From the NCBI GenBank assembly GCA_030653175.1, contig JAURZV010000105.1:1-64000 (forward strand): 64,000 nt of DNA, in the 5' to 3' direction. The position numbers and the translations under genes were made by a program. The notes beneath the pieces were generated by a model. The model made no database searches. It saw only the letters and a list, made by a program, of their open reading frames with translations, and had not been told where the DNA came from. Position 1 is the first letter of the stretch; the number at the start of each line of letters is the position of its first letter. Positions 1-64,000 of this stretch are shown here, piece after piece. This DNA comes from Methylobacter sp. Lineage in GTDB: Bacteria; Pseudomonadota; Gammaproteobacteria; Methylococcales; Methylomonadaceae.

Positions 1-153
1 CGGATTTAAAAATCACAGCCACATAACATATTGATTTTAAAATAAATTAATTTTTTATTGCTTTTCGTTATAAAAAATAGTTTATATATATTTCAATGAC
101 TTAGTATTTTTAGTGAGGCATAATCCGACAGCCTCCTAGAAAAATCATTTGAT

Positions 154-279
154 CCACGAAAAACACGAAAAGCACGAAAATTTTCAAAGAGATACCAAGT
201 TGTGAATCGTCACCCAAGGGGTGAATGACTGTGTAATACAACATGCTGATTTCTTTCGTGTCTTTCGTGCTTTTCGTGG
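154..279. repeat. Inverted CACGAAAA-type repeat
   Basis: The left arm (154-183) repeats CACGAAAA-like units and the right arm (about 253-279) is its reverse complement (TTTCGTG units ending TTTTCGTGG). The same word family recurs at 18509-18572, near 491-515 and near 43055-43075. No coding potential is seen. It is an interspersed intergenic repeat able to form a long hairpin; its function is unknown. Confidence 0.7.
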
Positions 280-328
280 ACTACCAAGCGGGATGGGGTT
301 TGTAACCCCGTCCCTGACGTTTCTGCGA

Positions 329-362
329 TGTCTGAGTTAAGCGACTATGCTTAACTCAGACA
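329..362. repeat. Perfect 14-bp stem hairpin
   Basis: Positions 329-342 (TGTCTGAGTTAAGC) are the exact reverse complement of 349-362, with a 6-base loop. No T-run follows on either strand, so it is more like a REP palindrome than an intrinsic terminator. It lies about 210 bp downstream of the terD stop. Confidence 0.7.
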
Positions 363-389
363 TAACACGAAGTTTTTACTTTGGTTTTT

Positions 390-452
390 CTCGACAATCG
401 CTCCTTGCATTGTTCTACCTCCTGCATAACCCACAGGGATGTGGGGAATGCA
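390..452 (-). repeat. Copy of the GCAGGAGGTAGAGC repeat family
   Basis: Read on the minus strand this stretch contains TGCAGGAGGTAGAACAATG followed by AGGAGCGATTGTCGAG, a variant of the repeat also found at 5110-5157 (inside a gene), 23886-23958 and 31992-32042 (inside hsdM). A CCCACATCCCTG-type segment adjoins it and is also present near 63140. Confidence 0.65.
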
Positions 453-574
453 GATTTTGCATGGAGCAAAATATCTGCCCGTGCAGTCGTTCGTGTTCTT
501 CGTGCCTTCGTGGTGATATATCTTAAATTGATTTCTATGAGGGTTTTAAACGACAGCCCTTCCATAAGCTGTAA

Positions 575-1150
575 TTAAACATTAACCCCAAAAGAAGCGG
601 CCAATGGTCCAAGCCCACCGGCAAAACCTTGGCCGACGGCTTTAAACTTCCAATCTGTGCCGACGCGGTAGATTTCGCCGAAAACCATGGCCGTCTCAAT
701 TGAGGCGTCTTCGCTCAAATCGTAACGGGCAATTTCTGCGCCGCCGTCTTGGTTGGTAATACGAATATAAGCATGGTTGACTTGACCGAAATTCTGTTTA
801 CGCGCTTCGGCCTCATGAATGGTTACGGCAAACACGATTTTGTCCAGGTCTCCGGGTACCTTGGATAATTCAACCTTGACGGTTTCATCATCGCCGTCGC
901 CTGCGCCGGTGGTATTATCGCCCATGTGCTGAACCGCGCCATCGCCGACCACTTTATTATTGTAAAAACAAAAATCGCTGTCTGAGCGGACTTTACCGTC
1001 CATTTTAACCAGAAAGGCACTGGCATCTAAATCAAACGCTGCGCCATCGGTTGCACGGGCGTCCCAGCCTAGTCCCACTGCGATTTTATTCAGTCCCGGG
1101 GATTCTTTGCTGAGATTAACGTTACCGCCTTTCGTAAGTGATACTGCCAT
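575..1150 (-). CDS. terD: TerD-family stress/tellurium resistance protein
   Basis: A 191-residue protein of the TerD/TerE/CABP family, close to the usual family length. The N-terminus [15 protein letters not shown] and the acidic DLDASAFLV segment are typical of this calcium-binding fold, and the acidic run near residues 78-88 fits the metal sites. Family members are cytoplasmic and linked to tellurite, phage and general stress responses; the exact role is not settled. The start is supported by AGGAGAG six bases upstream. No other ter gene is visible, so it stands alone here. TerD and TerE are hard to separate by eye, so the symbol is approximate. Confidence 0.85.
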
Positions 1151-1610
1151 GATTCTCTCCTGATTGTTATTGAAGTTTATAGTGGATTATCATCGTTAAA
1201 GCCGCACAGCGACTAATGGAAGTTTTTTTATGACCCGCTGGAATTAATCCCGTATTGACGCGTAAAGCAGCCAATCCGCCCTGAGTACCCCTGAAATTCG
1301 GCTTTAAACTCCCATAATATGTCGACAGATGCCGGTCGCCATGATAACCGCTAATAAACGGCTTGCATAGTAAGCCATGTACTCCATGGAAGCGTATTTA
1401 CTCCATGTGCGTTCGGCTTGATGGGGCAAGAGGTACGAACCCACGAATAAGGAGAGGTAAAGCATGGAGCATGCCTGGCGGCGTGCCGAGAGTGTATTCC
1501 GATTTAAGAGGGGAGCGAATATGCCTTGGATCCCGGCGAATGGCGTAAACGGGCTATAGTTTCGCCCGCCGGGACAGATTGCAAATAATGTGTTTTATGT
1601 ACCGTTTCCC
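1151..1610. other. Intergenic stretch, no gene recognised
   Basis: No convincing coding frame is seen between the terD start and the nasA 3' end. It holds two nearby ACTCCATG words (about 1379-1413) and a CCCGGCG/CGCCGGG pair at about 1531-1573. An open frame at 1363-1548 has no recognisable domain and no clear ribosome site, so it is not called. Confidence 0.4.
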
Positions 1611-2393
1611 TCACAACAACGCCTTGATCTCCGGCACACAGGAGCCGCAGTTGGTTCCGGCTTTAAGGCAACGACCGACTTCCTGATGGGTTTTGAGACC
1701 TTTTTCTTTGATAGCGGCTTGGATGGTTTTTTCCCCGACATTAAAGCAGGCGCAAACGATAGTGCCGACATCGGCGACGCCTACGGGCGGCCTGCCGGTC
1801 AATAACGCCATGCGTTCCGCTTTTTCCAACTGTGTTTTTGCAAACAAACCGGTCAACCAGTTACGCTCAGGAAGCGCAGACTCGGTGGCGATAGAAACTA
1901 TGCTTTCAAGCTGATTATTCACAATGCGCGCGGCCCGGTAATTACCTCGACCGGAATCTTGATATTCCTGCCACTGGGGAGTTCCGCCATCGCTGTCGCA
2001 AAGGTTCTTTTGCGCCCATTCCCGCCAGTTTTCAGGCAACGTTATCCCGGCCAGTTCATAACGATAATACTGTTCGCCTTTGATTTTTACCCAATAATCC
2101 GGCGCAATCATGTTTAATTCGCGGCGGGACAGAATAAAACCTTGCCAGGCGGGTTGATAAGCCTTGATGCGCACCGGCGTATGCTTACTTTCCGGTTGGT
2201 TGGAAATCGGGTCGACCACGGCATTGACTAACGCGCCCATCCGTCCGCGATTGGCGTATTGTTCGGTCCAGTGCATAGGAACAAAAACGCTGCCAGGAAG
2301 TTGGCTGTCGGTGATTTGCACCCGCGCGATCATTGATCCCCAACGGCTCTCAATGATCGCCAGATTCGGTATATCCGCAGACTGCTGTGGGCG
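1611..2393 (-). pseudogene. nasA: Assimilatory nitrate reductase, C-terminal part (split gene)
   Basis: This is the 3' part of nasA, in the same reading frame as the upstream part at 2394-4337 and separated from it only by one TAG codon. It encodes the end of the molybdopterin-dinucleotide-binding domain (VFVPMHWTEQ and QPESKHTPV are typical) and a C-terminal BFD-like [2Fe-2S] domain, with cysteines in CACFNVGEK and CLKAGTNCGSC. The first internal ATG (2333) has no good ribosome-binding site, so independent translation is doubtful. In the intact family this tail receives electrons from the FAD partner. The stop lies inside an inserted palindromic repeat. A functional enzyme would need stop readthrough or complementation by the two halves. 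Confidence 0.8.
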
Positions 2394-2439
2394 CTAATTC
2401 ATTCGCGCGCCGGTTGCGCTAATTATTTCGCGCCCACAG
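2385..2439. repeat. Palindromic GTGGGCGCGAATT element inside nasA
   Basis: A 55-bp imperfect palindrome beginning CTGTGGGCGC and ending GCGCCCACAG sits inside the nasA reading frame. Related copies lie at 5881-5938 and 46826-46884, both intergenic. Nitrate reductase homology resumes on both sides, so the element looks inserted. Its minus-strand reading supplies the TAG stop at 2394-2396. The copy at 5881 has G where this one has T, which would read TCG (Ser) instead of TAG. Confidence 0.85.
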
Positions 2440-4337
2440 AGAGGCTCATCGCATTCTTTTAGACTTAAGTAATGGGCATCGTCAGGATGCACCTCCACGA
2501 AAGGTTCGGTTTTGTGCTGATTCAACTTCGCAGCAATAGCCGTGCGGGTCATGGTATGCCACTGGTCGCGCAAACGGCCGGTATTTAAAATCAGCGGATA
2601 ATCCTGATCCGGCAGATTGACCGGTTGGCGCGGCGTAATCGCAATAAACCTGGCTTTACCCGATTCGGTAAAAAACCGCCCGTCCTCAAACAACCTGGCC
2701 CTGCCTTGCGGATAAGCCTGATTAACCGGCCATTGAATCGGCTGTAAATGATCGTACTCATGCCGGGTAATGTCCGCAAACGCCGATATGTCGAAATCGC
2801 GCAGGCCGTTATTTTCAAAACCGGACAGCTGGGCATGTTCACGAAAAATCTCCACCGGGCTTTGATAATGGAATGCCTGCTCAAAGCCCATGCGTCGCGC
2901 CACTTGGGTGATAATCCACCAATCGGGTTTTGCGCTGTCCGCCGGTTTAAATAACGCCCGTTGCCGTGAAATTCGCCGCTCGGAATTGGTTACCGTGCCG
3001 TCTTTTTCGCTCCAGCCTTGCGCGGGTAACAGCACATGCGCCAAAGCGGTGGTATCGGTGTCGGCGATGCAATCGGATACCACCACAAACTCGCAGCCCT
3101 GCAAGGCTTGTTTGACTTTGTCGGCATTGGGCAGACTGACCGCGGGGTTGGTACCCATAATCCACACGGCTTTGACTTTACCGTCGTAAATGGCATCGAA
3201 TAATTCCACGGCGGGATAACCCGGCTTTTTGGCAATGTTTGAGGTATTCCAAAACCGCGCGACCCGCTCTATATCGTCGGTGCTGGAAAAATCCATGTGC
3301 GCGGCCAGCTGATGCGACAAGCCCCCGACTTCACGCCCGCCCATCGCATTGGGTTGTCCGGTTAGTGAAAACGGCCCCATCCCCGGCTTGCCTATGCTGC
3401 CGGTAGCCAAATGGCAGTTGATAATGGCATTGACCTTGTCGGTGCCGGATGACGATTGATTGATTCCCTGGCTATACAAACTCATGACTTTTTTATGTCC
3501 GGCAAACCATGCATAAAAACGGTGCAGGTCGTCTTTATTTAACCGGCAAGTCTTTGCAACCCGTTCAATATCGATACCGGCAGTATTCAGGGCTTCAACG
3601 AAGCCTTCGGTATGCGCTTCAATATAAGCAAAATCCAGCGCGTTTTGCTCACGCAAAAAATGCAGCAAGCCATTAAACAAGGCAGCGTCACTGCCGCTCG
3701 CCAGCGGTAAATGCAAATCGGCGATGTCGCAACTGGCGGTACGGCGCGGGTCGATCACCACGATTTTTAACGCCGGATTGGCTTCCTTTGCCGCACGTAT
3801 CCGCTGAAAACTGACCGGATGACACCACGCGGTATTCGAGCCGATCAACACTATCATCTCGGCCTGTTCAAAATCCTCATAACAACCCGGCACGGTATCC
3901 GAGCCGAATGCGCGTTTATGTCCGGCGACCGAAGATGACATGCACAAGCGGCTATTGGTATCCATATTACCGCTGCCGATAAAGCCTTTCATCAGCTTGT
4001 TGGCGACATAATAATCTTCGGTCAACAATTGCCCGGAACCGTAAATCGCCACCGCATCCGCGCCGTATTTTTCGATAGTGCTGAGAAAGGAATCCGCAAC
4101 CAGATCCAGCGCTTCCGTCCAGCTGGTTTCACGCCCGTACACTTTGGGCTGCAACAGCCTGCCTTTGAGTTCGATGGTTTCGCCGAGCGCCGAACCTTTG
4201 GAGCAAAGCCGCCCGAAATTAGCCGGATGCGAAGTGTCGCCACTGATTTTAAGACGATGATGCGCTTCATCGACCTTCGCGCTGATTCCGCAGCCTACGC
4301 CGCAGTAGGGACAAGTGGTTTGTATGGTTTTATTCAT
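2394..4337 (-). pseudogene. nasA: Assimilatory nitrate reductase large subunit, N-terminal part
   Basis: Molybdopterin oxidoreductase of the assimilatory nitrate reductase class (nitrate to nitrite, cytoplasmic). The N-terminal [4Fe-4S] domain has Cys9, Cys12, Cys16 and Cys45; the likely molybdenum ligand is Cys132 in RLCMSSS. The catalytic domains are complete, but the reading frame ends after 647 residues at a TAG carried by the palindromic repeat at 2385-2439. The missing end of the dinucleotide-binding domain and the [2Fe-2S] tail follow in the same frame (1611-2393). Downstream is an FAD/NAD(P)H partner. The last 13 or so residues come from the repeat and are not native. It could be a true disruption or an assembly/base-call problem. 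Confidence 0.88.
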
Positions 4338-4355
4338 TAAAAATCTCGTAACTGC

Positions 4356-4544
4356 TCAGCGTCATCAAATACAATGGAACGCAGATGACGCAGATGGATA
4401 TGATGAACACAGATACTTCAGAAAAATCTTACACATCATAATTATCAGCGTCATCAAATACAATGGAACGCAGATGACGCAGATGGATATGACGAACACA
4501 GATACTTCAGAAAAATCTTACACATCATAATTATCAGCGTCATC
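4356..4544. repeat. 89-bp tandem duplication
   Basis: A unit of 89 bp starting TCAGCGTCATCAAATACAAT occurs at 4356-4444 and again at 4445-4533, with a partial third start (TCAGCGTCATC) at 4534. The copies differ by few bases. The unit carries the GGAACGCAGATGACGCAGAT word also found at about 21913-21932. It fills the gap between nasA and the FAD oxidoreductase gene and may separate their transcription. Confidence 0.85.
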
Positions 4545-4560
4545 TGCGTTCTATTTTTGG

Positions 4561-5844
4561 CTACTGAGTAGTAACAAAATCTCTCGCATAAGCTTTACCA
4601 AAAATCAGTACGTCTCTTATGCCGGAAATATTATCTTCCTTCTCCAGCAATTCCTGATACCAGCCGCCATCGACCGTATCACCGTACAGCACCGCGCCGA
4701 TCAGCTTGTTGGCTTTAACGACCAGTTTCTTATATATGCCTAAAGCGGGATCGGTAAAATGGATGGTTTCACAGTTTACATCGCCTTGAAAATCGCCGAT
4801 CGAAAACAGGTTGATGCCCGTTACTTTAAGCTTGGTCGCAGTCGGCAGGGTGATATATTCCGCCGCACCATGCGCACTGAGATGATTGGCGCAGACTTTG
4901 GCCTGCTCAAACAGCGGAGCAACCAGGCCGAAGGTAGCGCCGCGATGCTGGATACATTCTCCGACCGCGTAAATGCTGGGATCGTAACTTTGCAGCGTAT
5001 CGTTAACGACAATGCCGCGTTCGCAATAAATACCCGCTTCCTGAGCCAGCGTCATGTTGGGACGAACGCCGATTGCCATAATAAACAGATCGCATTCGAG
5101 TTGGCTGCCGTCTCCGGCAACTGCTCCATGCGTTGCTCTACCTCCTGCATCCATGCAGTCGTCGAAACTTACCGCCGTGATATGGCCCTGTTCATCGCCC
5201 GACAATTGCTTGAGTTTGGCGGCCATTTTAAATTTCAGGCCGCGTTGCTCCAGTTCCGTTTGCAGCATTTTTGCTGCGGGCCTGTCCATTTGCCGGTTCA
5301 GCAATACTTCATGGTTATGAATCACCGTGACATCCATGCCTCTTGAAACCAGACCGTTTGCGGCTTCCAGACCTAACAGCCCGCCGCCCAAAACCACGGC
5401 CTTGTTATAGCTACGGCTGTAAGCCAGCATTTTGTTGACATCGACTATGTCCCGAAAGCTGATCACACCATCCAGATCATTGCCGGAAATCGGCGGTATA
5501 ACGGCTTTGGAACCGGTAGCGATTAACAGCCGGTCATATCCGGCAACCGTGCCGTCCAGCGCATAGACTTTTTTGTTTTTCCGGTCTATCCGCGCCACGG
5601 CTTTATCTTCACCCGCATGCAGGGTTATGCCGTTGTCGATGTACCATTGGCGGTTATTGATCACAATATCCTCAATGGTTTTTTCGCCGCACAGCACCGA
5701 GGACAGCATGATGCGGTTGTAGTTGCCGTAAGGCTCGGCGCCGAACACGGTAATGTCGTATTTATCCGGCGCGGCGGTTAGCAGTTCCTCTACGGTACGC
5801 ATACCCGCCATGCCGTTGCCGATGACGACCAAGCGTTGTTTCAT
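4561..5844 (-). CDS. FAD-dependent NAD(P)H oxidoreductase, nitrate/nitrite reductase partner
   Basis: About 427 residues of the pyridine nucleotide-disulfide oxidoreductase family, resembling the N-terminal half of NirB and the small NADH/FAD subunit of Nas nitrate reductases. Visible motifs are the FAD-binding VVIGNGMAGMRTVEELL at the N-terminus, ATGSKA, the NAD-binding VVLGGGLLGLEAANGL, and IYAVGEC near the second FAD contact. It would feed electrons to NasA, whose gene is downstream on the same strand. The start is placed at 5844, not the longer open frame to 5967: AAGGAAC precedes this ATG and the extra residues would be translated from a palindromic repeat. A 48-bp repeat at 5110-5157 inserts 16 residues (CMDAGGRATHGAVAGD) in frame before SQLECDLF. 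Confidence 0.85.
   Translation of the reverse strand: MKQRLVVIGNGMAGMRTVEELLTAAPDKYDITVFGAEPYGNYNRIMLSSVLCGEKTIEDIVINNRQWYIDNGITLHAGEDKAVARIDRKNKKVYALDGTVAGYDRLLIATGSKAVIPPISGNDLDGVISFRDIVDVNKMLAYSRSYNKAVVLGGGLLGLEAANGLVSRGMDVTVIHNHEVLLNRQMDRPAAKMLQTELEQRGLKFKMAAKLKQLSGDEQGHITAVSFDDCMDAGGRATHGAVAGDGSQLECDLFIMAIGVRPNMTLAQEAGIYCERGIVVNDTLQSYDPSIYAVGECIQHRGATFGLVAPLFEQAKVCANHLSAHGAAEYITLPTATKLKVTGINLFSIGDFQGDVNCETIHFTDPALGIYKKLVVKANKLIGAVLYGDTVDGGWYQELLEKEDNISGIRDVLIFGKAYARDFVTTQ
5110..5157 (-). repeat. 48-bp repeat inserted in frame in a coding gene
   Basis: Minus-strand reading begins TGCATGGATGCAGGAGGTAG and ends AGCAGTTGCCGGAGAC, exactly 16 codons, flanked by GAC on both sides. It interrupts an otherwise normal oxidoreductase sequence between VSFDD and GSQLECDLF. 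Related copies are at 390-452, 23886-23958 and 31992-32042. Confidence 0.75.
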
Positions 5845-5880
5845 CTGGTGTTCCTTATAATTGAATGCCATTAAGCCAAG

Positions 5881-5938
5881 CTGTGGGCGCGAATTTATTC
5901 GCGCTATATTTATTGCGCGAATAAATTCGCGCCCACAG
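5881..5938. repeat. Palindromic GTGGGCGCGAATT element
   Basis: A 58-bp near-perfect palindrome, CTGTGGGCGCGAATTTATTC at the left and its complement at the right. It is the most symmetrical of the three copies seen here (others at 2385-2439 and 46826-46884). It lies just upstream of the FAD oxidoreductase start. Confidence 0.85.
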
Positions 5939-6081
5939 ACTGTTTGCAATTTAATAGCAAACTGCATGCCGCATACGGGCTTTAGTGCTTTTCCGAAGAT
6001 AAACCCTAAAAATAAAAAATTTATGCGCTAAAATGGTGCATAAATAATCTACTGGCGTTGTTAACCGGGCAATAATAGTGC

Positions 6082-6144
6082 AAGGCGAAAGACGAAAGGC
6101 TAAAGGTTTTCCTGTTTCGCCTTTAGCCTTTCGTCTTTCGCCTT
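6082..6144. repeat. Perfect 25-bp inverted repeat upstream of ntrB
   Basis: Positions 6082-6106 are exactly the reverse complement of 6120-6144, with a 13-base loop. The arms are built of CGAAAG/AAAGG words. It lies 75 bp upstream of the ntrB start. No T-run follows on the plus strand, so an intrinsic terminator is unlikely; it is either an interspersed repeat or a leader RNA structure. Confidence 0.85.
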
Positions 6145-6219
6145 TCTCCTGCCGTTGTCGGCCTGCAAATTGCTATGAAAACTATAACGCTCTTACTTTA
6201 AACGACTTTAAAGCAAACT

Positions 6220-7275
6220 ATGCATAAACGTATACTTGATCACCTTAACGCCGCAATTTTGTTGTTTGATCGCAATCTAACCCTCACTTACCTTAATTCT
6301 GCCGGAGAAATTCTGCTTGCCGACAGTTCGCGCCACTTGGTAGGCCTCGGCGCTCAGGAGTTATTCAAATCTTCCGATCCCGCCCTGCTGATGAATTTAC
6401 AGCAATGCTTAACCATGGCGGAGCCTCTGGTGGACCGTGAGCTTATTCTGGATCGTATGAGCCACAGCGTCACCATCAATTTTAGTGCAACGCCATTATT
6501 AAAAAATGAGCGTGTCAACGAGATTCTGGTCGAATTGCAACAAGTGGACAATCACCTGCGCATATCCAAGGAAGAGCAGTTATTAACCCAGCAGAACACC
6601 GCCAGATTACTGGTCAGAGGCTTGGCGCATGAAATCAAAAACCCCTTGGGCGGATTGCGCGGCGCGGCACAGTTACTGGACTTGGAGTTGCATGACCCGG
6701 AACTCAAGGAATATACCCGGATTATCATTGCCGAATCCGACCGCCTGCAGGGCTTGATGGATAAAATGCTGGGCCCCAACAAACTGCCCAATAAAAAAGC
6801 CATCAATATTCACGAAGTGCTGGAGCGAGTCAGGCAACTGGTTCAAGCCGAGTCCAGCCTCGCCGTTAAATCCGACTACGACCCCAGTATCCCTAACATA
6901 TTGGCGGATAAAGACCAGCTCATTCAGGCTATTTTAAATATCGCCAAAAATGCCGTTCAGGCGCTGAACGGCGAAGGCAACATTATCATCAAAACCCGAA
7001 TTCACCGGCAAGTGACCATTGGCCGCAAACGCTATAAATTGGCGGTGAAGTGCGACATCATCGATAACGGGCCGGGAATCGACGCCGACATGATGAATCA
7101 GATATTTTATCCGATGATTACCGGACGTGCAGACGGCACGGGACTGGGTTTGTCGATAGCTCAGGCACTGATCAATCAGCATAACGGCTTGATTGAATGC
7201 AGCAGCGAACCTGGAAACACGGTGTTTTCAATCTTCTTACCCATTATTGCGCTACAGGAGACCGGCAATGACTAA
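6220..7275 (+). CDS. ntrB: Nitrogen regulation sensor histidine kinase NtrB
   Basis: A 351-residue cytoplasmic PAS-HisKA-HATPase protein, the usual NtrB (GlnL) length. The PAS region occupies roughly residues 1-115, the H-box is GLAHEIKNPLGGLRGAAQLL with His137, and the ATP-binding part has the N-box (NIAKNAVQAL), DNGPGI and GTGLGLSIA. It phosphorylates and dephosphorylates NtrC under control of PII proteins according to nitrogen status. It overlaps ntrC by 8 bp, so the two are translationally coupled. The adjacent nas genes are likely NtrC targets, which is an inference. Confidence 0.95.
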   Translation: MHKRILDHLNAAILLFDRNLTLTYLNSAGEILLADSSRHLVGLGAQELFKSSDPALLMNLQQCLTMAEPLVDRELILDRMSHSVTINFSATPLLKNERVNEILVELQQVDNHLRISKEEQLLTQQNTARLLVRGLAHEIKNPLGGLRGAAQLLDLELHDPELKEYTRIIIAESDRLQGLMDKMLGPNKLPNKKAINIHEVLERVRQLVQAESSLAVKSDYDPSIPNILADKDQLIQAILNIAKNAVQALNGEGNIIIKTRIHRQVTIGRKRYKLAVKCDIIDNGPGIDADMMNQIFYPMITGRADGTGLGLSIAQALINQHNGLIECSSEPGNTVFSIFLPIIALQETGND

Positions 7276-8683
7276 GTCCGAAACTGTCTGGATCATCGAT
7301 GACGACAAATCCATACGCTGGGTCGTGGAAAAAGCCCTGCAAAAAGCGGACATCAACACCCGCAGTTTTTCCGGTGCGGCCGATTTGCTAAACGCATTGC
7401 AGAACGATTTACCCGACGCCCTGATTACCGATATTCGTATGCCCGGCATGGACGGGCTGGAACTTTTGAACAGGATTCAATTGAGCCACCCGAACCTGCC
7501 GGTTATTGTGATGACCGCTCATTCCGATCTGGAAAGCGCGGTCTCGGCATTCCACGGCGGCGCTTTTGAGTACCTGCCCAAGCCCTTCGATATTAAAGAA
7601 GTCGTCGATCTGGCTCATAGAGCCTGCATTCATAGCCGACAGCAGCAAATTGAGGGAACGGCTTCAGATGCCCACACGACCGATGAAACTACGCCGGAAA
7701 TTATCGGCGAAGCGCCGTCGATGCAGGAGGTATTCCGTGCTATAGGAAGACTGGCAAGGTCGCACATCACCGTGCTCATCAACGGCGAATCGGGTACCGG
7801 CAAGGAACTGGTCGCCAAGGCATTGCATCGTCACAGCCCCAGAGCCGCCAACCCGTTCATCGCCCTGAATATGGCCGCCATCCCCAAAGACCTGATGGAA
7901 TCGGAACTGTTCGGCCATGAAAAAGGCGCATTTACCGGCGCACAATCGCGCCGCGCCGGACGCTTTGAACAAGCCGATCGCGGCACCCTGTTTCTTGATG
8001 AAATCGGCGACATGCCCGCCGAACTGCAAACCCGTTTATTGCGAGTGCTGGCCGATGGAGAGTTCTATCCGGTCGGCTCGTACGCAGCCGTTAAAGTCGA
8101 CGTGCGCATTATTGCCGCCACTCACCAGAACCTTGAAACCCTGGTAGAGCAAGGCCGTTTTCGGGAAGATTTATTCCATCGTTTAAATGTCATCCGCATC
8201 CACATTCCGCCTCTGCGCGAGCGTAAACAGGACATACCTTTGCTGCTGCGTCACTTTTTAAATCAAGCGGCTGTCGAACTCAATACCGAAATTAAAATCT
8301 TAAAACCCGAAGCGGAAGCTTTTTTAAGCACATTGGACTGGCCGGGTAATGTAAGACAACTGGAGAACAGTTGTCGCTGGCTGACCGTGATGGCTTCCGG
8401 CCGGGAAATTCATCTGCACGACCTGCCGCCCGAGTTGCTTAACACAACGTCAGAAAAAAACGCTGCCGAAACCGGCTGGGAAGCATTGCTGAGGAACTGG
8501 ATAGACCAACAGCTGTTGCGTGGAAACGAGACCGAAATCGCCAAACAAATCATCCCCACTGTTGAAAGCATTTTAATAAAAGCGGCGTTAAACTTTACCC
8601 GCGGAAAACGCCACGAAGCCGCTATTTTATTAGGCTACGGCAGAAACACCCTGACCCGGAAAATTCAGGAGTTGGAGATATGA
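7268..8683 (+). CDS. ntrC: Nitrogen regulation response regulator NtrC
   Basis: A 471-residue sigma-54-dependent activator: receiver domain (phosphoacceptor Asp55 in [12 protein letters not shown]), AAA+ domain with Walker A GESGTGKE and the sigma-54-contacting GAFTGA loop, and a C-terminal Fis-type helix-turn-helix ([16 protein letters not shown]). The open frame extends upstream to 7193, but the ATG at 7268 gives the canonical N-terminus [15 protein letters not shown] and overlaps the ntrB end (ATGACTAA). It activates nitrogen-scavenging genes when phosphorylated by NtrB. Confidence 0.95.
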
Positions 8684-8816
8684 TTGTGCAAATGCGCCTG
8701 CTATGCGTGCGTTTAATTGACATTTCATAGAATGGTGAATAATCGCCAAAAATAACCTACAAAAATACTGCGACAATATGTCACATTCCATTGTCTACGT
8801 ATTTTTACTAATATAT

Positions 8817-8903
8817 ACGCAACTCTTGAGATGCAAACTTCCTCCTCGGAATTCAGAGTTTTATATCCTTCTCTAATGCGGTCTAATTGACCGCATTTTT
8901 TTT
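8817..8903 (+). ncRNA. Candidate small RNA with anti-Shine-Dalgarno loop, copy 1
   Basis: A putative transcript of about 85 nt with no coding frame. A first stem pairs AACTC (8821-8825) with GAGTT (8856-8860) and TGA with TCA. Inside it TTCC pairs with GGAA around a TCCTC loop, the complement of a Shine-Dalgarno GAGGA. An intrinsic terminator follows: AATGCGGTC/GACCGCATT with eight T (8875-8903). A TAATAT box (about 8809-8814) and TTCCAT 17 bases upstream could be the promoter. The paralogue at 15847-15933 keeps the body unchanged and has a compensated stem pair. Function and transcription are inferred. Confidence 0.6.
8875..8903 (+). terminator. Intrinsic terminator of small RNA copy 1
   Basis: A 9-bp stem AATGCGGTC (8875-8883) / GACCGCATT (8889-8897) with a TAATT loop runs into eight T residues. 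It would also stop readthrough from ntrC about 190 bp upstream. Confidence 0.85.
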
Positions 8904-9035
8904 GCCTGCAGAATTGGCGTGAGCACGACTGCATGGACAGATATTTCGGTGTCGTTTTAACAAAACAGCCTTTAAACCGGCACTCGGTTAAATCCGGTAT
9001 TCCTTCGATGTAGTTCGTCTTGCCCCCGACAATGA

Positions 9036-9920
9036 TTACTGATGCTCTGTTGCATCCAAATTATGCACCACTAGCACATAGCCCGCCTGCAACCAATATT
9101 CCTGAACAATGCCCGCCTGATGTTTTTTCATCATATCCCAAAGCTGTCTAATCAATGCATGAGGACTGGTTGATAAGGCATTTTGGCAACCGACCAGCTG
9201 CTTGCCATATAGCTTTGGATTGGCTTTTTGCTTATCTTTAAGCAAAGCCTCAAAATCGGCTAAACAAGGCGCTATTAAACCGATAATATGAGGAAAGGAC
9301 TGGGCAATACTCAAGCCTTGGGGGTCAAGATCAGCCATAGCCAGTACCGGTAAGCTGAGGTACGCTAAAAGTTGCCGCGCAGTCTTTTCACTGTAGTAGT
9401 TATCGCCTCGATATAACACCAATGGATCGGCATATTGATCCGGTAAATTCAGCCGCACGTTTTCCAGGCTATCAAAACAGCGATAGTTTTCAATCAGCAG
9501 GATGCAGTTATGTGCTGTGCCGGTTATATCTGCCAACGCCATATCCATATAACCGCGGACAGGCAACGAGTAGGATAGCCCGTTGATTTTCAACGCCATG
9601 CCTGTTAACGATCTAATCGCCAACCGGTCTTTTTTAACAGACTGTCCGGCTATTTTCTCATCCAATGCAAAAGATAAAGCCTGTTCGCGATTCATTGCCG
9701 AAAAATCAGCAACTGAAATTTGCCCAAGATCAACGCCCGTCTCATGTTTAACCACCGCAATCAGGTCATCCTTATCCTGCTGAGTGACTTTCAGCTTGTT
9801 GCCTTGTGTTTGACCGATATTGTATTGCCGATGCAGATATTTCCAGCTCTGATTAAGCGGAAAAAGCGGGTTGTCAGACCGGATCGCCCGCTCTATAACA
9901 TTTAATAATTGCTTGTTCAA
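9036..9920 (-). CDS. jetD: Toprim-domain nuclease subunit of a Wadjet-like system (JetD/MksG type)
   Basis: 294 residues, the last gene of the operon, starting in a 4-bp overlap with the kleisin gene. The C-terminal half has Toprim features of the topoisomerase VI A / JetD kind: an acidic residue in CILLIENYRCFDSL and the DxD of LAMADLDPQGLSIAQS. JetD subunits cut plasmid DNA after loop extrusion by the SMC complex. The N-terminal half is not recognised and probably docks to the complex. It is shorter than JetD proteins that carry a DUF3322+DUF2220 pair. The assignment rests on the Toprim motifs and operon context. Confidence 0.7.
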   Translation of the reverse strand: MNKQLLNVIERAIRSDNPLFPLNQSWKYLHRQYNIGQTQGNKLKVTQQDKDDLIAVVKHETGVDLGQISVADFSAMNREQALSFALDEKIAGQSVKKDRLAIRSLTGMALKINGLSYSLPVRGYMDMALADITGTAHNCILLIENYRCFDSLENVRLNLPDQYADPLVLYRGDNYYSEKTARQLLAYLSLPVLAMADLDPQGLSIAQSFPHIIGLIAPCLADFEALLKDKQKANPKLYGKQLVGCQNALSTSPHALIRQLWDMMKKHQAGIVQEYWLQAGYVLVVHNLDATEHQ

Positions 9921-11146
9921 TTTTCGGCGCTCCGAAACTGAAGAACAATATCCCTCACCTTTTTGTTACCGGAAAAATACTGACCGACATCGGCCTGAAT
10001 CAATTCCATCTGCAAGCGTTTATTGCGTTGCTGCCGTCTTAACCATTCGTTGAGCACGCAACTCAACCAGACTGAAGGTTCGATGTCATCCACGAAAGCC
10101 TGTTGAAAAGCCACGGCTGAAATGGATTGCCCCTCATTTTTCAGCACACGGTCAAAATACACGCGTAACTGTTTCCGATAAAGCGGTAAGTCCAAGGTCT
10201 TTTTGTCTGGCGGGCTTAAAGACACCGCGTTTAACCCGCGCTGTTTTTGTTTTGCCAGCATGACTTCCGTATCGATACTGATTTTTTGCGCAATTCCGAT
10301 CAAATCTTCTTCCAAAGCATGATCCAAGGGATCGGCATAGGCCAACAACGCCAAAGGCTTGATCTGGTTCCAGTGCTCGGGAATGCTGTCGCGCTCGTCC
10401 CAGTCCTGCGGCTGATAATTTTGATTTTGCTGTAGAAAAAACGCAAAACCTTGCACCAACTGCGCTCTGGCCTCTATTTGCCTGAGTTCAAATAAAAAGA
10501 CTTTTAACTTATCGAGAATATCCTGTAAGCGCTGTTGATAAATGGGCAGTAAACGAATCAGCTGATGATCCAGTAATTCATAAACCAGCGGCTGATCTTC
10601 AACAAGTTCCAGCAAAAACTCCGGTTGCAGCGCGGTAATCGCATTCACCAGTTTTTCCAGCCTGGAAATATAAAAGGCATTCTGTTTTTGTTTTTCCGCC
10701 AGGGTGCGCACATTGGCGAAACGGCTGTTAACCAGCATCAATAAATAGCGGGTATTTTCTTCCAAGGTATCGGATAAATCGAAAACCAAGCGTTCGATTT
10801 CGGCAAAATAACTATCGCAATCGTCTAACCGGCTTTCATCATACGCATCTTGATGCAGGCTGATCTGTTGTTCCAGGGTTTCAATCCAGCCGGCCAGATC
10901 GGTATCCAGTCGCCTAACCCGGTCGCTGCTCAAGGCGCTGTCTATAAACTGAGTCAAACGCCCGGCAATGCGGTAACCATCCGCGTCATGATTAACCAAC
11001 ACCTTCAATTGTTTGAGCTGGTTGAGTGCGCGCTGGTTTTGGTTGTCCTTGTAAACCACCCCGGTAAAATAAGCCTCGGCAATCAACTCGCTATGGTTAG
11101 CCAAGGCCTTAAATAAGCGCTCCAAGCCCTGTTGCGACTGGCTCAA
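9917..11146 (-). CDS. jetA: Kleisin-like subunit of a Wadjet/MukF-like complex (JetA type)
   Basis: 409 residues, rich in alpha-helix, without membrane segments. Third gene of the operon, overlapping its neighbours by 4 bp on each side (ATGA junctions). The N-terminus (LERLFKALANHSELIAEAYF onward) looks like a winged-helix kleisin head and the middle is helical and charged, as in MukF/MksF/JetA. No catalytic motif is visible, which fits a structural bridge between SMC heads. The identification is mainly by position beside the MukE-like and SMC genes; sequence alone is not decisive. Confidence 0.62.
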   Translation of the reverse strand: MSQSQQGLERLFKALANHSELIAEAYFTGVVYKDNQNQRALNQLKQLKVLVNHDADGYRIAGRLTQFIDSALSSDRVRRLDTDLAGWIETLEQQISLHQDAYDESRLDDCDSYFAEIERLVFDLSDTLEENTRYLLMLVNSRFANVRTLAEKQKQNAFYISRLEKLVNAITALQPEFLLELVEDQPLVYELLDHQLIRLLPIYQQRLQDILDKLKVFLFELRQIEARAQLVQGFAFFLQQNQNYQPQDWDERDSIPEHWNQIKPLALLAYADPLDHALEEDLIGIAQKISIDTEVMLAKQKQRGLNAVSLSPPDKKTLDLPLYRKQLRVYFDRVLKNEGQSISAVAFQQAFVDDIEPSVWLSCVLNEWLRRQQRNKRLQMELIQADVGQYFSGNKKVRDIVLQFRSAEN

Positions 11147-11766
11147 AACAGACTCTCCTGAATCGCATCGGTTTCGCCCTGCTCAACGGGGATTTGTTCG
11201 TGCTCCTGAATAAACTGCAAGGCTTGATAAAAATAATCCAGCTTGCCGGTGACTTGATAAATCAGCGTGTCGCGATTGGCCAAGCTCAGATAATTCCATT
11301 TTTGCAGGGTATTTAGCAGCTTCTCCAGCCGCCCTTTTACCGAATCATCGCCGCTGGTAAAGTCCTTGAATTTTGCAAATGTCTGTAACCGGTCTGCCAA
11401 GGCCTGATTTTGCTCAATGACTTGCAACAAACTGGAAAAGCTCAGGGTGTCCCCGGGCGATAACGCCGTATCCTGATTAAGGCAGGACATCATCATATCC
11501 AGCCATTCGACCACCGGCTGCAACTCTATGCGAAACTGCTGAAAAACTTTACGGATGTCGCTACGCGCACTGCTGTCTATGGTTCGGTAAGCCGCGTAAA
11601 AGGCCAACCGATTCTGAGTGCTGGACAAACGATAATCAAGGCGCGTTAGAAATTCATCCACCTGCGCCGCATTTTCAGGGTCTTGCAAATAACGAAAACC
11701 GGCCTCATCACTGACTTCGCAGATAAATTCGCCCTGCAACAAACGTTTTAGTAATTGATCAAACAT
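11143..11766 (-). CDS. jetB: MukE-like subunit of a Wadjet-like complex (JetB type)
   Basis: 207 residues, the size of MukE/MksE/JetB winged-helix proteins that clamp the kleisin. It begins in an 8-bp overlap with the SMC gene and ends in a 4-bp overlap with the kleisin gene, so the subunits are translationally coupled. The sequence is helical with no enzymatic motif; its N-terminus MFDQLLKRLLQGEFICEVSDE resembles the short helical start of MukE-like proteins. The assignment is by size and context. Confidence 0.6.
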   Translation of the reverse strand: MFDQLLKRLLQGEFICEVSDEAGFRYLQDPENAAQVDEFLTRLDYRLSSTQNRLAFYAAYRTIDSSARSDIRKVFQQFRIELQPVVEWLDMMMSCLNQDTALSPGDTLSFSSLLQVIEQNQALADRLQTFAKFKDFTSGDDSVKGRLEKLLNTLQKWNYLSLANRDTLIYQVTGKLDYFYQALQFIQEHEQIPVEQGETDAIQESLF

Positions 11767-14700
11767 GTTCAGCCGCCGTCAAAGGTTCAAGTGCAGACAA
11801 ATAATCCTCGTCCACCTCCATTTCGATCAGCTCCCGATAACCGAACACCTGATAACGGTTTTTGAACAGCCTTAACACTTCGGGATCAGGATCGGGAAAA
11901 GCCGAAAATAAGGTAATCCGGTTTTTAGTCAGCATTTCCACCAACACTTCAATATTCATCTGGTGCAATTCTTTGAGCTCATCCATCGGCCAGATGATAT
12001 TTAAAGGCTGATCCTTACGGATCATATTCACCAACGCAATAAAAAACACGCATAAAATCAGGTACGACAAACCGTGACTGGAAATCTGCCGCAAATCCTC
12101 GGCATGGGTCGCCCGCTTGCTGCGGCCATTTTCGGTCACGATGATTTCCAGCTCCAGCAAATTAACCAGCTTCATCTCTACCCGGCCTTTGCTCTGCAAC
12201 TGTTCAGACACCAGTCTGACAATGTCGGCAAATTCGGGAGACGGCAACTGTCCGTCATTGATTCTGTTCCAGTCATCATAATTTTTGGTGAAGCTGACTA
12301 TTTGTTCCCAGTAGCCCAGTGTTGTTACCCTGGACGTTAATCGGCCTTGAATACTTTCGATTTTTTCAAAGCGGATATTGCCATCGATATTCGCCGCTAA
12401 CCGGCGAGACAAAGAATCAATGCCACGGTCGAAACGCTCCAATGCCTGCTGATAATTCCTGATAGCGCTGCCGAAAAGTTTCGCCTGACTCATAAGCCAG
12501 CTTCTGGCGGTATCGGCTTCCGTCGCATACCAAGCCTGAATTCGGCTCAACCAGGCCAGTTCATCGCTATCAAAGCCTAATTCATCTTCGACACGGGCAA
12601 AATAGCGGCCCGGATGCGTGCCGGGAAAACGCGCCAACACCTGTTTTAAATGACGAATCAGTCCGGCTAACTCCTTGCGCAAAGTCTTGTGTTGCTCGGT
12701 CAATTTGCGGTAATCGGTCTGCAACAACGATAAGGTATGGGCATTATCAAAACCGACTTGTTCCGGTATGCGCTTTACATAGCCTGCTAACTCAGCCAGC
12801 AGGTTATTAATAGCTTTGATTTCCTTGTCAAGCTTTTGTAGCTTGGCCGTTATTAGCTCCAGTTCTTTTTTTAAGGCAGCACGTCGTTGTTGCATGTCTG
12901 CTGTTTCAGTCTCGTATCGGGTTTGCTGCTGCTTTAGTTTTACCTCAGTCTCTCGGGCTTTAACCATCAAACTATCATATAAAGACCAGTCTTTATCCAG
13001 CCAGCGTTGATAATCCTTAACCAGTTGTTCCGCCTGTTCTGCGGTCTTTACTTCAGCTTCTAATTGGCCGATTTTTGCTTCAAGGTCTTTTAAAGTGGCC
13101 GTATCGACTTTTCTGTCCTGCAAGCTCTGAATCCGTTGCTGTTCCAATTGCGCCAACTCGCTGCCTTTTTGTTGATTGACTTTATTAATAAGCTGCTGCA
13201 TTTGCTCGACTTGTAGCAACGCATCATCAGAAATCTGCTGAATTTTGGCAGCAAGTGCCAGATTTAATTGCTGTATTTCGGTTTCCAACTGTTGTTTAAG
13301 CGTTTGCAACCGGTTATTGCTTAACTTGATTTGCTCGTCCACCGTGTTTTTTTCCAGCTCCAACTTGGCCTTGCGCTCTTTCTTGCTGCGCTCAATTTGC
13401 TGCTTTAATGAGTTTAATTCTTCATCAAGTCCATTTAACTGTGTTTGAAATTGACCGGCACTAAAGGCAGCAGCTTTAGCTTGTTTTTCCAGGCTATCAG
13501 CTACCTTTTTTAATTCCTGCAACTGCTCATCGATTTTTGCCTCTGCAATGCTCAGCTGACTCAATTGGTTCCGGGCATCACTCAGCAGAGCGCGGATTTT
13601 TTCTTCATCGGCGGTATGGTCGGCCTGCAAATTATCCAGGTTTAAGCCCAGTCCGTAAAAGGTCTGTTCCAAGGCCTGTGATGCGGGTTCCAAATCGTCT
13701 CTTAACAACAAATCCGGGTTAATCACCTTGGCTATGTTGTTTATCCAATCCGGCTGATGCTCGCGCAAAAAGCCCAGTAAGGTATCCGGGTTTGCATCCA
13801 GTTGTTTTTGAAATTGCTCGCCTGCATTCTGTAGGCGCTGTTTTTCTTCATCCTGTTTACGCTTTTCGCCAACAACCGCATCGATCTGCGCCTGATTTTT
13901 CTTCGTTTCCGCTTCAATTGCTTTAGCAGTCTTTTCTGCTTTCAGCTTTTGTTGCTGAACAGTATGAAGCAGCTCCATCTTGGCTTCCCTGTTTTCAAGC
14001 AAAGCGGGATCCGGTTGAATTTGTACAATCTGACTGTTAAGCGCGCCCAAATCTCCCTGCAATTTTAATTGCTCGCCATGCAGCATATCCTCTTGCTGCC
14101 GACTCGCCAATCTGAGCGACTCTCTACCTTGCTCCGCATCCTGATTAGCAGCTGACTTAACTTCGGCTGCCTTTTGCTGCCTGTCTCTTATGCCGATTTC
14201 ATAGCCATGCTGTTGCCCGGCAAAATACCGTTCTTTTTCCGCTTTCAAGCGTTTAAACTCGGCTTCGATGTCCTGCACATCGGACATCAACTGCTTGTGA
14301 TTCTCCCGCTCCCTATCCAGGCTGTCCTTTATTTGCGTAAGGCGGCCAACCAACTGTTTTTTACCCTGTACATCCTGTTTTTCCCAATCGGCTTTTTCAT
14401 CCTCCAAAGATTTTTGTTGTTTCTGCGCCTGCGCCAAATCGGCCTTGATGGCCGCCAACTCCGAGGTAAGCGCCTGCTCCCGAGCTTCCCAGTCTTTTTT
14501 GAGCTGTTCCAATTGCTGATTACAGGCATTCCCCGCATCCTGCTCTTGTTGCAAGTTTTGTTGGTTTTGATTGCTTAAACACTGCAAGCGATACTGAAGT
14601 TCGCCCAAACTCTGCTCAACTTGAAGTAAATCACTTTCCAGCTGATTGAGCCGTTCAATTTTGTCCCGCTCCGATTCGGCTTCCTGATAGGCGCGGTATT

Positions 14701-15406
14701 CCTTGTGCCAATCATCCAGCGTTTCCATTTTCAATTCCAAAGCCAGGGAATCCCGGTTTTCATCAATACAGTTCACCAGCATTTCGCGCAAGTCGGCAAA
14801 ATCGGTGGAACGCATAAACATGCCGGTCACGATTTTTTCTATATCTTTCAGTCTATGCCCGGCACTGCCGTTGCAAAAACTGTAACGCGCAACCAATTCC
14901 CGTAATTCTTGGCCTTTTTTATGCGGCAAATTCTGGATCACCGTGCGGTAATCGCTACAGGCGGTAATCTGATTGCTGCAATTAATATGCTTTTTAATAA
15001 AATGTTTGCGCAGGTCGCGACAAGATACCGGATAGTGCGTTCCATCCCGTCGGGTTTCGATAAAATCGTCCTTGCCAAAGCCCTTATCGACAAAGAGATA
15101 ACACAACCCTTCTTCATTAGGCGAGGCATACATCAGCGCCATGCAAGTTTGTTCATGGCGCTGATATTCAAAAATAATATAAGACGATTCGTTAGGCAGA
15201 TAATGTTTGGCAAAACTGTCGGTAACCCGGCTTTTCGGCACTAACCGCCCTGGTCGTTCGCCAAAAAACAGCGGCACTAAACGTAATAATGTGGTTTTAC
15301 CGGCGCCATTAACACCGTTAAGATTGGTATGTCCATCCAGACGAACTTCCACTAATTCACCGGGTTTGTATGAATCAATAAGGATCAAGCGGTTTAATGA
15401 GTACAT
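11759..15406 (-). CDS. jetC: SMC/MukB-like ATPase of a Wadjet-like anti-plasmid system (JetC type)
   Basis: 1215 residues with the SMC plan: an ATPase head with Walker A GVNGAGKT at residues 31-38, long coiled coils (about 230-560 and 640-930, rich in Q, K, E and L), a hinge-like interruption near 560-640, and a second head half with the signature-like SSHGLSYL and Walker B LNIIWPMDE near 1135-1143. Such proteins extrude DNA loops and with JetA, JetB and JetD restrict circular plasmids. It is the first gene of a four-gene minus-strand operon. The order SMC, MukE-like, kleisin, Toprim differs from the familiar JetA-B-C-D order. The ATG at 15406 has only a weak ribosome site. Confidence 0.85.
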   Translation of the reverse strand: MYSLNRLILIDSYKPGELVEVRLDGHTNLNGVNGAGKTTLLRLVPLFFGERPGRLVPKSRVTDSFAKHYLPNESSYIIFEYQRHEQTCMALMYASPNEEGLCYLFVDKGFGKDDFIETRRDGTHYPVSCRDLRKHFIKKHINCSNQITACSDYRTVIQNLPHKKGQELRELVARYSFCNGSAGHRLKDIEKIVTGMFMRSTDFADLREMLVNCIDENRDSLALELKMETLDDWHKEYRAYQEAESERDKIERLNQLESDLLQVEQSLGELQYRLQCLSNQNQQNLQQEQDAGNACNQQLEQLKKDWEAREQALTSELAAIKADLAQAQKQQKSLEDEKADWEKQDVQGKKQLVGRLTQIKDSLDRERENHKQLMSDVQDIEAEFKRLKAEKERYFAGQQHGYEIGIRDRQQKAAEVKSAANQDAEQGRESLRLASRQQEDMLHGEQLKLQGDLGALNSQIVQIQPDPALLENREAKMELLHTVQQQKLKAEKTAKAIEAETKKNQAQIDAVVGEKRKQDEEKQRLQNAGEQFQKQLDANPDTLLGFLREHQPDWINNIAKVINPDLLLRDDLEPASQALEQTFYGLGLNLDNLQADHTADEEKIRALLSDARNQLSQLSIAEAKIDEQLQELKKVADSLEKQAKAAAFSAGQFQTQLNGLDEELNSLKQQIERSKKERKAKLELEKNTVDEQIKLSNNRLQTLKQQLETEIQQLNLALAAKIQQISDDALLQVEQMQQLINKVNQQKGSELAQLEQQRIQSLQDRKVDTATLKDLEAKIGQLEAEVKTAEQAEQLVKDYQRWLDKDWSLYDSLMVKARETEVKLKQQQTRYETETADMQQRRAALKKELELITAKLQKLDKEIKAINNLLAELAGYVKRIPEQVGFDNAHTLSLLQTDYRKLTEQHKTLRKELAGLIRHLKQVLARFPGTHPGRYFARVEDELGFDSDELAWLSRIQAWYATEADTARSWLMSQAKLFGSAIRNYQQALERFDRGIDSLSRRLAANIDGNIRFEKIESIQGRLTSRVTTLGYWEQIVSFTKNYDDWNRINDGQLPSPEFADIVRLVSEQLQSKGRVEMKLVNLLELEIIVTENGRSKRATHAEDLRQISSHGLSYLILCVFFIALVNMIRKDQPLNIIWPMDELKELHQMNIEVLVEMLTKNRITLFSAFPDPDPEVLRLFKNRYQVFGYRELIEMEVDEDYLSALEPLTAAEHV

Positions 15407-15800
15407 TTTAATTTTCTATCGATTGATTACAGACTGTATCCAGTTGCAAGGAAATAAGGTGAATAATTTCCGCCGACTGATTGCAGATTGGTACTTTTCT
15501 TTGGTTTGAGGCGAGTCATCAAACTTACTATATTATCATTCCCCCGCGCTCCGTCGTGGAAATGATGACAATAGGCACTCTCTTTTTGAGCATAAAAGTG
15601 TATGTTTCGGTTTCCCCGGGACTTGACTGCCGCTACATTCTGACCGTCCGCTTCGATGCCGTGATCCCTGATGCAATATATACGCAGCCTCATTAAGCCG
15701 GTCGTGCTGAGCATGAACTTGTCGCCTATCCTGAATACATCGAAAGGCATGAATGGATGAATGGCTTGTTCCGCCCAAACCTCTGCGACATTCTGAAGCG
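15407..15800. other. Upstream region of the Wadjet-like operon
   Basis: About 390 bp between the SMC gene start and the right-hand direct repeat. Open frames here (for example 15427-15750 minus) have no recognisable domain. It should contain the minus-strand promoter of the operon, but no strong -35/-10 pair stands out. Confidence 0.4.
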
Positions 15801-15846
15801 CGACAATATGTCACATTCCATTGTCTATCATTTATCGCTAATATAA

Positions 15847-15933
15847 CTGCAACTCTTGAGATGCAAACTTCCTCCTCGGAATTCAGAGTTTTATATCCTT
15901 CTCTAATGCGGCCTAATCAGCCGCATTTTTTTT
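15847..15933 (+). ncRNA. Candidate small RNA with anti-Shine-Dalgarno loop, copy 2
   Basis: Paralogue of the RNA at 8817-8903. The AACTC...GAGTT stem with the inner TTCC-TCCTC-GGAA hairpin is unchanged. The terminator stem is AATGCGGC/GCCGCATT with eight T. Compared with copy 1, a T-A pair (8882/8890) is replaced by C-G (15912/15920), a compensatory change that supports selection on RNA structure. A TAATAT box lies just upstream, with TTCCAT 17 bases before it. It is divergently oriented relative to the SMC gene. Confidence 0.6.
15905..15933 (+). terminator. Intrinsic terminator of small RNA copy 2
   Basis: AATGCGGC (15905-15912) pairs with GCCGCATT (15920-15927) around a 7-base loop and is followed by a run of eight T. 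Confidence 0.85.
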
Positions 15934-16128
15934 GCCTGCCGTTTAGGCAAACCAGCTTGTAACTATTCATCCACAGATCAACACGGATTAAACGGATTCA
16001 TAAACTGATTCCAGAAAGCCGTCTCCTAACTCATTGTAAACCCCATAGAAACTCTTGATGAAGATGACTAAGTTCTTTATATTGCAACTGCTCGCACCTT
16101 ATTAAGGCGCAAAGTTGACTTGAAAGCG

Positions 16129-16236
16129 ACCAAAGCAAGCTTTGGACTCCAGAAAGTGTGGATGCCGGAGTTCAAAGCTTCCGCTCCTGCTCACGCCCCT
16201 TACCTACATCCATGTAGGCAAAGCTTGCTTTGAACC
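16129..16236. repeat. CCAAAGCAAGCTTTGG repeat with nested insert
   Basis: The left arm ACCAAAGCAAGCTTTGGACT starts at 16129. The right arm CCGGAGTTCAAAGCTT is interrupted after 16180 by about 45 bp carrying CCTACATCCATGTAGG, then CAAAGCTTGCTTTG resumes. An uninterrupted relative is at 36645-36702. It looks like one short repeat inserted in another, in the otherwise empty region 15940-16397. Confidence 0.65.
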
Positions 16237-16397
16237 TTATGATTTTAAACAGCACGTTTTGAGGTGCGCTGGAGCGAGCGTCAGTTAGGGTGAGTAGTTA
16301 CCTTTATATTTTAGTTTATCAGTGTGTATCTGTGTCGCCTAGAGGCGCCTACTTTTGGCAATCTGTGGCTGAATAGTTACGCCAGCTTTTGTATGCC

Positions 16398-17519
16398 CTA
16401 CAAAACCTCATCGTGACATACCGGGATTTCTCCACTACTCGCCCCCCTCCCCGAAGGCGAGAAATATTTCCGTCTAAAATAAAGCGCCACCTTGACCAGT
16501 CCGATCAGCACCGGAACCTCGACCAAAGGGCCGATGACTGCGGCAAAAGCTTGCCCGGATTGCAGCCCGAAAACCGCTACGGCCACCGCGATGGCCAGCT
16601 CGAAGTTATTGCCGGCGGCGGTAAACGACAGCGTGGCACTGATGCGATACCCTGCCCCTGCCTTGGCCGACATATAAAACGTGACCAGAAACATGATCAG
16701 AAAGTAGATGACCAACGGTACGGCGATGCGCGCCACATCCATTGGCAGCTGCACAATATATTCGCCCTTGAGGGAGAACATGACCAGAATCGTGAACAGC
16801 AGCGCAATCAGGGTAACGGGGCTGATTTTGGGTATGAATGTTTCCTCATACCACTGCAAACCCTTGCGTCGCACCAGAAAAAAACGCGTGAACATGCCGC
16901 CGAAAAAAGGAATACCCAGATAAATCATCACGCTTTTGGCGACTTGGATCATGGTAACCTGAACTTCAAGGCCGGAAGCGATGCCCAGCCAGTCGGGCAG
17001 GACAGTAACGAAAACATACGCATAAACGGAAAAGAACAGCATCTGGAAGATGGAGTTGAAAGCTACCAAGCCTGCGCAGTATTCGCTATCGCCCTCGGCC
17101 AACTCGTTCCAGACCAGAACCATCGCGATGCAGCGGGCCAGCCCGATGATAATCAGGCCTACCATGTACTCCGGATAGTCCCGCAAAAAAATAACGGCCA
17201 GTGCGAACATCAGCACCGGGCCGATAATCCAGTTCTGGATCAGGGACAGCAGCAGAACCTTGGTGTTCTTGAAGACCTTGGGTAATTCCTCGTAGCGCAC
17301 CTTGGCCAGCGGCGGGTACATCATCAGGATCAGGCCGATAGCGATGGGCATGGAAGTGGTTCCCACCTGGAAGCGGGTCAGCCATTGGGTGAAACTTGGA
17401 ATGAAATAGCCCAGCGCGATCCCGCCCGCCATACTCATAAATATCCATAGCGTCAAAAACCGCTCTACGAACCCCAAACGTTTTGGAGCGTGGTCGAATT
17501 GTGTATTCATGGTTGTCAT
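16398..17519 (-). CDS. acr3: Arsenite efflux transporter, ACR3 family
   Basis: 373 residues with about ten hydrophobic segments, a bile-acid/ACR3-type inner-membrane exporter of arsenite. The conserved cysteine motif [13 protein letters not shown] and the [16 protein letters not shown] segment are diagnostic of ACR3. It is the last gene of arsR-arsC-acr3 on the minus strand, only 11 bp after arsC. The C-terminal tail after LYFRRKYF is short and poorly conserved. It removes the arsenite made by ArsC. Annotation pipelines often call this family arsB. Confidence 0.95.
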
Positions 17520-17530
17520 TTTCCGATGCC

Positions 17531-18010
17531 TTAAAGGGTTTCTGCGCCGATCTTGTTCAGCGCCTCGGTCAATTCCGGCTTGGACATTGTTTCAACCGGC
17601 AACGCCAATAGCTGATGTATCCGCTTTTCCAGAGCCGCGTAGGTCGCCTCGAAAGCCTCCTCAATAACTTCAGGTCTGCCGGTGACATGGGCAGGGTCCG
17701 GCAAGCCCCAATGCGCCCTGATCACATTATTCAGATAGACGGGGCAGACTTCCCCGGCAGCGCTGTCGCAAACGGTAATGGCAATATCGATGTCTTTATC
17801 GTCGAACTCGTCCCAGGATTGACTGGAAAATCCCTCGGTTGAGATACCGTGACGCGCTAATGTCGCCAGCGCGTTGGAGTTTACCTTGCCGGTCGGATGA
17901 CTGCCGGCGGAAAAAGCCTGAAATCGGTCGCCGCCCAAATGATTAATAAGCGCCTCGCCCAACACACTTCGGCAAGAATTCCCGGTACACAAAATCAAAA
18001 CTTTTAACAT
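17531..18010 (-). CDS. arsC: Arsenate reductase, thioredoxin-linked low-MW phosphatase type
   Basis: 159 residues. The P-loop CTGNSCRS near the N-terminus is the catalytic cysteine site of low-molecular-weight tyrosine-phosphatase-like ArsC, and the [15 protein letters not shown] region supplies the two further cysteines of the relay. It reduces arsenate to arsenite for export by the adjacent ACR3. It lies between arsR and acr3. A second, unrelated glutaredoxin-type ArsC is at 33447-33794. Confidence 0.93.
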
Positions 18011-18030
18011 GGCTCGCTCCTAATATTTAT

Positions 18031-18050
18031 ATATTCGAATAAACGAATAT
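18031..18050. promoter_or_regulatory. Palindrome between arsR and arsC, candidate ArsR operator
   Basis: ATATTCG (18031-18037), six bases, CGAATAT (18044-18050): an exact dyad in an AT-rich 56-bp gap between the arsR stop and the arsC start. ArsR-family repressors bind AT-rich dyads with such TTCG/CGAA half-sites, so this may be a second, internal control point. Direct evidence is only the palindrome and its place. Confidence 0.5.
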
Positions 18051-18066
18051 TATAAGACAAAAAAAT

Positions 18067-18420
18067 TCAGTTGCAATATTTCGTCATCTCGGGGCGACCG
18101 CCCATTGCTTGCAATCGGCCGCTGTCTTTTTGCTGCTTGGCATTGGTCGCAAGCTGTTTGACGGTAACGTCCAGAATCTCAAATACCCAGGCCGGTAATT
18201 CGGGGTTAATTTGATAATACACCCACTGTCCTTCGCGGCTGTCCAGCAGCAGATTGCTCTGTCGCAATTGCGCGAGGTGGCGCGAGATTTTGGGCTGCAA
18301 TAAATCCAGCGCATGGGTCAGCTCGCAAACGCAGAGCCTGCCTTCTTTACGCAGCAAAACCACGCAGCGCAAGCGTGTCTCATCGGCCAGGCATTTAAAT
18401 AGTGTGGTGGGGGTAATCAT
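18067..18420 (-). CDS. arsR: ArsR-family arsenic-responsive repressor
   Basis: 117 residues with the ArsR winged helix-turn-helix (LFKCLADETRLRCVVLL through HLAQLRQSNLLLDSREGQWVYYQI). Cysteines in RLCVCELTHAL match the metalloid-sensing CVC motif just before the recognition helix. It is the first gene of the arsenic operon and most likely represses it until arsenite binds. It is followed after 56 bp by arsC, with a palindrome in the gap. Confidence 0.93.
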   Translation of the reverse strand: MITPTTLFKCLADETRLRCVVLLRKEGRLCVCELTHALDLLQPKISRHLAQLRQSNLLLDSREGQWVYYQINPELPAWVFEILDVTVKQLATNAKQQKDSGRLQAMGGRPEMTKYCN

Positions 18421-18508
18421 GTTTGCAAGTATTAGTAGGTCAGAAGAACCACAGTGTGCTTTCCGAGAAAGAACATCCCATTAAGAATCTGGTCCGTAGG
18501 AAAAAGCG

Positions 18509-18572
18509 GTCCACAAAAAGCACGAAAAAATCGTGTTGGGGATTTTTCGTGTTTTTCGTGTCTTTCGTGGAC
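18509..18572. repeat. CACGAAAA-type inverted repeat
   Basis: GTCCAC...AAGCACGAAAAA on the left and TTTTTCGTG units ending TTTCGTGGAC on the right form a long imperfect hairpin upstream of arsR. It is related to the element at 154-279. The rest of 18421-18605 shows no gene. Confidence 0.7.
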
Positions 18573-18605
18573 GATTCTTTTGGTAGATGCATTATTGGAA
18601 ATCAC

Positions 18606-18953
18606 CTAGCCTAGCTTGAACCCGACAAAAAAGCCGCCAGCTCCGCTGACGCCCTTGCTGGTAATACCGGTCAGGCGATTAACCAGAAACCCGCCGGAGT
18701 TTTTTGCAGCTTCCGTCGCGGCACTGGCGACATGTTGCAGCTTTTCATCGGTTATATTGATGATATCGTAATATTCCGCAACAAACAGCAGTACGATGGC
18801 CGCTCCACCCAGGAACAGCACAGTGCGTAACATCTTTTTAGCGAAATAACCGACCGCCATTCCGATAACAAACGGAGCACCGACATCGCCGACCAAAAAG
18901 GTCGATGAAAAAATGTCGGTAGAAGATGCTGTATCGACTGGATGGGGGTTCAT
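18606..18953 (-). CDS. FUN14-like small membrane protein
   Basis: 115 residues with two hydrophobic segments (about 28-45 and 43-60) and a glycine-rich C-terminus (SKGVSGAGGFFVGFKLG). The FVIGMAVGYFAKKMLRTVLF stretch and overall size fit the FUN14 family, whose bacterial members have no defined role. It stands alone between repeats. The open frame is complete. Confidence 0.7.
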   Translation of the reverse strand: MNPHPVDTASSTDIFSSTFLVGDVGAPFVIGMAVGYFAKKMLRTVLFLGGAAIVLLFVAEYYDIINITDEKLQHVASAATEAAKNSGGFLVNRLTGITSKGVSGAGGFFVGFKLG

Positions 18954-19255
18954 GGCTCTGGGTTTCCTTAGTTGTGATTATTGAGATGGCATGCAGCATG
19001 TAGCATAGTTGATTGGCTATGATGGGTTTCGGCTATCGCCTCTACCCATCCTACGACCTTTCATTTTATCACTAAACTCAGTCGCGTCAGAAAACAAAGC
19101 TATACCGGCTATCTATGCAGAGGCCTTTGGCCTATTAGACTTCAAAAACCGGACATCACTAAAACCATACCAATCAAAAAGTTTTATAAGCGTACAATAT
19201 TTCTAATCCTTATCACAAAAGTCCCAACCAAATCTTTAGGTTGGACGAGAGCATT

Positions 19256-21904
19256 ATGTATTCAGTTGAAGTTTTTCCATGGAATAAAAATTTCGAAGTC
19301 GGAGTGCCGCTGATTGACGAACAACATCAAAAGTTGGTCGAGCTGTTAAATGTACTGGCCGGCCATCTGGCTTACCAATCAGACATACCCACCTTGAACA
19401 ATGTTTTCAATGATTTGGCGGAATACGCTATTTACCATTTTCAGGCGGAAGAACGCATATGGCATGCATTCTTCCCTGAAGATGCCTGGGAAACAAAGCA
19501 TAAAAATGATCACAGGAGATTTCTGACTACAGTAAACAGAATAATGGCTGGAAAAACCGCCAGGCCGTTGGATGAAGTGATTGAGGAAATTCTCACGTTT
19601 CTGACCCAATGGCTGGCCTTTCATATTCTGGATACCGACATGCGCATGGCCAAGGTAGTGCTGGCGGTGCAGTCGGGTATACCGTTAAATCAAGCCAAGG
19701 AGCAAGCCGATCAGGAAATGAGCGGGGCGATGAAGGTGCTGATCGAGACCATGCTTTCCATGTTCGATGCGCTCTCTTCGCGCACCATGCAGCTGGCGAA
19801 AGAGGTGATCGAGCGCCAGAAGGCCGAGCAGGCCAGCCAGGATGCCCTGGATCGCCTCCAGAAAATCGCCAGTCAGGTACCGGGGCTGGTGTTCCAGTTT
19901 CAGCTGTTTCCTGACGGCAGCTCCCGTATTCCTTACGCCAATGAAGCTATTCGCACCATCTATCGGGTTAGCCCGGAGGAAGTCAGCGAAGATGCGGCCA
20001 AGGTACTTGCCGCCTTGCATCCGGATGATCTGGAAAACTTCAAGACTTCCTTTAAGGTATCGGCGCGGGACTTAACGCCATGGCGTCAGGAATATCGCTT
20101 GAAGTTTGACGATGCCCCCGTATGTTGGCTGTTCGGCAATGCGCTACCGCAGCGGCAGGCTGATGGTTCCGTACTTTGGCACGGCTTCATTACCGACATC
20201 ACCAAGCACAAACAGACTGAAGTAGAACTTCGTATCGCCGCCACCGCGTTTGAATTACAGGATGCCATGTTGGTCACCGATGCAAATAATGTCATCCTCA
20301 AAGTCAATCAGGCATTTACTCGAATCACCGGTTACAGCGCCGAGGAAGTCATTGGTAAAAATCCCAATTTACTCAGCTCGGGACAGCATGACCAAGCTTT
20401 TTATACTTTAATGTGGGAGAGCATCAATCGCACAGACGCATGGCAGGGTGAAATATGGAATCGGCGCAAAAACGGTGAGATGTTCCCTGAATGGCTTATC
20501 ATCACTGCGGTGAAGGAACATGATGAAAAGAGTGAACAAGTCAATAATTATGTTGCATCTTTCTCCGATATTACCTCACGCAAGGCCGCCGAGGAGGAGA
20601 TCAAGCAACTGGCCTTTTATGATCCGCTCACCCAACTGCCTAATCGTCGGCTGTTGCAGGAACGGCTTAAACACAGCATCGACGTAGAACGACGTGACGG
20701 CAAGCGTCTGGCATTACTGATGCTTGATCTTGATCGTTTTAAAGCGGTCAACGACAGCTTGGGGCATTTAGCGGGCGACGAGTTACTGCAGCAGGTCGCT
20801 GTACGCATCTCGACAAGGTTGCGTGACGCAGACATGGTGGCGCGTCTGGGTGGCGATGAATTTGTCGTGTTGCTGGAAGATATTGCACATGCAGAAGATG
20901 CCGCACGGGTGGCGGCAAAAATCATCTTCGTTTTGAGCAAACCTTTTCAACTAACCCAAAGCAACGATGTACAGATTGGCGCCAGCATCGGTATCAGCCT
21001 GTATCCGGAACACGGCGCGAGCTATGAAATGCTCATGGATCACGCCGATGCCGCGCTGTATCAAGCCAAGGATCAAGGGCGCGGTTGTTATGCCTATTTT
21101 TCTGAAGACCAGACGCTCGCAGCCCGTGAACGGATTGCATTGGAAACGCGGCTGCGTCGGGCAATCGAGCAAGGGGAGCTGCGTGTTTTCTACCAGCCGC
21201 AGGTGGATATTGCCAGTGGGCGCATAGTCGGCGCCGAAGCGTTAGTACGCTGGCTGGACCCGATAGAAGGATTGATTCCGCCGCTACGCTTTATCCCCAT
21301 TGCCGAAGAAACGGGGCTGATCCTGGAAATTGGCGCATGGGTATTGCGGGAAACCTGCCGACAAGGCCGCCTTTGGCTGGATGCGGGTTTGCCTCCGCTA
21401 ACCTTGGCAGTCAATGTTTCCCCCCAGCAGTTCCGTCGCGGCGATATTAGCGCGTTAGTCGCTACGGCACTGAATGAAACAGGATTTCCGGCCGCATACC
21501 TGGAATTGGAAATGACTGAAAGCGGACTGTTGGAAAACCAGGACAATGTTATGGCGCTTCTGAACAAGCTACGTGCTCAGGGCATCCGACTTGCCATTGA
21601 CGATTTCGGCACAGGTTTCTCGTCGCTGGCTTATCTCAAGCACTTTCCGCTGGATGTGCTAAAAATCGACAAAAGTTTTATCGACGATATTCCCCACTTG
21701 CAAGACGATATGGAAATTGCCGCCACCATTATCGCCATGGGGCATATTCTGGGTTTTAAAGTCCTGGCGGAAGGCGTGGAAACGCCTGAGCAACTGGCGT
21801 TCTTGCGGGAAAAAAATTGCGATTTGTATCAAGGTTACATCAAAAGCCCACCCGTACCGGCGGAAGCTTTTGCCCTGTTGTTACAGGATCAAAGATTTGA
21901 GTAG
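19256..21904 (+). CDS. Hemerythrin-PAS-GGDEF-EAL cyclic-di-GMP enzyme
   Basis: About 882 residues. A bacteriohemerythrin domain fills residues 1-130 (iron ligands in DEQHQKL, HFQAEERIWH and HKNDHRRF), followed by a helical linker, two PAS domains (about 200-320 and 325-450), a GGDEF domain with intact RLGGDEF near 532 and an EAL domain with EALVRW near 660. Both catalytic motifs are intact, so it could make or degrade c-di-GMP, probably in response to oxygen sensed by the di-iron site. The open frame extends to a TTG at 19241, but the ATG at 19256 gives the family N-terminus MYSVEVFPWN. It is closely related over GGDEF-EAL to the broken gene at 57596-61224. Confidence 0.9.
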   Translation: MYSVEVFPWNKNFEVGVPLIDEQHQKLVELLNVLAGHLAYQSDIPTLNNVFNDLAEYAIYHFQAEERIWHAFFPEDAWETKHKNDHRRFLTTVNRIMAGKTARPLDEVIEEILTFLTQWLAFHILDTDMRMAKVVLAVQSGIPLNQAKEQADQEMSGAMKVLIETMLSMFDALSSRTMQLAKEVIERQKAEQASQDALDRLQKIASQVPGLVFQFQLFPDGSSRIPYANEAIRTIYRVSPEEVSEDAAKVLAALHPDDLENFKTSFKVSARDLTPWRQEYRLKFDDAPVCWLFGNALPQRQADGSVLWHGFITDITKHKQTEVELRIAATAFELQDAMLVTDANNVILKVNQAFTRITGYSAEEVIGKNPNLLSSGQHDQAFYTLMWESINRTDAWQGEIWNRRKNGEMFPEWLIITAVKEHDEKSEQVNNYVASFSDITSRKAAEEEIKQLAFYDPLTQLPNRRLLQERLKHSIDVERRDGKRLALLMLDLDRFKAVNDSLGHLAGDELLQQVAVRISTRLRDADMVARLGGDEFVVLLEDIAHAEDAARVAAKIIFVLSKPFQLTQSNDVQIGASIGISLYPEHGASYEMLMDHADAALYQAKDQGRGCYAYFSEDQTLAARERIALETRLRRAIEQGELRVFYQPQVDIASGRIVGAEALVRWLDPIEGLIPPLRFIPIAEETGLILEIGAWVLRETCRQGRLWLDAGLPPLTLAVNVSPQQFRRGDISALVATALNETGFPAAYLELEMTESGLLENQDNVMALLNKLRAQGIRLAIDDFGTGFSSLAYLKHFPLDVLKIDKSFIDDIPHLQDDMEIAATIIAMGHILGFKVLAEGVETPEQLAFLREKNCDLYQGYIKSPPVPAEAFALLLQDQRFE

Positions 21905-22013
21905 CTCAAAGACAATGGAACGCAGATGACGCAGATGATTATGATGAACGCGGATAACACTGCTTAAACGGATTATTTAAAAAGCTAAATCCCATTAGGA
22001 ACAAACCCTAGGT

Positions 22014-22165
22014 GTAGGCCGGAATAAGGCCATCCAAGCGCGTAGCGCGAGGTGGCGTTTCCTGCGAATTTAGATGATGTGCCGGAAACACCCGTTCTCG
22101 CTATCGCTCGAACCGGCTTATTCCGGCCTACATGGCTACGCTTGGGTGGTCTTATTCCGGCCTAC
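22014..22165. repeat. GTAGGCCGGAATAAG palindromic repeat cluster
   Basis: GTAGGCCGGAATAAG at 22014-22028 and its complement CTTATTCCGGCCTAC at 22117-22131 and again at 22151-22165. The same unit occurs at 43608-43719. The last copy runs into the 3' end of purM and supplies its stop codon. Confidence 0.85.
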
Positions 22166-23208
22166 GTCAGATAGTTAACTTCAGGCTTGCCTTCAGACTT
22201 AACCAGTTCGCCGATAGTGAAAACCGTTTCGCCCAGTTGGCTGAGGGCTTGCAGCGCCGCACGCTCATCTTCGGCGGCAACACAGACTATCATGCCGATG
22301 CCGCAATTAAAGGTAGTCAGCATATCCGGTAGCGATACATTACCCTTTTCCTGCAACCACTTGAAGATATCCGGAAACTCCCAGGAAGCAAGATCGATAT
22401 GGGCGTTGGCGCCTTCCGGAAGTACACGCGGCAGATTTTCGGTTAAACCGCCGCCGGTAATATGCGCAAGCGCGTGTACCGGCACCTTATCCAGCAGCGC
22501 CAACAACGACTTAACGTAGATTCGGGTCGGTTCCAGTAAGGCCGCACCTAAAGTCTTGCCATTGAAGGTATCGGTGAGCGCTGAATCACTATGGGTAATG
22601 ATTTTCCTGATTAATGAATAACCGTTGGAGTGCGGACCGGACGATGCGATGCCAATCAGCTTGTCGCCCACTTTGACTTTACTGCCGTCAAGTACTTTGC
22701 TTTTTTCGACTATACCGACGCAAAAACCCGCCAGATCATACTCGCCGTCCGCATACATGCCCGGCATTTCTGCAGTTTCGCCACCGACCAGCGCCGCACC
22801 TGCCAGCTCGCAGCCTTTACCGATGCCGTCTACGACTGCTGCGGCAGTATCGACATCCAGCTTGCCGGTAGCAAAATAATCAAGAAAAAACAAAGGCTCT
22901 GCGCCTTGAACGATAATATCATTAACGCACATCGCAACCAGGTCGATGCCGATGGTGTCATGAATATTCAATTCATTGGCCAGCTTTAACTTGGTGCCTA
23001 CGCCATCGGTACCGGAAACCAGAACCGGCTGCCGATAACGGTCCAACGGCAGTTCAAATAGGGAACCGAAACCGCCCAGACCTGCCATGACGCCTGCCGT
23101 CCGTGTTCTGGCGGCAATAGGCTTGATGCGTTCAACTAATGCATTACCGGCCTCAATATCAACTCCGGCGCTTTTATAATTCAAGCTTTCTTGATTTTGT
23201 TCGCTCAA
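22162..23208 (-). CDS. purM: Phosphoribosylformylglycinamidine cyclo-ligase (AIR synthetase)
   Basis: 348 residues, normal PurM length. Motifs include [16 protein letters not shown], the [11 protein letters not shown] loop, [23 protein letters not shown] and [13 protein letters not shown]. It converts FGAM to AIR with ATP in purine synthesis. No purN follows; the downstream side is a repeat cluster, and the TAG stop (22162-22164) lies within the GGCCTAC palindrome, so the last residues may differ from the ancestral end. Confidence 0.97.
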
Positions 23209-23435
23209 TGTGGTGTTCTCTTGCTAAAATTTAAACTTCCGATATTGTACAAGACATCATCGGTTTTGTCTGAAGGATATGAATGTGTATTTTATTTATC
23301 AGGCGTTCGCGTAGCGTTTGTATGAATGTTGCGGCAAGTTGAGTTTATTAAAAGAATAATTAACGTGACTCCCTGTTAAATACAGCGGCTTAACCGGAAT
23401 TATCACTGGCAACACAACGTTTTTTAGGAGTGGAT

Positions 23436-23840
23436 ATGAAAGTAACAACAATGTTTAGCCCCATACTATTTATTGCTGCGGCATTATTTACCGGCACGGC
23501 AAGTGCCTATGATCCGGGTTCGACGGAAGATATTTGCAAAAAACCCCAATTTAGAGATTTCAATCTTCCTGTCTATAAAGAACCCGAGAAAACCGAGGTT
23601 CCGCCTGAATCAACGTTTTCCTTCCTCATCTCACCTTGGGCCAAGCCGGACACCATCAAATTAACCGCTAAAAATCAGAATCTTGAATTTACCGTTGAAA
23701 GCAACAGCAGCTTTCACCGGGTTAAGGGGAAATTGCCGGCAGCTTTCAATGGCCAATATGTCAGAATCAATGTCACGGCCAAAGCAGACTTGGGATGTTA
23801 CGATAAAAATGGATGGTTGATTAAAGTTGCTGATAAATGA
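23436..23840 (+). CDS. Secreted protein of unknown function
   Basis: About 134 residues with a clear Sec signal peptide ending GTASA before YDPGSTEDICKKP. The mature part has two cysteines (in DICKKP and LGCYDKNG) that could form a disulfide, and alternating polar and hydrophobic residues suggesting a beta-sandwich. No domain is recognised. AGGAG at 23426-23430 lies five bases before the chosen ATG; a GTG at 23430 is less likely. It is a monocistronic gene divergent from purM. Confidence 0.7.
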   Translation: MKVTTMFSPILFIAAALFTGTASAYDPGSTEDICKKPQFRDFNLPVYKEPEKTEVPPESTFSFLISPWAKPDTIKLTAKNQNLEFTVESNSSFHRVKGKLPAAFNGQYVRINVTAKADLGCYDKNGWLIKVADK

Positions 23841-23885
23841 CAGAGGTGAAGGGCTAAAGGCAAAGGGCAACCCGTGTTGAAGCTT

Positions 23886-23958
23886 ACGACTGCATGAATG
23901 CAGGAGGTAGAGCACCAAAAGTAGGCGCTTTAGGCGACGCAGGAGCAGTTGCCGAGGT
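23886..23958 (+). repeat. GCAGGAGGTAGAGC repeat with nested GTAGGCGCTTTAGGCG module
   Basis: CGACTGCATGAATGCAGGAG begins the element and GCAGGAGCAGTTGCCGAG ends it. In the middle a CCAAAAGTAGGCGCTTTAGG module is inserted; that module is also at about 48234-48255 and, inverted, near 16343. Compared with the 48-bp copy at 5110-5157 this is a composite. Confidence 0.7.
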
Positions 23959-23961
23959 TTT

Positions 23962-24429
23962 TTAATAAAGCACCTTATCGCTCTTTTCAGCCCAGATATT
24001 AAAAGGCTGCAGGGCATTCGGCAGGTTTAAATGCAGCATGGCGATGCGGCGTTCATGCGGTAAAACAGAAATCTCATCGTAAATGAAGCTGTCGTCAAAG
24101 TTGGCGGCAGCCGCATCATGCCGACTACAGGCAAAATAAACTTTTGCAAGCCTGGCCCAATAGATTGCCCCTAAACACATAGGGCAGGGTTCGCAACTGG
24201 AGTAGAGAATGCAGCCCTGTAACTGGAAATCATGCAGCTTTTGACAGGCCAAGCGTATCGCCATCACTTCTGCATGGGCGGTAGGGTCAATAGTGCTGGT
24301 GACCTTGTTGCCGCTGGCGGCAATCAGTTGATTATCTTTTACAATAATCGCCCCATAAGGGCCACCCTGCCCTGACCTGGCATTTTCCACAGCCAAGTCA
24401 ATGGCTTGCTGTAAAAATTCCTTATGCAC
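23962..24429 (-). CDS. guaD: Guanine deaminase (CDA superfamily)
   Basis: 155 residues of the zinc cytidine/guanosine deaminase fold: the HAE motif in DPTAHAEVMAIR and the zinc cysteines of SCEPCPMCLGAIYWA. The FDDSFIYDEI region and the W/Y-rich C-terminus match the small Bacillus-type GuaD, which converts guanine to xanthine. tRNA adenosine deaminase TadA is the alternative, but the IYWAR...DDSFIY signature favours GuaD. It starts within one base of the metA stop downstream of the same promoter. Confidence 0.85.
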   Translation of the reverse strand: MHKEFLQQAIDLAVENARSGQGGPYGAIIVKDNQLIAASGNKVTSTIDPTAHAEVMAIRLACQKLHDFQLQGCILYSSCEPCPMCLGAIYWARLAKVYFACSRHDAAAANFDDSFIYDEISVLPHERRIAMLHLNLPNALQPFNIWAEKSDKVLY

Positions 24430-25494
24430 CTATAAACCTAGCGGGTTGTTGGGGTCTACGCCTTCCATAAAAGGCAGGCCTCGCTCCTGATGGGTCAGTT
24501 GATATATTTTCCCCAACCAGTTGTTGAATACTGCTTTTGCCGTGTCGCCCCAAGTGTTGTCAATATGTTCCAGAATAAGGCTTTCCGGAAATTCCTCCAG
24601 TCTCTGCCTGTTCTGTCTGGCAAATCTGACCTGCTGTTCATAACGGATCAAAACCTGCTGGACGGTAGCGTTAAAATAATTTTCCGGGAACGGTGGGTAA
24701 TCGTCTATTTCAGCGCGATAAAAGCGCAAGACTTCGCGCTTGTATTCTTTTAACAGACTGATGTCATCGTACTCAGGATGTCCCTGAAAAAACACAATGC
24801 GAAAACCATCCGGACTGACGGCAAGATGCACACCGGCCTCTTTGCTGATCGCGAGAATTTTTAGCCCGTGCTGTTCCATATCGCTTTGAAATATTTCATT
24901 AAAACGGGAATGAGGGACGTCAAAACGAGTGTTGACTTCTGCGACCAACGGATGAGTGCGGTCGGTTAATTTATGCGAAAACACTCCCCAGCGCTTGGTC
25001 GGTAAGCGGGTGCGCTCGACGCCATAGCAGTATTGAATAACGGCATGAGTAGCAAGGCACGAACAAAGTACCGAGGTGACATTCTCCTTGGCCCAGAAAA
25101 AAACTTCGGCCAACGGCTGCCAGAAGTCTTCTTCGGGTAACCGCGGATGGCTGACATTAGCGCCGCTGATGATAAGCGCGTCCAGGCCGTCCCGTTTTAT
25201 TTTTTCAAAAGGTTCGTAATATTTAGCAATATGAGCTTGCGCTTCCGGGCTTCTTTTCATCCCATCGATAGTAAACGGATGCACATGAAATTGAACAATT
25301 TGATTACATGCCCCCACCAACCGGAAAAACTGCCTTTCTGTCGCTTCCAGTGCCGCATCGGGCATCATATTGAGCAAACCGATATGCATTTCCCGTATAT
25401 CCTGATTACGGGCGCGATCCGGGGCTAATATTTCCTCGCCTTCTTCACGAAGGCGTTGAAATGTGGGTAAATCAGTATGAGCAACTAAAGGCAT
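24430..25494 (-). CDS. metA: Homoserine O-succinyltransferase (MetA/MetAS)
   Basis: 354 residues, longer than E. coli MetA (309). The nucleophile cysteine lies in SVLCSCLATHAVIQYCYG, the His of the triad probably in FFQGHPEYDD, and NMMPDAALEATERQFFRLVG is the conserved N-terminal block. It acylates homoserine in methionine synthesis. The longer form and the CSCLATH motif fit the MetAS subgroup that uses succinyl-CoA. It precedes guaD directly on the minus strand. Confidence 0.92.
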   Translation of the reverse strand: MPLVAHTDLPTFQRLREEGEEILAPDRARNQDIREMHIGLLNMMPDAALEATERQFFRLVGACNQIVQFHVHPFTIDGMKRSPEAQAHIAKYYEPFEKIKRDGLDALIISGANVSHPRLPEEDFWQPLAEVFFWAKENVTSVLCSCLATHAVIQYCYGVERTRLPTKRWGVFSHKLTDRTHPLVAEVNTRFDVPHSRFNEIFQSDMEQHGLKILAISKEAGVHLAVSPDGFRIVFFQGHPEYDDISLLKEYKREVLRFYRAEIDDYPPFPENYFNATVQQVLIRYEQQVRFARQNRQRLEEFPESLILEHIDNTWGDTAKAVFNNWLGKIYQLTHQERGLPFMEGVDPNNPLGL

Positions 25495-25512
25495 AGCTTG
25501 ACTCCGTTCATA

Positions 25513-26358
25513 TCATTGCTGAGAACCCAGCGCATCAGCGATAAGCCGGATAAAGTCATCCTCGCCTTTAACGGTGGCCACATCATTCGCATCGACAGTA
25601 TAGCCGTATTGATCGGCGATAGCTTGGTAGCGGGGCAGTCGGGATTTGAATAGTTCGGGAAAAACCCAGGAGACAAAATCATCCGGTTGCATAACATCAG
25701 TGGACGAGTAATTTTTAAGCTGCATGAATTCCGCAAGTTTTTCATCAAGAAACGCTTCCCGATAATAAAGCGGCTTGGGATCGGATTTAGCGCGTTCAAT
25801 AATGGTTTGTTCCAACACCGGCGGTATTTTGATGTAAACAATCAGCGTGTTCTGTGCCAGCGTTTCCAGCACCTCGGGGTTGTCCAACTCGCAAACGCTG
25901 CCGCCCGCATCATTGACAAAATGCTTATATCCATAAATGTCTACCGCTTTGTCAATAAAATCCGGCACATCATTCATCGCGGCAATTTCAGCCTGATGAT
26001 GCAGCTTTTGGCGACGCTTGAATTCCTGCAAAGACAGCCCACCCAAATCAGGATTGCCGAGTTTACCGAGAAAGCTGGAAACCGGGGCCAGATTATCAAC
26101 GGTTATCTTATTGCTGATATGAATGGAGTCGGAAAGCAGCAACTCGCGCAAAAAAGGAACGCGCATGGCCTGGCGCTTAATATTGTCCAGGATAGGCTCT
26201 TCCAGATATTTTGTACCTATCCGGTAGTCACCTGAATAATGAAACCATTTGGCTTTGGGCAATTTATTGGCCAGCGTGGTTTTTCCGGCGCCGGACATTG
26301 CCAGCAGGGTAATTCGTTTTGTTTTCCAGTCCAGGAATTCCTGGGGACTCATTTTCAT
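25513..26358 (-). CDS. P-loop ATPase of unknown role
   Basis: 281 residues with a Walker A motif (ITLLAMSGAGKTTLANKL, about residues 16-33) at the N-terminus and a kinase-like or AAA-like body; IVYIKIPP may include the Walker B strand. No DNA-binding or membrane segment is seen. It lies 18 bp upstream of metA on the same strand and downstream of a small acidic protein, so the three may be co-transcribed. It resembles conserved bacterial nucleoside-kinase-like ATPases of unknown substrate. Confidence 0.7.
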   Translation of the reverse strand: MKMSPQEFLDWKTKRITLLAMSGAGKTTLANKLPKAKWFHYSGDYRIGTKYLEEPILDNIKRQAMRVPFLRELLLSDSIHISNKITVDNLAPVSSFLGKLGNPDLGGLSLQEFKRRQKLHHQAEIAAMNDVPDFIDKAVDIYGYKHFVNDAGGSVCELDNPEVLETLAQNTLIVYIKIPPVLEQTIIERAKSDPKPLYYREAFLDEKLAEFMQLKNYSSTDVMQPDDFVSWVFPELFKSRLPRYQAIADQYGYTVDANDVATVKGEDDFIRLIADALGSQQ

Positions 26359-26374
26359 GTGATGGTTTTCCTAA

Positions 26375-26674
26375 TTAATCCAGATAATCTTCGATATCCA
26401 TATCTTCAGGATTGGGCTTGTGTTCGTCGGGATCGGTATAGCCCAGATCATCGGTTTCAATATCGTCAAAAGGCGCGCTCCAATCTTCAGGATCCTCAAT
26501 ATAGTCAAAGGTTGAGGTATACCAGCTGTCATGATCGTATTCGCCAATATCGCCGTTAAAGTATTGAACTTCAATGGAATCATCGCTGTCGTCAATGGCG
26601 ACGACTTTAAATTTCAGGTTATTTTCTACGTCCTTGTACCAACTGCCGATGATGGGGTCTGCTACTGTGGTCAT
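26375..26674 (-). CDS. Small acidic conserved protein (DUF6763-like)
   Basis: 99 residues, very acidic toward the C-terminus (DIETDDLGYTDPDEHKP, EDMDIEDYLD). The N-terminal half (PIIGSWYKDVENNLKFKVVA) looks like a small beta-barrel. It is likely the DUF6763 family, unknown in function. It lies 16 bp upstream of the P-loop ATPase gene on the same strand. Confidence 0.65.
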   Translation of the reverse strand: MTTVADPIIGSWYKDVENNLKFKVVAIDDSDDSIEVQYFNGDIGEYDHDSWYTSTFDYIEDPEDWSAPFDDIETDDLGYTDPDEHKPNPEDMDIEDYLD

Positions 26675-26947
26675 GATTATTCCTCAATGCTTAGCTAGGG
26701 TGTTTTGATACACGTGTTAGATAATATTACTAACAATGCCAAAGAAAATACAAAAGTATTTTGTACGGGCTGGGATAAATTTAGTTTATGGTTTTTATGT
26801 TGAAGTCCGCGTTAAAGCCTGTTACAACTAGGCCAGTTAGAACTCTATCCGGGTGCCATATTTATAAAGGAAGCGCTGCTTTCTTGCAAGAATTCGACGG
26901 CATGTTTGAATGCAAGGCAATCCGTTAGCAAGACAATACCCCTTTAT

Positions 26948-27145
26948 TCATCGTAGCCAATAATCTGCTATCAGCCCGGAAAATACAGCCAGACCGTACC
27001 TTTGTTGTTTAAAAACGCCTTAAAACAAAGCGCTTTTCCCGGTGAAAAAATCAGCTTTTGCTGGTAAATCGACAACAAGCCTGCTGCGATTAAAATGCCG
27101 CCATAATAAAGCCAGCCGATGTGCGCCATTTTGCCCGCTGCAATC
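26948..27145 (-). pseudogene. Broken duplicate of the ubiA 3' end
   Basis: This stretch is clearly similar at DNA level to the last roughly 200 bp of ubiA at 32497-32694, in the same orientation, beginning at the equivalent stop codon (ADYWLR then TGA). Single-base gains break the frame. The GCGATTAAAATGCCGCC block is shared exactly. Together with intact ubiA it brackets the restriction island as a direct repeat. Confidence 0.8.
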
Positions 27146-27490
27146 ACCGCATCCTACGGCCCTGTGCAACAATACCCAAAAATCTCAGAAAAAATTTACG
27201 ACGAAATTGAGAGGGTTGCCCACGCCGGAATGATTACGGCTAAATGCGTCAAACACCCTAAGTACGGCGACATCATCCTTGCTTCATCGACTACACATGC
27301 CAACAGTTTGATGATTCGCTTTTAATCCACACTAACACGACTATCAATCAATTGAATGACGTAATGGCATAATTGCACTAATATTGAGAGGCCAGATGAT
27401 TGTAGTTAGGCTTAAAATAGCGGTTAGCTTAAATTCCGCCGAGAACCCATTAAAAATTACGGGTTCTAACCCGTTTATATCAGATTAAAA
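27146..27490. other. Gap after the ubiA fragment, no gene assigned
   Basis: A plus-strand open frame continues to 27325 with a plausible protein-like tail (IYDEIERVAHAGMITAKCVK), but its start lies inside antisense ubiA sequence, so it is at best a gene remnant. 27326-27490 is AT-rich and leads to hsdR; the promoter there is not clear. Confidence 0.35.
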
Positions 27491-29618
27491 ATGAGCTCAT
27501 TTGTTAACAACGGAGCTGTAACATTAAGCCCTGAGGGATTTATGGACGACAAGAGCAATTTCGACTTTTTAAAAGAACATGACCCCGTATTCTTCCAGTT
27601 AGCCGTTGCCGCCGAACAACAGTTTTCCGCAGATCCTAACACTACCTTAATTAAGCTGCGCCAATTGGGCGAAGCATTAGCGCAAGATATAGCCGCTCGT
27701 TGCGGTGTTGAATTCGACGAAAAAACATCACAAGCTGATTTGCTGGTTAACCCGCATTCAGGTGGCGACCGTACAGGCAATGGTCAAGCGGATTTTCCAA
27801 TCCGATACTCCGCCCAATATCGATGCTTACGACTGCATCATCATTGACGAAGCGCATCGCGGTTACACGCTGGATCAGGAGATGACCGATGGCGAATTGG
27901 CGATTCGGGATGTCGCGCAATATCTATCCAGCTACCGCCGTGTGCTCGATTATTTTGTTGCGGTCAAAATCGGCTTGACCGCAACACCCGCCAAACATAC
28001 CACTGAAGTTTTCGGCAAACCGGTTTTTACCTACAGTTACCGTGAAGCAGTGGCCGACGACTGGCTGATTGATCATGAACCGCCGATTCGCTACGAAACC
28101 CTGCTCAGTCAAAACGGCATTCATTTTGATAAAGGCATCCAGGTTAGCGTTATCAATACCCAAACCGGTCAAGTAGAACTGGCTGAGCTGGATGACGAGC
28201 TTAACTTTGAAGTCGAAGCCTTTAACCGCCGGGTCATCACCGAAAGCTTTAACCAAGTCATCTGCACCCAGTTAGCGCAAGAACTCGATCCCTTCGGCGA
28301 AGAAAAAACCATGATTTTCTGCGTCACCGACTTACACGCCGACATGGTCAAGCGCCTGTTGGATGAAGCATTTAAAGCACTTTACGAGGATGATTATAAC
28401 GAAGCGGCGGTCAGTAAAATCACCGGACAGAGTGACAAAGTGCAGCAACTCATCCGGCGCTATAAAAACGAAAAATACCCTTCTATTGCGATAACGGTTG
28501 ATTTACTCACGACCGGTATCGACGTACCGGAAATCTGCAATCTGGTGTTTTTACGCCGAGTCCGTTCCCGTATTCTTTTTGAACAAATGTTGGGTCGTGC
28601 CACCCGGCGTTGCGATGAAATTGGTAAAACCGTATTCAAAATCTTTGATCCCGTTGATATTTACGCGGCACTGCAAGAGGTCAGTGCGATGAAGCCATTG
28701 GTCAAAGATCCCAATATCACCCTGGATCAATTGTTACAAGAGCTGACCGATCCTAACAGCTTGACGGCTCCGGGTAGTACGGCAGAAACCAGTCACGCTC
28801 ATGATGTACTCGATGTTATCAGTCAAAAGGTCATGCGTATATTGCGCAAGGCCGTTAAAAATACCGAGCTTAAGCCGCAGCTCAAACAAAAGCTGGATGA
28901 GCTGGAAACACTTTGGGGCGTAGAGCCCAGCAAACTTCCTCAGCATTTACGCAGTCTCGGCCCCAACCTAGCGGCTGATTTTGTGCTAAGCCACAGCGGT
29001 TTACTCAAGCAATTGGGGGAGGTTAACGCATTGCTGGGCTCAGATCGTTTACCGATCATATACGAAGGTGCTGATGAATTTAAAAGCCGCACCCAAACCT
29101 ACGGCGTCAACGAAAAGCCTGCCGATTATTTGGACAGCTTTAACCACTTTATCCGCAACCAGCTAAACCAATCAGTTGCATTGGGCGTGATTGTCAATAA
29201 GCCCAAAGACCTGACCCGCGAACAACTGCGCGAAGTGCGCTTATTATTGGATGAACACGGCTACAGCGAGGCCAAACTGCAAAGCGCCTGGCGCAATCAA
29301 ACCCAACAGGAAATCGCCGCCAGCATTATGGGTTACATCCGCCAAGCCGCCTTGGGCGAAGCCTTGTTACCCTTTGAACAACGCGTTGCACACGCCATGC
29401 AAAAAATCTACACGTTGCATAATTGGACCCCCGTACAACGCAAATGGCTGGATCGCCTCGCCAAACAATTGACCCATGAAATCGTTATCGACCAACACTT
29501 TGTCAATCGTGCCTTTGCCCGGGACGGTGGCGCTAAACGGTTAGATTCAATGCTCGGCGGCGATCTGGATAAAGTATTGGATACGCTCAGCGAAAATATC
29601 TGGCAAGCAACGGGATAA
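27491..29618 (+). pseudogene. hsdR: Type I restriction subunit HsdR, internally deleted and frameshifted
   Basis: The frame starting at 27491 gives the usual N-terminus of EcoKI-like HsdR (FDFLKEHDPVFFQLAVAAEQ, then KLRQLGEALAQDIAARCGVE) and breaks near 27750. Homology then resumes in another frame at ATVQAMVKRIFQ and runs through the DEAH box (IIIDEAHRGYTLDQEM), LTATPAKHT, TVDLLTTGIDVPEICNLVF and QMLGRATRR to the C-terminus at 29618. The nuclease domain and the Walker A part of the motor are missing. A working HsdR is over 1000 residues, so this one cannot cut or translocate. The 637-residue second frame has no native start. Confidence 0.88.
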
Positions 29619-29658
29619 TTCAGGCTCTGTTATAATCCGGCTAACTCAAGAGGTGTTT

Positions 29659-29826
29659 ATGCAAACCAAGCAATGGTCGTTACAAGACGAAAAAAATAAA
29701 TTTAGCGCCGTAGTTGAAGCCGATCAATCGACTTCCTTTATTGACTATCTCCTCAGTATGCCCGCTGATGACAACGAATTTGTCCCCCTAGACATCCAAC
29801 TTAGGGATTTTGACAATGTCCCATAG
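29659..29826 (+). pseudogene. Remnant of a Phd-type antitoxin
   Basis: A 55-codon frame. Its start (MQTKQWSLQDEKNKFSAVVEA) matches the N-terminus of Phd/YefM antitoxins (normally WSLQDAKNKFSAVVEAA). The tail (FIDYLLSMPADDNEF...LRDFD) matches the family C-terminus, but the central DNA-binding middle is missing, so it seems an internally deleted gene. No cognate toxin of this pair follows. AGAGG sits just upstream. Confidence 0.6.
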
Positions 29827-29883
29827 GCGACCAAATAAATAGCAGTAAAAATAAATACAACCGATTATTACCAAGGAATTGCC

Positions 29884-30138
29884 ATGCAGCGCACAATAAC
29901 CATTGATTGCCCACCCGAATTATTAATGGGTATCCACCTTAACGCAGAAGACTTTGCCGAATATCTAAAAAAACAAGCCGCAATCAGTTTGTTCAAGGAA
30001 GGCAAATTGTCATCGGACAGTGCCGCAACGTGGCTAGGTATTGGTCGAGTTGCTTTTTTGCGGATGGCTTTTGATGCCGGAGCCAGCTTACTGGAAGACA
30101 GTCATGACGATTTTCAAAGAGAAACGGCTTTGTTATGA
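29884..30138 (+). CDS. UPF0175-family antitoxin
   Basis: 84 residues of the UPF0175 family: hydrophobic strand at the start, then EDFAEYLKKQAAISLFKEGKLSSDSAATWLGIGRVAFLRMA, a helix-turn-helix-like segment that likely binds DNA. It overlaps the downstream PIN-domain gene by 4 bp (ATGA), the usual antitoxin-toxin layout. It lies between the broken hsdR and hsdM genes. Confidence 0.85.
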   Translation: MQRTITIDCPPELLMGIHLNAEDFAEYLKKQAAISLFKEGKLSSDSAATWLGIGRVAFLRMAFDAGASLLEDSHDDFQRETALL

Positions 30139-30611
30139 TCGTTTTTTCCAATACCCCGCCCATTATCGCCTTAAGCAGCATTCAACAACTGGATTTGTTA
30201 CCTGAATTATTTGGACAACTTCATTTGGTTAATGAAGTTGTAGACGAATGTGAGGTGGGTGGCGCTATTGCCGTGCCTTCGTTACGCGGGTTAAATTGGC
30301 TAACCATCGTTGAATCAACCCCAGTCAGTCGTCCAAGTCTATTGTTGGAATTGGATAAAGGTGAAAAACACACCTTGGACATGGCTCAAAAATATCAGGC
30401 TGACTGGGTGCTAATTGATGAAAAAATTGGCCGCAACATGGCTGAATATTTAGGCTTGCGAGTCACCGGAACACTCGGAATCTTGCTCAAGGCAAAGCAA
30501 CAAGGTTTGATCCCGTCGTTTCTGGAATGCGTGACTGCCATGCAAAATCATGGGATTTACTATCATGCTGATTTAATCAAAAAATTACTGCTTCACATCG
30601 GCGAGGCATGA
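30135..30611 (+). CDS. DUF3368 PIN-domain toxin
   Basis: 158 residues of the DUF3368 branch of PIN-like ribonucleases. Acidic metal-binding residues are visible in the VVDECEVG, LDKGEKHTLDMAQ and WVLIDEKIGRNMAEYLG segments; GTLGILLKAKQQGLIP is typical of the family. The first acidic residue of canonical PIN domains (usually D near the N-terminus, MIVxD) is replaced by S/N here (VFSNTPPI), as in many DUF3368 proteins. Paired with the UPF0175 antitoxin just upstream. Confidence 0.85.
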   Translation: MIVFSNTPPIIALSSIQQLDLLPELFGQLHLVNEVVDECEVGGAIAVPSLRGLNWLTIVESTPVSRPSLLLELDKGEKHTLDMAQKYQADWVLIDEKIGRNMAEYLGLRVTGTLGILLKAKQQGLIPSFLECVTAMQNHGIYYHADLIKKLLLHIGEA

Positions 30612-31971
30612 ACTGCCAAAAACTTATCCCCCCCAAATTGAAGCTATTAAGCATCTAACCGACCTTTACCAAATACCACCCATGACCAACATCGACATCG
30701 TACAAAAACTCTGGAATCTCTGCGACGTACTGCGCGACGACGGCATTAACTACAGCGATTACGTTACCGAACTGGTGTTGTTGCTGTTCATTAAAATGGA
30801 ATACGAAAATACCGAAGCCGGATTGCTGGACAAACACAAACTGCCCGAAGGTTGCCGCTGGCCTGATTTGAATGGCAAAAGCGGCTTAAACCTGTTGAAC
30901 GAATATAAACGCATTTTGTTCATCCTCTCAACAGGCAAAGAGATCGTTAAAGATCCTAAAGATGAAACCAAAACCATCGAAAAAACCGTCATTACCGACC
31001 CGCTGATTTTGGCGATTTATGCCGATGCCCAAACCCGTTTACGGGAACCGCGTCATTTGGAACAACTGATTAAAAGCCTGGACACTATCGACTGGTTTAG
31101 CGCCCAACGCGACGGCCTCGGCGACTTATACGAAGGCTTGCTTGAAAAAAACGCCAGCGAAACCAAATCCGGCGCCGGACAATACTTTACGCCGCGCCCG
31201 TTGATCGACAGCATCATCCGTTGCGTCAAGCCGCAAGCTGGGGAAGTGATTCAAGACCCCGCCGCCGGAACCGCAGGTTTTTTAATTGGTGCCGATGCCT
31301 ATATCAAAAGCAATACCGACGACTACTATAGCCTGCCTGAAAGAGAGCGGACTTTTCAGCGCAATAAAGCCTTTGTTGGCATGGAGCTGGTGCCAGGGAC
31401 GCGTCGCCTGGCGTTGATGAACTGCTTGTTGCACGGCATGGCGTGGTGCATTTGGGCAATACGCTGGGCCTGTCCGGCACGCAACTGCCTAAAGCCGACG
31501 TGATACTGACCAATCCGCCGTTCGGCACAGCCAAAGGTGGTGGCGGGCCGACCCGAGATGATTTCACCTACAAAACCGGCAATAAACAACTGGCATTCTT
31601 GCAACACATCTACGGCAGCCTGAAACCGGGAGGCCGCGCCGCCGTAGTGTTGCCCGATAACGTCTTGTTCGAAGCCGGAGTCGGCACCGACATCCGCCGC
31701 GACTTAATGCACAAATGCAACCTGCATACGCTGCTCAGATTGCCGACCGGCATTTTCTACGCCCAAGGGGTTAAAACCAACGTATTGTTTTTCAGTAAAG
31801 GCACGGCGGAAAATCCAGGTCAGGACGAAAACTGCACCCAACAGGTCTGGGTGTACGACCTACGCACCAACATGCCCAGTTTCGGCAAACGTACGCCGTT
31901 TAGCGAACAGCATCTGCAACCGTTTGAAGACTGCTACCATGCCAACGAACGCAAAGAAGCGGATGGAAACA

Positions 31972-32055
31972 TCCCCCTCTCCCTTGAGGGACGACTTGCA
32001 GGGATGCAGGAGGTAGAGCAATGCAGGAGCGATTGCCGAGAGGACCGGGGTGAGG
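31972..32055 (+). repeat. Composite repeat inserted in hsdM
   Basis: CCCTCTCCCTTGAGGGA on the left and GGACCGGGGTGAGGG on the right are arms of a REP-like element. Between them (31992-32042) sits a copy of the GCAGGAGGTAGAGC repeat. Together they keep the hsdM frame open but add roughly 28 foreign residues. Confidence 0.75.
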
Positions 32056-32302
32056 GAGAAACCCGCTGGCGTTGTTTTTCCCGCGACTGGATCAAAACCC
32101 AAAAAGCCGACTCGCTGGATATTGCTTGGCTGAAAGATCAGGACAGCGTCGATGCTGCCAGCTTGCCGGAGCCGGATGTTTTAGCCGCCGAAGCAATGAG
32201 CGAACTGACCGAAGCTTTATGTGAACTCAACGGTCTAATGCAGGCTTTAGGTGCAGGCGATCAGGCACAAGCGCAAAATGATTTATTGGTGGAGGTTTTG
32301 CT

Positions 32303-32331
32303 CTCGTTCCCACGCGCCGCGTGGGAACGAG
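32303..32331. repeat. TTCCCACGCG hairpin repeat at the hsdM 3' end
   Basis: CTCGTTCCCACGCG is followed directly by its near-perfect complement CGCGTGGGAACGAG. Related arms bound the 129-bp element at 34419-34547. hsdM homology ends about here. Confidence 0.8.
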
Positions 32332-32496
32332 GGGTAATGACGGTGTTTCGCAGCCTTGGGTCAGGCAAAAGCTTTATCTTTGCCCGACATTACGACATTA
32401 AATGGAGGAACGGAGGAGGTTAAATACGAAATCCATTTCCGTATTCAAGCTTCGGAATGTCGGGCATAAAAAGCCTGCTCGACCTACGGCACTAAT

Positions 32497-33369
32497 TCAT
32501 CGCAGCCAATAATCCACGACCAATCCTGCAAATACCGCTAAGCCAAACCAGTTATTGTTCAAAAATGCTTTAAAGCAAAGCGCTTTTTCCCGGTGAAAAA
32601 TCAATTTTTGCTGATACATCGACAAGCCTGCCGCGATTAAAATGCCGCCGTAATAAGGCCAACTTGCGTGTGCCATTTGCCCCACTGTAATCAGCAATCC
32701 GATTATGATGATCTGTAATCCGCCCATGATTTCCCGGTCGTAAGCGCCGAACAGGATGGCCGTCGATTTAACGCCTATTTTTAAATCATCATCCTTATCA
32801 ACCATGGCATACATGGTGTCATAAACCAACGCCCATAATACAACGGCCAAATACATCACCCAGGCCACCGGCGGAATGCTGTTGGTCTGCGCGGAAAAGG
32901 CCATCGGCACTGCCCAGCCGAAAGCGATACCTAAATAGGCTTGGGGCAACTGGGTATAGCGTTTCATAAACGGATAACTGGCGGCCAAAAATGCGGCGAT
33001 GAACGACAGCATGATGGTGTAGATATTCAGCAATAACACCAGGCCGAAAGCGCACAAACACAACATGACAAAAACCATCAGCGCTTCCTTGGGCTTAACC
33101 TTGCCTGCGGCGATAGGCCGCTGTTTGGTGCGTTCCACATGCGGATCAAAGTCGCGGTCGGCATAATCATTAATCACGCAACCGGCGGCTCGCATCAAAA
33201 CGACGCCAAGACAAATAACGGTTAAAACCAACAGGTCAGGTTTGCCGTCACTGGCAACCCACAGCGCCCACAATGCCGGCCACAATAAAATCAGGATGCC
33301 GATAGGCTTATCAAATCGCGCTAATAACCAGTATTGCTTAATTCGATCCATTGCTCTGTCCATAATCAT
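32497..33369 (-). CDS. ubiA: 4-hydroxybenzoate polyprenyltransferase
   Basis: About 290 residues, normal UbiA length, with eight or nine membrane helices. The two Mg-prenyl-diphosphate motifs are [19 protein letters not shown] and the second acidic motif [10 protein letters not shown]. It attaches the polyprenyl chain to 4-hydroxybenzoate in ubiquinone synthesis. The open frame begins at a TTG (33387), but the ATG at 33369 follows AAAAGG at good spacing; the ATG at 33351 (MDRIKQYW) is also possible. A broken copy of its 3' end lies at 26948-27145. Confidence 0.92.
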
Positions 33370-33446
33370 CGTTATTGCCTTTTCCAAAGCGTAAGTTTTG
33401 TTAAAAATGCTATTATAGCTTTTTTATTTTAAGGAGCGCGTGAACC

Positions 33447-34562
<1,116 letters not shown>

Positions 34563-34584
<22 letters not shown>

Positions 34585-34916
34585 ACTACATCATTGCCTT
34601 GGCCGGTTTTTTCGGGCTATTCGCCTTGTTAATGCTTTGGAATACCGTGCTCGCACCCTCCACCCGCTTTCCGGTGGCGCTGGTTTTGTTGGTCGCTGTC
34701 ACGCCGTTATTGCTGCCCATGCGCGGCTTGCTGGATCGCAAACCTAGAAGTTGCGCGTGGGCGGCCTACGTCAGCCTGATTTATTTTCTTCACGGTACGG
34801 CCGAAGCCTACGTCAACGCCGACGAACGGCTGTATGCATCGCTTGAAATCATACTGAGCCTGATGCTGTTTTTCGGCACCGCATTTTATGTACGCTTTGC
34901 GGGAAAACAGAACTGA
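34563..34916 (+). CDS. DUF2069 family membrane protein
   Basis: 117 residues with four hydrophobic segments (about 7-27, 35-52, 66-84 and 92-110), the size and pattern of DUF2069 inner-membrane proteins. Function unknown. It is found between wrbA and hda, a linkage common in gammaproteobacteria. The ATG at 34563 comes from the right copy of the 33-bp duplication; the left copy at 34396 preserves an orphan start. Confidence 0.85.
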
Positions 34917-34918
34917 CA

Positions 34919-35623
34919 ATGGCAGAGCAACTTCCATTACATTTTGAATTCAGGGTCAATCAAACTTTCGACGATTTTTTCCCCGGCGCCAATCACGAAA
35001 TCGTCACTCACTTACAACAATGCATCGCCGGTCCGGGTGAACAGCAAATCTTCCTCTGGGGTAAATCGGGGCTAGGTAAAACTCATCTGCTGCAAGCCTG
35101 TTGTCATCGGGCGCAGAATCAAAATCTCAGTTCATTTTATTTTGATTTATCACAGGCTGAGTTGCCTGATCCCTCAATGCTAAACGGACTTGATGAGTTT
35201 GATGTGGTTTGTTTCGACAACATCGAGCGCATAGCCGGTAACTCGGCCTGGGAATTGGCCTTTTTTAATTTTTTTAATCGGCATCGTGATCGCGGCCATA
35301 AACTGATCGTATCGGCCTCTTCTGCGCCCAATGATATTGCCATTCAACTACCCGACCTAAAAACCCGGCTTAATTGGGGGCTGACCTTAAAAATACAGCC
35401 CTTAACCGACAGCGACCGCATTGCGGCATTAATCTTTAAAGCCGATCAAATGGGTTTTGAAATCGCCCCGCAAGCAGGACGTTTTCTGCTGACGCATTAC
35501 GACAGGGATCCGGCCTCTTTATGGGCTTTACTGGAAAAACTGGATAGGGCATCATTGGCCGCCAAACGTAAATTAACTCTCCCTTTTTTAAAGCAGATTC
35601 TGAACGAAGATAGCCATGATTAA
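34919..35623 (+). CDS. hda: DnaA regulatory inactivator Hda
   Basis: 234 residues, usual Hda length: a DnaA-like AAA+ protein with Walker A LWGKSGLGKTHLLQA and the DDxE-like box VVCFDNIERIAGN, without DnaA's DNA-binding domain. The N-terminal QLPLHFEFRVNQTFDDF contains the clamp-binding QLPLxF motif that tethers it to the beta clamp. It stimulates ATP hydrolysis on DnaA to prevent re-initiation. It overlaps panE by 8 bp. Confidence 0.93.
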   Translation: MAEQLPLHFEFRVNQTFDDFFPGANHEIVTHLQQCIAGPGEQQIFLWGKSGLGKTHLLQACCHRAQNQNLSSFYFDLSQAELPDPSMLNGLDEFDVVCFDNIERIAGNSAWELAFFNFFNRHRDRGHKLIVSASSAPNDIAIQLPDLKTRLNWGLTLKIQPLTDSDRIAALIFKADQMGFEIAPQAGRFLLTHYDRDPASLWALLEKLDRASLAAKRKLTLPFLKQILNEDSHD

Positions 35624-36554
35624 AGTGCTTGTTATTGGCGCCGGAGCCATCGGCGCTTTTTACGGCTCGCTGCTGGCAAAGGCCGGGGCTGAAGTTTCGG
35701 TAGTTTGTCGCTCCGATTACGATCAGGTAAAACAACACGGTTTTATCATCGACAGCCATCCTTTAGGTCGCTGGAATTTCACCCCGGCGCAAGTCTTGAA
35801 AAATACTGCGGATTTTAAAGGAACAACAGACTATGTTTTACTCTGCACCAAGGTTATTCCGACGCTTGATCGGGTCGTCCTGATACGCCCGGCTGTGGCT
35901 GAAAATACCGCGATAGTCTTTATCCAGAATGGCGTGGAAATCGAACAGGAAATGCTGGACGCCTTCCCCAATAATGAACTCGTCAGCGGTCTGGCGTTTA
36001 TTTGCTGCAACCGGGTAGGTCCCGGCGAGATAGTGCATCTGGCTTATGGCCGTTTGGCTTTAGGCAATTTACCGAACGGCATCAGCGACAAAACGGCGCA
36101 GCTTTGCGAGCTCTTTAATCAGTCCGGCATTGAGTGTAAGGCGACCGAAGACATTGTTACCGGACGCTGGCAAAAATGCGTCTGGAACGCGCCGTTTAAT
36201 CCGCTATCGGTCTTATCGGGAGGCTTGCCGACGCTCGATATCCTGCAAACCCAGGAGTCTTTCGTGCGCAGCATCATGCAGGAGGTTTGCAGCATTGCGG
36301 CGGCCTCCGGGCATGCCTTGCCCGACGATATTGTTAACATCAACATCGAGCACACCTACGCCATGCCGCCTTATAAAACCAGCATGCTGCTGGATTATGA
36401 AAACGGCCAGCCGATGGAGACAGAAGCCATCCTGGGCAACGCTCTTCGCGCCGCTCAGCGGCTAGGTGTAGCCGCTCCTCATCTGGAATCGGTTTATGCG
36501 TTGATGAAGCTCAGGGAATTGAAGCTAACCATTGAAAAAATAGAACGCGGATGA
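35616..36554 (+). CDS. panE: 2-dehydropantoate 2-reductase
   Basis: 312 residues with the NADPH-binding VLVIGAGAIGAFYGSLLAKAG at the N-terminus, the catalytic lysine in GRWQKCVWNAPFNPLSVLSGG, and the conserved Asn and Glu in the C-terminal domain (HTYAMPPYKTSMLLDYENGQPMETE region). It reduces ketopantoate to pantoate for coenzyme A. The start overlaps the end of hda. Confidence 0.93.
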   Translation: MIKVLVIGAGAIGAFYGSLLAKAGAEVSVVCRSDYDQVKQHGFIIDSHPLGRWNFTPAQVLKNTADFKGTTDYVLLCTKVIPTLDRVVLIRPAVAENTAIVFIQNGVEIEQEMLDAFPNNELVSGLAFICCNRVGPGEIVHLAYGRLALGNLPNGISDKTAQLCELFNQSGIECKATEDIVTGRWQKCVWNAPFNPLSVLSGGLPTLDILQTQESFVRSIMQEVCSIAAASGHALPDDIVNINIEHTYAMPPYKTSMLLDYENGQPMETEAILGNALRAAQRLGVAAPHLESVYALMKLRELKLTIEKIERG

Positions 36555-36644
36555 CGCTGGTTAGACTGATCGTCACGGATAAAAAGAAATAATTGCTCAC
36601 GCCGTTTACTTATATTCATACAGACAAAGTCGATTTTGAAGCGT

Positions 36645-36702
36645 CCAAAGCAAGCTTTGGACTCCAGAAAGTTTAAATGCTGGAGTTCAAAGCTTGCTTT
36701 GG
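36645..36702. repeat. CCAAAGCAAGCTTTGG hairpin repeat
   Basis: A 23-bp arm at 36645-36667 pairs with 36680-36702 with one mismatch. Related to 16129-16236, where the same element is interrupted. It lies in the gap between convergent panE and the DUF3455 gene. Confidence 0.8.
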
Positions 36703-36769
36703 AACTTGTTTAAAAAGAAATCCGTTTAAATCCGCCCAACTCAGTGTCATCCGTGTTCCATTTGTACTG

Positions 36770-37270
36770 TTATTTCCCGTAAAAAACATAATCCGCCGTA
36801 TAGACAACCCGCTTTTCACTACCCAAATGATTGGCGTCGCATCCCGACGAAGGCGGCAGGCCGCCGTGCGTATTAATCCGGTTAATAAAGCTGACGTTCG
36901 AAAACAACCCCTCACCCTTGTGAGAGACCACCTCGACAAGTAACCAGGAAATAGAAGAGCCCGGCTCCATATCGATTTTCTTGGCTACCCGTCCGACTAC
37001 ACGACTGCCTTCTTTATATTCCCAGAGGGGACCTGCCGTATGATTCCCGACGATATTACCTTGCGCATCGAACAGCTTGGCATCGGGTGCCTGCGTTTCC
37101 CATATATATTCGCCTTTATTGAGCGCACATTGGTAAATTTGGTCGCCCTTGGCATGCACAGTCAAAACAGGACTATAGCCCGCCGGCACTTTAATCTGCT
37201 CGGGTATTGAAACCTCGGCATAAGCCGCGCCCTGCAACATCACCCATAAAATCAATATCTTTTTAATCAT
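36770..37270 (-). CDS. DUF3455 exported protein
   Basis: About 166 residues with a signal peptide (MIKKILILWVMLQGAAYA). The mature protein follows the DUF3455 pattern: IPEQIKVPAGYSPVLTVHAKGDQIYQC, then WETQAPDAKLFD and a C-terminal THGGLPPSSGCDANHLG. Function unknown, presumably periplasmic. An ATG at 37282 is in frame and would overlap the upstream SDR stop; the ATG at 37270 gives a better signal peptide. Confidence 0.82.
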   Translation of the reverse strand: MIKKILILWVMLQGAAYAEVSIPEQIKVPAGYSPVLTVHAKGDQIYQCALNKGEYIWETQAPDAKLFDAQGNIVGNHTAGPLWEYKEGSRVVGRVAKKIDMEPGSSISWLLVEVVSHKGEGLFSNVSFINRINTHGGLPPSSGCDANHLGSEKRVVYTADYVFYGK

Positions 37271-37275
37271 AGCAT

Positions 37276-37971
37276 TCACCATGGCATTGGCGTTCCGTCA
37301 TACTTGACGAAGCTGCCTGATTGATCCAAGGAAAAGCTCTTTATCAAAGCACGCATTCCCGCAACGCTTCGATCGGCATTAATTAACCCGTTAGGCCCGC
37401 CCATATCGGTTTTGACCCAGCCGGGATGAAAAATAAGTACGCCGACAGACTGATTTTTAAGCTCTATCGCCAGGCTCTTCATTGCAGCATTCAGCGCCGC
37501 CTTGCTTGACCGGTAAAAAATACTGCCGCCACTGTCATTATCAGCCATGCTACCCATCAAACTGCTGATCGCAACAATCAATTTTTTTTCGCTTTTTTTA
37601 ATTTGCGGTAAAAAAGCTTCTGTCATTTTAACCGGCGCCTGTGTGTTAATTAGCAATGAGTTCGTCCAGGCCTGATAATCAAAATGACCAAGACTGTTAC
37701 TTTTGTTATCCGCATAAATGCCTGCATTATTGATCAAAACATCAATCGACAGACCCGCTAACTTTCGGGACAGCGCATCAATTTGTTCAAGCTCTGAAAC
37801 ATCCAGCTGTTCCAGCTGAATATTAGGGTGACGACTGGCGAGATTATTTAAATCAAACGCATCATCCGGGTTACGGGAGCAAGCAATAACATGCCAGCCC
37901 TGCTCGGCATATTGGCGGCAAAACTCCAAACCCAAACCGCGATTAGCGCCGGTAATTAAAACTGTAGCCAT
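37276..37971 (-). CDS. Short-chain dehydrogenase/reductase
   Basis: 231 residues. The N-terminal TGANRGLGLEF binds NAD(P), INNAGIYA is the structural NNAG motif, and catalytic Ser, Tyr and Lys are in AISSLMGS and FYRSSKAALNAAM. It resembles the C-factor/CsgA-like SDR group. Substrate unknown. It probably shares a transcript with the DUF3455 gene, which begins at its stop. Confidence 0.88.
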   Translation of the reverse strand: MATVLITGANRGLGLEFCRQYAEQGWHVIACSRNPDDAFDLNNLASRHPNIQLEQLDVSELEQIDALSRKLAGLSIDVLINNAGIYADNKSNSLGHFDYQAWTNSLLINTQAPVKMTEAFLPQIKKSEKKLIVAISSLMGSMADNDSGGSIFYRSSKAALNAAMKSLAIELKNQSVGVLIFHPGWVKTDMGGPNGLINADRSVAGMRALIKSFSLDQSGSFVKYDGTPMPW

Positions 37972-37983
37972 TTTATTTCTCCC

Positions 37984-38021
37984 ATAAAAAAACCTCCGGC
38001 ATCGGCAGACGCAGGAGGTTT
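37984..38021 (-). terminator. Intrinsic terminator downstream of sodB
   Basis: On the minus strand AAACCTCC pairs with GGAGGTTT around a 16-base loop and is followed by TTTTT. It lies between the sodB stop and the SDR start. A REP-like GGGTTAGGC...GTAACCC sequence lies at 38088-38109, between it and sodB. Confidence 0.7.
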
Positions 38022-38126
38022 CTTATACTACTTAAAAACTGATGTTACGCAATAGGTAAAAAACCTCATCACGCAGTTGGTAGGCTGGGTTAGGCAAAGC
38101 CGTAACCCAACAAATCAGCTACACAA

Positions 38127-38708
38127 TTAAGCTGAAAAGTTTTTTGCAGCAAAATCCCAGTTAACCAATGCCCAGAATGCTTCCAGATAGGCCGGACGTG
38201 CATTGCGGTAATCGATGTAATAAGCGTGTTCCCAAACATCGCAAGTCAACAAAGGCGTCTGACCGGTCGTTAACGGGCAGCCTGCATTGCTGGTGCTAAC
38301 CAACGCCAAACTACCGTCGGCATTTTTTACCAGCCAGGCCCAGCCTGAACCGAATGTGGTGACCGCGCATTTGGTAAATTCTTCTTTAAATTTTGCAAAT
38401 GAACCGAAAGTTGCATTGATCGCATCGGCTAAAGCGCCGGTAGGTTCGCCACCCGCATTTGGCGCCATACTGTTCCAGTAGAACGTATGATTCCAGACTT
38501 GCGCAGCATTATTGAAAATGCCACCGGAAGATTTTTTGATAATCTCTTCCAGCGACAAACCTTCAAATTCAGTTCCCGGAACCAGGTTATTCAGGTTTGT
38601 TACATAAGTTTGATGATGCTTGCCATAATGATACTCCAGGGTTTCTTCAGAAATATGGGGCGCCAATGCATCTTTAGCATAAGGTAGGGCAGGAAGTTCG
38701 AAAGCCAT
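38127..38708 (-). CDS. sodB: Superoxide dismutase, iron type
   Basis: 193 residues, the normal FeSOD size. Metal ligands are His27 ([12 protein letters not shown]), His74 region ([10 protein letters not shown]), and Asp/His in [23 protein letters not shown] and the absence of a signal peptide fit cytoplasmic SodB; the [13 protein letters not shown] segment favours iron over manganese. It detoxifies superoxide. GGAGAAT precedes the ATG. Confidence 0.94.
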
Positions 38709-39066
38709 GGGATTCTCCTAAATTAAAATTGTTGTAAGGTATTGTGTGCAAACAGCCGGCAACAAAAAATAAATACCAAGTGTTTTAATAAACATTTACT
38801 TTAGCATTGCTCGCCGATTAAATAAAGCGATTAGCACAAGCAGGAAGAAGGCAAATCGTTAAAACTGCTTATGCGGCACCCATGCTAACCAGCAAAAATG
38901 CCCAGCTTTGAAATATAAATAGAAGCTGTTACCCGATATGTTGAAAGCTATTTGCTTTATACCTCATTTAAATAATACTTTCAAAGTCTGGCGGCTTATA
39001 CTGCTGTTTACGAACCACAGCCTACAAAATATATACAAAATCAGTAATCAACTACGGAAGGCCGCA

Positions 39067-39957
39067 ATGATCAGACTGACTTACGCCAGTACCGCAATAA
39101 CAGACTTTAATCCGGAAAATTTGTTAACACTGTTAAAAACCTGCCGAGTAAATAATGCCGCCAAAAATATAACCGGGATACTGCTTTATTCGCATGGCAC
39201 TTTTTTTCAGGTATTGGAAGGCGACGAGGCCGCCGTTGCTGCTACATTTGAAATCATAAAAAAAGATAAACGCCACAAAGACATAACCTTGATTGAAAAA
39301 CTGCCGATAACGGAGCGGACATTTCCTTACTGGAGCATGGGCTTTGAAAAGCTGGAAGCCAAAGAGCTGAGCGGAATGGAAGGCTTTAATGACTTTTTTG
39401 AAAATGATTTGACGCCCGCGGGTTTTGCCTCTCATAAGCACATTATCGGACCCTTATTGGCCCATCTGCACAGTAAGCTGGTAAAACAAATCACCTTGGA
39501 AAGCGCCGAACAACTACCTGCGCAGCACGAAGAACTGCCTAAACAACACGAAGATCCGTTTATACAACTTCTGCACCGTATCATACGCCTGGGGCTCAAG
39601 TTTCTGGCTTTGCTGATGGTGATCGTTATTTTATTCGGCATTATGGATGTCGTTTATGTGATTTTCGAAAAAATCACCCGACCGCCGTTTATACTGCTGA
39701 CTACTAATGACATGCTGGAAACGTTTGGAGCTTTTTTGGCCGTGTTAATCGCCATTGAAATTTTCCTGAACATTACTGTATATATCCGAAGTGATGTGAT
39801 CCCCGTAAACCTGGTTGTGGCTACTGCTCTAATGGCTATTTGCCGAAAAATTATCGTTTTTGATTACAAACACTTATCGGCGGAATATGTAAGTGCATCG
39901 GCATTGGTTGTGATAGCGCTGGGAATTACTTACTGGCTGGTCCAAAAGAAAGAATAG
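39067..39957 (+). CDS. BLUF blue-light sensor fused to a PsiE-like membrane domain
   Basis: About 296 residues. Residues 1-95 are a BLUF flavin domain: Tyr6 in MIRLTYAS, Asn/Ile in NAAKNITGILLYS, the photoactive Gln in GTFFQVLEGDEAAV, and FPYWSMGF. After a linker of about 60 residues (repeated QLPAQHEE/LPKQHED) come four membrane segments with KITRPPFILLTTNDMLETFG and NVTVYIR-like, VATALMAICRKIIVFD motifs typical of PsiE (phosphate-starvation inducible E). The open frame extends upstream to 38938, but the ATG at 39067 gives the standard BLUF start. The combination suggests light-dependent control of a membrane process of unknown kind. Neighbour is a convergent hybrid kinase. Confidence 0.85.
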   Translation: MIRLTYASTAITDFNPENLLTLLKTCRVNNAAKNITGILLYSHGTFFQVLEGDEAAVAATFEIIKKDKRHKDITLIEKLPITERTFPYWSMGFEKLEAKELSGMEGFNDFFENDLTPAGFASHKHIIGPLLAHLHSKLVKQITLESAEQLPAQHEELPKQHEDPFIQLLHRIIRLGLKFLALLMVIVILFGIMDVVYVIFEKITRPPFILLTTNDMLETFGAFLAVLIAIEIFLNITVYIRSDVIPVNLVVATALMAICRKIIVFDYKHLSAEYVSASALVVIALGITYWLVQKKE

Positions 39958-39972
39958 ATCGTCATTATCATT

Positions 39973-42948
39973 TCAGTTGCTGATTAAGGCTGTCATCTCT
40001 TGACCATTATAACTGCGTAACCGCCCAACTGACTCAAGCACCCTGTTTTGTGCGCCCGCAAAGTCGGTTAATAACTCGGGCTCATATTTCCATTGTGTCT
40101 TAAGAGTCTGTTCCAACGCTTCTATACATACTTTCAATTCCGGCATGGCGAGATTGGCCGCCACGCCTTTCATTGCATGGAGAAATTTCAAAGCCGAATC
40201 AACATCGCCCGCTTGTAAAAAACCATCCAAGCGGATCTGTGCATCGCTAAAACCCTGATGAAATTTCAGCAGCAAGTCATGTAGCAGTTGCACATTTCCC
40301 ACAACATTTTTTAAACCCTGCTGTATATCAATGCCGGGCAAACATTCCGGCAGTAATGCTTCTCTTTGTCGGGTTGCGTTCGCCAAACAAGAATCCGGTG
40401 TTTTTCGCAATTCCGGCTTGATAAAATCAATCAAGTTTTCCAATAATTCATCAACGTCTATAGGCTTGGTCACATACCCGTTCATGCCTATATGCAGGCA
40501 CCTTTCCCTAACATTGTTCATGGCATGGGCCGTCATCGCAATAATCGGCAAATCATCAAATTGCGGTTCAGAACGTATGATTCGGGTTGCCTCATAGCCA
40601 TCCATGATCGGCATTTCCAAATCCATTAATACCGCATCAAAATAGCTTGCTCGTATTTTTTGTACGGCATCGCGGCCATCCGTGGCAATGGCGACCTCAA
40701 AACCTTCCTGCTCCAGCGTTTCTTTCGCAATCTGCTGATTAATATGATTATCTTCCACCAACAGCAACTTTGCGCCTTTAATTTGATGCAGCTTTTCGTT
40801 TCCCGTCCCTGCACGGCGGACTTGCGAGGGCGGATATTCATCAAAATCATGTTGATTAAACGCTTCAACAACCGCACTGAACAACGCCGACGGATGCACC
40901 GGCTTAATAAGAAAACCATCCAGATTAAGATCATTCGATCGCTGTACAACATCCTCCCTGCTATGCGTGGTTACTATAATAATGTGAGGAATACAGGCAA
41001 TTTTAAGATTATTTTTAATATGCCGCGCAACCGAAATGCCGTCCATTTTGGGTAAATTCCAGTCCATGAGTACCAGCCGATAAGGATCTTCATCGGAGGC
41101 GTTTTCCAACACTTGTATAGCTTGCTTACCCGTACTGACAGGCGTCACTTGAAAAAAAAGGGTTTCCAAATACAAGCATAAGACATCCCGCGATGTCTCG
41201 TTGCTATCTACCACTAATGCTTTTACGTCGCGAAACGCATCGCGCGATGCCGCTCGTTTCTGATCTACCTCATAGGGTTGCCCAAAGATGGCGGTAAAAG
41301 TAAAAGTACTGCCCTTTCCTATTTCGCTGTTTACATTAATGACGCCGCCCATCATGCCCACCATCCGCTTGCAAATTGCCAGACCCAAGCCTGTTCCGCC
41401 GTATTTACGGGTGGTAGACTTATCGGCTTGGTTAAAGGATTGGAATAGTCCGCCTATTTGTTCTGTCGTCAAGCCTATGCCAGTATCCTTAACAGAAAAC
41501 TCAAGCATAATTTGATCCGCTCTTCTTGCTTGTTCGCCGCCGTCCGCTAATGCAATTTTAATAACAATATCGTCGCCGTGGCTGGTAAATTTTACTGCGT
41601 TATTGACTAAGTTAAGCAATACCTGACCCAGCCTTAGCGGATCGCCTATCAAATCCGAAGGCGCATCGTCGGCGGTAATAAAATGTATCTGCAGGCCTTT
41701 TTCTTCCGCTTTGTCACTCATCAAACCGGAAAGGTCATTCAGCACGTCATCCAAATTAAATGCGATAGCCTCCAGCTCCAGTTTTCCGGCTTCGATTTTG
41801 GAGAAATCTAAAATATCGTTAATGATCCCGAGCAATGCGCGTGAAGACACCTGAACCTTAGTCAAATAACCCTGCTGTTTTGCAGTCAGATCCGTCTGTA
41901 AAGCTAAACGGGTCATACCGATGATGGCGTTCATCGGCGTTCGAATTTCATGACTCATCATCGAAAGAAATTCTGATTTGCTTTTATCAGCCGCAATGGC
42001 CTGATCTCGCGCTTCCGCCAATTCGGATGTACGGTCTATTACTTTTTGCTCTAACGTCCGACTGTATTCTTCAAGCTTGTCGTAAGAAATCTTCAGGTTC
42101 CGGGCCATTTGAGAAAATGCTGTCGTTAGAGCCCCGATTTCGCCATCCGGGTGAATTTTTTTAACATTGTCACTGACCGCAAAATTACCTTGAGCCAACT
42201 CATTTGCCAATCGAGTCAAGTGCATTAGCGGCCTGGACAGACGTTCAGATACGAACAATACGATACCAGCGCCAATCAGGATAAAAATGGCCGCGGTTAT
42301 TAATAACCGCGTTATCATTTCGTGGATTTGACGGGTACTCTCCTCTCGGGAATTGACGATCTCCTGATTAAGAAGATCCAGGGAAAAACCCAGCCGGAGA
42401 ACGCCCCAAGGCTTTGCACTCACTTGAATAGGCATGATAAATTCCATAAAGGGTTTACCGTTGCTTACATACTCATTAACCGTTGCAGTCTTTTGATCCG
42501 CCGCAAACAAGTCCTCTTTTTCGGATAAAACTCCCATTTCCAACTGCGGCTTTAGCGTGTGGATATACGCCCGTCCTGATGCTTCCATTAATATAATGTA
42601 ACGAAGCTCCTTATTTTCCCGAACCGCACCCCTTAACTGATCGGCAACCAGAGAAAGGTTAACTGAAGCGATGCCATTCTCAACTTGATCCGATAAATTA
42701 TCAGATAGAATCCGCCCTCTATCGATCAACCTGCTTTTCATCAATACGATGCGTTTTTCCAATTCCTTTTCAAACACATCTTTTTGAAACTCAATTTGAA
42801 TAAAGGTTAACAGCGTCAACAAGGCGATAATTAAACCTACCATCGTAATGAGAAGTTTTCTAAAAATACTTCGTTTAACCATTTTGTTTAAACTCAAGAT
42901 TGTTTTGGGGAATTTGTTTTGATTACTTGCGCTTACTTCTATCGGCAT
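39973..42948 (-). CDS. Hybrid sensor histidine kinase with two receivers and HPt
   Basis: 991 residues, BarA-like architecture: membrane segment near 30-50, extracytoplasmic sensor, second membrane segment near 212-232, HAMP, HisKA (SMMSHEIRTPMNAI, His near 330), HATPase (NLVNNAVKFTS, DTGIG, GGTGLGLAI), a first receiver (LMDWNLPKMDG), a second receiver (VLMDLEMPIMDGYEA), and a C-terminal HPt domain (FLHAMKGVAANLAMPEL). It is a full phosphorelay in one chain; the signal and target regulator are unknown. The ATG at 42948 is used; an internal ATG (MVKRSIFRKLL) just before the first membrane helix is an alternative start. Confidence 0.9.
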   Translation of the reverse strand: MPIEVSASNQNKFPKTILSLNKMVKRSIFRKLLITMVGLIIALLTLLTFIQIEFQKDVFEKELEKRIVLMKSRLIDRGRILSDNLSDQVENGIASVNLSLVADQLRGAVRENKELRYIILMEASGRAYIHTLKPQLEMGVLSEKEDLFAADQKTATVNEYVSNGKPFMEFIMPIQVSAKPWGVLRLGFSLDLLNQEIVNSREESTRQIHEMITRLLITAAIFILIGAGIVLFVSERLSRPLMHLTRLANELAQGNFAVSDNVKKIHPDGEIGALTTAFSQMARNLKISYDKLEEYSRTLEQKVIDRTSELAEARDQAIAADKSKSEFLSMMSHEIRTPMNAIIGMTRLALQTDLTAKQQGYLTKVQVSSRALLGIINDILDFSKIEAGKLELEAIAFNLDDVLNDLSGLMSDKAEEKGLQIHFITADDAPSDLIGDPLRLGQVLLNLVNNAVKFTSHGDDIVIKIALADGGEQARRADQIMLEFSVKDTGIGLTTEQIGGLFQSFNQADKSTTRKYGGTGLGLAICKRMVGMMGGVINVNSEIGKGSTFTFTAIFGQPYEVDQKRAASRDAFRDVKALVVDSNETSRDVLCLYLETLFFQVTPVSTGKQAIQVLENASDEDPYRLVLMDWNLPKMDGISVARHIKNNLKIACIPHIIIVTTHSREDVVQRSNDLNLDGFLIKPVHPSALFSAVVEAFNQHDFDEYPPSQVRRAGTGNEKLHQIKGAKLLLVEDNHINQQIAKETLEQEGFEVAIATDGRDAVQKIRASYFDAVLMDLEMPIMDGYEATRIIRSEPQFDDLPIIAMTAHAMNNVRERCLHIGMNGYVTKPIDVDELLENLIDFIKPELRKTPDSCLANATRQREALLPECLPGIDIQQGLKNVVGNVQLLHDLLLKFHQGFSDAQIRLDGFLQAGDVDSALKFLHAMKGVAANLAMPELKVCIEALEQTLKTQWKYEPELLTDFAGAQNRVLESVGRLRSYNGQEMTALISN

Positions 42949-43103
42949 TATAAATCCAACTTTAAAAGCGCCCTGATTTATTAAATTATTTCGGTTATTC
43001 TGTTGACCATTTAATAAATTTCGAAGGCACGAAGTTTTATCTTGGCTTTTTGTCGTGAACTTCGTGCCTTCACGGTTTTATGCTTTAAACCCTGTACACC
43101 GAA

Positions 43104-43631
43104 ATGACAAAAACACTTTTATTCAGCTTCGAACCGATCGCAGATTGTAATGCAGAAATATTAATTCTGGGCAGCATGCCGGGGCAGGAGTCTTTGGCGG
43201 CAGACCAGTATTATGCGAATCGACGCAATGCCTTTTGGAAAATCATGGCCCAATTGCTCGGGTTTGATCAGGACGCTTCATATGAAGATCGGCGACACGA
43301 ACTGAAGACCGCCCGCATCGCACTCTGGGATGTGTTGCAGTCCTGTACGCGAGTCGGTAGCCTGGACGCAAGAATTGACGCTGGCTCCATTACTGTCAAT
43401 GACTTTCAGAGCTTCTTTCGTACGCATGACAAGGTCCATGCGGTGTTCTTCAACGGAGCAAAGGCCGAGTCGGCGTACCGGCGGTATGTTTTACCTACCG
43501 TCAGCACCGTTCCGGTCAGCTACATGCGCCTTCCATCGACCAGCCCGGCGCATGCCTCTCTTTCCTATGAACAAAAGCTTCAGGCATGGCAATCAGCGCT
43601 GGGGCCTGTAGGCCGGAATAAGTCTGTTTGA
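43104..43631 (+). CDS. DNA-deoxyinosine glycosylase (Mug/UDG superfamily)
   Basis: 175 residues. ILILGSMPGQESLAADQYYA and NRRNAFWKIMAQLLGF are typical of the hypoxanthine-DNA glycosylase group of the uracil glycosylase superfamily, and LPSTSPAHASLSYEQKLQAW is the C-terminal active-site block. It removes deaminated bases from DNA. The last seven or so residues and the stop codon come from a GTAGGCCGGAATAAG repeat at 43608, so the native end has been replaced. Confidence 0.88.
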   Translation: MTKTLLFSFEPIADCNAEILILGSMPGQESLAADQYYANRRNAFWKIMAQLLGFDQDASYEDRRHELKTARIALWDVLQSCTRVGSLDARIDAGSITVNDFQSFFRTHDKVHAVFFNGAKAESAYRRYVLPTVSTVPVSYMRLPSTSPAHASLSYEQKLQAWQSALGPVGRNKSV

Positions 43632-43719
43632 GCGACAGCGAAATCCGGTGTTTCCGGCAAACACCACCCGGATTCGTCACCTTGCGCTACGCTGCTTGGA
43701 TGGTCTTATTCCGGCCTAC
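43608..43719. repeat. GTAGGCCGGAATAAG palindromic element
   Basis: GTAGGCCGGAATAAG (43608-43622) and its exact complement (43705-43719) bound about 110 bp. The interior resembles that of 22014-22131, including a GGTGTTTCCGGCAAA-like portion. It invades the glycosylase 3' end. Confidence 0.85.
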
Positions 43720-43720
43720 G

Positions 43721-43951
43721 CTATTTCTTTTGGAAATAAAAAACCTGCTTATTGGATTCTTTTATCAATTGAATAATTTGATGCCCGGTCTGGTCGGCAT
43801 AAACGCCAAAATCCAAATGTGCGGCTGGATCGGTTGCGATCACTTTGACGACATCGCCGCTGGACATGTCCATCAAGGCTTTTTTCAGACGCAACAAGGG
43901 TAATGGACAATTCAAACCGCTGGCATCTACTTCCAGGTTAAATTCGATCAT
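43721..43951 (-). CDS. TusA-family sulfur carrier protein
   Basis: 76 residues. The CPxP motif in DASGLNCPLPLLRLKKAL is the hallmark of TusA/SirA proteins, where the cysteine carries persulfide sulfur. Asp in VIATDPAAHLDF is also conserved. It may serve tRNA thiolation or other sulfur transfer; it could be a YedF/YeeD-like paralogue rather than TusA itself. It is divergent from cysG, itself a sulfur and siroheme gene. Confidence 0.9.
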   Translation of the reverse strand: MIEFNLEVDASGLNCPLPLLRLKKALMDMSSGDVVKVIATDPAAHLDFGVYADQTGHQIIQLIKESNKQVFYFQKK

Positions 43952-44033
43952 AGGCTTATTTTAAGTTTTCTCAACTAAGTTGGGTGCGCTTATAATACCA
44001 TCCTCTTTTAAATCCAAGAATCATCGTAACTAA

Positions 44034-45428
44034 ATGGATTATTTCCCTGTATTTTTAAAGCTTAAAGACCAAGCTTGCCTGGTTGTTGGTGCGGGCGAAA
44101 TCGCCGCCCGAAAAATTGAATTATTGGCCCGAGCCGGTGCAAAAATCACGGTGATCGCCAGGGAGATAAGCCCCACGGTGTTGAGCCTGCAAGCCACTCA
44201 TAACTTAACGCTGCTGCAAAAGCCATTCGCCCCTGCCGATCTTGGCGAATTCAGGCTGGTGGTATCGGCAACCGATAATACGGAGACCAATCGCTTGGTT
44301 GCCAAGACGGCGACGGAGCAAAACATCCCTGTCAATGTGGTCGATAATCCCGAACTTTGCAGCTTCATTTTTCCGGCCATTATCGACCGCTCACCGATTA
44401 TTGCCGCTGTATCATCCGGCGGTGCCGCACCGGTGTTGGCCCGATTGCTCAGGGCTAAAATAGAAACAGTGATTCCTCCCGCCTATGGTCGCCTTGCCGG
44501 TCTGGCTGACAAGTTCAGGGATAAGGTCAAGCAGCATATTAAGAAGCCGGCTCAACGCAGAATTTTCTGGGAGAACATTTTACAGGGTTCTGTCGCCGAA
44601 CTGGTCTTCTCCGGCAAGGAACAGGAAGCCGAACAGCAATTGGAACAAACCCTGCTCAAACAAAAAGAAAACACCAACCTCGGCGAAGTTTATCTGGTTG
44701 GCGCAGGCCCCGGCGCACCTGACTTGTTAACTTTTCGCGCATTACGGCTGATGCAGCAGGCCGATGTGGTCGTTTATGACCGGCTGGTTTCGCCGGAAAT
44801 TCTCGATTTGGCTCGTAGGGATGCCGAAAAGATTTATGTCGGCAAACAACGGCAATATCATGCCCTGCCTCAGGAATCCATCAATATCCTGCTGGCGAAA
44901 TTGGCTAAAGCAGGAAAGCGTGTGGTGCGCTTAAAAGGCGGCGATCCGTTCATATTCGGCCGCGGCGGCGAAGAAATTGAAACCTTGATGCAGCAAGGCA
45001 TTAATTTTCAGGTAGTTCCCGGTATTACCGCCGCTTCCGGCTGTGCAACCTACTCGGGCATCCCGCTAACCCATCGGGATCATGCGCAATCCTGCACCTT
45101 CGTCACCGGGCACCTAAAGGATAATTCCGTCAATTTAAACTGGACGCAACTTGCAGCGCCTAATCAAACCATCGTCATTTATATGGGGCTGGCCGGTCTG
45201 GAAAAAATCTGCCAGTCTTTAATTGCGCACGGCAGTCCCAAAGATTTACCTATTGCCCTTGTGCAGCAAGGCACCACGACCAATCAGCGGGTGATTACCG
45301 GGACCTTGGAAACATTACCGGACAAGGTTGCCGGTCAGGACATCAAGCCGCCCACCCTGATCATTATAGGCACGGTCGTGTCGCTGCATGATAAGCTGAA
45401 CTGGTTTCAGACATATCAGTCTGATTAA
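44034..45428 (+). CDS. cysG: Siroheme synthase (trifunctional CysG)
   Basis: 464 residues, full CysG length. N-terminal Met8-like dehydrogenase/ferrochelatase (VVGAGEIAARKIELL, VVDNPELCSFIFPAI, and SSGGAAPVLARLLR with its serine) spans about 1-205; the C-terminal SUMT (VGAGPGAPDLLT, VYDRLVSPEIL, RLKGGDPFIFGRGGEE, VPGITAASGCATYSGIPLTHR) spans about 218-460. It makes siroheme from uroporphyrinogen III, the cofactor of assimilatory nitrite and sulfite reductases, which fits the nas genes at the window start. Confidence 0.96.
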   Translation: MDYFPVFLKLKDQACLVVGAGEIAARKIELLARAGAKITVIAREISPTVLSLQATHNLTLLQKPFAPADLGEFRLVVSATDNTETNRLVAKTATEQNIPVNVVDNPELCSFIFPAIIDRSPIIAAVSSGGAAPVLARLLRAKIETVIPPAYGRLAGLADKFRDKVKQHIKKPAQRRIFWENILQGSVAELVFSGKEQEAEQQLEQTLLKQKENTNLGEVYLVGAGPGAPDLLTFRALRLMQQADVVVYDRLVSPEILDLARRDAEKIYVGKQRQYHALPQESINILLAKLAKAGKRVVRLKGGDPFIFGRGGEEIETLMQQGINFQVVPGITAASGCATYSGIPLTHRDHAQSCTFVTGHLKDNSVNLNWTQLAAPNQTIVIYMGLAGLEKICQSLIAHGSPKDLPIALVQQGTTTNQRVITGTLETLPDKVAGQDIKPPTLIIIGTVVSLHDKLNWFQTYQSD

Positions 45429-45582
45429 CTATCGTTTGGTTATGATGCTTCATTAACGTGAAGACTGACCAAACCATTCAGCTATCATTCATAGCCATTG
45501 TTGATAATATTCAGGGAAAACAAATAAAACAATTGAATTTTCCCGTCAAATTCCCTATGCTTTCACGGTTTGACTTTTAATC

Positions 45583-45624
45583 GAACTGTTATTTTCTTCA
45601 AAAATAAACAACAGTTCTTTTTTT
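45583..45624 (+). terminator. Terminator-like hairpin just upstream of the cytochrome gene
   Basis: GAACTGTT (45583-45590) pairs with AACAGTTC (45610-45617), extended inside by ATTTT/AAAAT, and is followed by seven T. It sits only 22 bp before the ATG at 45647. It may end cysG transcription or act as an attenuator in the cytochrome leader. Confidence 0.65.
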
Positions 45625-45646
45625 ACTACCCAGAGGAGAGATCAAC

Positions 45647-45985
45647 ATGAAAAAAACATTAGGTACATTAGCTGGTATCGCTTTACTCGCTTTAAGTGGA
45701 CAAGTATTTGCCGACGAAGCCAGTGATGTTGGTAAGAAAATTTATGAACGCGCTTTCGGTCGCGGTTGCGGCACTTGCCATGATATTGCTTCAAATCCAC
45801 AGTTAACCGCTTTAATTAAGGCAGGTCAGCTGGACAGAGCGAAATTCGAAACTGTTCTTAAAGAAGGCAAAGGCGGCATGCCTAAAGCTATCGCCGAGAT
45901 CATGAAAAATCCGGCCGTTGTTAAAGCCGGATACGGCGAAGATCAAGCTGTTGATGCTTTGTACAAATATCTGGGCGGCAACTAA
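45647..45985 (+). CDS. Periplasmic c-type cytochrome
   Basis: 112 residues with a signal peptide (MKKTLGTLAGIALLALSGQVFA) and one heme site CGTCH near residue 42; Met in GKGGMPKAIAEIM is a likely sixth ligand. It is a small class I cytochrome, about 90 residues when mature. A strong GAGGAG ribosome site precedes the ATG. Partner unknown; it stands alone between a terminator-like hairpin and a strong bidirectional terminator, which suggests a separate, well expressed transcript. Confidence 0.9.
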   Translation: MKKTLGTLAGIALLALSGQVFADEASDVGKKIYERAFGRGCGTCHDIASNPQLTALIKAGQLDRAKFETVLKEGKGGMPKAIAEIMKNPAVVKAGYGEDQAVDALYKYLGGN

Positions 45986-46002
45986 TCCCGGATCGGCAAA
46001 CA

Positions 46003-46046
46003 CAAAAAAGCCGCCCCAATATATAACCGGGGCGGCTTTTTTTGTG
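46003..46046. terminator. Bidirectional intrinsic terminator
   Basis: CACAAAAAAGCCGCCCC and GGGGCGGCTTTTTTTGTG form a long GC-rich stem with A and T runs on both outer sides. It can serve the cytochrome gene on the plus strand and the convergent membrane protein gene on the minus strand. Confidence 0.92.
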
Positions 46047-46062
46047 TCCGAAAAACCGAAAA

Positions 46063-46674
46063 TCAATCCTTACCCAAATAACTTGTTTTGGTTTCTTTGT
46101 AAGGCAATCGGTTGCGGTTTTTAATCCAGATACCCGCAACTGCCGCCAGCATCAACCCGCAAGAAGCAATCGTCAAATAGATCAGACGTTTTAATTGGGA
46201 CATTTCCTGCATTAGCTGCTCATTGGAAACGACCGCTTTTCCCTTCTTGGCGGGCTCTGAATAGGAGCGGAGAACTTTAAGGTCATTTTTCAAATCTTCT
46301 ATAGTGCCTATAGAACTGGAAACCGAACCTACCCGAATACTTTCTTCCAACGCGTTTAATTTACTTTCAATTGAACCACTGACCAAGCCGACAAGCTGTC
46401 CTTTCAGAGCGTTAACTTCTGCTGATACCACGGGGTTCATCTCAGACGCATAGGTTTCGGTAGCCGTGGCGTTTTTATAGCGAGTTAAGAAGCTATCGGT
46501 TGGGAACAATAAAAAGCCCCCTATCAAAACGACAACCATCAAGGAACAGATTATGGTCAGCAACACTCTGTTAACTTTCATTAATGCATGATGCGAAGGT
46601 ATTCTTTGCAGAACCGTAGAGGCATTGCATGGCAATCCCTCTACTACTGAATTTATCTTATCTTTATCGCTCAT
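46063..46674 (-). CDS. Two-helix membrane protein of unknown function
   Basis: 203 residues with hydrophobic helices near 35-55 and 163-183 and a polar, partly helical middle (KLNALEESIRVGSVSSSIGTIEDLKNDLK). The topology suggests a domain of about 100 residues outside the membrane and a basic cytoplasmic end. No family is recognised. It is a complete open frame opposite the cytochrome gene. Confidence 0.65.
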   Translation of the reverse strand: MSDKDKINSVVEGLPCNASTVLQRIPSHHALMKVNRVLLTIICSLMVVVLIGGFLLFPTDSFLTRYKNATATETYASEMNPVVSAEVNALKGQLVGLVSGSIESKLNALEESIRVGSVSSSIGTIEDLKNDLKVLRSYSEPAKKGKAVVSNEQLMQEMSQLKRLIYLTIASCGLMLAAVAGIWIKNRNRLPYKETKTSYLGKD

Positions 46675-46825
46675 TAATTACTTCCTCTCGAACCAGGAAC
46701 CTATGGCAACCAACCATCCTGACCGAACAATTATTATTTTTATAACAAACCATGTCGGCAGTAGTGCTACCTAGCTCGCGATTATACAAGTTTAACACTC
46801 AAATCCTGCATTTTATTTAAATGTT

Positions 46826-46884
46826 GTGGGCGCGAATTTATTCGCGCGGCAGGTCAAAAAGCGCGAATAAATTAGCGCCCCCAC
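46826..46884. repeat. Palindromic GTGGGCGCGAATT element
   Basis: GTGGGCGCGAATTTATTCGC on the left and a degenerate complement ending AGCGCCCCCAC on the right. Third copy of the family at 2385-2439 and 5881-5938. Lies just downstream of argG. Confidence 0.8.
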
Positions 46885-46922
46885 TATAAACCTAATCGCA
46901 GCGACCCTAGCTGTCTACAACA

Positions 46923-48137
46923 TTAACTTAATCGCTTGGCAGCGGCTATTCTCATTCTCAGTGCGTTTAACTTGATAAAGCCTTCGGCATCCTTTTGATT
47001 ATATGCGCCGCCATCATCTTCAAACGTCGCAATACTTTCATCAAACAGACTGTCGGTATCGGAAGCGCGCCCAACAACGATTACATTGCCCTTATAAAGC
47101 TTAAGCCTGACTTTGCCGTTAACGTTCGCCTGAGACGCATTTATCATGGTTTGCATCATTTCCCGCTCAGGACTCCACCAATAACCGTTATAGATTAAAG
47201 ACGCATAGCGCGGCATCAGTTCATCCTTTAAATGCGCCACTTCCCTGTCCAGCGTTAACGACTCAATCGCACGATGCGCTTTGAGCATCACCGTACCGGC
47301 CGGTGTTTCATAACAGCCGCGCGATTTCATGCCGACATAGCGATTTTCCACAATATCCAATCGACCGATACCATTGCTACCTGCAATTTTATTTAATTGC
47401 TCCAGAACTGTCGCAGGTGTACAAGGCACATCATCAATAGCGACAATATCACCCTGACGGTAAGTCAGCTCAATGTAAGTCGCTTGGTCGGGTGCGGATT
47501 CAGGCGAAACAGTCCAGCGCCACATCTCCTCTTCAGGCTCGGCCCAAGGATCTTCCAGAATCCGGCCTTCATAAGAAATATGCAGTAAGTTGGCATCCAT
47601 TGAATACGGCGAGGTTTTGCCTTTTTTCATCTCCACAGGGATATTATGTTTTTCGGCATACGCCAGCAAAGTTTGACGGGAGGTTAAATCCCATTCCCGC
47701 CAGGGAGCGATCACCTTTATATCGGGACGCAATGCGTAAGCGCCCAGCTCAAAACGCACTTGGTCGTTACCTTTGCCGGTCGCGCCGTGAGAAATGGCAT
47801 TCGCGCCGGTTTCATTGGCGATTTCAATGAGCCGCTTGGCGATTAAAGGACGGGCAATCGATGTACCCAGCAAATATTCGCCTTCGTAAACCGTATTGGC
47901 GCGAAACATCGGGAAAACATAATCGCGCGCAAAGTCTTCACGCAAATCTTCAATGTAAATATCTTTAATGCCCATCGCTTGCGCTTTGGCTCGCGCAGGC
48001 TCCACTTCTTCGCCCTGTCCCAAATCAGCTGTAAAGGTAACGACTTCGCATGCATAAACATCCTGTAACCACTTAAGAATAACGGAAGTATCCAGACCTC
48101 CGGAATAAGCCAATACCACTTTATTGATTTCCGACAT
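46923..48137 (-). CDS. argG: Argininosuccinate synthase
   Basis: 404 residues, normal length for the short ArgG class. The ATP-binding [15 protein letters not shown] loop, [32 protein letters not shown] and RFVxxM-like segments are all present. It joins citrulline and aspartate in arginine synthesis. Monocistronic here. Confidence 0.97.
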
Positions 48138-48406
48138 AACACCTATACCCTGAGTTAAAAATGTTGCAAATTATACCCGAAAATACAAGTTTCGGCAGCA
48201 ACGTATCTCGCTGGAAGTTGTAAACGGGCAGGCACCAAAAGTAGGCGCTTTAGGCGAAAAAGCCTGTCAACCCCCTACGACATTGATCAACTCATCGCTA
48301 ACCTCTAAAACCTCTTCTACGAAGAATCCACCATCAGGGTATCGTCAGGTCGCGTGCCGATGGCATTGAGCAGCACCCAGGCCGTCCCTTCCGCCTTTGC
48401 CATCGA
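48138..48406. other. Boundary between argG and the GC-rich operon
   Basis: Contains a GTAGGCGCTTTAGGCG module near 48234-48255. At 48318-48403 a GC-rich minus-strand frame (MAKAEGTAWVLLNAIGTRPD..., 28 codons) ends in TAG; it looks like a gene fragment or the edge of the acquired segment. Base composition changes sharply at about 48340. Confidence 0.45.
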
Positions 48407-50812
48407 TCAATCGCGCGTACTGCGATCAAGCCTGACTTCGACGATCAGAGGCAGGTGGTCGGAGGCCACCCGCGCCAGCTCCGAGTCCGGCACCTCAATG
48501 TCGGCCACCTCGAAGCAGGCGTCCACGAACACATGATCAATACGGGAGACGGGAAAACGTCCAAAAAACGTGCCCCTTGGCCGGTGGCGCTCAAGCTCGA
48601 TCTGCGCGTCGTTGAGCCGGTTGCGCATACGACGGCAAACTTTTGATGCCGGTAGCGCGTTGAAATCGCCGCACACGATCACCGGCCCCCGGCAATCGGG
48701 ATGCGCCAGCCACTCAGGACCCAGCAGCGCCTCCACCTGCGCGCGGCGTTCGTGCGGCAGCAGACCCAGATGGGTGTTTATCACCTGGATTTCCGTGCCA
48801 TGCACGTCTATCGCCACCCACAACGCCCCGCGCGGTTCCAGAAAGGGCTTGCCGGGCAGTCCCGGCAGCGCACCCGCCTTGACCAGACGTATCGGCAGAT
48901 GGGTGAGGATAGCGTCGCCGTAGCGTTCCTCCTCGAGATGCAGCGCCGGGTGAAAGTGGAAATCCATCTCCAGGTAATGCGCGATCAGGTGGGCTTGGTC
49001 GGCGCCCTCGGTGCGCGCCCGTCCTACGTCCAGCTCTTGCAAGGCCACGATGTCCGGCTGGTAGCGGGCAATCACGCGCGCGATGCGTTCCGGCGCGAGT
49101 TTGCCATCCATGCCGATGCAGCTGTGGACATTGTAGGTCATGATGCGCAGGGTCTGCGTGGTGTCCCGCCTCGGCGCCCGCGGAGCTTTGATCTCGCTGC
49201 GGCCAAGGAATTGCAATGCCGCATGGCGCAGGTCGCCGGGCCGGAGATAATCACGCCCGTTCGAAGGTAGGGGGATGTCCCGCGGCAGCAACGCAAAGGC
49301 GTTGGTCTCATCAGGCCCCGCGCCGCCGTGGGCGCCGTTCTCGATGGCGAAGCTGTAAGCCTGGCTCCCCGCGCGCCAGCCGCAGGCGATGAACTCGCCG
49401 GCGTCTGGATGGTGGCACAGGGCGATGAGGTCTTGCGTCGCCTCATCGAGAAACGGATGGTCGTCCCCAAGGACTTTGGCCGCGTCTTCCGGCAGCGCGA
49501 ACTCCCCGTCCGGTGTCCAGGCACGGACGCGACCGGGTGCGTCTTTGATGAGCACCAGCGGCGCCTTGGCCTGTTCCACCAGCGCCAAGGCCAGCGCGGC
49601 GCGTTCCGCCGCCGCCAATTCCCGTTCATAGTAGATCATCGCCACCGGCCCCAGCGGCGCCACGGTAAGCCTGAGATCGTCAGTCTCTTCCTGGCGAAGA
49701 TTATTCACCGGGAACAATCGTTGCACCTTCTTGCCGCCGAACAGCCGCACCCGTTGCAACTGTATCCCCCATTGCCCGCTTGACTGATAGCGGATCGACC
49801 TGCCCTCGTGTTCGCCGAACACTTCGGCCACGGCTTCGGCGAAGCTCCGGCCGTGCGCCTTGTCATAGGGCAGCGCGTGCTCCTGTCCGTGATCGGAGTA
49901 GATCCAGACATCATAGTGACGGCGGGCCGAACGGTGCGCCGCGCGCCAAATGCGGGCGATGGCGTCATCAATCCCCTTCAGGGTCCAGTGGGCGAACAGC
50001 GAGGACGGACCGCGCCGGTGGGCCTGCTCGTCATAGCCGAGAAAGTTCAGGTGGATGATCGGCAGGCCCCGCGCCACATCAATCTTCGTTCCGATGGTGG
50101 CGAGTTCCCGCAACAGGATGGCGATCACCACCCGGGTCGGGACAAATTTCAACTCCTTGACAAGGTCCTGGCCGTCAATTAAACCGCGCGCGCAATCGGC
50201 CGCCGCGAGCGCCAGCTCCAGCATCACGAGCACGGCGGTGCGCAGGAAACTGTACGCGTTGCTGGCGATGAGAAAAGCCACCACCAGCGGGTTGGCTGCG
50301 CGCAGCGCCGGTCCCCAGCCTTGGGATGACGGGCAGAAGTGCGCTTCCGCCGCGCCGCCGGTGTAGTTGTCCACGTAGCAACTGCCGCCCCGGAGCAAGG
50401 GCTCGCCGCCGTGGGTTGCAAGCTCGCGCTCGACCCGCGCGGCCGCCGCCGGTTCGATCATGCGCACCAGGCGTCCCGATGCGCGTTCCATGAAGTTGAA
50501 GCCCGGCACGGCGCCCTTGACGCCGTAAAAGAGCTCGCCCTGAACTGCGGCCGTCGCAGCGGGCACGCCTGCGTACTGCCGGTGCAGCCGGTAGTGTTCG
50601 CGCCGGATGAGTCGGCGCAGAAAAGGCATCTCGCCACTTTTCATCGCGCGTTCGAGCTCGCGTTGCGAAAGTCCGTCAATCTGGATCATGACCAGGCCGG
50701 GGGCGGTCTCGGTGCCTCTCGACAGCGGCAGCCGCAGCAGACGGGCCAGCCATTCACTGCGGCTGAGCCATCGGCGCAAGCGCCGGAGAAATGCCTCGAT
50801 ACGTCCGATCAC
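48407..50812 (-). CDS. Alkaline-phosphatase-like hydrolase fused to an EEP phosphodiesterase
   Basis: 801 residues in two enzymes. Residues about 35-540 resemble the alkaline-phosphatase / nucleotide-pyrophosphatase superfamily: VMIQIDGLSQREL (first metal Asp), LNFLGYDEQAHRRG, and YSDHGQEHALPYD (DHG). Residues about 565-800 form an endonuclease/exonuclease/phosphatase (EEP) domain: MTYNVHSCIG, IVALQELDVG, NTHLGLLP, CGDFNALP and RIDHVFVD...SDHLPLIVEV. All EEP catalytic residues are visible. Targets may be phospholipid head groups or other phosphodiesters; related EEP proteins such as YbhP sit beside lipid genes. Last gene of the GC-rich operon, overlapping the glycosyltransferase by 4 bp. The fusion order is uncommon. 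Confidence 0.85.
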   Translation of the reverse strand: MIGRIEAFLRRLRRWLSRSEWLARLLRLPLSRGTETAPGLVMIQIDGLSQRELERAMKSGEMPFLRRLIRREHYRLHRQYAGVPAATAAVQGELFYGVKGAVPGFNFMERASGRLVRMIEPAAAARVERELATHGGEPLLRGGSCYVDNYTGGAAEAHFCPSSQGWGPALRAANPLVVAFLIASNAYSFLRTAVLVMLELALAAADCARGLIDGQDLVKELKFVPTRVVIAILLRELATIGTKIDVARGLPIIHLNFLGYDEQAHRRGPSSLFAHWTLKGIDDAIARIWRAAHRSARRHYDVWIYSDHGQEHALPYDKAHGRSFAEAVAEVFGEHEGRSIRYQSSGQWGIQLQRVRLFGGKKVQRLFPVNNLRQEETDDLRLTVAPLGPVAMIYYERELAAAERAALALALVEQAKAPLVLIKDAPGRVRAWTPDGEFALPEDAAKVLGDDHPFLDEATQDLIALCHHPDAGEFIACGWRAGSQAYSFAIENGAHGGAGPDETNAFALLPRDIPLPSNGRDYLRPGDLRHAALQFLGRSEIKAPRAPRRDTTQTLRIMTYNVHSCIGMDGKLAPERIARVIARYQPDIVALQELDVGRARTEGADQAHLIAHYLEMDFHFHPALHLEEERYGDAILTHLPIRLVKAGALPGLPGKPFLEPRGALWVAIDVHGTEIQVINTHLGLLPHERRAQVEALLGPEWLAHPDCRGPVIVCGDFNALPASKVCRRMRNRLNDAQIELERHRPRGTFFGRFPVSRIDHVFVDACFEVADIEVPDSELARVASDHLPLIVEVRLDRSTRD

Positions 50813-52098
50813 CTAAGCCCCCCGTCCTGCGGCTGCGACCCGCCGAATACGGCGCCGGCGGCGTCTGCCAAGCCCTTGAGGATGTCCCATTCGGCCTTGA
50901 TGAGATGCAGCACGCGCTCCCACTGCGCATCTTCTGCAGTACGATCGGCCAAGGTGCGCGCGCGCAATACTTCGTAGCAGGCCAGGGCCGTGTCCGCCGA
51001 GCACGGCATGGAAAAATCTTCAGCGGTGGCACGCGCGCATTGTTTGAGTTCTTGCCGCTTCGGACAAGGCAGGCCGGCCACCCATTGCAATGCCGAAGCG
51101 AATGCCTCGGCTGTCTCCTCATGGAGCAGCCGCCCATTGCGCCGGTCCTTGACCACTTCCCGCACACCGGGCGCATCCAGACCCACCACCGGCACGCATG
51201 CGGCCATGGCCTCGGTCAGCACCATGCCCTGGGTCTCGCTCTTGGAGGCGAAAACGAATACGTCCATGGCGTGGTAGGCATCGGCCAATTGCGGCGGTTC
51301 GAGGTTCCCCGCCACGTGCATGCGCTCGCTCAAGCCCGCGCGCTCGAATATCGCCCGCATATCCGCCTCCGACGAGCCCTTGCCTACCAGCAGGAAATGG
51401 GCGCGGGGCGCCGTCTTAAGAAAGCTGACTACCGCCTCGGCCAGAAACACCAGATTCTTCTCCGGCGCCAGCCGCCCCAGGTGACCGGCCACAAAGGCGT
51501 TCCCGGGTATGCCCATCCTCCTGCGGAAACCCGGCCCATCCCCTCGCGCGAAGCGCTCCACGTTCACGCCGGTGGGCACCACCGCGACGGGCGCCTCGAC
51601 CCCGCGCTCGCGCAGCAAGGCAGCAATGCTTTCGCTGGGGGCGAACACCTGGTCGCACAGGTTGGCGTAGCGGGTGGCCAGCTCGATCACGAAGCGCCGG
51701 AAGCCCGGCGAGTCCCCCGGCACGTAGTGGGTGTACTGCTCGTACAGGGTGTGATGGGTGAAGACGAGCGGCAGCTTGCGGTAGCGCGCCACGCGCAGCG
51801 CCGTCATGCCGAGGAGATACGGGTGGTGGGAATGCACGAGGTCGGGGCGGAAGGCATCAAGGGCCTCGGTGAGCAGGCCGGAAACCGGCAGCACGGCGGA
51901 AAAATCGCTGCCGTTGAAGTTCTGGATGGCCGGGATGCGCACCACGTCGGTCTCGTCTTGCGGCTGGCTGGCGAACTCCGGCGCCACCACCAGCACGCGG
52001 TGGCCGCGGCGGCGGTACTCGGCGGTGAAAGCCTCCACCGAGCGCGCCACCCCGCCCACATGCGGCGTATAGGTATTGGTCAGCATGACGATGTTCAT
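50809..52098 (-). CDS. Glycosyltransferase family 4 protein
   Basis: 429 residues of GT-B fold. The N-terminal NTYTPHVGGVARSVEAF, DLVHSHHPYLLG, and the nucleotide-sugar motif with two glutamates in SKSETQGMVLTEAMA are typical GT4. It is similar in style to diacylglycerol or phosphatidylinositol glycosyltransferases, so a glycolipid product is plausible but unproven. It overlaps both neighbours by 4 bp. Confidence 0.88.
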   Translation of the reverse strand: MNIVMLTNTYTPHVGGVARSVEAFTAEYRRRGHRVLVVAPEFASQPQDETDVVRIPAIQNFNGSDFSAVLPVSGLLTEALDAFRPDLVHSHHPYLLGMTALRVARYRKLPLVFTHHTLYEQYTHYVPGDSPGFRRFVIELATRYANLCDQVFAPSESIAALLRERGVEAPVAVVPTGVNVERFARGDGPGFRRRMGIPGNAFVAGHLGRLAPEKNLVFLAEAVVSFLKTAPRAHFLLVGKGSSEADMRAIFERAGLSERMHVAGNLEPPQLADAYHAMDVFVFASKSETQGMVLTEAMAACVPVVGLDAPGVREVVKDRRNGRLLHEETAEAFASALQWVAGLPCPKRQELKQCARATAEDFSMPCSADTALACYEVLRARTLADRTAEDAQWERVLHLIKAEWDILKGLADAAGAVFGGSQPQDGGLR

Positions 52099-54401
52099 AC
52101 GTTTTCTTGCGCCAGTTCCACGGATGCCGCACCCGGTTGGGCGACGACGGGCCGAAAGCCGGGCAGGCGCACCTCGATGGCCGGCGCTGCGCCATGCCAG
52201 GCGCCGCGCCAGGCGACGGTCACGCGTCCGGTGTCTTCACTGCGCTCGGCGGTGAGTGAGACCGGGCCGAAGGCCGTCGGCGCGGGGCCGAACGTCAGCA
52301 GCGCCGCGCCGCCCGCGAGCCAGCGCGCCGGCACGCCCTGGCACAGAATCAGACTTTCATCCTCCTCACGCACGAAACAGTTGCGCATCATCAGCACCCA
52401 CTCCGCCGCCGCCCACACATGCTGACCGTCACCCATGCAGCCGCCGCGGGTGCGCGGGTGTATCGCCTCGGGCCACTGGCCGGTGGGCGAGGCCAGCTTT
52501 GCGACCGCGTCCATCAGTGCCAGGTAGCGGGGGTCGCCGGCGCGCAGCAGCACCTGGGCCAGGTGCAGGGTCAGGTAAGGGTTGATGCCGGAGTGAATCA
52601 TGTCCTGGAAAAACCCGCCCTCAACCAGGCAGTGCTCCAGCAGAAACTCGACCGTATCGAGCAGGCGCGGATCATCCGCCGCACAGAGTTGCGCCGGGTA
52701 GCCCACGGCCAGCGAGCCGATGGCGCCGGCGTCCAGACGGCGGTAGGGCGAGGCCGGCATCGCGGGCCGGCCGAGGCGCTTGGCCACCCCGGCGAGGCTG
52801 CGCTCGACGGCCTGCTGAAATTTTCCGGCTTCGCGTGTGAATTCCTCGCGCAAGGCGTCCTCGCCCGTGAGGCCGCACAGCGCCGCCGCCGAGCGCAGTC
52901 CGGCGATGCCCCAGAAGTCGTCCCAATAATAATAGTCATTGGGGCCGAGATGCTCGGCGGAAAATCCCGCCGGCAGCAAGCCGGCGTGCGGGGCATCCGT
53001 ATCTTCAGCCAGGCGCTTGCGCATGACCCAGCGCGCGCCCCGCTCGATAGCCTTGCGCCATTGCGGCTTGGGCGCGCGCCCCGTCAGTTCGCAGAAGCGG
53101 CGCATGATCCACAGCGCCTCGCCGTTGGAGTCCCATTCGCCATCCTGGGAATGAAAATAGCCGAGCGCGGTCTGGCGGGGCGGAAAGCGGTCCAGCGCGC
53201 GCTCGGCACGCTCGGTTAAACCGGCGCACAACAGGCCGTGAATGATGAAAGCGGCATCGCGGAACCAGAAGCGCTTGTAGGTATACGGGCCGGGATAAAC
53301 GTCATCGGGCGAGTGCAGAATCAGCGTGCGCAACGCCGCATCGTACAGGAACTGAAAATGCGCATCGGGAACGCGCAATTGACAGTGACCATGCAGGCTT
53401 TTTTCCCAAGAGCTGTCAGGTAGCCGCGCGGTCTTATGGGAGTTCCCCAGCGGCACGCTGACGCGGATCGTGCGCTGCTGGCCGGGTTCCAGCCTGAACA
53501 GTGCCGCCGCCGTGACCATGCCCACCTCGCAAACGCCGCGCTGCTGATCCTCAAGGTCGTGCAGATGGATATACACATCGCCGGCCCGGTAGCCGGATAC
53601 ATGATGCCGTTCTGCCGGGGCGTCGAACTCAACGGCCCGCTGTCCCTCAATATTCCAAGCGTTGCGTTCAGGCGACAGTATCACTTCATGGATGAAACTG
53701 ATCCCCTCCGGGTTATAAGGGCGTAGCGCCAGCACCAGCCAGCCTGCGCAATCCGCGTGCGCGGTCAGCGCCAGCTCACAGATCGGCTGAGCGGAGGTCG
53801 GCTTGACCGTAGCGCGGCTGGTCAGCTCAAGTCCCGCCGCGCGGCTTGCCGTGACGATGTCCACCCCGTCGCCGATGTCGAGGCGCTGCTCGGTCGCTCC
53901 CGGCATCCTGCCTCCCGCGACACTGGCGCATCCCTGCACGGCGCAGGTATCGGTGCGCGAGGGCAGCAGCCAGCGCCCGTCGTCGGTCATGATCCAGCCT
54001 TCCAGCGACCAGCCGTCGAACAGCGGCGTGAGCAAGCCGCGCGGGTCAACGATGGGCAGTTCCGGGCAGTCGGGCCGGCCGACGGCGGTCCAGTTGCGGT
54101 GGGTGAGATTGACATGGGTAATGGAGAAGGCCCGCGGCACGAAGGCGTCGTCATGGGGATCGAACTGGCGCTCGATCCAGTAAGGCCACACCCAGTCCAG
54201 GTTGTGCTGGATCACCCGGCTGTTGATGAGGCCGCGGGCGTGGAACACCACCCCGGCGCGCAACAGCTCGATGGGTTCGCCCACCTCGGAGGGCTGAGCG
54301 AAGCGGTGCAGACCCGCCAGCACGCTCATCGGATCGAGAAAACCGTGGGCGCGAGCCACGCGACGAATCAAAAAGCGCCAGGGTAACCATTTCATCCACA
54401 T
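52095..54401 (-). CDS. Glycoside hydrolase, GH15/amylo-glucosidase-like
   Basis: About 768 residues. The N-terminal part is a beta-rich domain; the C-terminal half is an alpha/alpha barrel with YKRFWFRDAAFIIHGLL and DGEWDSNGEALWIMRRFCEL, like GH15 or glycogen-debranching enzymes. Catalytic acids are probably Glu/Asp in these motifs. The longer open frame (to 54518) overlaps the VTT gene by over 100 bp; the ATG at 54401 shares one base with the VTT stop (TGATG) and has AAGGAG at good spacing. Substrate unknown; it may trim an oligosaccharide made by the adjacent GT4. Confidence 0.78.
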   Translation of the reverse strand: MWMKWLPWRFLIRRVARAHGFLDPMSVLAGLHRFAQPSEVGEPIELLRAGVVFHARGLINSRVIQHNLDWVWPYWIERQFDPHDDAFVPRAFSITHVNLTHRNWTAVGRPDCPELPIVDPRGLLTPLFDGWSLEGWIMTDDGRWLLPSRTDTCAVQGCASVAGGRMPGATEQRLDIGDGVDIVTASRAAGLELTSRATVKPTSAQPICELALTAHADCAGWLVLALRPYNPEGISFIHEVILSPERNAWNIEGQRAVEFDAPAERHHVSGYRAGDVYIHLHDLEDQQRGVCEVGMVTAAALFRLEPGQQRTIRVSVPLGNSHKTARLPDSSWEKSLHGHCQLRVPDAHFQFLYDAALRTLILHSPDDVYPGPYTYKRFWFRDAAFIIHGLLCAGLTERAERALDRFPPRQTALGYFHSQDGEWDSNGEALWIMRRFCELTGRAPKPQWRKAIERGARWVMRKRLAEDTDAPHAGLLPAGFSAEHLGPNDYYYWDDFWGIAGLRSAAALCGLTGEDALREEFTREAGKFQQAVERSLAGVAKRLGRPAMPASPYRRLDAGAIGSLAVGYPAQLCAADDPRLLDTVEFLLEHCLVEGGFFQDMIHSGINPYLTLHLAQVLLRAGDPRYLALMDAVAKLASPTGQWPEAIHPRTRGGCMGDGQHVWAAAEWVLMMRNCFVREEDESLILCQGVPARWLAGGAALLTFGPAPTAFGPVSLTAERSEDTGRVTVAWRGAWHGAAPAIEVRLPGFRPVVAQPGAASVELAQENV

Positions 54402-55132
54402 CAGTTGTCTCCTTCTTTCATTGTTTGCATGTATTTGGCCAAGGCCCGGCGGGCCAGGCGATTGAAATAGATTAGCAAGGCGATGGTCGCGACAAAACCG
54501 CCGCCGTAGAGACCCCATTCCAGCGACGTGCGTTCCGCGTTGCGCGTCCCCAAGGTGACGGTCTCGACGGCGATCGAACCAAGATACACCATGTACAGCG
54601 CGAACGGGATGCCGCCGACGAAGGTGCCCACTACGAAACCGCGCAGCGAAAAGCGCGTCAGCCCGAAGAAGTAATTGGACAGCTTGAAGGGGAAGAACGG
54701 CACCAGCCGGCTCAGCAACACGATCTTCCAGCCCTGCGGCGTGATTTCATCGCTGACCAGCTTCAGCCTGGCATGCGCCAGGACGAAGCGCGCGGCCCGC
54801 GCACCGAACAGGTGGCGCGCAATCAGGAAAGCGAGCGTCGCGCCCAAGGTCTCGCCGACCACCACGTAGACCGTACCCTCCACCACGCCGAACACAAACC
54901 CGGCACCGGTGGTGAGCATCGCCCCCGGCAGCACCAGCACCACCACCAGCATCATGATCAGGATGAACAACAGCGGCGCCCACGCGCCCTGTACGTCCAG
55001 CCATGCGTCCAGGCGCTCCAGCAACTGGAGCGCCTGCTCGTGGGTGCTTAAATAAATCAGTACAGCGAGGACGGCGGCCATGAACAGGATGCTGACGGCG
55101 ATGCTCCAGGCTGGCGACGCTCCTCGAATCAT
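54401..55132 (-). CDS. VTT-domain (TVP38/TMEM64, DedA-like) membrane protein
   Basis: 243 residues with five or six membrane segments. LPGAMLTTGAGFVFGVVEGTVYVVVGETLGATLAFLIARH is a long VTT/SNARE-associated signature (about residues 68-108), followed by LLSRLVPFFPFKLSNYFFGLTRFSLRGFVVGTFVGGIPF. DedA-superfamily members move or scramble phospholipids. It is directly upstream of and coupled to the glycosidase gene, consistent with a lipid-related operon. Confidence 0.9.
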   Translation of the reverse strand: MIRGASPAWSIAVSILFMAAVLAVLIYLSTHEQALQLLERLDAWLDVQGAWAPLLFILIMMLVVVLVLPGAMLTTGAGFVFGVVEGTVYVVVGETLGATLAFLIARHLFGARAARFVLAHARLKLVSDEITPQGWKIVLLSRLVPFFPFKLSNYFFGLTRFSLRGFVVGTFVGGIPFALYMVYLGSIAVETVTLGTRNAERTSLEWGLYGGGFVATIALLIYFNRLARRALAKYMQTMKEGDN

Positions 55133-55201
55133 GGCATCCCTTTGAAGGCTTTTCGCGACGATTGCGCATAGAACGTGGACAGGGCTTCCGTCATTTCAGC
55201 C

Positions 55202-55667
55202 TCACAAGATTCGGCGCCGCTTCAAATGCCGCACGATCCAATACGCCGCCGGCGCGGCGATCACATGCTTGGCCGTGTGGCCGCTGACGAGGTCGCCGGT
55301 CGGTATGAAAATCAGGCGGTCGCTCAAGTCGAACAGCAAGGCCGGCGCATAAAACCCGATGACGGCCAGGATGTCGCGGTCGCCGCTGTAACGCGACGGA
55401 TAAAGCCAGAGCAGCAGCGGAGTGAGCTGCATCAGGCCGTAAGTCGCCCATACCGTGCGCTTCGCTCGCCATTGCCGCCCGATCCCACACCAGCCGCCCG
55501 TTGTCGAGCGCCAAGTGTAGAAACCCGAGCCGAAGCCGACCAGAATGGCGGCGAAAAAAAACAGTGCGTAGGGCAGCGCCGCGCAAGAAGCGCAGGCCGA
55601 CCGCCGCCACCAGCAGCCACAGGTCAAGTGCTTTCGTGCGTGGACTGGTGTTGCGCCAAGTACTCAT
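55202..55667 (-). pseudogene. Ceramidase-like membrane protein with frameshifts
   Basis: The start (MSTWRNTSPRTKALDLWLLVAAVGL) is in one frame, then ALPYALFFFAAILVGFGSGF in another, LALDNGRLVWDR back in the first, and LMQLTPLLLWLYPSRYSGDRD...DLVSGHTAKHVIAAPAAYWIV in the second. Assembled, these pieces give an alkaline-ceramidase-like protein with conserved Asn, Asp and His residues (DNGRLVWDR, SGHTAKH). At least three frame changes are needed, so it is a decayed gene or badly read GC-rich sequence. It overlaps the stop of the upstream hydrolase (ATGA). Confidence 0.7.
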
Positions 55668-56914
55668 ACCGCCTCCCCGCGCTGCGCCAGCAGCAGATCG
55701 ATCACCCGCCACAGCCGCCATAGGTCGGGGATATCCTCGCTCCAGAAGCGCCACGAGAACAGATTGGAAAAACTCAGTTCGACATGACCGAGGACGTGAT
55801 TGATGAGGAACACTCTGGCCTGCCCCTGCGGCACGGCGGCGGCGAGCGCCAAGCTCTCCGGGTAGGGAATGAGATTGTCGTTCCTGCCGTGCACCAGGAT
55901 GAGGCGCGCTTTGAGCGGCTTCAGATCGTGGCGCGCCAGGTCGAGGCCTTCTATATCCGCACGCATGGCCGCGGGCAGACTTGCGAGCAGTTCGGCAAAG
56001 TGTGCGTGGTCGGTATTGATGGCCAGCGCATACACTGCCTGGGCCTCGTTGCTCAATTCCGTAGCGAGCGGCGTCAGGTCGGCTTGAGAGTCGCGCATGC
56101 GCAGCGCCACCATCCGGTCAAACACCCTGCGATCACCGTCCGCCAGATAGTCCAGGCTGGAATAAACCAGTACCATTTTGCCGGTGTCGTCCGGGGTGAT
56201 GTAATGCCACTTGCCCGCATGTTCAAACCAGCCGGTGGTGAAGAAGCGCATCGCGCGCGGCAGGTCGTGGTAGCCGCCGAGGCCTACGATGAAGCGTACC
56301 TGTTCCCGGATGTCGTCTGCCAGTGCAGCGAGTAGCGCGGGACCGACCGAATAGCTGAAGGCGAACATACCGACACGGCCGTCAGAGGCGAGTTCGGGTC
56401 GTCCGGCCAGCCAGGCGAACGCATCCGCGATCTCCCGAGTATCCGAGGGGCGGATGCGCAGCTCGCGAAAACCCTCCATCTCGGGCGCCAGCACCGCAAA
56501 GCCGACGCGCGCCAGGGTGGTTGTAAAGGCGACAAAACGCGGGTCATTCTTGCCCTGCGGTACTGCACCCGGAACGGCAACAATGGCAGCACGGGGGCAG
56601 TTAGTGTCGAGCTTAACTGCCCCCTGTGAATCGGCGGTAACCGAGGGATATGCACAGCCCTCAATCTCGTTGGGCAGGTAAAGATCAGCGCGGCGCGGCC
56701 GCCCCGACACCGTATATTCAATGGTGCGCCGCAGCGGCGCGGCGGTCGTCTGTTTGAGCCTGGAGTCGGCATCGCCGGCAGCGAAATCCTGCAGCAGCAG
56801 CGCGGCTTCAAAGTGACGCGTCGGCGCGCAGCCCGCCAGCAACAGGAGAAGGAGCGCCAGGAGGTACGCCGAGGCAAGTACGCCGCGTATCATGCGGGGA
56901 GAACATGATCGCAT
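55664..56914 (-). CDS. Alpha/beta-hydrolase lipoprotein
   Basis: About 416 residues. The N-terminus (MRSCSPRMIRGVLASAYLLALLLLLLAGC) is a lipoprotein signal with lipobox LLAGC. The body shows AAIVAVPGAVP, a nucleophile elbow-like FAFSYSVGPALLAAL, and a C-terminal LILVHGRNDNLIPYPES...NHVLGHVEL with Asp and His, as in alpha/beta hydrolases; the elbow has Ser in SYS. First gene of the GC-rich operon. The open frame extends to 56980, but 56914 (or 56893) starts immediately at the signal peptide. Confidence 0.72.
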   Translation of the reverse strand: MRSCSPRMIRGVLASAYLLALLLLLLAGCAPTRHFEAALLLQDFAAGDADSRLKQTTAAPLRRTIEYTVSGRPRRADLYLPNEIEGCAYPSVTADSQGAVKLDTNCPRAAIVAVPGAVPQGKNDPRFVAFTTTLARVGFAVLAPEMEGFRELRIRPSDTREIADAFAWLAGRPELASDGRVGMFAFSYSVGPALLAALADDIREQVRFIVGLGGYHDLPRAMRFFTTGWFEHAGKWHYITPDDTGKMVLVYSSLDYLADGDRRVFDRMVALRMRDSQADLTPLATELSNEAQAVYALAINTDHAHFAELLASLPAAMRADIEGLDLARHDLKPLKARLILVHGRNDNLIPYPESLALAAAVPQGQARVFLINHVLGHVELSFSNLFSWRFWSEDIPDLWRLWRVIDLLLAQRGEAV

Positions 56915-57002
56915 GGAACTATACAAATAACACACCACGGCATCGTCTATGCAGGGCAAACGCATTAAAATATTTAACAAAATAAGACATTAGGTGATTT
57001 CC

Positions 57003-57430
57003 TCAAATTAGTTTACCCATCAGGATGTCCCATTTGGGCAGGATTGGGTTACGTTCCAGTCTGACTTCAATCGCCAACATTGCTGTCTTGGACAGTGAAA
57101 TTCCTTCCCATGTCATGCTTCTTGCCCATTCCAGCATGGTTTCGGCGGTTACCCATCTGGCGCCATTCCAATGCTGCTCCAAAATACCCCAGCAACGCTC
57201 AATCGGATTGTACTTGCTGTGATAAGAGGTGGATAGTACAACAGTTGGACTATTTTACTGGTAGGTCGGCAAATTCCATCATACGCTTAAGGAACTGCAA
57301 CGCACACCACTGTTTTCCGGGCCATTGTCGACCTTGATCCGGATGTGCGCGATAGCCGCCCGATCATGCGCGGAGGTATTTTTCCACCAGCCCATCAACC
57401 TATAGTAGCCGGAGCTGGTAAAGCGACATT
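57003..57430 (-). pseudogene. Remnant of a DDE transposase (ISAzo13/IS630-like)
   Basis: Minus-strand reading gives the end of a DDE transposase: MGWWKNTSAHD, VDNGPENSG (catalytic Asp), FLKRMMEFADL, then HSKYNPIERCWGILEQHWNG (catalytic Glu) and SMTWEGISLSK to a TGA at 57003. Frames change at least twice and the N-terminal half is missing. It lies at the edge of the GC-rich operon and may mark how that segment arrived. Confidence 0.78.
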
Positions 57431-57436
57431 TGAAAT

Positions 57437-57472
57437 ACCCTCACCCTAGCCCTCTCCCGAGGAGAGAGGGGA
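57437..57472. repeat. CCCTCTCCC-type REP element
   Basis: CCCTCACCCTAGCCCTCTCC is followed by GAGGAGAGAGGG, a palindrome of the kind whose arms also flank the insert in hsdM (31972-32055). It sits beside the transposase remnant. Confidence 0.65.
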
Positions 57473-57595
57473 CTTTGTTGCCTTACCAACTTCAGATCCT
57501 ATACCATGGCTTAATGCAAGTCATTCAGGTATTTCAATTCACAACGCTTTGGCTAACTGATTTTTTTAGGTTTACCGAACATCGTCTTATTCGAA

Positions 57596-60500
57596 CTATT
57601 GCTCCAGCAATAACCTGGCAAACTCGTCAGCCGGTACAGGTTTGCTTTTGAGATAGCCTTGGTAAGCGTCGCAGCCTTTGTCCTGCAAGAATGCCAATTG
57701 CTCGACCGTCTCCCTCCACGCCTTCCGCCAGGACTTTAAAACCCAGCATATGCCCCATAGCAATAATAGTGGCGGCAATTTCCATATCGTCTTGAAGATG
57801 AGGGATATCATCAATAAAGCTCTTGTCTATTTTCAACGAGTCCAAAGGAAAATGCTTGAGATAGGCCAATGACGAATAACCGGTGCCAAAGTCGTCAATA
57901 GCGAAACGCACCCCCTGGGAACGTAAATTATTCAGGAGCCCCATAACCTTATTTTGGCTCTCCATCAGCCCACTTTCAGTCATTTCCAACTCCAGCTGTT
58001 CTGCCGGGAAACCGGTTTCACTCAGCACAGCAGTAACCAAAGCACCAATGTCAGACCGACGGAATTGGTGAGCGGACACATTGACTGCCAAAGTTAACGG
58101 CGGCAAACCCGCATCCAGCCATTGCTTGCCTTGGCGGCAGGTTTCCCGCAATACCCATGCGCCAATCTCTAAAATCAGGCCGGTTTCTTCAGCAAGGGGA
58201 ATGAAGTGAACGGGCGCAATCAGCCCCTCAATCGGATCCAGCCAGCGCACTAACGCTTCCGCTCCGATAATGCGTCCCGTGACAATATCGACCTGTGGTT
58301 GGTAGAAAATCCGTAACTCCTGCTGTTCAATGGCTTTGCGTAACCGGGCTTCCAGCGCGATGCGCTTACGGGCGGCCAAGGTCAGGTCTTCGGAATAATA
58401 GGCAAAACAACCGCGCCCTTCGGCTTTGGCTTTGCTCAGCGCCGCATCTGCGTAACTTATCAATGTGTCGGGGCTGTCACCGTGCTGAGAATATAGGCTT
58501 ATACCAATGCTGGCGGTAATGTGTATCTCGTCACCCTGGCTTAAATAGAAAGGCTTGCTCAAAATAGCGATAATCTGTTCAGCCACCCGTGCGGCATCTT
58601 CCGTATGCGTAATGTCTTCCAGCAGCATGATAAACTCATCGCCACCCAGATGGGCAAGCAAGTCCACTTTACGCAATCTGGCAACTATGTCTACTTTACG
58701 CAACCGGGTCGCTATTCTTGTAGCGACTTGTTGCAGCAGTTCGTCACCGGCCAGATATCCCAGACTGTCATTAATCACTTTGAATCGATCCAAATCCAGC
58801 ATCATCAACGCAAGTTGTTTGCCGTCACGTCGCTCCACTTCGATGCTGTGTTTCAATCGCTCAAGCAGCAGACGACGGTTAGGCAGCTTGGTCAGCGAGT
58901 CATAAAAAATCAGATCGTGAATGGTTTCCTCCGCCTTTTTGCGCTGAGAAATGTCGTCAAAAGTCCCAACGTAATTGATTATATTGCCTTCAGCATTGGT
59001 CACCGCGGTAATGGTAATCCGTTCGGGATAGACATCGCCGCACTTGCGTCGATTCCAGATTTCGGATTGCCAGTAGCCGTCACGAACCAAGCTTTCCCAC
59101 ATAGTTTGATAAAACTTCGCATCCTGATAACCGGACTTGAGCAATGCAGGCGTCTGACCGATGGCTTCTTCGGCGCTGTACCCGGTGATCCGGATAAATG
59201 CCTGATTGACCTTGAGGATAACCTGATTGGTATCGGTGATCATCATGGCCTCCTGGGTCTCGAAGGCGATAGCGGCAATACGAAGATCGGCTTCAGCCTG
59301 TTTACGCTCGGTTATGTCGCGAATGATAGCGGTAACGAACCAATCTTCGGAAGCCTCCCACTTTGCCAGCGAAAGTTCCAGCGGAAATTCGCTCCCATCC
59401 TTATGCAGCCCGGCTAATTCGACTGTTTTGCCGTTAATGTGCGACACTCCGCCGGATAACACCCGGTTCATAGGCAAGATGCCGGTCGAAGTATCGCTGC
59501 GGCATCAGTAGCGTCAACGGCTGCCCGGCAACCTCGGTTTCCGTATAACCAAAGATAGTCTCAGCGCCCCGGTTCCAGCCCATAATATTTCCTGCATTAC
59601 TTGATGTAATAATGGCGTCGTTGGCGGAATAGGTTACCGCCCGGTATCGCGCCTCGCGCTCCAGCAACTTCTGCTCAGCCTTCTTGCGCTCATTGATGTC
59701 GTATAACACAACCAGATGAACACTTCCCAAGGACTGCTTGATGGACGAGGCATTCGCCAGCACGGTTTTAGTCGATCCGCTATGACACCGTATATTGAGC
59801 TCTACAGGATTGAATTGACTATCATCATGCAATACTGCTTCAAGTGTTGTTTGCCAGGTAGCAGCCATCCATTTCCGGTATTCCGGATCAGGGCTTGCCT
59901 TTGCCCACCAATCAGCCAGGGTTGGAATATCCTCCAACGTGTAACCGAAGGTTTGAATAAACGCAGGATTCAGGAATGTGATGTTTTGTTGGTCGTCATT
60001 CAGCACCATGGGAACCGGAGAAGCATCAATGATTGAGCGTAGCCTTGTTTCGCTGGCCTTGTCTTCAAGGCGAGCCGCAAGCAGCGCATTAAAACCATCG
60101 GCCATTTCGTTGAAGCTGTCGCCAATCTGACGAAGTTCGTCGCACGTACCCAGATTAATACGTTCGCGTATATCACCGCCGGCGAACACGCGCGCCGAAC
60201 GGGTAAGCGACTGAATACTGCCGATCATCGCGTAATAGATGCCTATCAGAAAATAATGCACCACCAGTAATAACAGGACAGCAATGCCGATACTAACGTG
60301 CAGCTTATTTTTTGTACGTTGAATGCGCGCAGTAATCAGCGCTTCCGTCTTTGGCAGCAAGGTCCGAGCCATCTGCCGGTAACCTTTGTCGATAGCTGCC
60401 GTGGTCATCTTAAAGAAGTCTTCAGGGCTCGTGACAAAATGTTCGGCGATAATATCCGACTGCACAAGATCGACAATCTGACGCGCCGAATCGACTATAT

Positions 60501-61224
60501 CTTCGGTTGCGACCAGTAACGAATTTTGTATTTCAGGATTGAATTGACCCGTTTTCTCAAGATTGATGATAAGAAACTTAAGCGCGTGACGGAGTTCGGC
60601 AATCAGGGCAATCATCTCGGCTTGCTGATTTGCCGAGATTTGCTTTTGGGTCAAAATGCCGGTGCCAAAGGCGCGTATCTGTCCGAGCCTCTCAAGTGCC
60701 AGCGGCAGTTTGTTGACAGTCGTGTCGATCAGGTAAAACGCATCGATATCCGAATCAAAGGTCAGCGCATAGTCATCAGCGACGCGCACCTCAAATACCA
60801 GCATCCGGTCGATCAGGTCGGTATGGGTGGTGAAATTTTCGTCCACCGTCCAATTAGACCAACCTTTTTGTAAACTATTCCAATCGGCTTTAAGTCGTCC
60901 CCAGTCTTCGCTCAAAACCAGATCGGCAGACAGCCGCTGTTCTATCGAGTCAAAAGCCGCAGCTGTTTCAATTTCCTTAGCATCACATTGATTGCGCATC
61001 GCTTCATTGCCGCCGAGAACGCCTGTCGACAACCCACGGTGCTGTTGCATAAATTGCACGCCGCTGGAAATGGGCTTGATCAATTCAAGGCCTTCCAATT
61101 GTCGCTGCGAGGTACGGGCAATTTGATTAAGGTTTGCATAAAGACTGTACACGACCACGGTAATCGCGACGAGATATATCAGCCCCAGCACCATGAATTT
61201 TCTGGTGTAATCCAGCCGGTTCAT
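57596..61224 (-). pseudogene. Membrane PAS-PAS-PAS-GGDEF-EAL protein with two frameshifts
   Basis: Frame one (61224 to about 59470) encodes two membrane helices around a helical sensor domain (MQQHRGLSTGVLGG resembles nitrate/nitrite-sensing NIT domains), HAMP, and PAS domains to LMPQRYFDRHLA. Frame two resumes at MNRVLSGGVSHINGKTVELAGL with the rest of that PAS, another PAS, GGDEF (HLGGDEF) and EAL (EALVRW) up to AEGVE. There a 4-bp GGAG duplication (about 57703-57710) shifts the frame, and TVEQLAFLQDKG...FARLLLEQ follows in a third frame. Without both shifts it would be about 1200 residues. It is closely related to the GGDEF-EAL part of the gene at 19256-21904. Confidence 0.85.
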
Positions 61225-61423
61225 CAGGGCAATAGCGGGGAAAACAGCTTATTCATGGTTCTTTATTTCCTTAATTCACGACATCTGAACATGATATGGC
61301 GGCAGAAAGCCGAATCCATTGTAAACATGGGACCGATGACACATTCTTCCTGATTGATAATCCCGCTACTGGTTTAAATATAGTTGGTGAGCGAATTTTT
61401 TATCGACCTAACGGCGTCCGATT

Positions 61424-62023
61424 CTAACTGAAATGCTTAGTTTCCTCCAGCGCAGATAACTCCGTCATCATATTAATGTTGCTGAATATTTCCGGCTCGT
61501 TACTAAAATCCACCTGAACCGAGTTCTGCTGAGCCAGCCAAACCGCGACTTTACGTTGACCATCAGCTAAGTAATCTTGCAGGCTGGTTTGCAATGCGGT
61601 CTTTATCGCCAAGAAAACCGGATGCAGCCTTATGCCGTCAAAGGCGACGGCAACATCGGCATTATTTTCCGCGCGGGTTAATAACAGCTTTTGTAAATGT
61701 TCCGTTTTAATTAACGGCGAATCACAAGGGATGACTACCAAGATATCGGCATCAGCATGAATCATTGCAGTTAATATGCCGGCCAAAGGACCGTCAAAAC
61801 TGTCGGTTTGGTCGCTAATAACCGGCCACCCGAATTGCCGATATTGGTCAATATTCCGATTCGCATTGATGAACGCACAATCCACAACAGGGGCCAGCGC
61901 GGCTATCGCATAACTGACCATCGGTCGGCCTTTAAAATTCACCAGGCCTTTATCCTGATTATTCATGCGCCGGGCACGGCCGCCGGCAAGAATCACGCCT
62001 GCTACTTTTGTTTGACTGTTCAT
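61424..62023 (-). CDS. mobA: Molybdenum cofactor guanylyltransferase
   Basis: About 199 residues. The N-terminal VAGVILAGGRARRMNNQDKG is the GTP-binding signature and PCDSPLIK the metal site of MobA. It converts Mo-molybdopterin to the guanine dinucleotide form needed by nitrate reductase and formate dehydrogenase; both kinds of gene occur in this window. The open frame runs up to 62137, but MNSQTKVAGVILAGG at 62023 is the natural start. Confidence 0.93.
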   Translation of the reverse strand: MNSQTKVAGVILAGGRARRMNNQDKGLVNFKGRPMVSYAIAALAPVVDCAFINANRNIDQYRQFGWPVISDQTDSFDGPLAGILTAMIHADADILVVIPCDSPLIKTEHLQKLLLTRAENNADVAVAFDGIRLHPVFLAIKTALQTSLQDYLADGQRKVAVWLAQQNSVQVDFSNEPEIFSNINMMTELSALEETKHFS

Positions 62024-62161
62024 AATGGTAAGCTTTGAATATCGTAGATAAGGGTCAAAATCGCTCAATCGACAGGCTATTCTCGCAAGCCTGTTGTTTA
62101 TTGCAAGCTGTGCATGATCAGCTGCGGTAAAATACAAAAATAATTGATTTCAGGAAGATTT

Positions 62162-62719
62162 ATGTTAAATCCAGCCATCAAACAAGCCACTTATCAGGAT
62201 ATTATAGATTTGCCGGAAAATATCGTCGGTGAGCTCATCAACGGTCAACTGGAAACCCATCCGAGACCCGCGCCTAAACATGCCGTAGCCTCTTCGTCTA
62301 TGGGTGCAGAATTGGTTTCGCCATTTCAAAAAGGACGAAATGGCCCTGGAGGCTGGTGGATTATAGACGAACCGGAATGCCATTTAGGTCATGATGTTTT
62401 AGTGCCTGATCTGGCCGGTTGGCGGAGGCAACAAATGCCGAATTTGCCCACCACAGCATGGTTTGATGTGGTTCCGGACTGGATTTGCGAAGTCTTATCG
62501 CCATCAACGGCACGCCTGGATCGCACTGTTAAAATGCCCATCTACGCACGGTTAGGTGTTGCTTATCTCTGGTTAATCGACCCTATCCTGCAAACCCTGG
62601 AAGCCTATGAATTGCATGACCAGCGTTGGTTATTAAACGGTTCATATGCCGACGATCAACAAATAGCCGTTGCTCCGTTTGAGGAGCATACCTTTTCACT
62701 TTCTGACTTATGGGAATAA
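62162..62719 (+). CDS. Uma2-family putative endonuclease
   Basis: 185 residues of the Uma2/DUF820 family: YQDIIDLPENIVGELINGQL, GGWWIIDEPECHLGHDVLVPDLAGWRR, and PDWICEVLSPSTARLDRTVKMPIYARLGVAYLWLID. The Asp, Glu and Lys residues fit a restriction-like PD-(D/E)XK core. Role unknown; common in genomes with many mobile repeats. AGGAAG precedes the ATG at 62162; the longer frame from 62144 uses a TTG. Confidence 0.88.
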   Translation: MLNPAIKQATYQDIIDLPENIVGELINGQLETHPRPAPKHAVASSSMGAELVSPFQKGRNGPGGWWIIDEPECHLGHDVLVPDLAGWRRQQMPNLPTTAWFDVVPDWICEVLSPSTARLDRTVKMPIYARLGVAYLWLIDPILQTLEAYELHDQRWLLNGSYADDQQIAVAPFEEHTFSLSDLWE

Positions 62720-62728
62720 AAATAATCA

Positions 62729-63127
62729 ATGAAAATCAAGTACACATCCTCCATTTTCGGCCTTGCTTTAATTACCGTTATTTCAGGCTGCGCCACAGCG
62801 CCGGAAAAACCGGCTGAACAAGCCGAGCCGGCGCCGTTTGTCAGCGACTACCCTACCCGCGACCGCGTTGAATATGTTTTAAATTGCGTTGCACAACATG
62901 GAGGCCTGACCTATATCAGCCAATATGCCTGCGGCTGTAAAATCGACAAAATAGCTGAAAAACTGAACTTCGCCGAATACGAAGCCGCAAAGACCTTTAC
63001 TTATTTAACTAAAGGTCAAACCGGCGATGCCGCAGCGGCCATGCGTGATCCGGCTCAATCCAAAGACTTAAGAAAACGGCTTAAGGAAGCGGAACAATAT
63101 GCGGAAAAGAACTGTTTTGTGAAATAG
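62729..63127 (+). CDS. Small lipoprotein of unknown function
   Basis: 132 residues with a lipoprotein signal (FGLALITVISGC) followed by a Pro/Ala/Glu-rich linker (ATAPEKPAEQAEPAP). The mature part has cysteines in VLNCVAQHGG, YACGCKID and ENCFVK, suggesting disulfides. It begins 9 bp after the Uma2 stop. The family is not recognised. Confidence 0.75.
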   Translation: MKIKYTSSIFGLALITVISGCATAPEKPAEQAEPAPFVSDYPTRDRVEYVLNCVAQHGGLTYISQYACGCKIDKIAEKLNFAEYEAAKTFTYLTKGQTGDAAAAMRDPAQSKDLRKRLKEAEQYAEKNCFVK

Positions 63128-63488
63128 AAATCTGCATTTCCCACATCCCTGCGGGGAATGAGGGAGCAGCGCTGCGGTGATAAAAAGGGTGGCCCCGGTC
63201 GCCCTTAATAATATTCAGCAAAAAACCTATCAAAAAATATCATCAATATGAGTGTATGCGTGAACAGTGTATTGCATAAAAACGGATAAATCTTTTTAAC
63301 GCACTGTGTTTAAAAAATATTCATTATAAATAGGTACATAACCGATACTTTCAAAACACTTACATTTTTTGTCCGTTTTATACCATTTTTACACCCAAAA
63401 TATCTTGTGCTATGCTATCCGGCACACTTAAATATGCAACAGTCAGGAACAGCCGTTGTTTTAATCAGGATGGATTCTCCATATTGAG
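63128..63488. other. Leader region of the fds operon
   Basis: About 360 bp without a gene. The first part carries a CCCACATCCCTGCGGGGAA segment like that beside the repeat at 390-452. The later part is AT-rich and must hold the fds promoter; TTTTATACC near 63376 and TATGCTAT near 63410 are possible -10 elements, neither compelling. Confidence 0.4.
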
Positions 63489-63971
63489 ATGACCATGACA
63501 GAATCAGGCTCCACGCAATCAACCGTGCAAGAAATAATCGCCGCACTTAAAGACAAGCCCGGCGCACTTTTACCTATTCTGCATGGCATACAAGATGCCA
63601 TGGGTTATATTCCTGCCGAAAGCGTTCCCGGCATTGCAACAGCCCTTAGCCTGTCCCGTGCCGAAGTACACGGCGTCATCAGTTTTTACCACTATTTCAG
63701 GGATACGCCTCCGGGTAAACAAACCATTCATCTTTGCCGTGCGGAATCCTGTCAAGCCATGGGCGGAAGACAACTGGAAGAGCATGTTAAAAGCAAACTG
63801 GGCATTGATTTTCATGAAACGACCGCAGACGGCAAATTCTCTCTGGAGCCTGTGTATTGTTTAGGTAACTGTGCCTGTTCACCGGCCATGCAAATCGGCA
63901 AGGAGATTTACGGTCGCGTGTCGGCGGACAGTTTTGATGCGGTCATCAATAATACAGAGGCATCAGCATGA
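63489..63971 (+). CDS. fdsG: NAD-dependent formate dehydrogenase gamma subunit
   Basis: 160 residues of the NuoE-like thioredoxin-fold [2Fe-2S] family. Cluster cysteines are in [13 protein letters not shown] and [31 protein letters not shown] and [15 protein letters not shown] match FdsG rather than NuoE. It passes electrons between FdsA and FdsB in soluble Mo-dependent formate dehydrogenase, the last step of C1 oxidation. Its stop overlaps the fdsB start (ATGA). An ATG at 63495 is an equally possible start. Confidence 0.9.
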
Positions 63972-64000
63972 GTATCACTATTTATGTTCCATGCGATTCC
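63968..64000 (+). CDS. fdsB: Formate dehydrogenase beta subunit, first codons only
   Basis: Eleven codons ([11 protein letters not shown]) at the window edge, starting in a 4-bp overlap with fdsG. The position and the first residues fit FdsB, the NuoF-like NAD/FMN subunit. Too little is visible for certainty. Confidence 0.6.

Follow-up and report, generated by a model that had tools for sequence, protein, structure and literature searches.

Two paralogous small RNA genes of Methylobacter with a RegA/PrrA-like promoter box and a putative anti-Shine-Dalgarno linker

The window, a stretch of 64,000 nt from a Methylobacter genome, contains two near-identical short sequences, which the initial annotation read as paralogous small-RNA-like genes with an anti-Shine-Dalgarno loop; the questions raised by the locus are whether these sequences are genes, what would switch them on, and what their RNAs would act upon. 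The observation has been confirmed overall, and its interpretation has been supported in part. Both copies are located at the positions claimed, with an identical body of 63 nt (8819-8881 = 15849-15911) instead of 61 nt, and the stretch between promoter box and start differs between them, in line with the drift described for this spacer. Each gene is about 84 nt long, and the copies are 88% identical over 149 nt. A core of 25 nt is found at two places in the window, whereas 100 shuffled sequences did not contain it, even with up to three mismatches allowed. The features are as follows:

8770-8787, + strand: RegA/PrrA-like promoter box of copy 1 (GCGACAATATGTCACATT), 18 nt, from the aligned copies and published motifs
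8809-8814, + strand: putative -10 element TAATAT of copy 1, from the TANNNT spacing in the aligned copies
8820-8903, + strand: sRNA gene copy 1, with inferred start, from homologues across the family and covariation; outer stem 8821-8826/8855-8860, inner hairpin 8839-8851, linker 8861-8874, terminator from 8875, T-run to 8903
8861-8874, + strand: putative anti-Shine-Dalgarno linker of copy 1, containing UAUCCUUCUC, unpaired in the predicted folds
15800-15817, + strand: RegA/PrrA-like promoter box of copy 2, from the box match
15839-15844, + strand: putative -10 element TAATAT of copy 2, at offset 21 after the box
15850-15933, + strand: sRNA gene copy 2, with the layout of copy 1; linker 15891-15904

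The hairpin TTCC-TCCTC-GGAA and the strong terminator are both present as described. The fold z-scores are -4.36 for copy 1 and -2.62 for copy 2; the lowest-energy fold of an 87-nt piece of copy 2 lacks the outer stem, which an 83-nt piece forms. The terminator pair for which a compensatory change had been claimed is indeed T-A in copy 1 (8882-8890) and C-G in copy 2 (15912-15920), but the neighbouring pair, C-G in copy 1 (8883-8889), is C-A in copy 2, so that two sequences give little proof of compensation. The homologues give the actual test: an HMM that took in the promoter gave 101 matches, of which two partial ones are outside the alignment of 99 rows; for the covariance analysis, 13 rows of divergent loci (L082-L086) and one duplicate were removed, leaving 85, followed by L098:16669-16742 (a 10-nt deletion) and L090, leaving 83. 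In these 83 copies, 63 cells are compensatory, whereas shuffling gives 19.7 on average and none of 500 shuffles reached the observed count. The fold is thus supported by covariation over 83 copies, the stem being kept in the homologues, and the compensatory changes proposed for it are upheld at this larger scale; the inner stem is not predicted by RNAalifold alone. On the evidence of the sequence, both copies are real sRNA genes.

Two other identities have been considered for the transcribed part. Downstream of the copies, the next long genes (9036-9920 and 16398-17519) are read from the other strand, and we have rejected the reading of the copies as leaders of these genes. An ATG (8831) is conserved in 81 of the 83 copies and could start a small protein; the frames that it opens scatter from 1 to 27 codons, however, and 35 of the 81 run on without a stop through the rest of the alignment, which makes this reading barely credible.

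Homologues occur in 21 of 23 Methylobacter genomes and in 108 of 201 genomes of the family, often as tandem siblings, with two near-identical copies per genome here and up to four in the genus; the order and the class were searched by model with Infernal's stricter filters. As in the initial annotation, the family has not been recognised: Rfam 15 gives no match in the window at the curated gathering score, so that a known Rfam family is set aside, and on L001 and L002 it gives three chance-level matches only, outside the sRNA (E 3-4). The two copies, scored at 108.3 bits by the RNA model in the case of copy 2, are a paralogous pair as claimed, but they belong to a larger paralogous set, as the same genome contains two more units arranged in this way, perhaps three, and one of these is divergent from a RegB/RegA-like redox operon. 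The promoter box by itself does not define these units, since a search of the genome with three mismatches finds it at 37 places and the reversed pattern at 31, close to background; hence, the C39 unit is based on the RNA model, and the C28 unit on spacing and the hairpin-terminator. At the base composition of the window, about 0.09 box matches are expected at up to one mismatch and about two at up to two.

The window copies flank an Mks/Wadjet-like operon (9036-15406), for which PADLOC gives weak matches only, and in several relatives other genes are found between the copies; the copies might therefore be direct repeats, the remnants or borders of a mobile cassette, and not genes. We regard this as very improbable, because many relatives carry the copies next to each other, separated by 165-243 bp that hold nothing else, because the first copy lies directly 3' of rsmA in 26 of 60 loci and of ntrC in 13 of 60, and because of the covariation. 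In addition, no match to the sRNA has been found in the plasmids, phages and viral contigs searched, which argues against a mobile or phage origin, including the transposable element that had been named beforehand as a possible explanation.

Upstream of the copies, the dyad GACAAT-12-ATTGTC is present in both, as claimed; we have rejected it as an operator, since its right half is not conserved in homologues, which keep an 18-nt box instead. The conserved promoter element is GCGRCAATNTGYCACATT: the box is present in all 99 aligned copies at up to two mismatches (75 have none), and TANNNT follows it at exactly 21 nt in 93 of the 99; the inclusion of the promoter in the HMM favoured copies that bear the box. 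By sequence comparison, the box resembles the published PrrA and RegR motifs, agreeing with the former at 11 of 12 specified positions, a level that is reached at only 11 of 128,000 window positions, and with the latter at 9 of 11. It also agrees with the R. capsulatus RegA motif at 11 of 12 specified positions, a common level (777 of 128,000 window positions).

The genomic surroundings of the box point to the same regulatory system. Of the best 30 of 61 regB matches in the family, five could not be read by the motif test; in 14 of the remaining 25 loci the box lies in divergent orientation to regB, with an sRNA-like unit after it, and in 11 no box was found. Of 14 genomes with the box in other families of the Methylococcales, 8 have a RegB-like gene close to the box. 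The automatic test for a terminator and CCTYC did not find both in 15 of 28 order-level boxes (28 counted of the 29 outside the family) and in 14 of 23 family-level boxes. Outside the order, where RegB- and RegA-like genes were called by tblastn (E <= 1e-5), not by HMM, in flanks of about 1-1.5 kb, such genes are near the box in 5 of 19 genomes, and the box mostly heads protein genes, so that it is not a signal of sRNAs only. The best models for the two proteins are NCBIfam NF033792 (RegB, 212.9 bits, cut-off 350) and NF033791 (RegA, 187.4 bits, cut-off 250); both proteins score below the equivalog cut-offs and are therefore named RegB/RegA-like. The RegB-like protein carries the quinone motif GGASNPI, as does RegB of Methylomonas sp. 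DH-1, where RegB/RegA has been shown to function as a redox system, according to the parts of that study consulted (PMC13274454).

An activator other than RegA might read the box of an sRNA that otherwise acts as proposed below. The sites of the RegA family are reported to be degenerate and unlike one another, and searches with their motifs were unsuccessful in Acidithiobacillus; in addition, 14 of the 19 genomes with a perfect box outside the order showed neither a RegB-like nor a RegA-like gene within about 1.5 kb of it. Against this, the box adjoins regB in many lineages and is similar to the PrrA motif, and we consider another activator quite unlikely.

With regard to the action of the RNA, the anti-Shine-Dalgarno potential that had been assigned to the hairpin loop is found there, but the steadiest stretch is the unpaired linker: a purine-complementary 5-mer is present in the linker in 80 of 83 copies, whereas the hairpin motif is present in 68 of 83, having been lost in some genera. 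At least one of the two occurs in all 83 copies, and 15 have the motif in the linker only, for which reason the TCCTC loop has been rejected as the sole active site. Searches for perfectly complementary targets gave no recurrent gene; repression of target mRNAs by pairing over the Shine-Dalgarno region, which we would propose by analogy, is neither proved nor excluded by these searches.

The active part of a regulatory sRNA could instead be the near-invariant 5' stretch UUGAGAUGC, an asymmetric internal loop, or a protein-binding site, the RNA being for example a titrator of an RNA-binding protein and the linker mainly a chaperone site before the terminator. RNA positions U8, G9, A10, A12 and U13 are invariant in the 83 copies, and G11, G14 and C15 are nearly so, more constant than the hairpin loop; yet UUGAGAUGC is missing both from the third and fourth paralogues and from RNAs of the order's other families, and these possess a linker similar to UCCUUC or UCUUCC; we consider this reading unlikely.

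The reading that we favour, and hold to be fairly probable, is that of RegA-activated, trans-acting anti-Shine-Dalgarno sRNAs, working in the manner of Neisseria NmsR or Listeria LhrC, the mode of action being proposed by analogy with these two. From the conservation, the covarying fold, the box with its fixed spacing, its place beside regB and the anti-Shine-Dalgarno linker, all of which are present in the DNA, we infer expression, the binding of RegA and its direction, base pairing, targets and signal. Redox imbalance would activate the RegB/RegA-type two-component system; RegA would bind the box at about -50 to -33, in place of a -35 hexamer, and recruit RNA polymerase to TANNNT, 21 nt on. 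The sRNA would fold into the hairpin and the terminator, leaving free the pyrimidine linker (UAUCCUUCUC) and, in many species, a hairpin motif of the UCCUCC type as well; these motifs would pair with Shine-Dalgarno regions, blocking translation of several mRNAs, and a feedback loop would be completed by the paralogous unit that lies divergent from regB.

Box-headed units are found divergent beside regB in several families. We give an even chance to the wider reading, that an sRNA superfamily, tandem and dispersed, extends the RegB/RegA redox system to the post-transcriptional level throughout the Methylococcales. Its members would share only the rigidly spaced RegA box, an anti-Shine-Dalgarno linker similar to UCCUYCUCU and the terminator, while the hairpins turn over freely between genera; the place beside regB may be ancestral, with the copies in the window as offshoots dispersed from it. 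In that case the RNAs would make up the negative half of the redox response, exerted on translation, and could explain why RegA affects genes to which it does not bind.

In the open-licence literature, searched mostly by listings, we have found no work on trans-acting regulatory sRNAs native to gammaproteobacterial methanotrophs; of two Methylomonas papers, one concerns a synthetic sRNA and the other the housekeeping RNAs rnpB, ssrS and ffs. If the favoured reading is true, methane oxidisers have a set of RNAs that cover ribosome-binding sites and are expressed under the control of a redox two-component system, the box and its 21-nt spacing are a testable marker of the RegA regulon, and the family offers for comparison a group of sRNAs that vary less in promoter and seed than in fold.

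Among known systems, each compared through the parts of its description consulted, the copies share with the RegA/PrrA regulon a motif-like promoter box and a genomic association with regBA. The regulon of Methylomonas sp. DH-1, a type I methanotroph, is redox-responsive under a RegB with the same GGASNPI motif, but is composed of protein genes only (PMC13274454); the words sRNA, small RNA and noncoding are absent from the main text. RegA effects on tbdr and tonB occur there without RegA binding and may be indirect, for which sRNAs would be one possible explanation. PcrZ of Rhodobacter sphaeroides is an sRNA under PrrA, the RegA counterpart, and belongs to an incoherent feed-forward loop that acts on genes under redox control; it differs in that it concerns photosynthesis genes and is also regulated by AppA and FnrL, and tandem siblings and an anti-Shine-Dalgarno linker are not described for it in the parts consulted (PMC8307010). 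NmsRA/NmsRB of Neisseria meningitidis are, as here, tandem near-identical siblings with a single-stranded UC-rich anti-Shine-Dalgarno stretch between stem-loops and another in a hairpin loop; they repress mRNAs by pairing over the Shine-Dalgarno region, with TCA-cycle genes as shown targets, and differ in bacterial class, in having three stem-loops and in having shown targets, while a RegA-type box was not found in the parts of their description consulted (PMC5362039). The LhrC family of Listeria, from a Gram-positive host, is likewise multicopy, with two stem-loops joined by a single strand, and its several CU-rich motifs pair with AG-rich ribosome-binding sites in a functionally redundant manner; no regulator of LhrC is named in the parts consulted (PMC13350326). 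By description, and by analogy as opposed to homologous membership, the window copies fit the functional class of NmsR and LhrC, as they occur in at least two near-identical copies per genome and carry conserved unpaired pyrimidine motifs complementary to the Shine-Dalgarno sequence.

The two sRNA gene copies (8820-8903 and 15850-15933, both on the forward strand) form a real, conserved pair that is absent from Rfam. They lie where the initial annotation had placed them, with an identity that spans 63 nt (8819-8881 = 15849-15911), and a 149-nt stretch that includes the promoter is 88% identical between copy 1 and copy 2; a 25-nt core occurs twice in the window and in 0 of 100 shuffles, and both copies fold better than their shuffles (z-scores of -4.36 for copy 1 and -2.62 for copy 2). 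The family had not been recognised initially. Our Rfam search of the window returned no match at gathering scores; a permissive search gave only chance-level matches, all of them outside the sRNAs.

By BLASTN with the 146-nt unit, the two window copies are found in their own genome, where all other matches have E 0.04 or worse; the unit matches 21 of the 23 Methylobacter genomes and 14 of the 14 good genomes of the genus (own genome counted in both), as well as 108/201 genomes and 23/29 genera of the family. M. tundripaludum SV96 has three copies, and Crenothrix and other Methylococcales are among the carriers in a scan of 32 stretches from named genomes. A covariance model, as proposed in the initial annotation, matched 187/301 genomes of the order, the matches listed all belonging to the same family except for one weak match (E 0.006), and 3/369 genomes of the class, of which two belong to the family and one is a weak match (E 0.007).

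Covariation among 83 distinct copies supports the fold, in whose terminator a compensatory change was first seen: 92.0% of 1547 cells are paired, two-sided changes occur in 10 of the 19 pairs, and there are 63 compensatory cells against a shuffle mean of 19.7 (0/500 shuffles as high), with 2-16 in slid-structure controls. The outer stem reads AAUUCU/AGAAUU in place of AACUCU/AGAGUU in the relatives' loci L067-L070; UUCC/GGAA of the inner stem gives way to UCUC/GAGA or CCCC/GGGG, and the two terminator arms vary in step across copies. RNAalifold, used by itself, recovers four outer-stem pairs and the terminator and misses the inner stem, which is thus less certain. A coding unit starting at the conserved ATG (81/83 copies) is ruled out by its scattered frames, which run from 1 to 27 codons, with 35/81 lacking a stop.

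The hairpin loop, initially read as the anti-Shine-Dalgarno (anti-SD) site, is one of two such sites, the second being located in the linker: when the 5-mers that complement purine-rich SDs are scored (CCUCC, CCUUC, UCCUC, UCCUU and CUCCU), one is present in the linker ahead of the terminator in 80/83 copies and in the hairpin in 68/83 (both in 65, neither in 0). The stricter CCUCC/UCCUC occurs in 59 hairpins versus 8 linkers; therefore, a hairpin that retains its motif has the stronger of the two, and the motif of the linker is more constant. Of the linkers in L067-L070, whose hairpins have lost the motif, 5/8 contain UCCUCC.

The sRNA genes are preceded by an 18-nt box (8770-8787 and 15800-15817), GCGRCAATNTGYCACATT, which has no mismatch in 75 of the 99 aligned copies, one in 18 and two in 6; a -10 element, TANNNT, follows at exactly 21 nt in 93/99, and a second, similar box lies immediately upstream in many. 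At up to 2 mismatches, the box occurs at five places in the own genome, including both window copies, all five with TANNNT at offset 21; the other three are:

Box at C39:19689, upstream: third paralogue (model 35.5 bits, E 0.002), with a different inner hairpin and the linker CUAUCCUUCCUCUU
Box at C19:42703, upstream: fourth hairpin-linker-terminator unit (model 28 bits, E 0.07)
C28:15460 (L153), + strand: possible fifth unit, hairpin UUACC/GGUAA and strong terminator, with no long ORF adjoining

The C28 unit is the weakest of the five, since about 2 matches are expected by chance at this threshold.

The promoter link to regBA, the genes of a redox two-component system, is unusual and well marked. 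Divergent to the C19 unit runs an operon that encodes a RegB-like kinase with the GGASNPI motif and a RegA-like regulator with receiver and Fis-type HTH domains; 60/61 family genomes contain a close RegB homologue. Of the 25 regB loci that were readable, 14 have a box (≤2 mismatches) upstream of regB and in divergent orientation to it, with an sRNA-like unit of the same type after it; no such box was seen in the other 11. At ≤1 mismatch, 39/41 relatives carry the box, at 127 places (reversed control 12). Among the order's other families, 14/16 genomes have it (29 places), 8 of these 14 having box pairs 167-318 bp apart and 8 a RegB-like gene inside the fetched flank. A terminator with CCTYC follows 13 of 28 order-level boxes examined (1.5% of random positions), and CCTYC 21 (20%); family boxes picked from the same search gave 9/23 for terminator with CCTYC (control 1.2%) and a second figure of 19/23. 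TANNNT stands at offset 21 in 24 of the 28. The RNAs from these other families are not recognised by model R1, and several have a linker such as UUUCCUCCUCUU ahead of the terminator. The box agrees with the PrrA and RegR motifs (as quoted in PMC5506826) at 11/12 and 9/11 specified positions, respectively; we infer that it is bound by RegA.

Outside the order, RegB- or RegA-like genes occur inside the fetched flank in 5 of 19 genomes with a perfect box, and mostly protein genes lie downstream, including TonB-dependent receptors, two of them with TonB-copper as best model at a score below its cut-off, and one multihaem-cytochrome-like protein. In L326, L331, L324, L330, L337 and L339, the box precedes TonB-dependent receptors and outer-membrane-protein-like genes, RegB/RegA-like genes adjoining some of these loci. 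A link of the box to metal uptake is possible there.

The first copy follows rsmA (itself preceded by pdxA) on the same strand in 26/60 loci and ntrC in 13/60, the spacing between copies often being 165-243 bp. In the window, the copies enclose:

9036-15406, - strand: four-gene operon with matches to DUF7281, MksE and DUF3584 (SMC-like)

This operon is a Mks/Wadjet-like condensin system, hardly recognised by PADLOC, and its like also lies between copies in the relative G013 and in SV96; multicopper-oxidase and SCO genes do so in SV96 and the relative G012, and other genes in L067-L070. Sibling copies flank 7-24 kb gene cassettes in L091/L092, L093, L097, L095/L096 and L067-L070, and form bare tandem pairs in L098, L105, L107 and L108; the array may serve as a hotspot for insertion or recombination. 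Just past copy 2, about 420 bp between 20-nt inverted repeats (95% complementary; 15959-16380) look like a small non-coding element. The genes at 16398-18420 (- strand; SBF-type transporter, LMW-phosphatase-fold protein, ArsR-type regulator) look like an arsenic cluster, and such a set follows the array in the own genome and several relatives.

Transcription is likely to be activator-dependent, because the end of the box coincides with the expected end of the -35 hexamer and no good -35 at the usual spacing is visible by eye in the aligned promoters. In Methylomonas sp. DH-1 on methanol, RegB/RegA respond to redox imbalance; two promoters of this strain depend on RegA without being bound by it (PMC13274454). 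We conjecture that a RegA-driven sRNA bank could carry part of such indirect RegA effects; for RegA-dependent increases, a repressing sRNA would need one further step. Perfect complements ahead of start codons number 7 in 23 genomes (reversed control 5) and 2 in the own genome (control 3), with no recurrent gene in either search. By analogy, the window sRNAs would most likely act as NmsR of Neisseria and LhrC of Listeria do, whose known mode, our best guess here, is the pairing of pyrimidine motifs with ribosome-binding sites.
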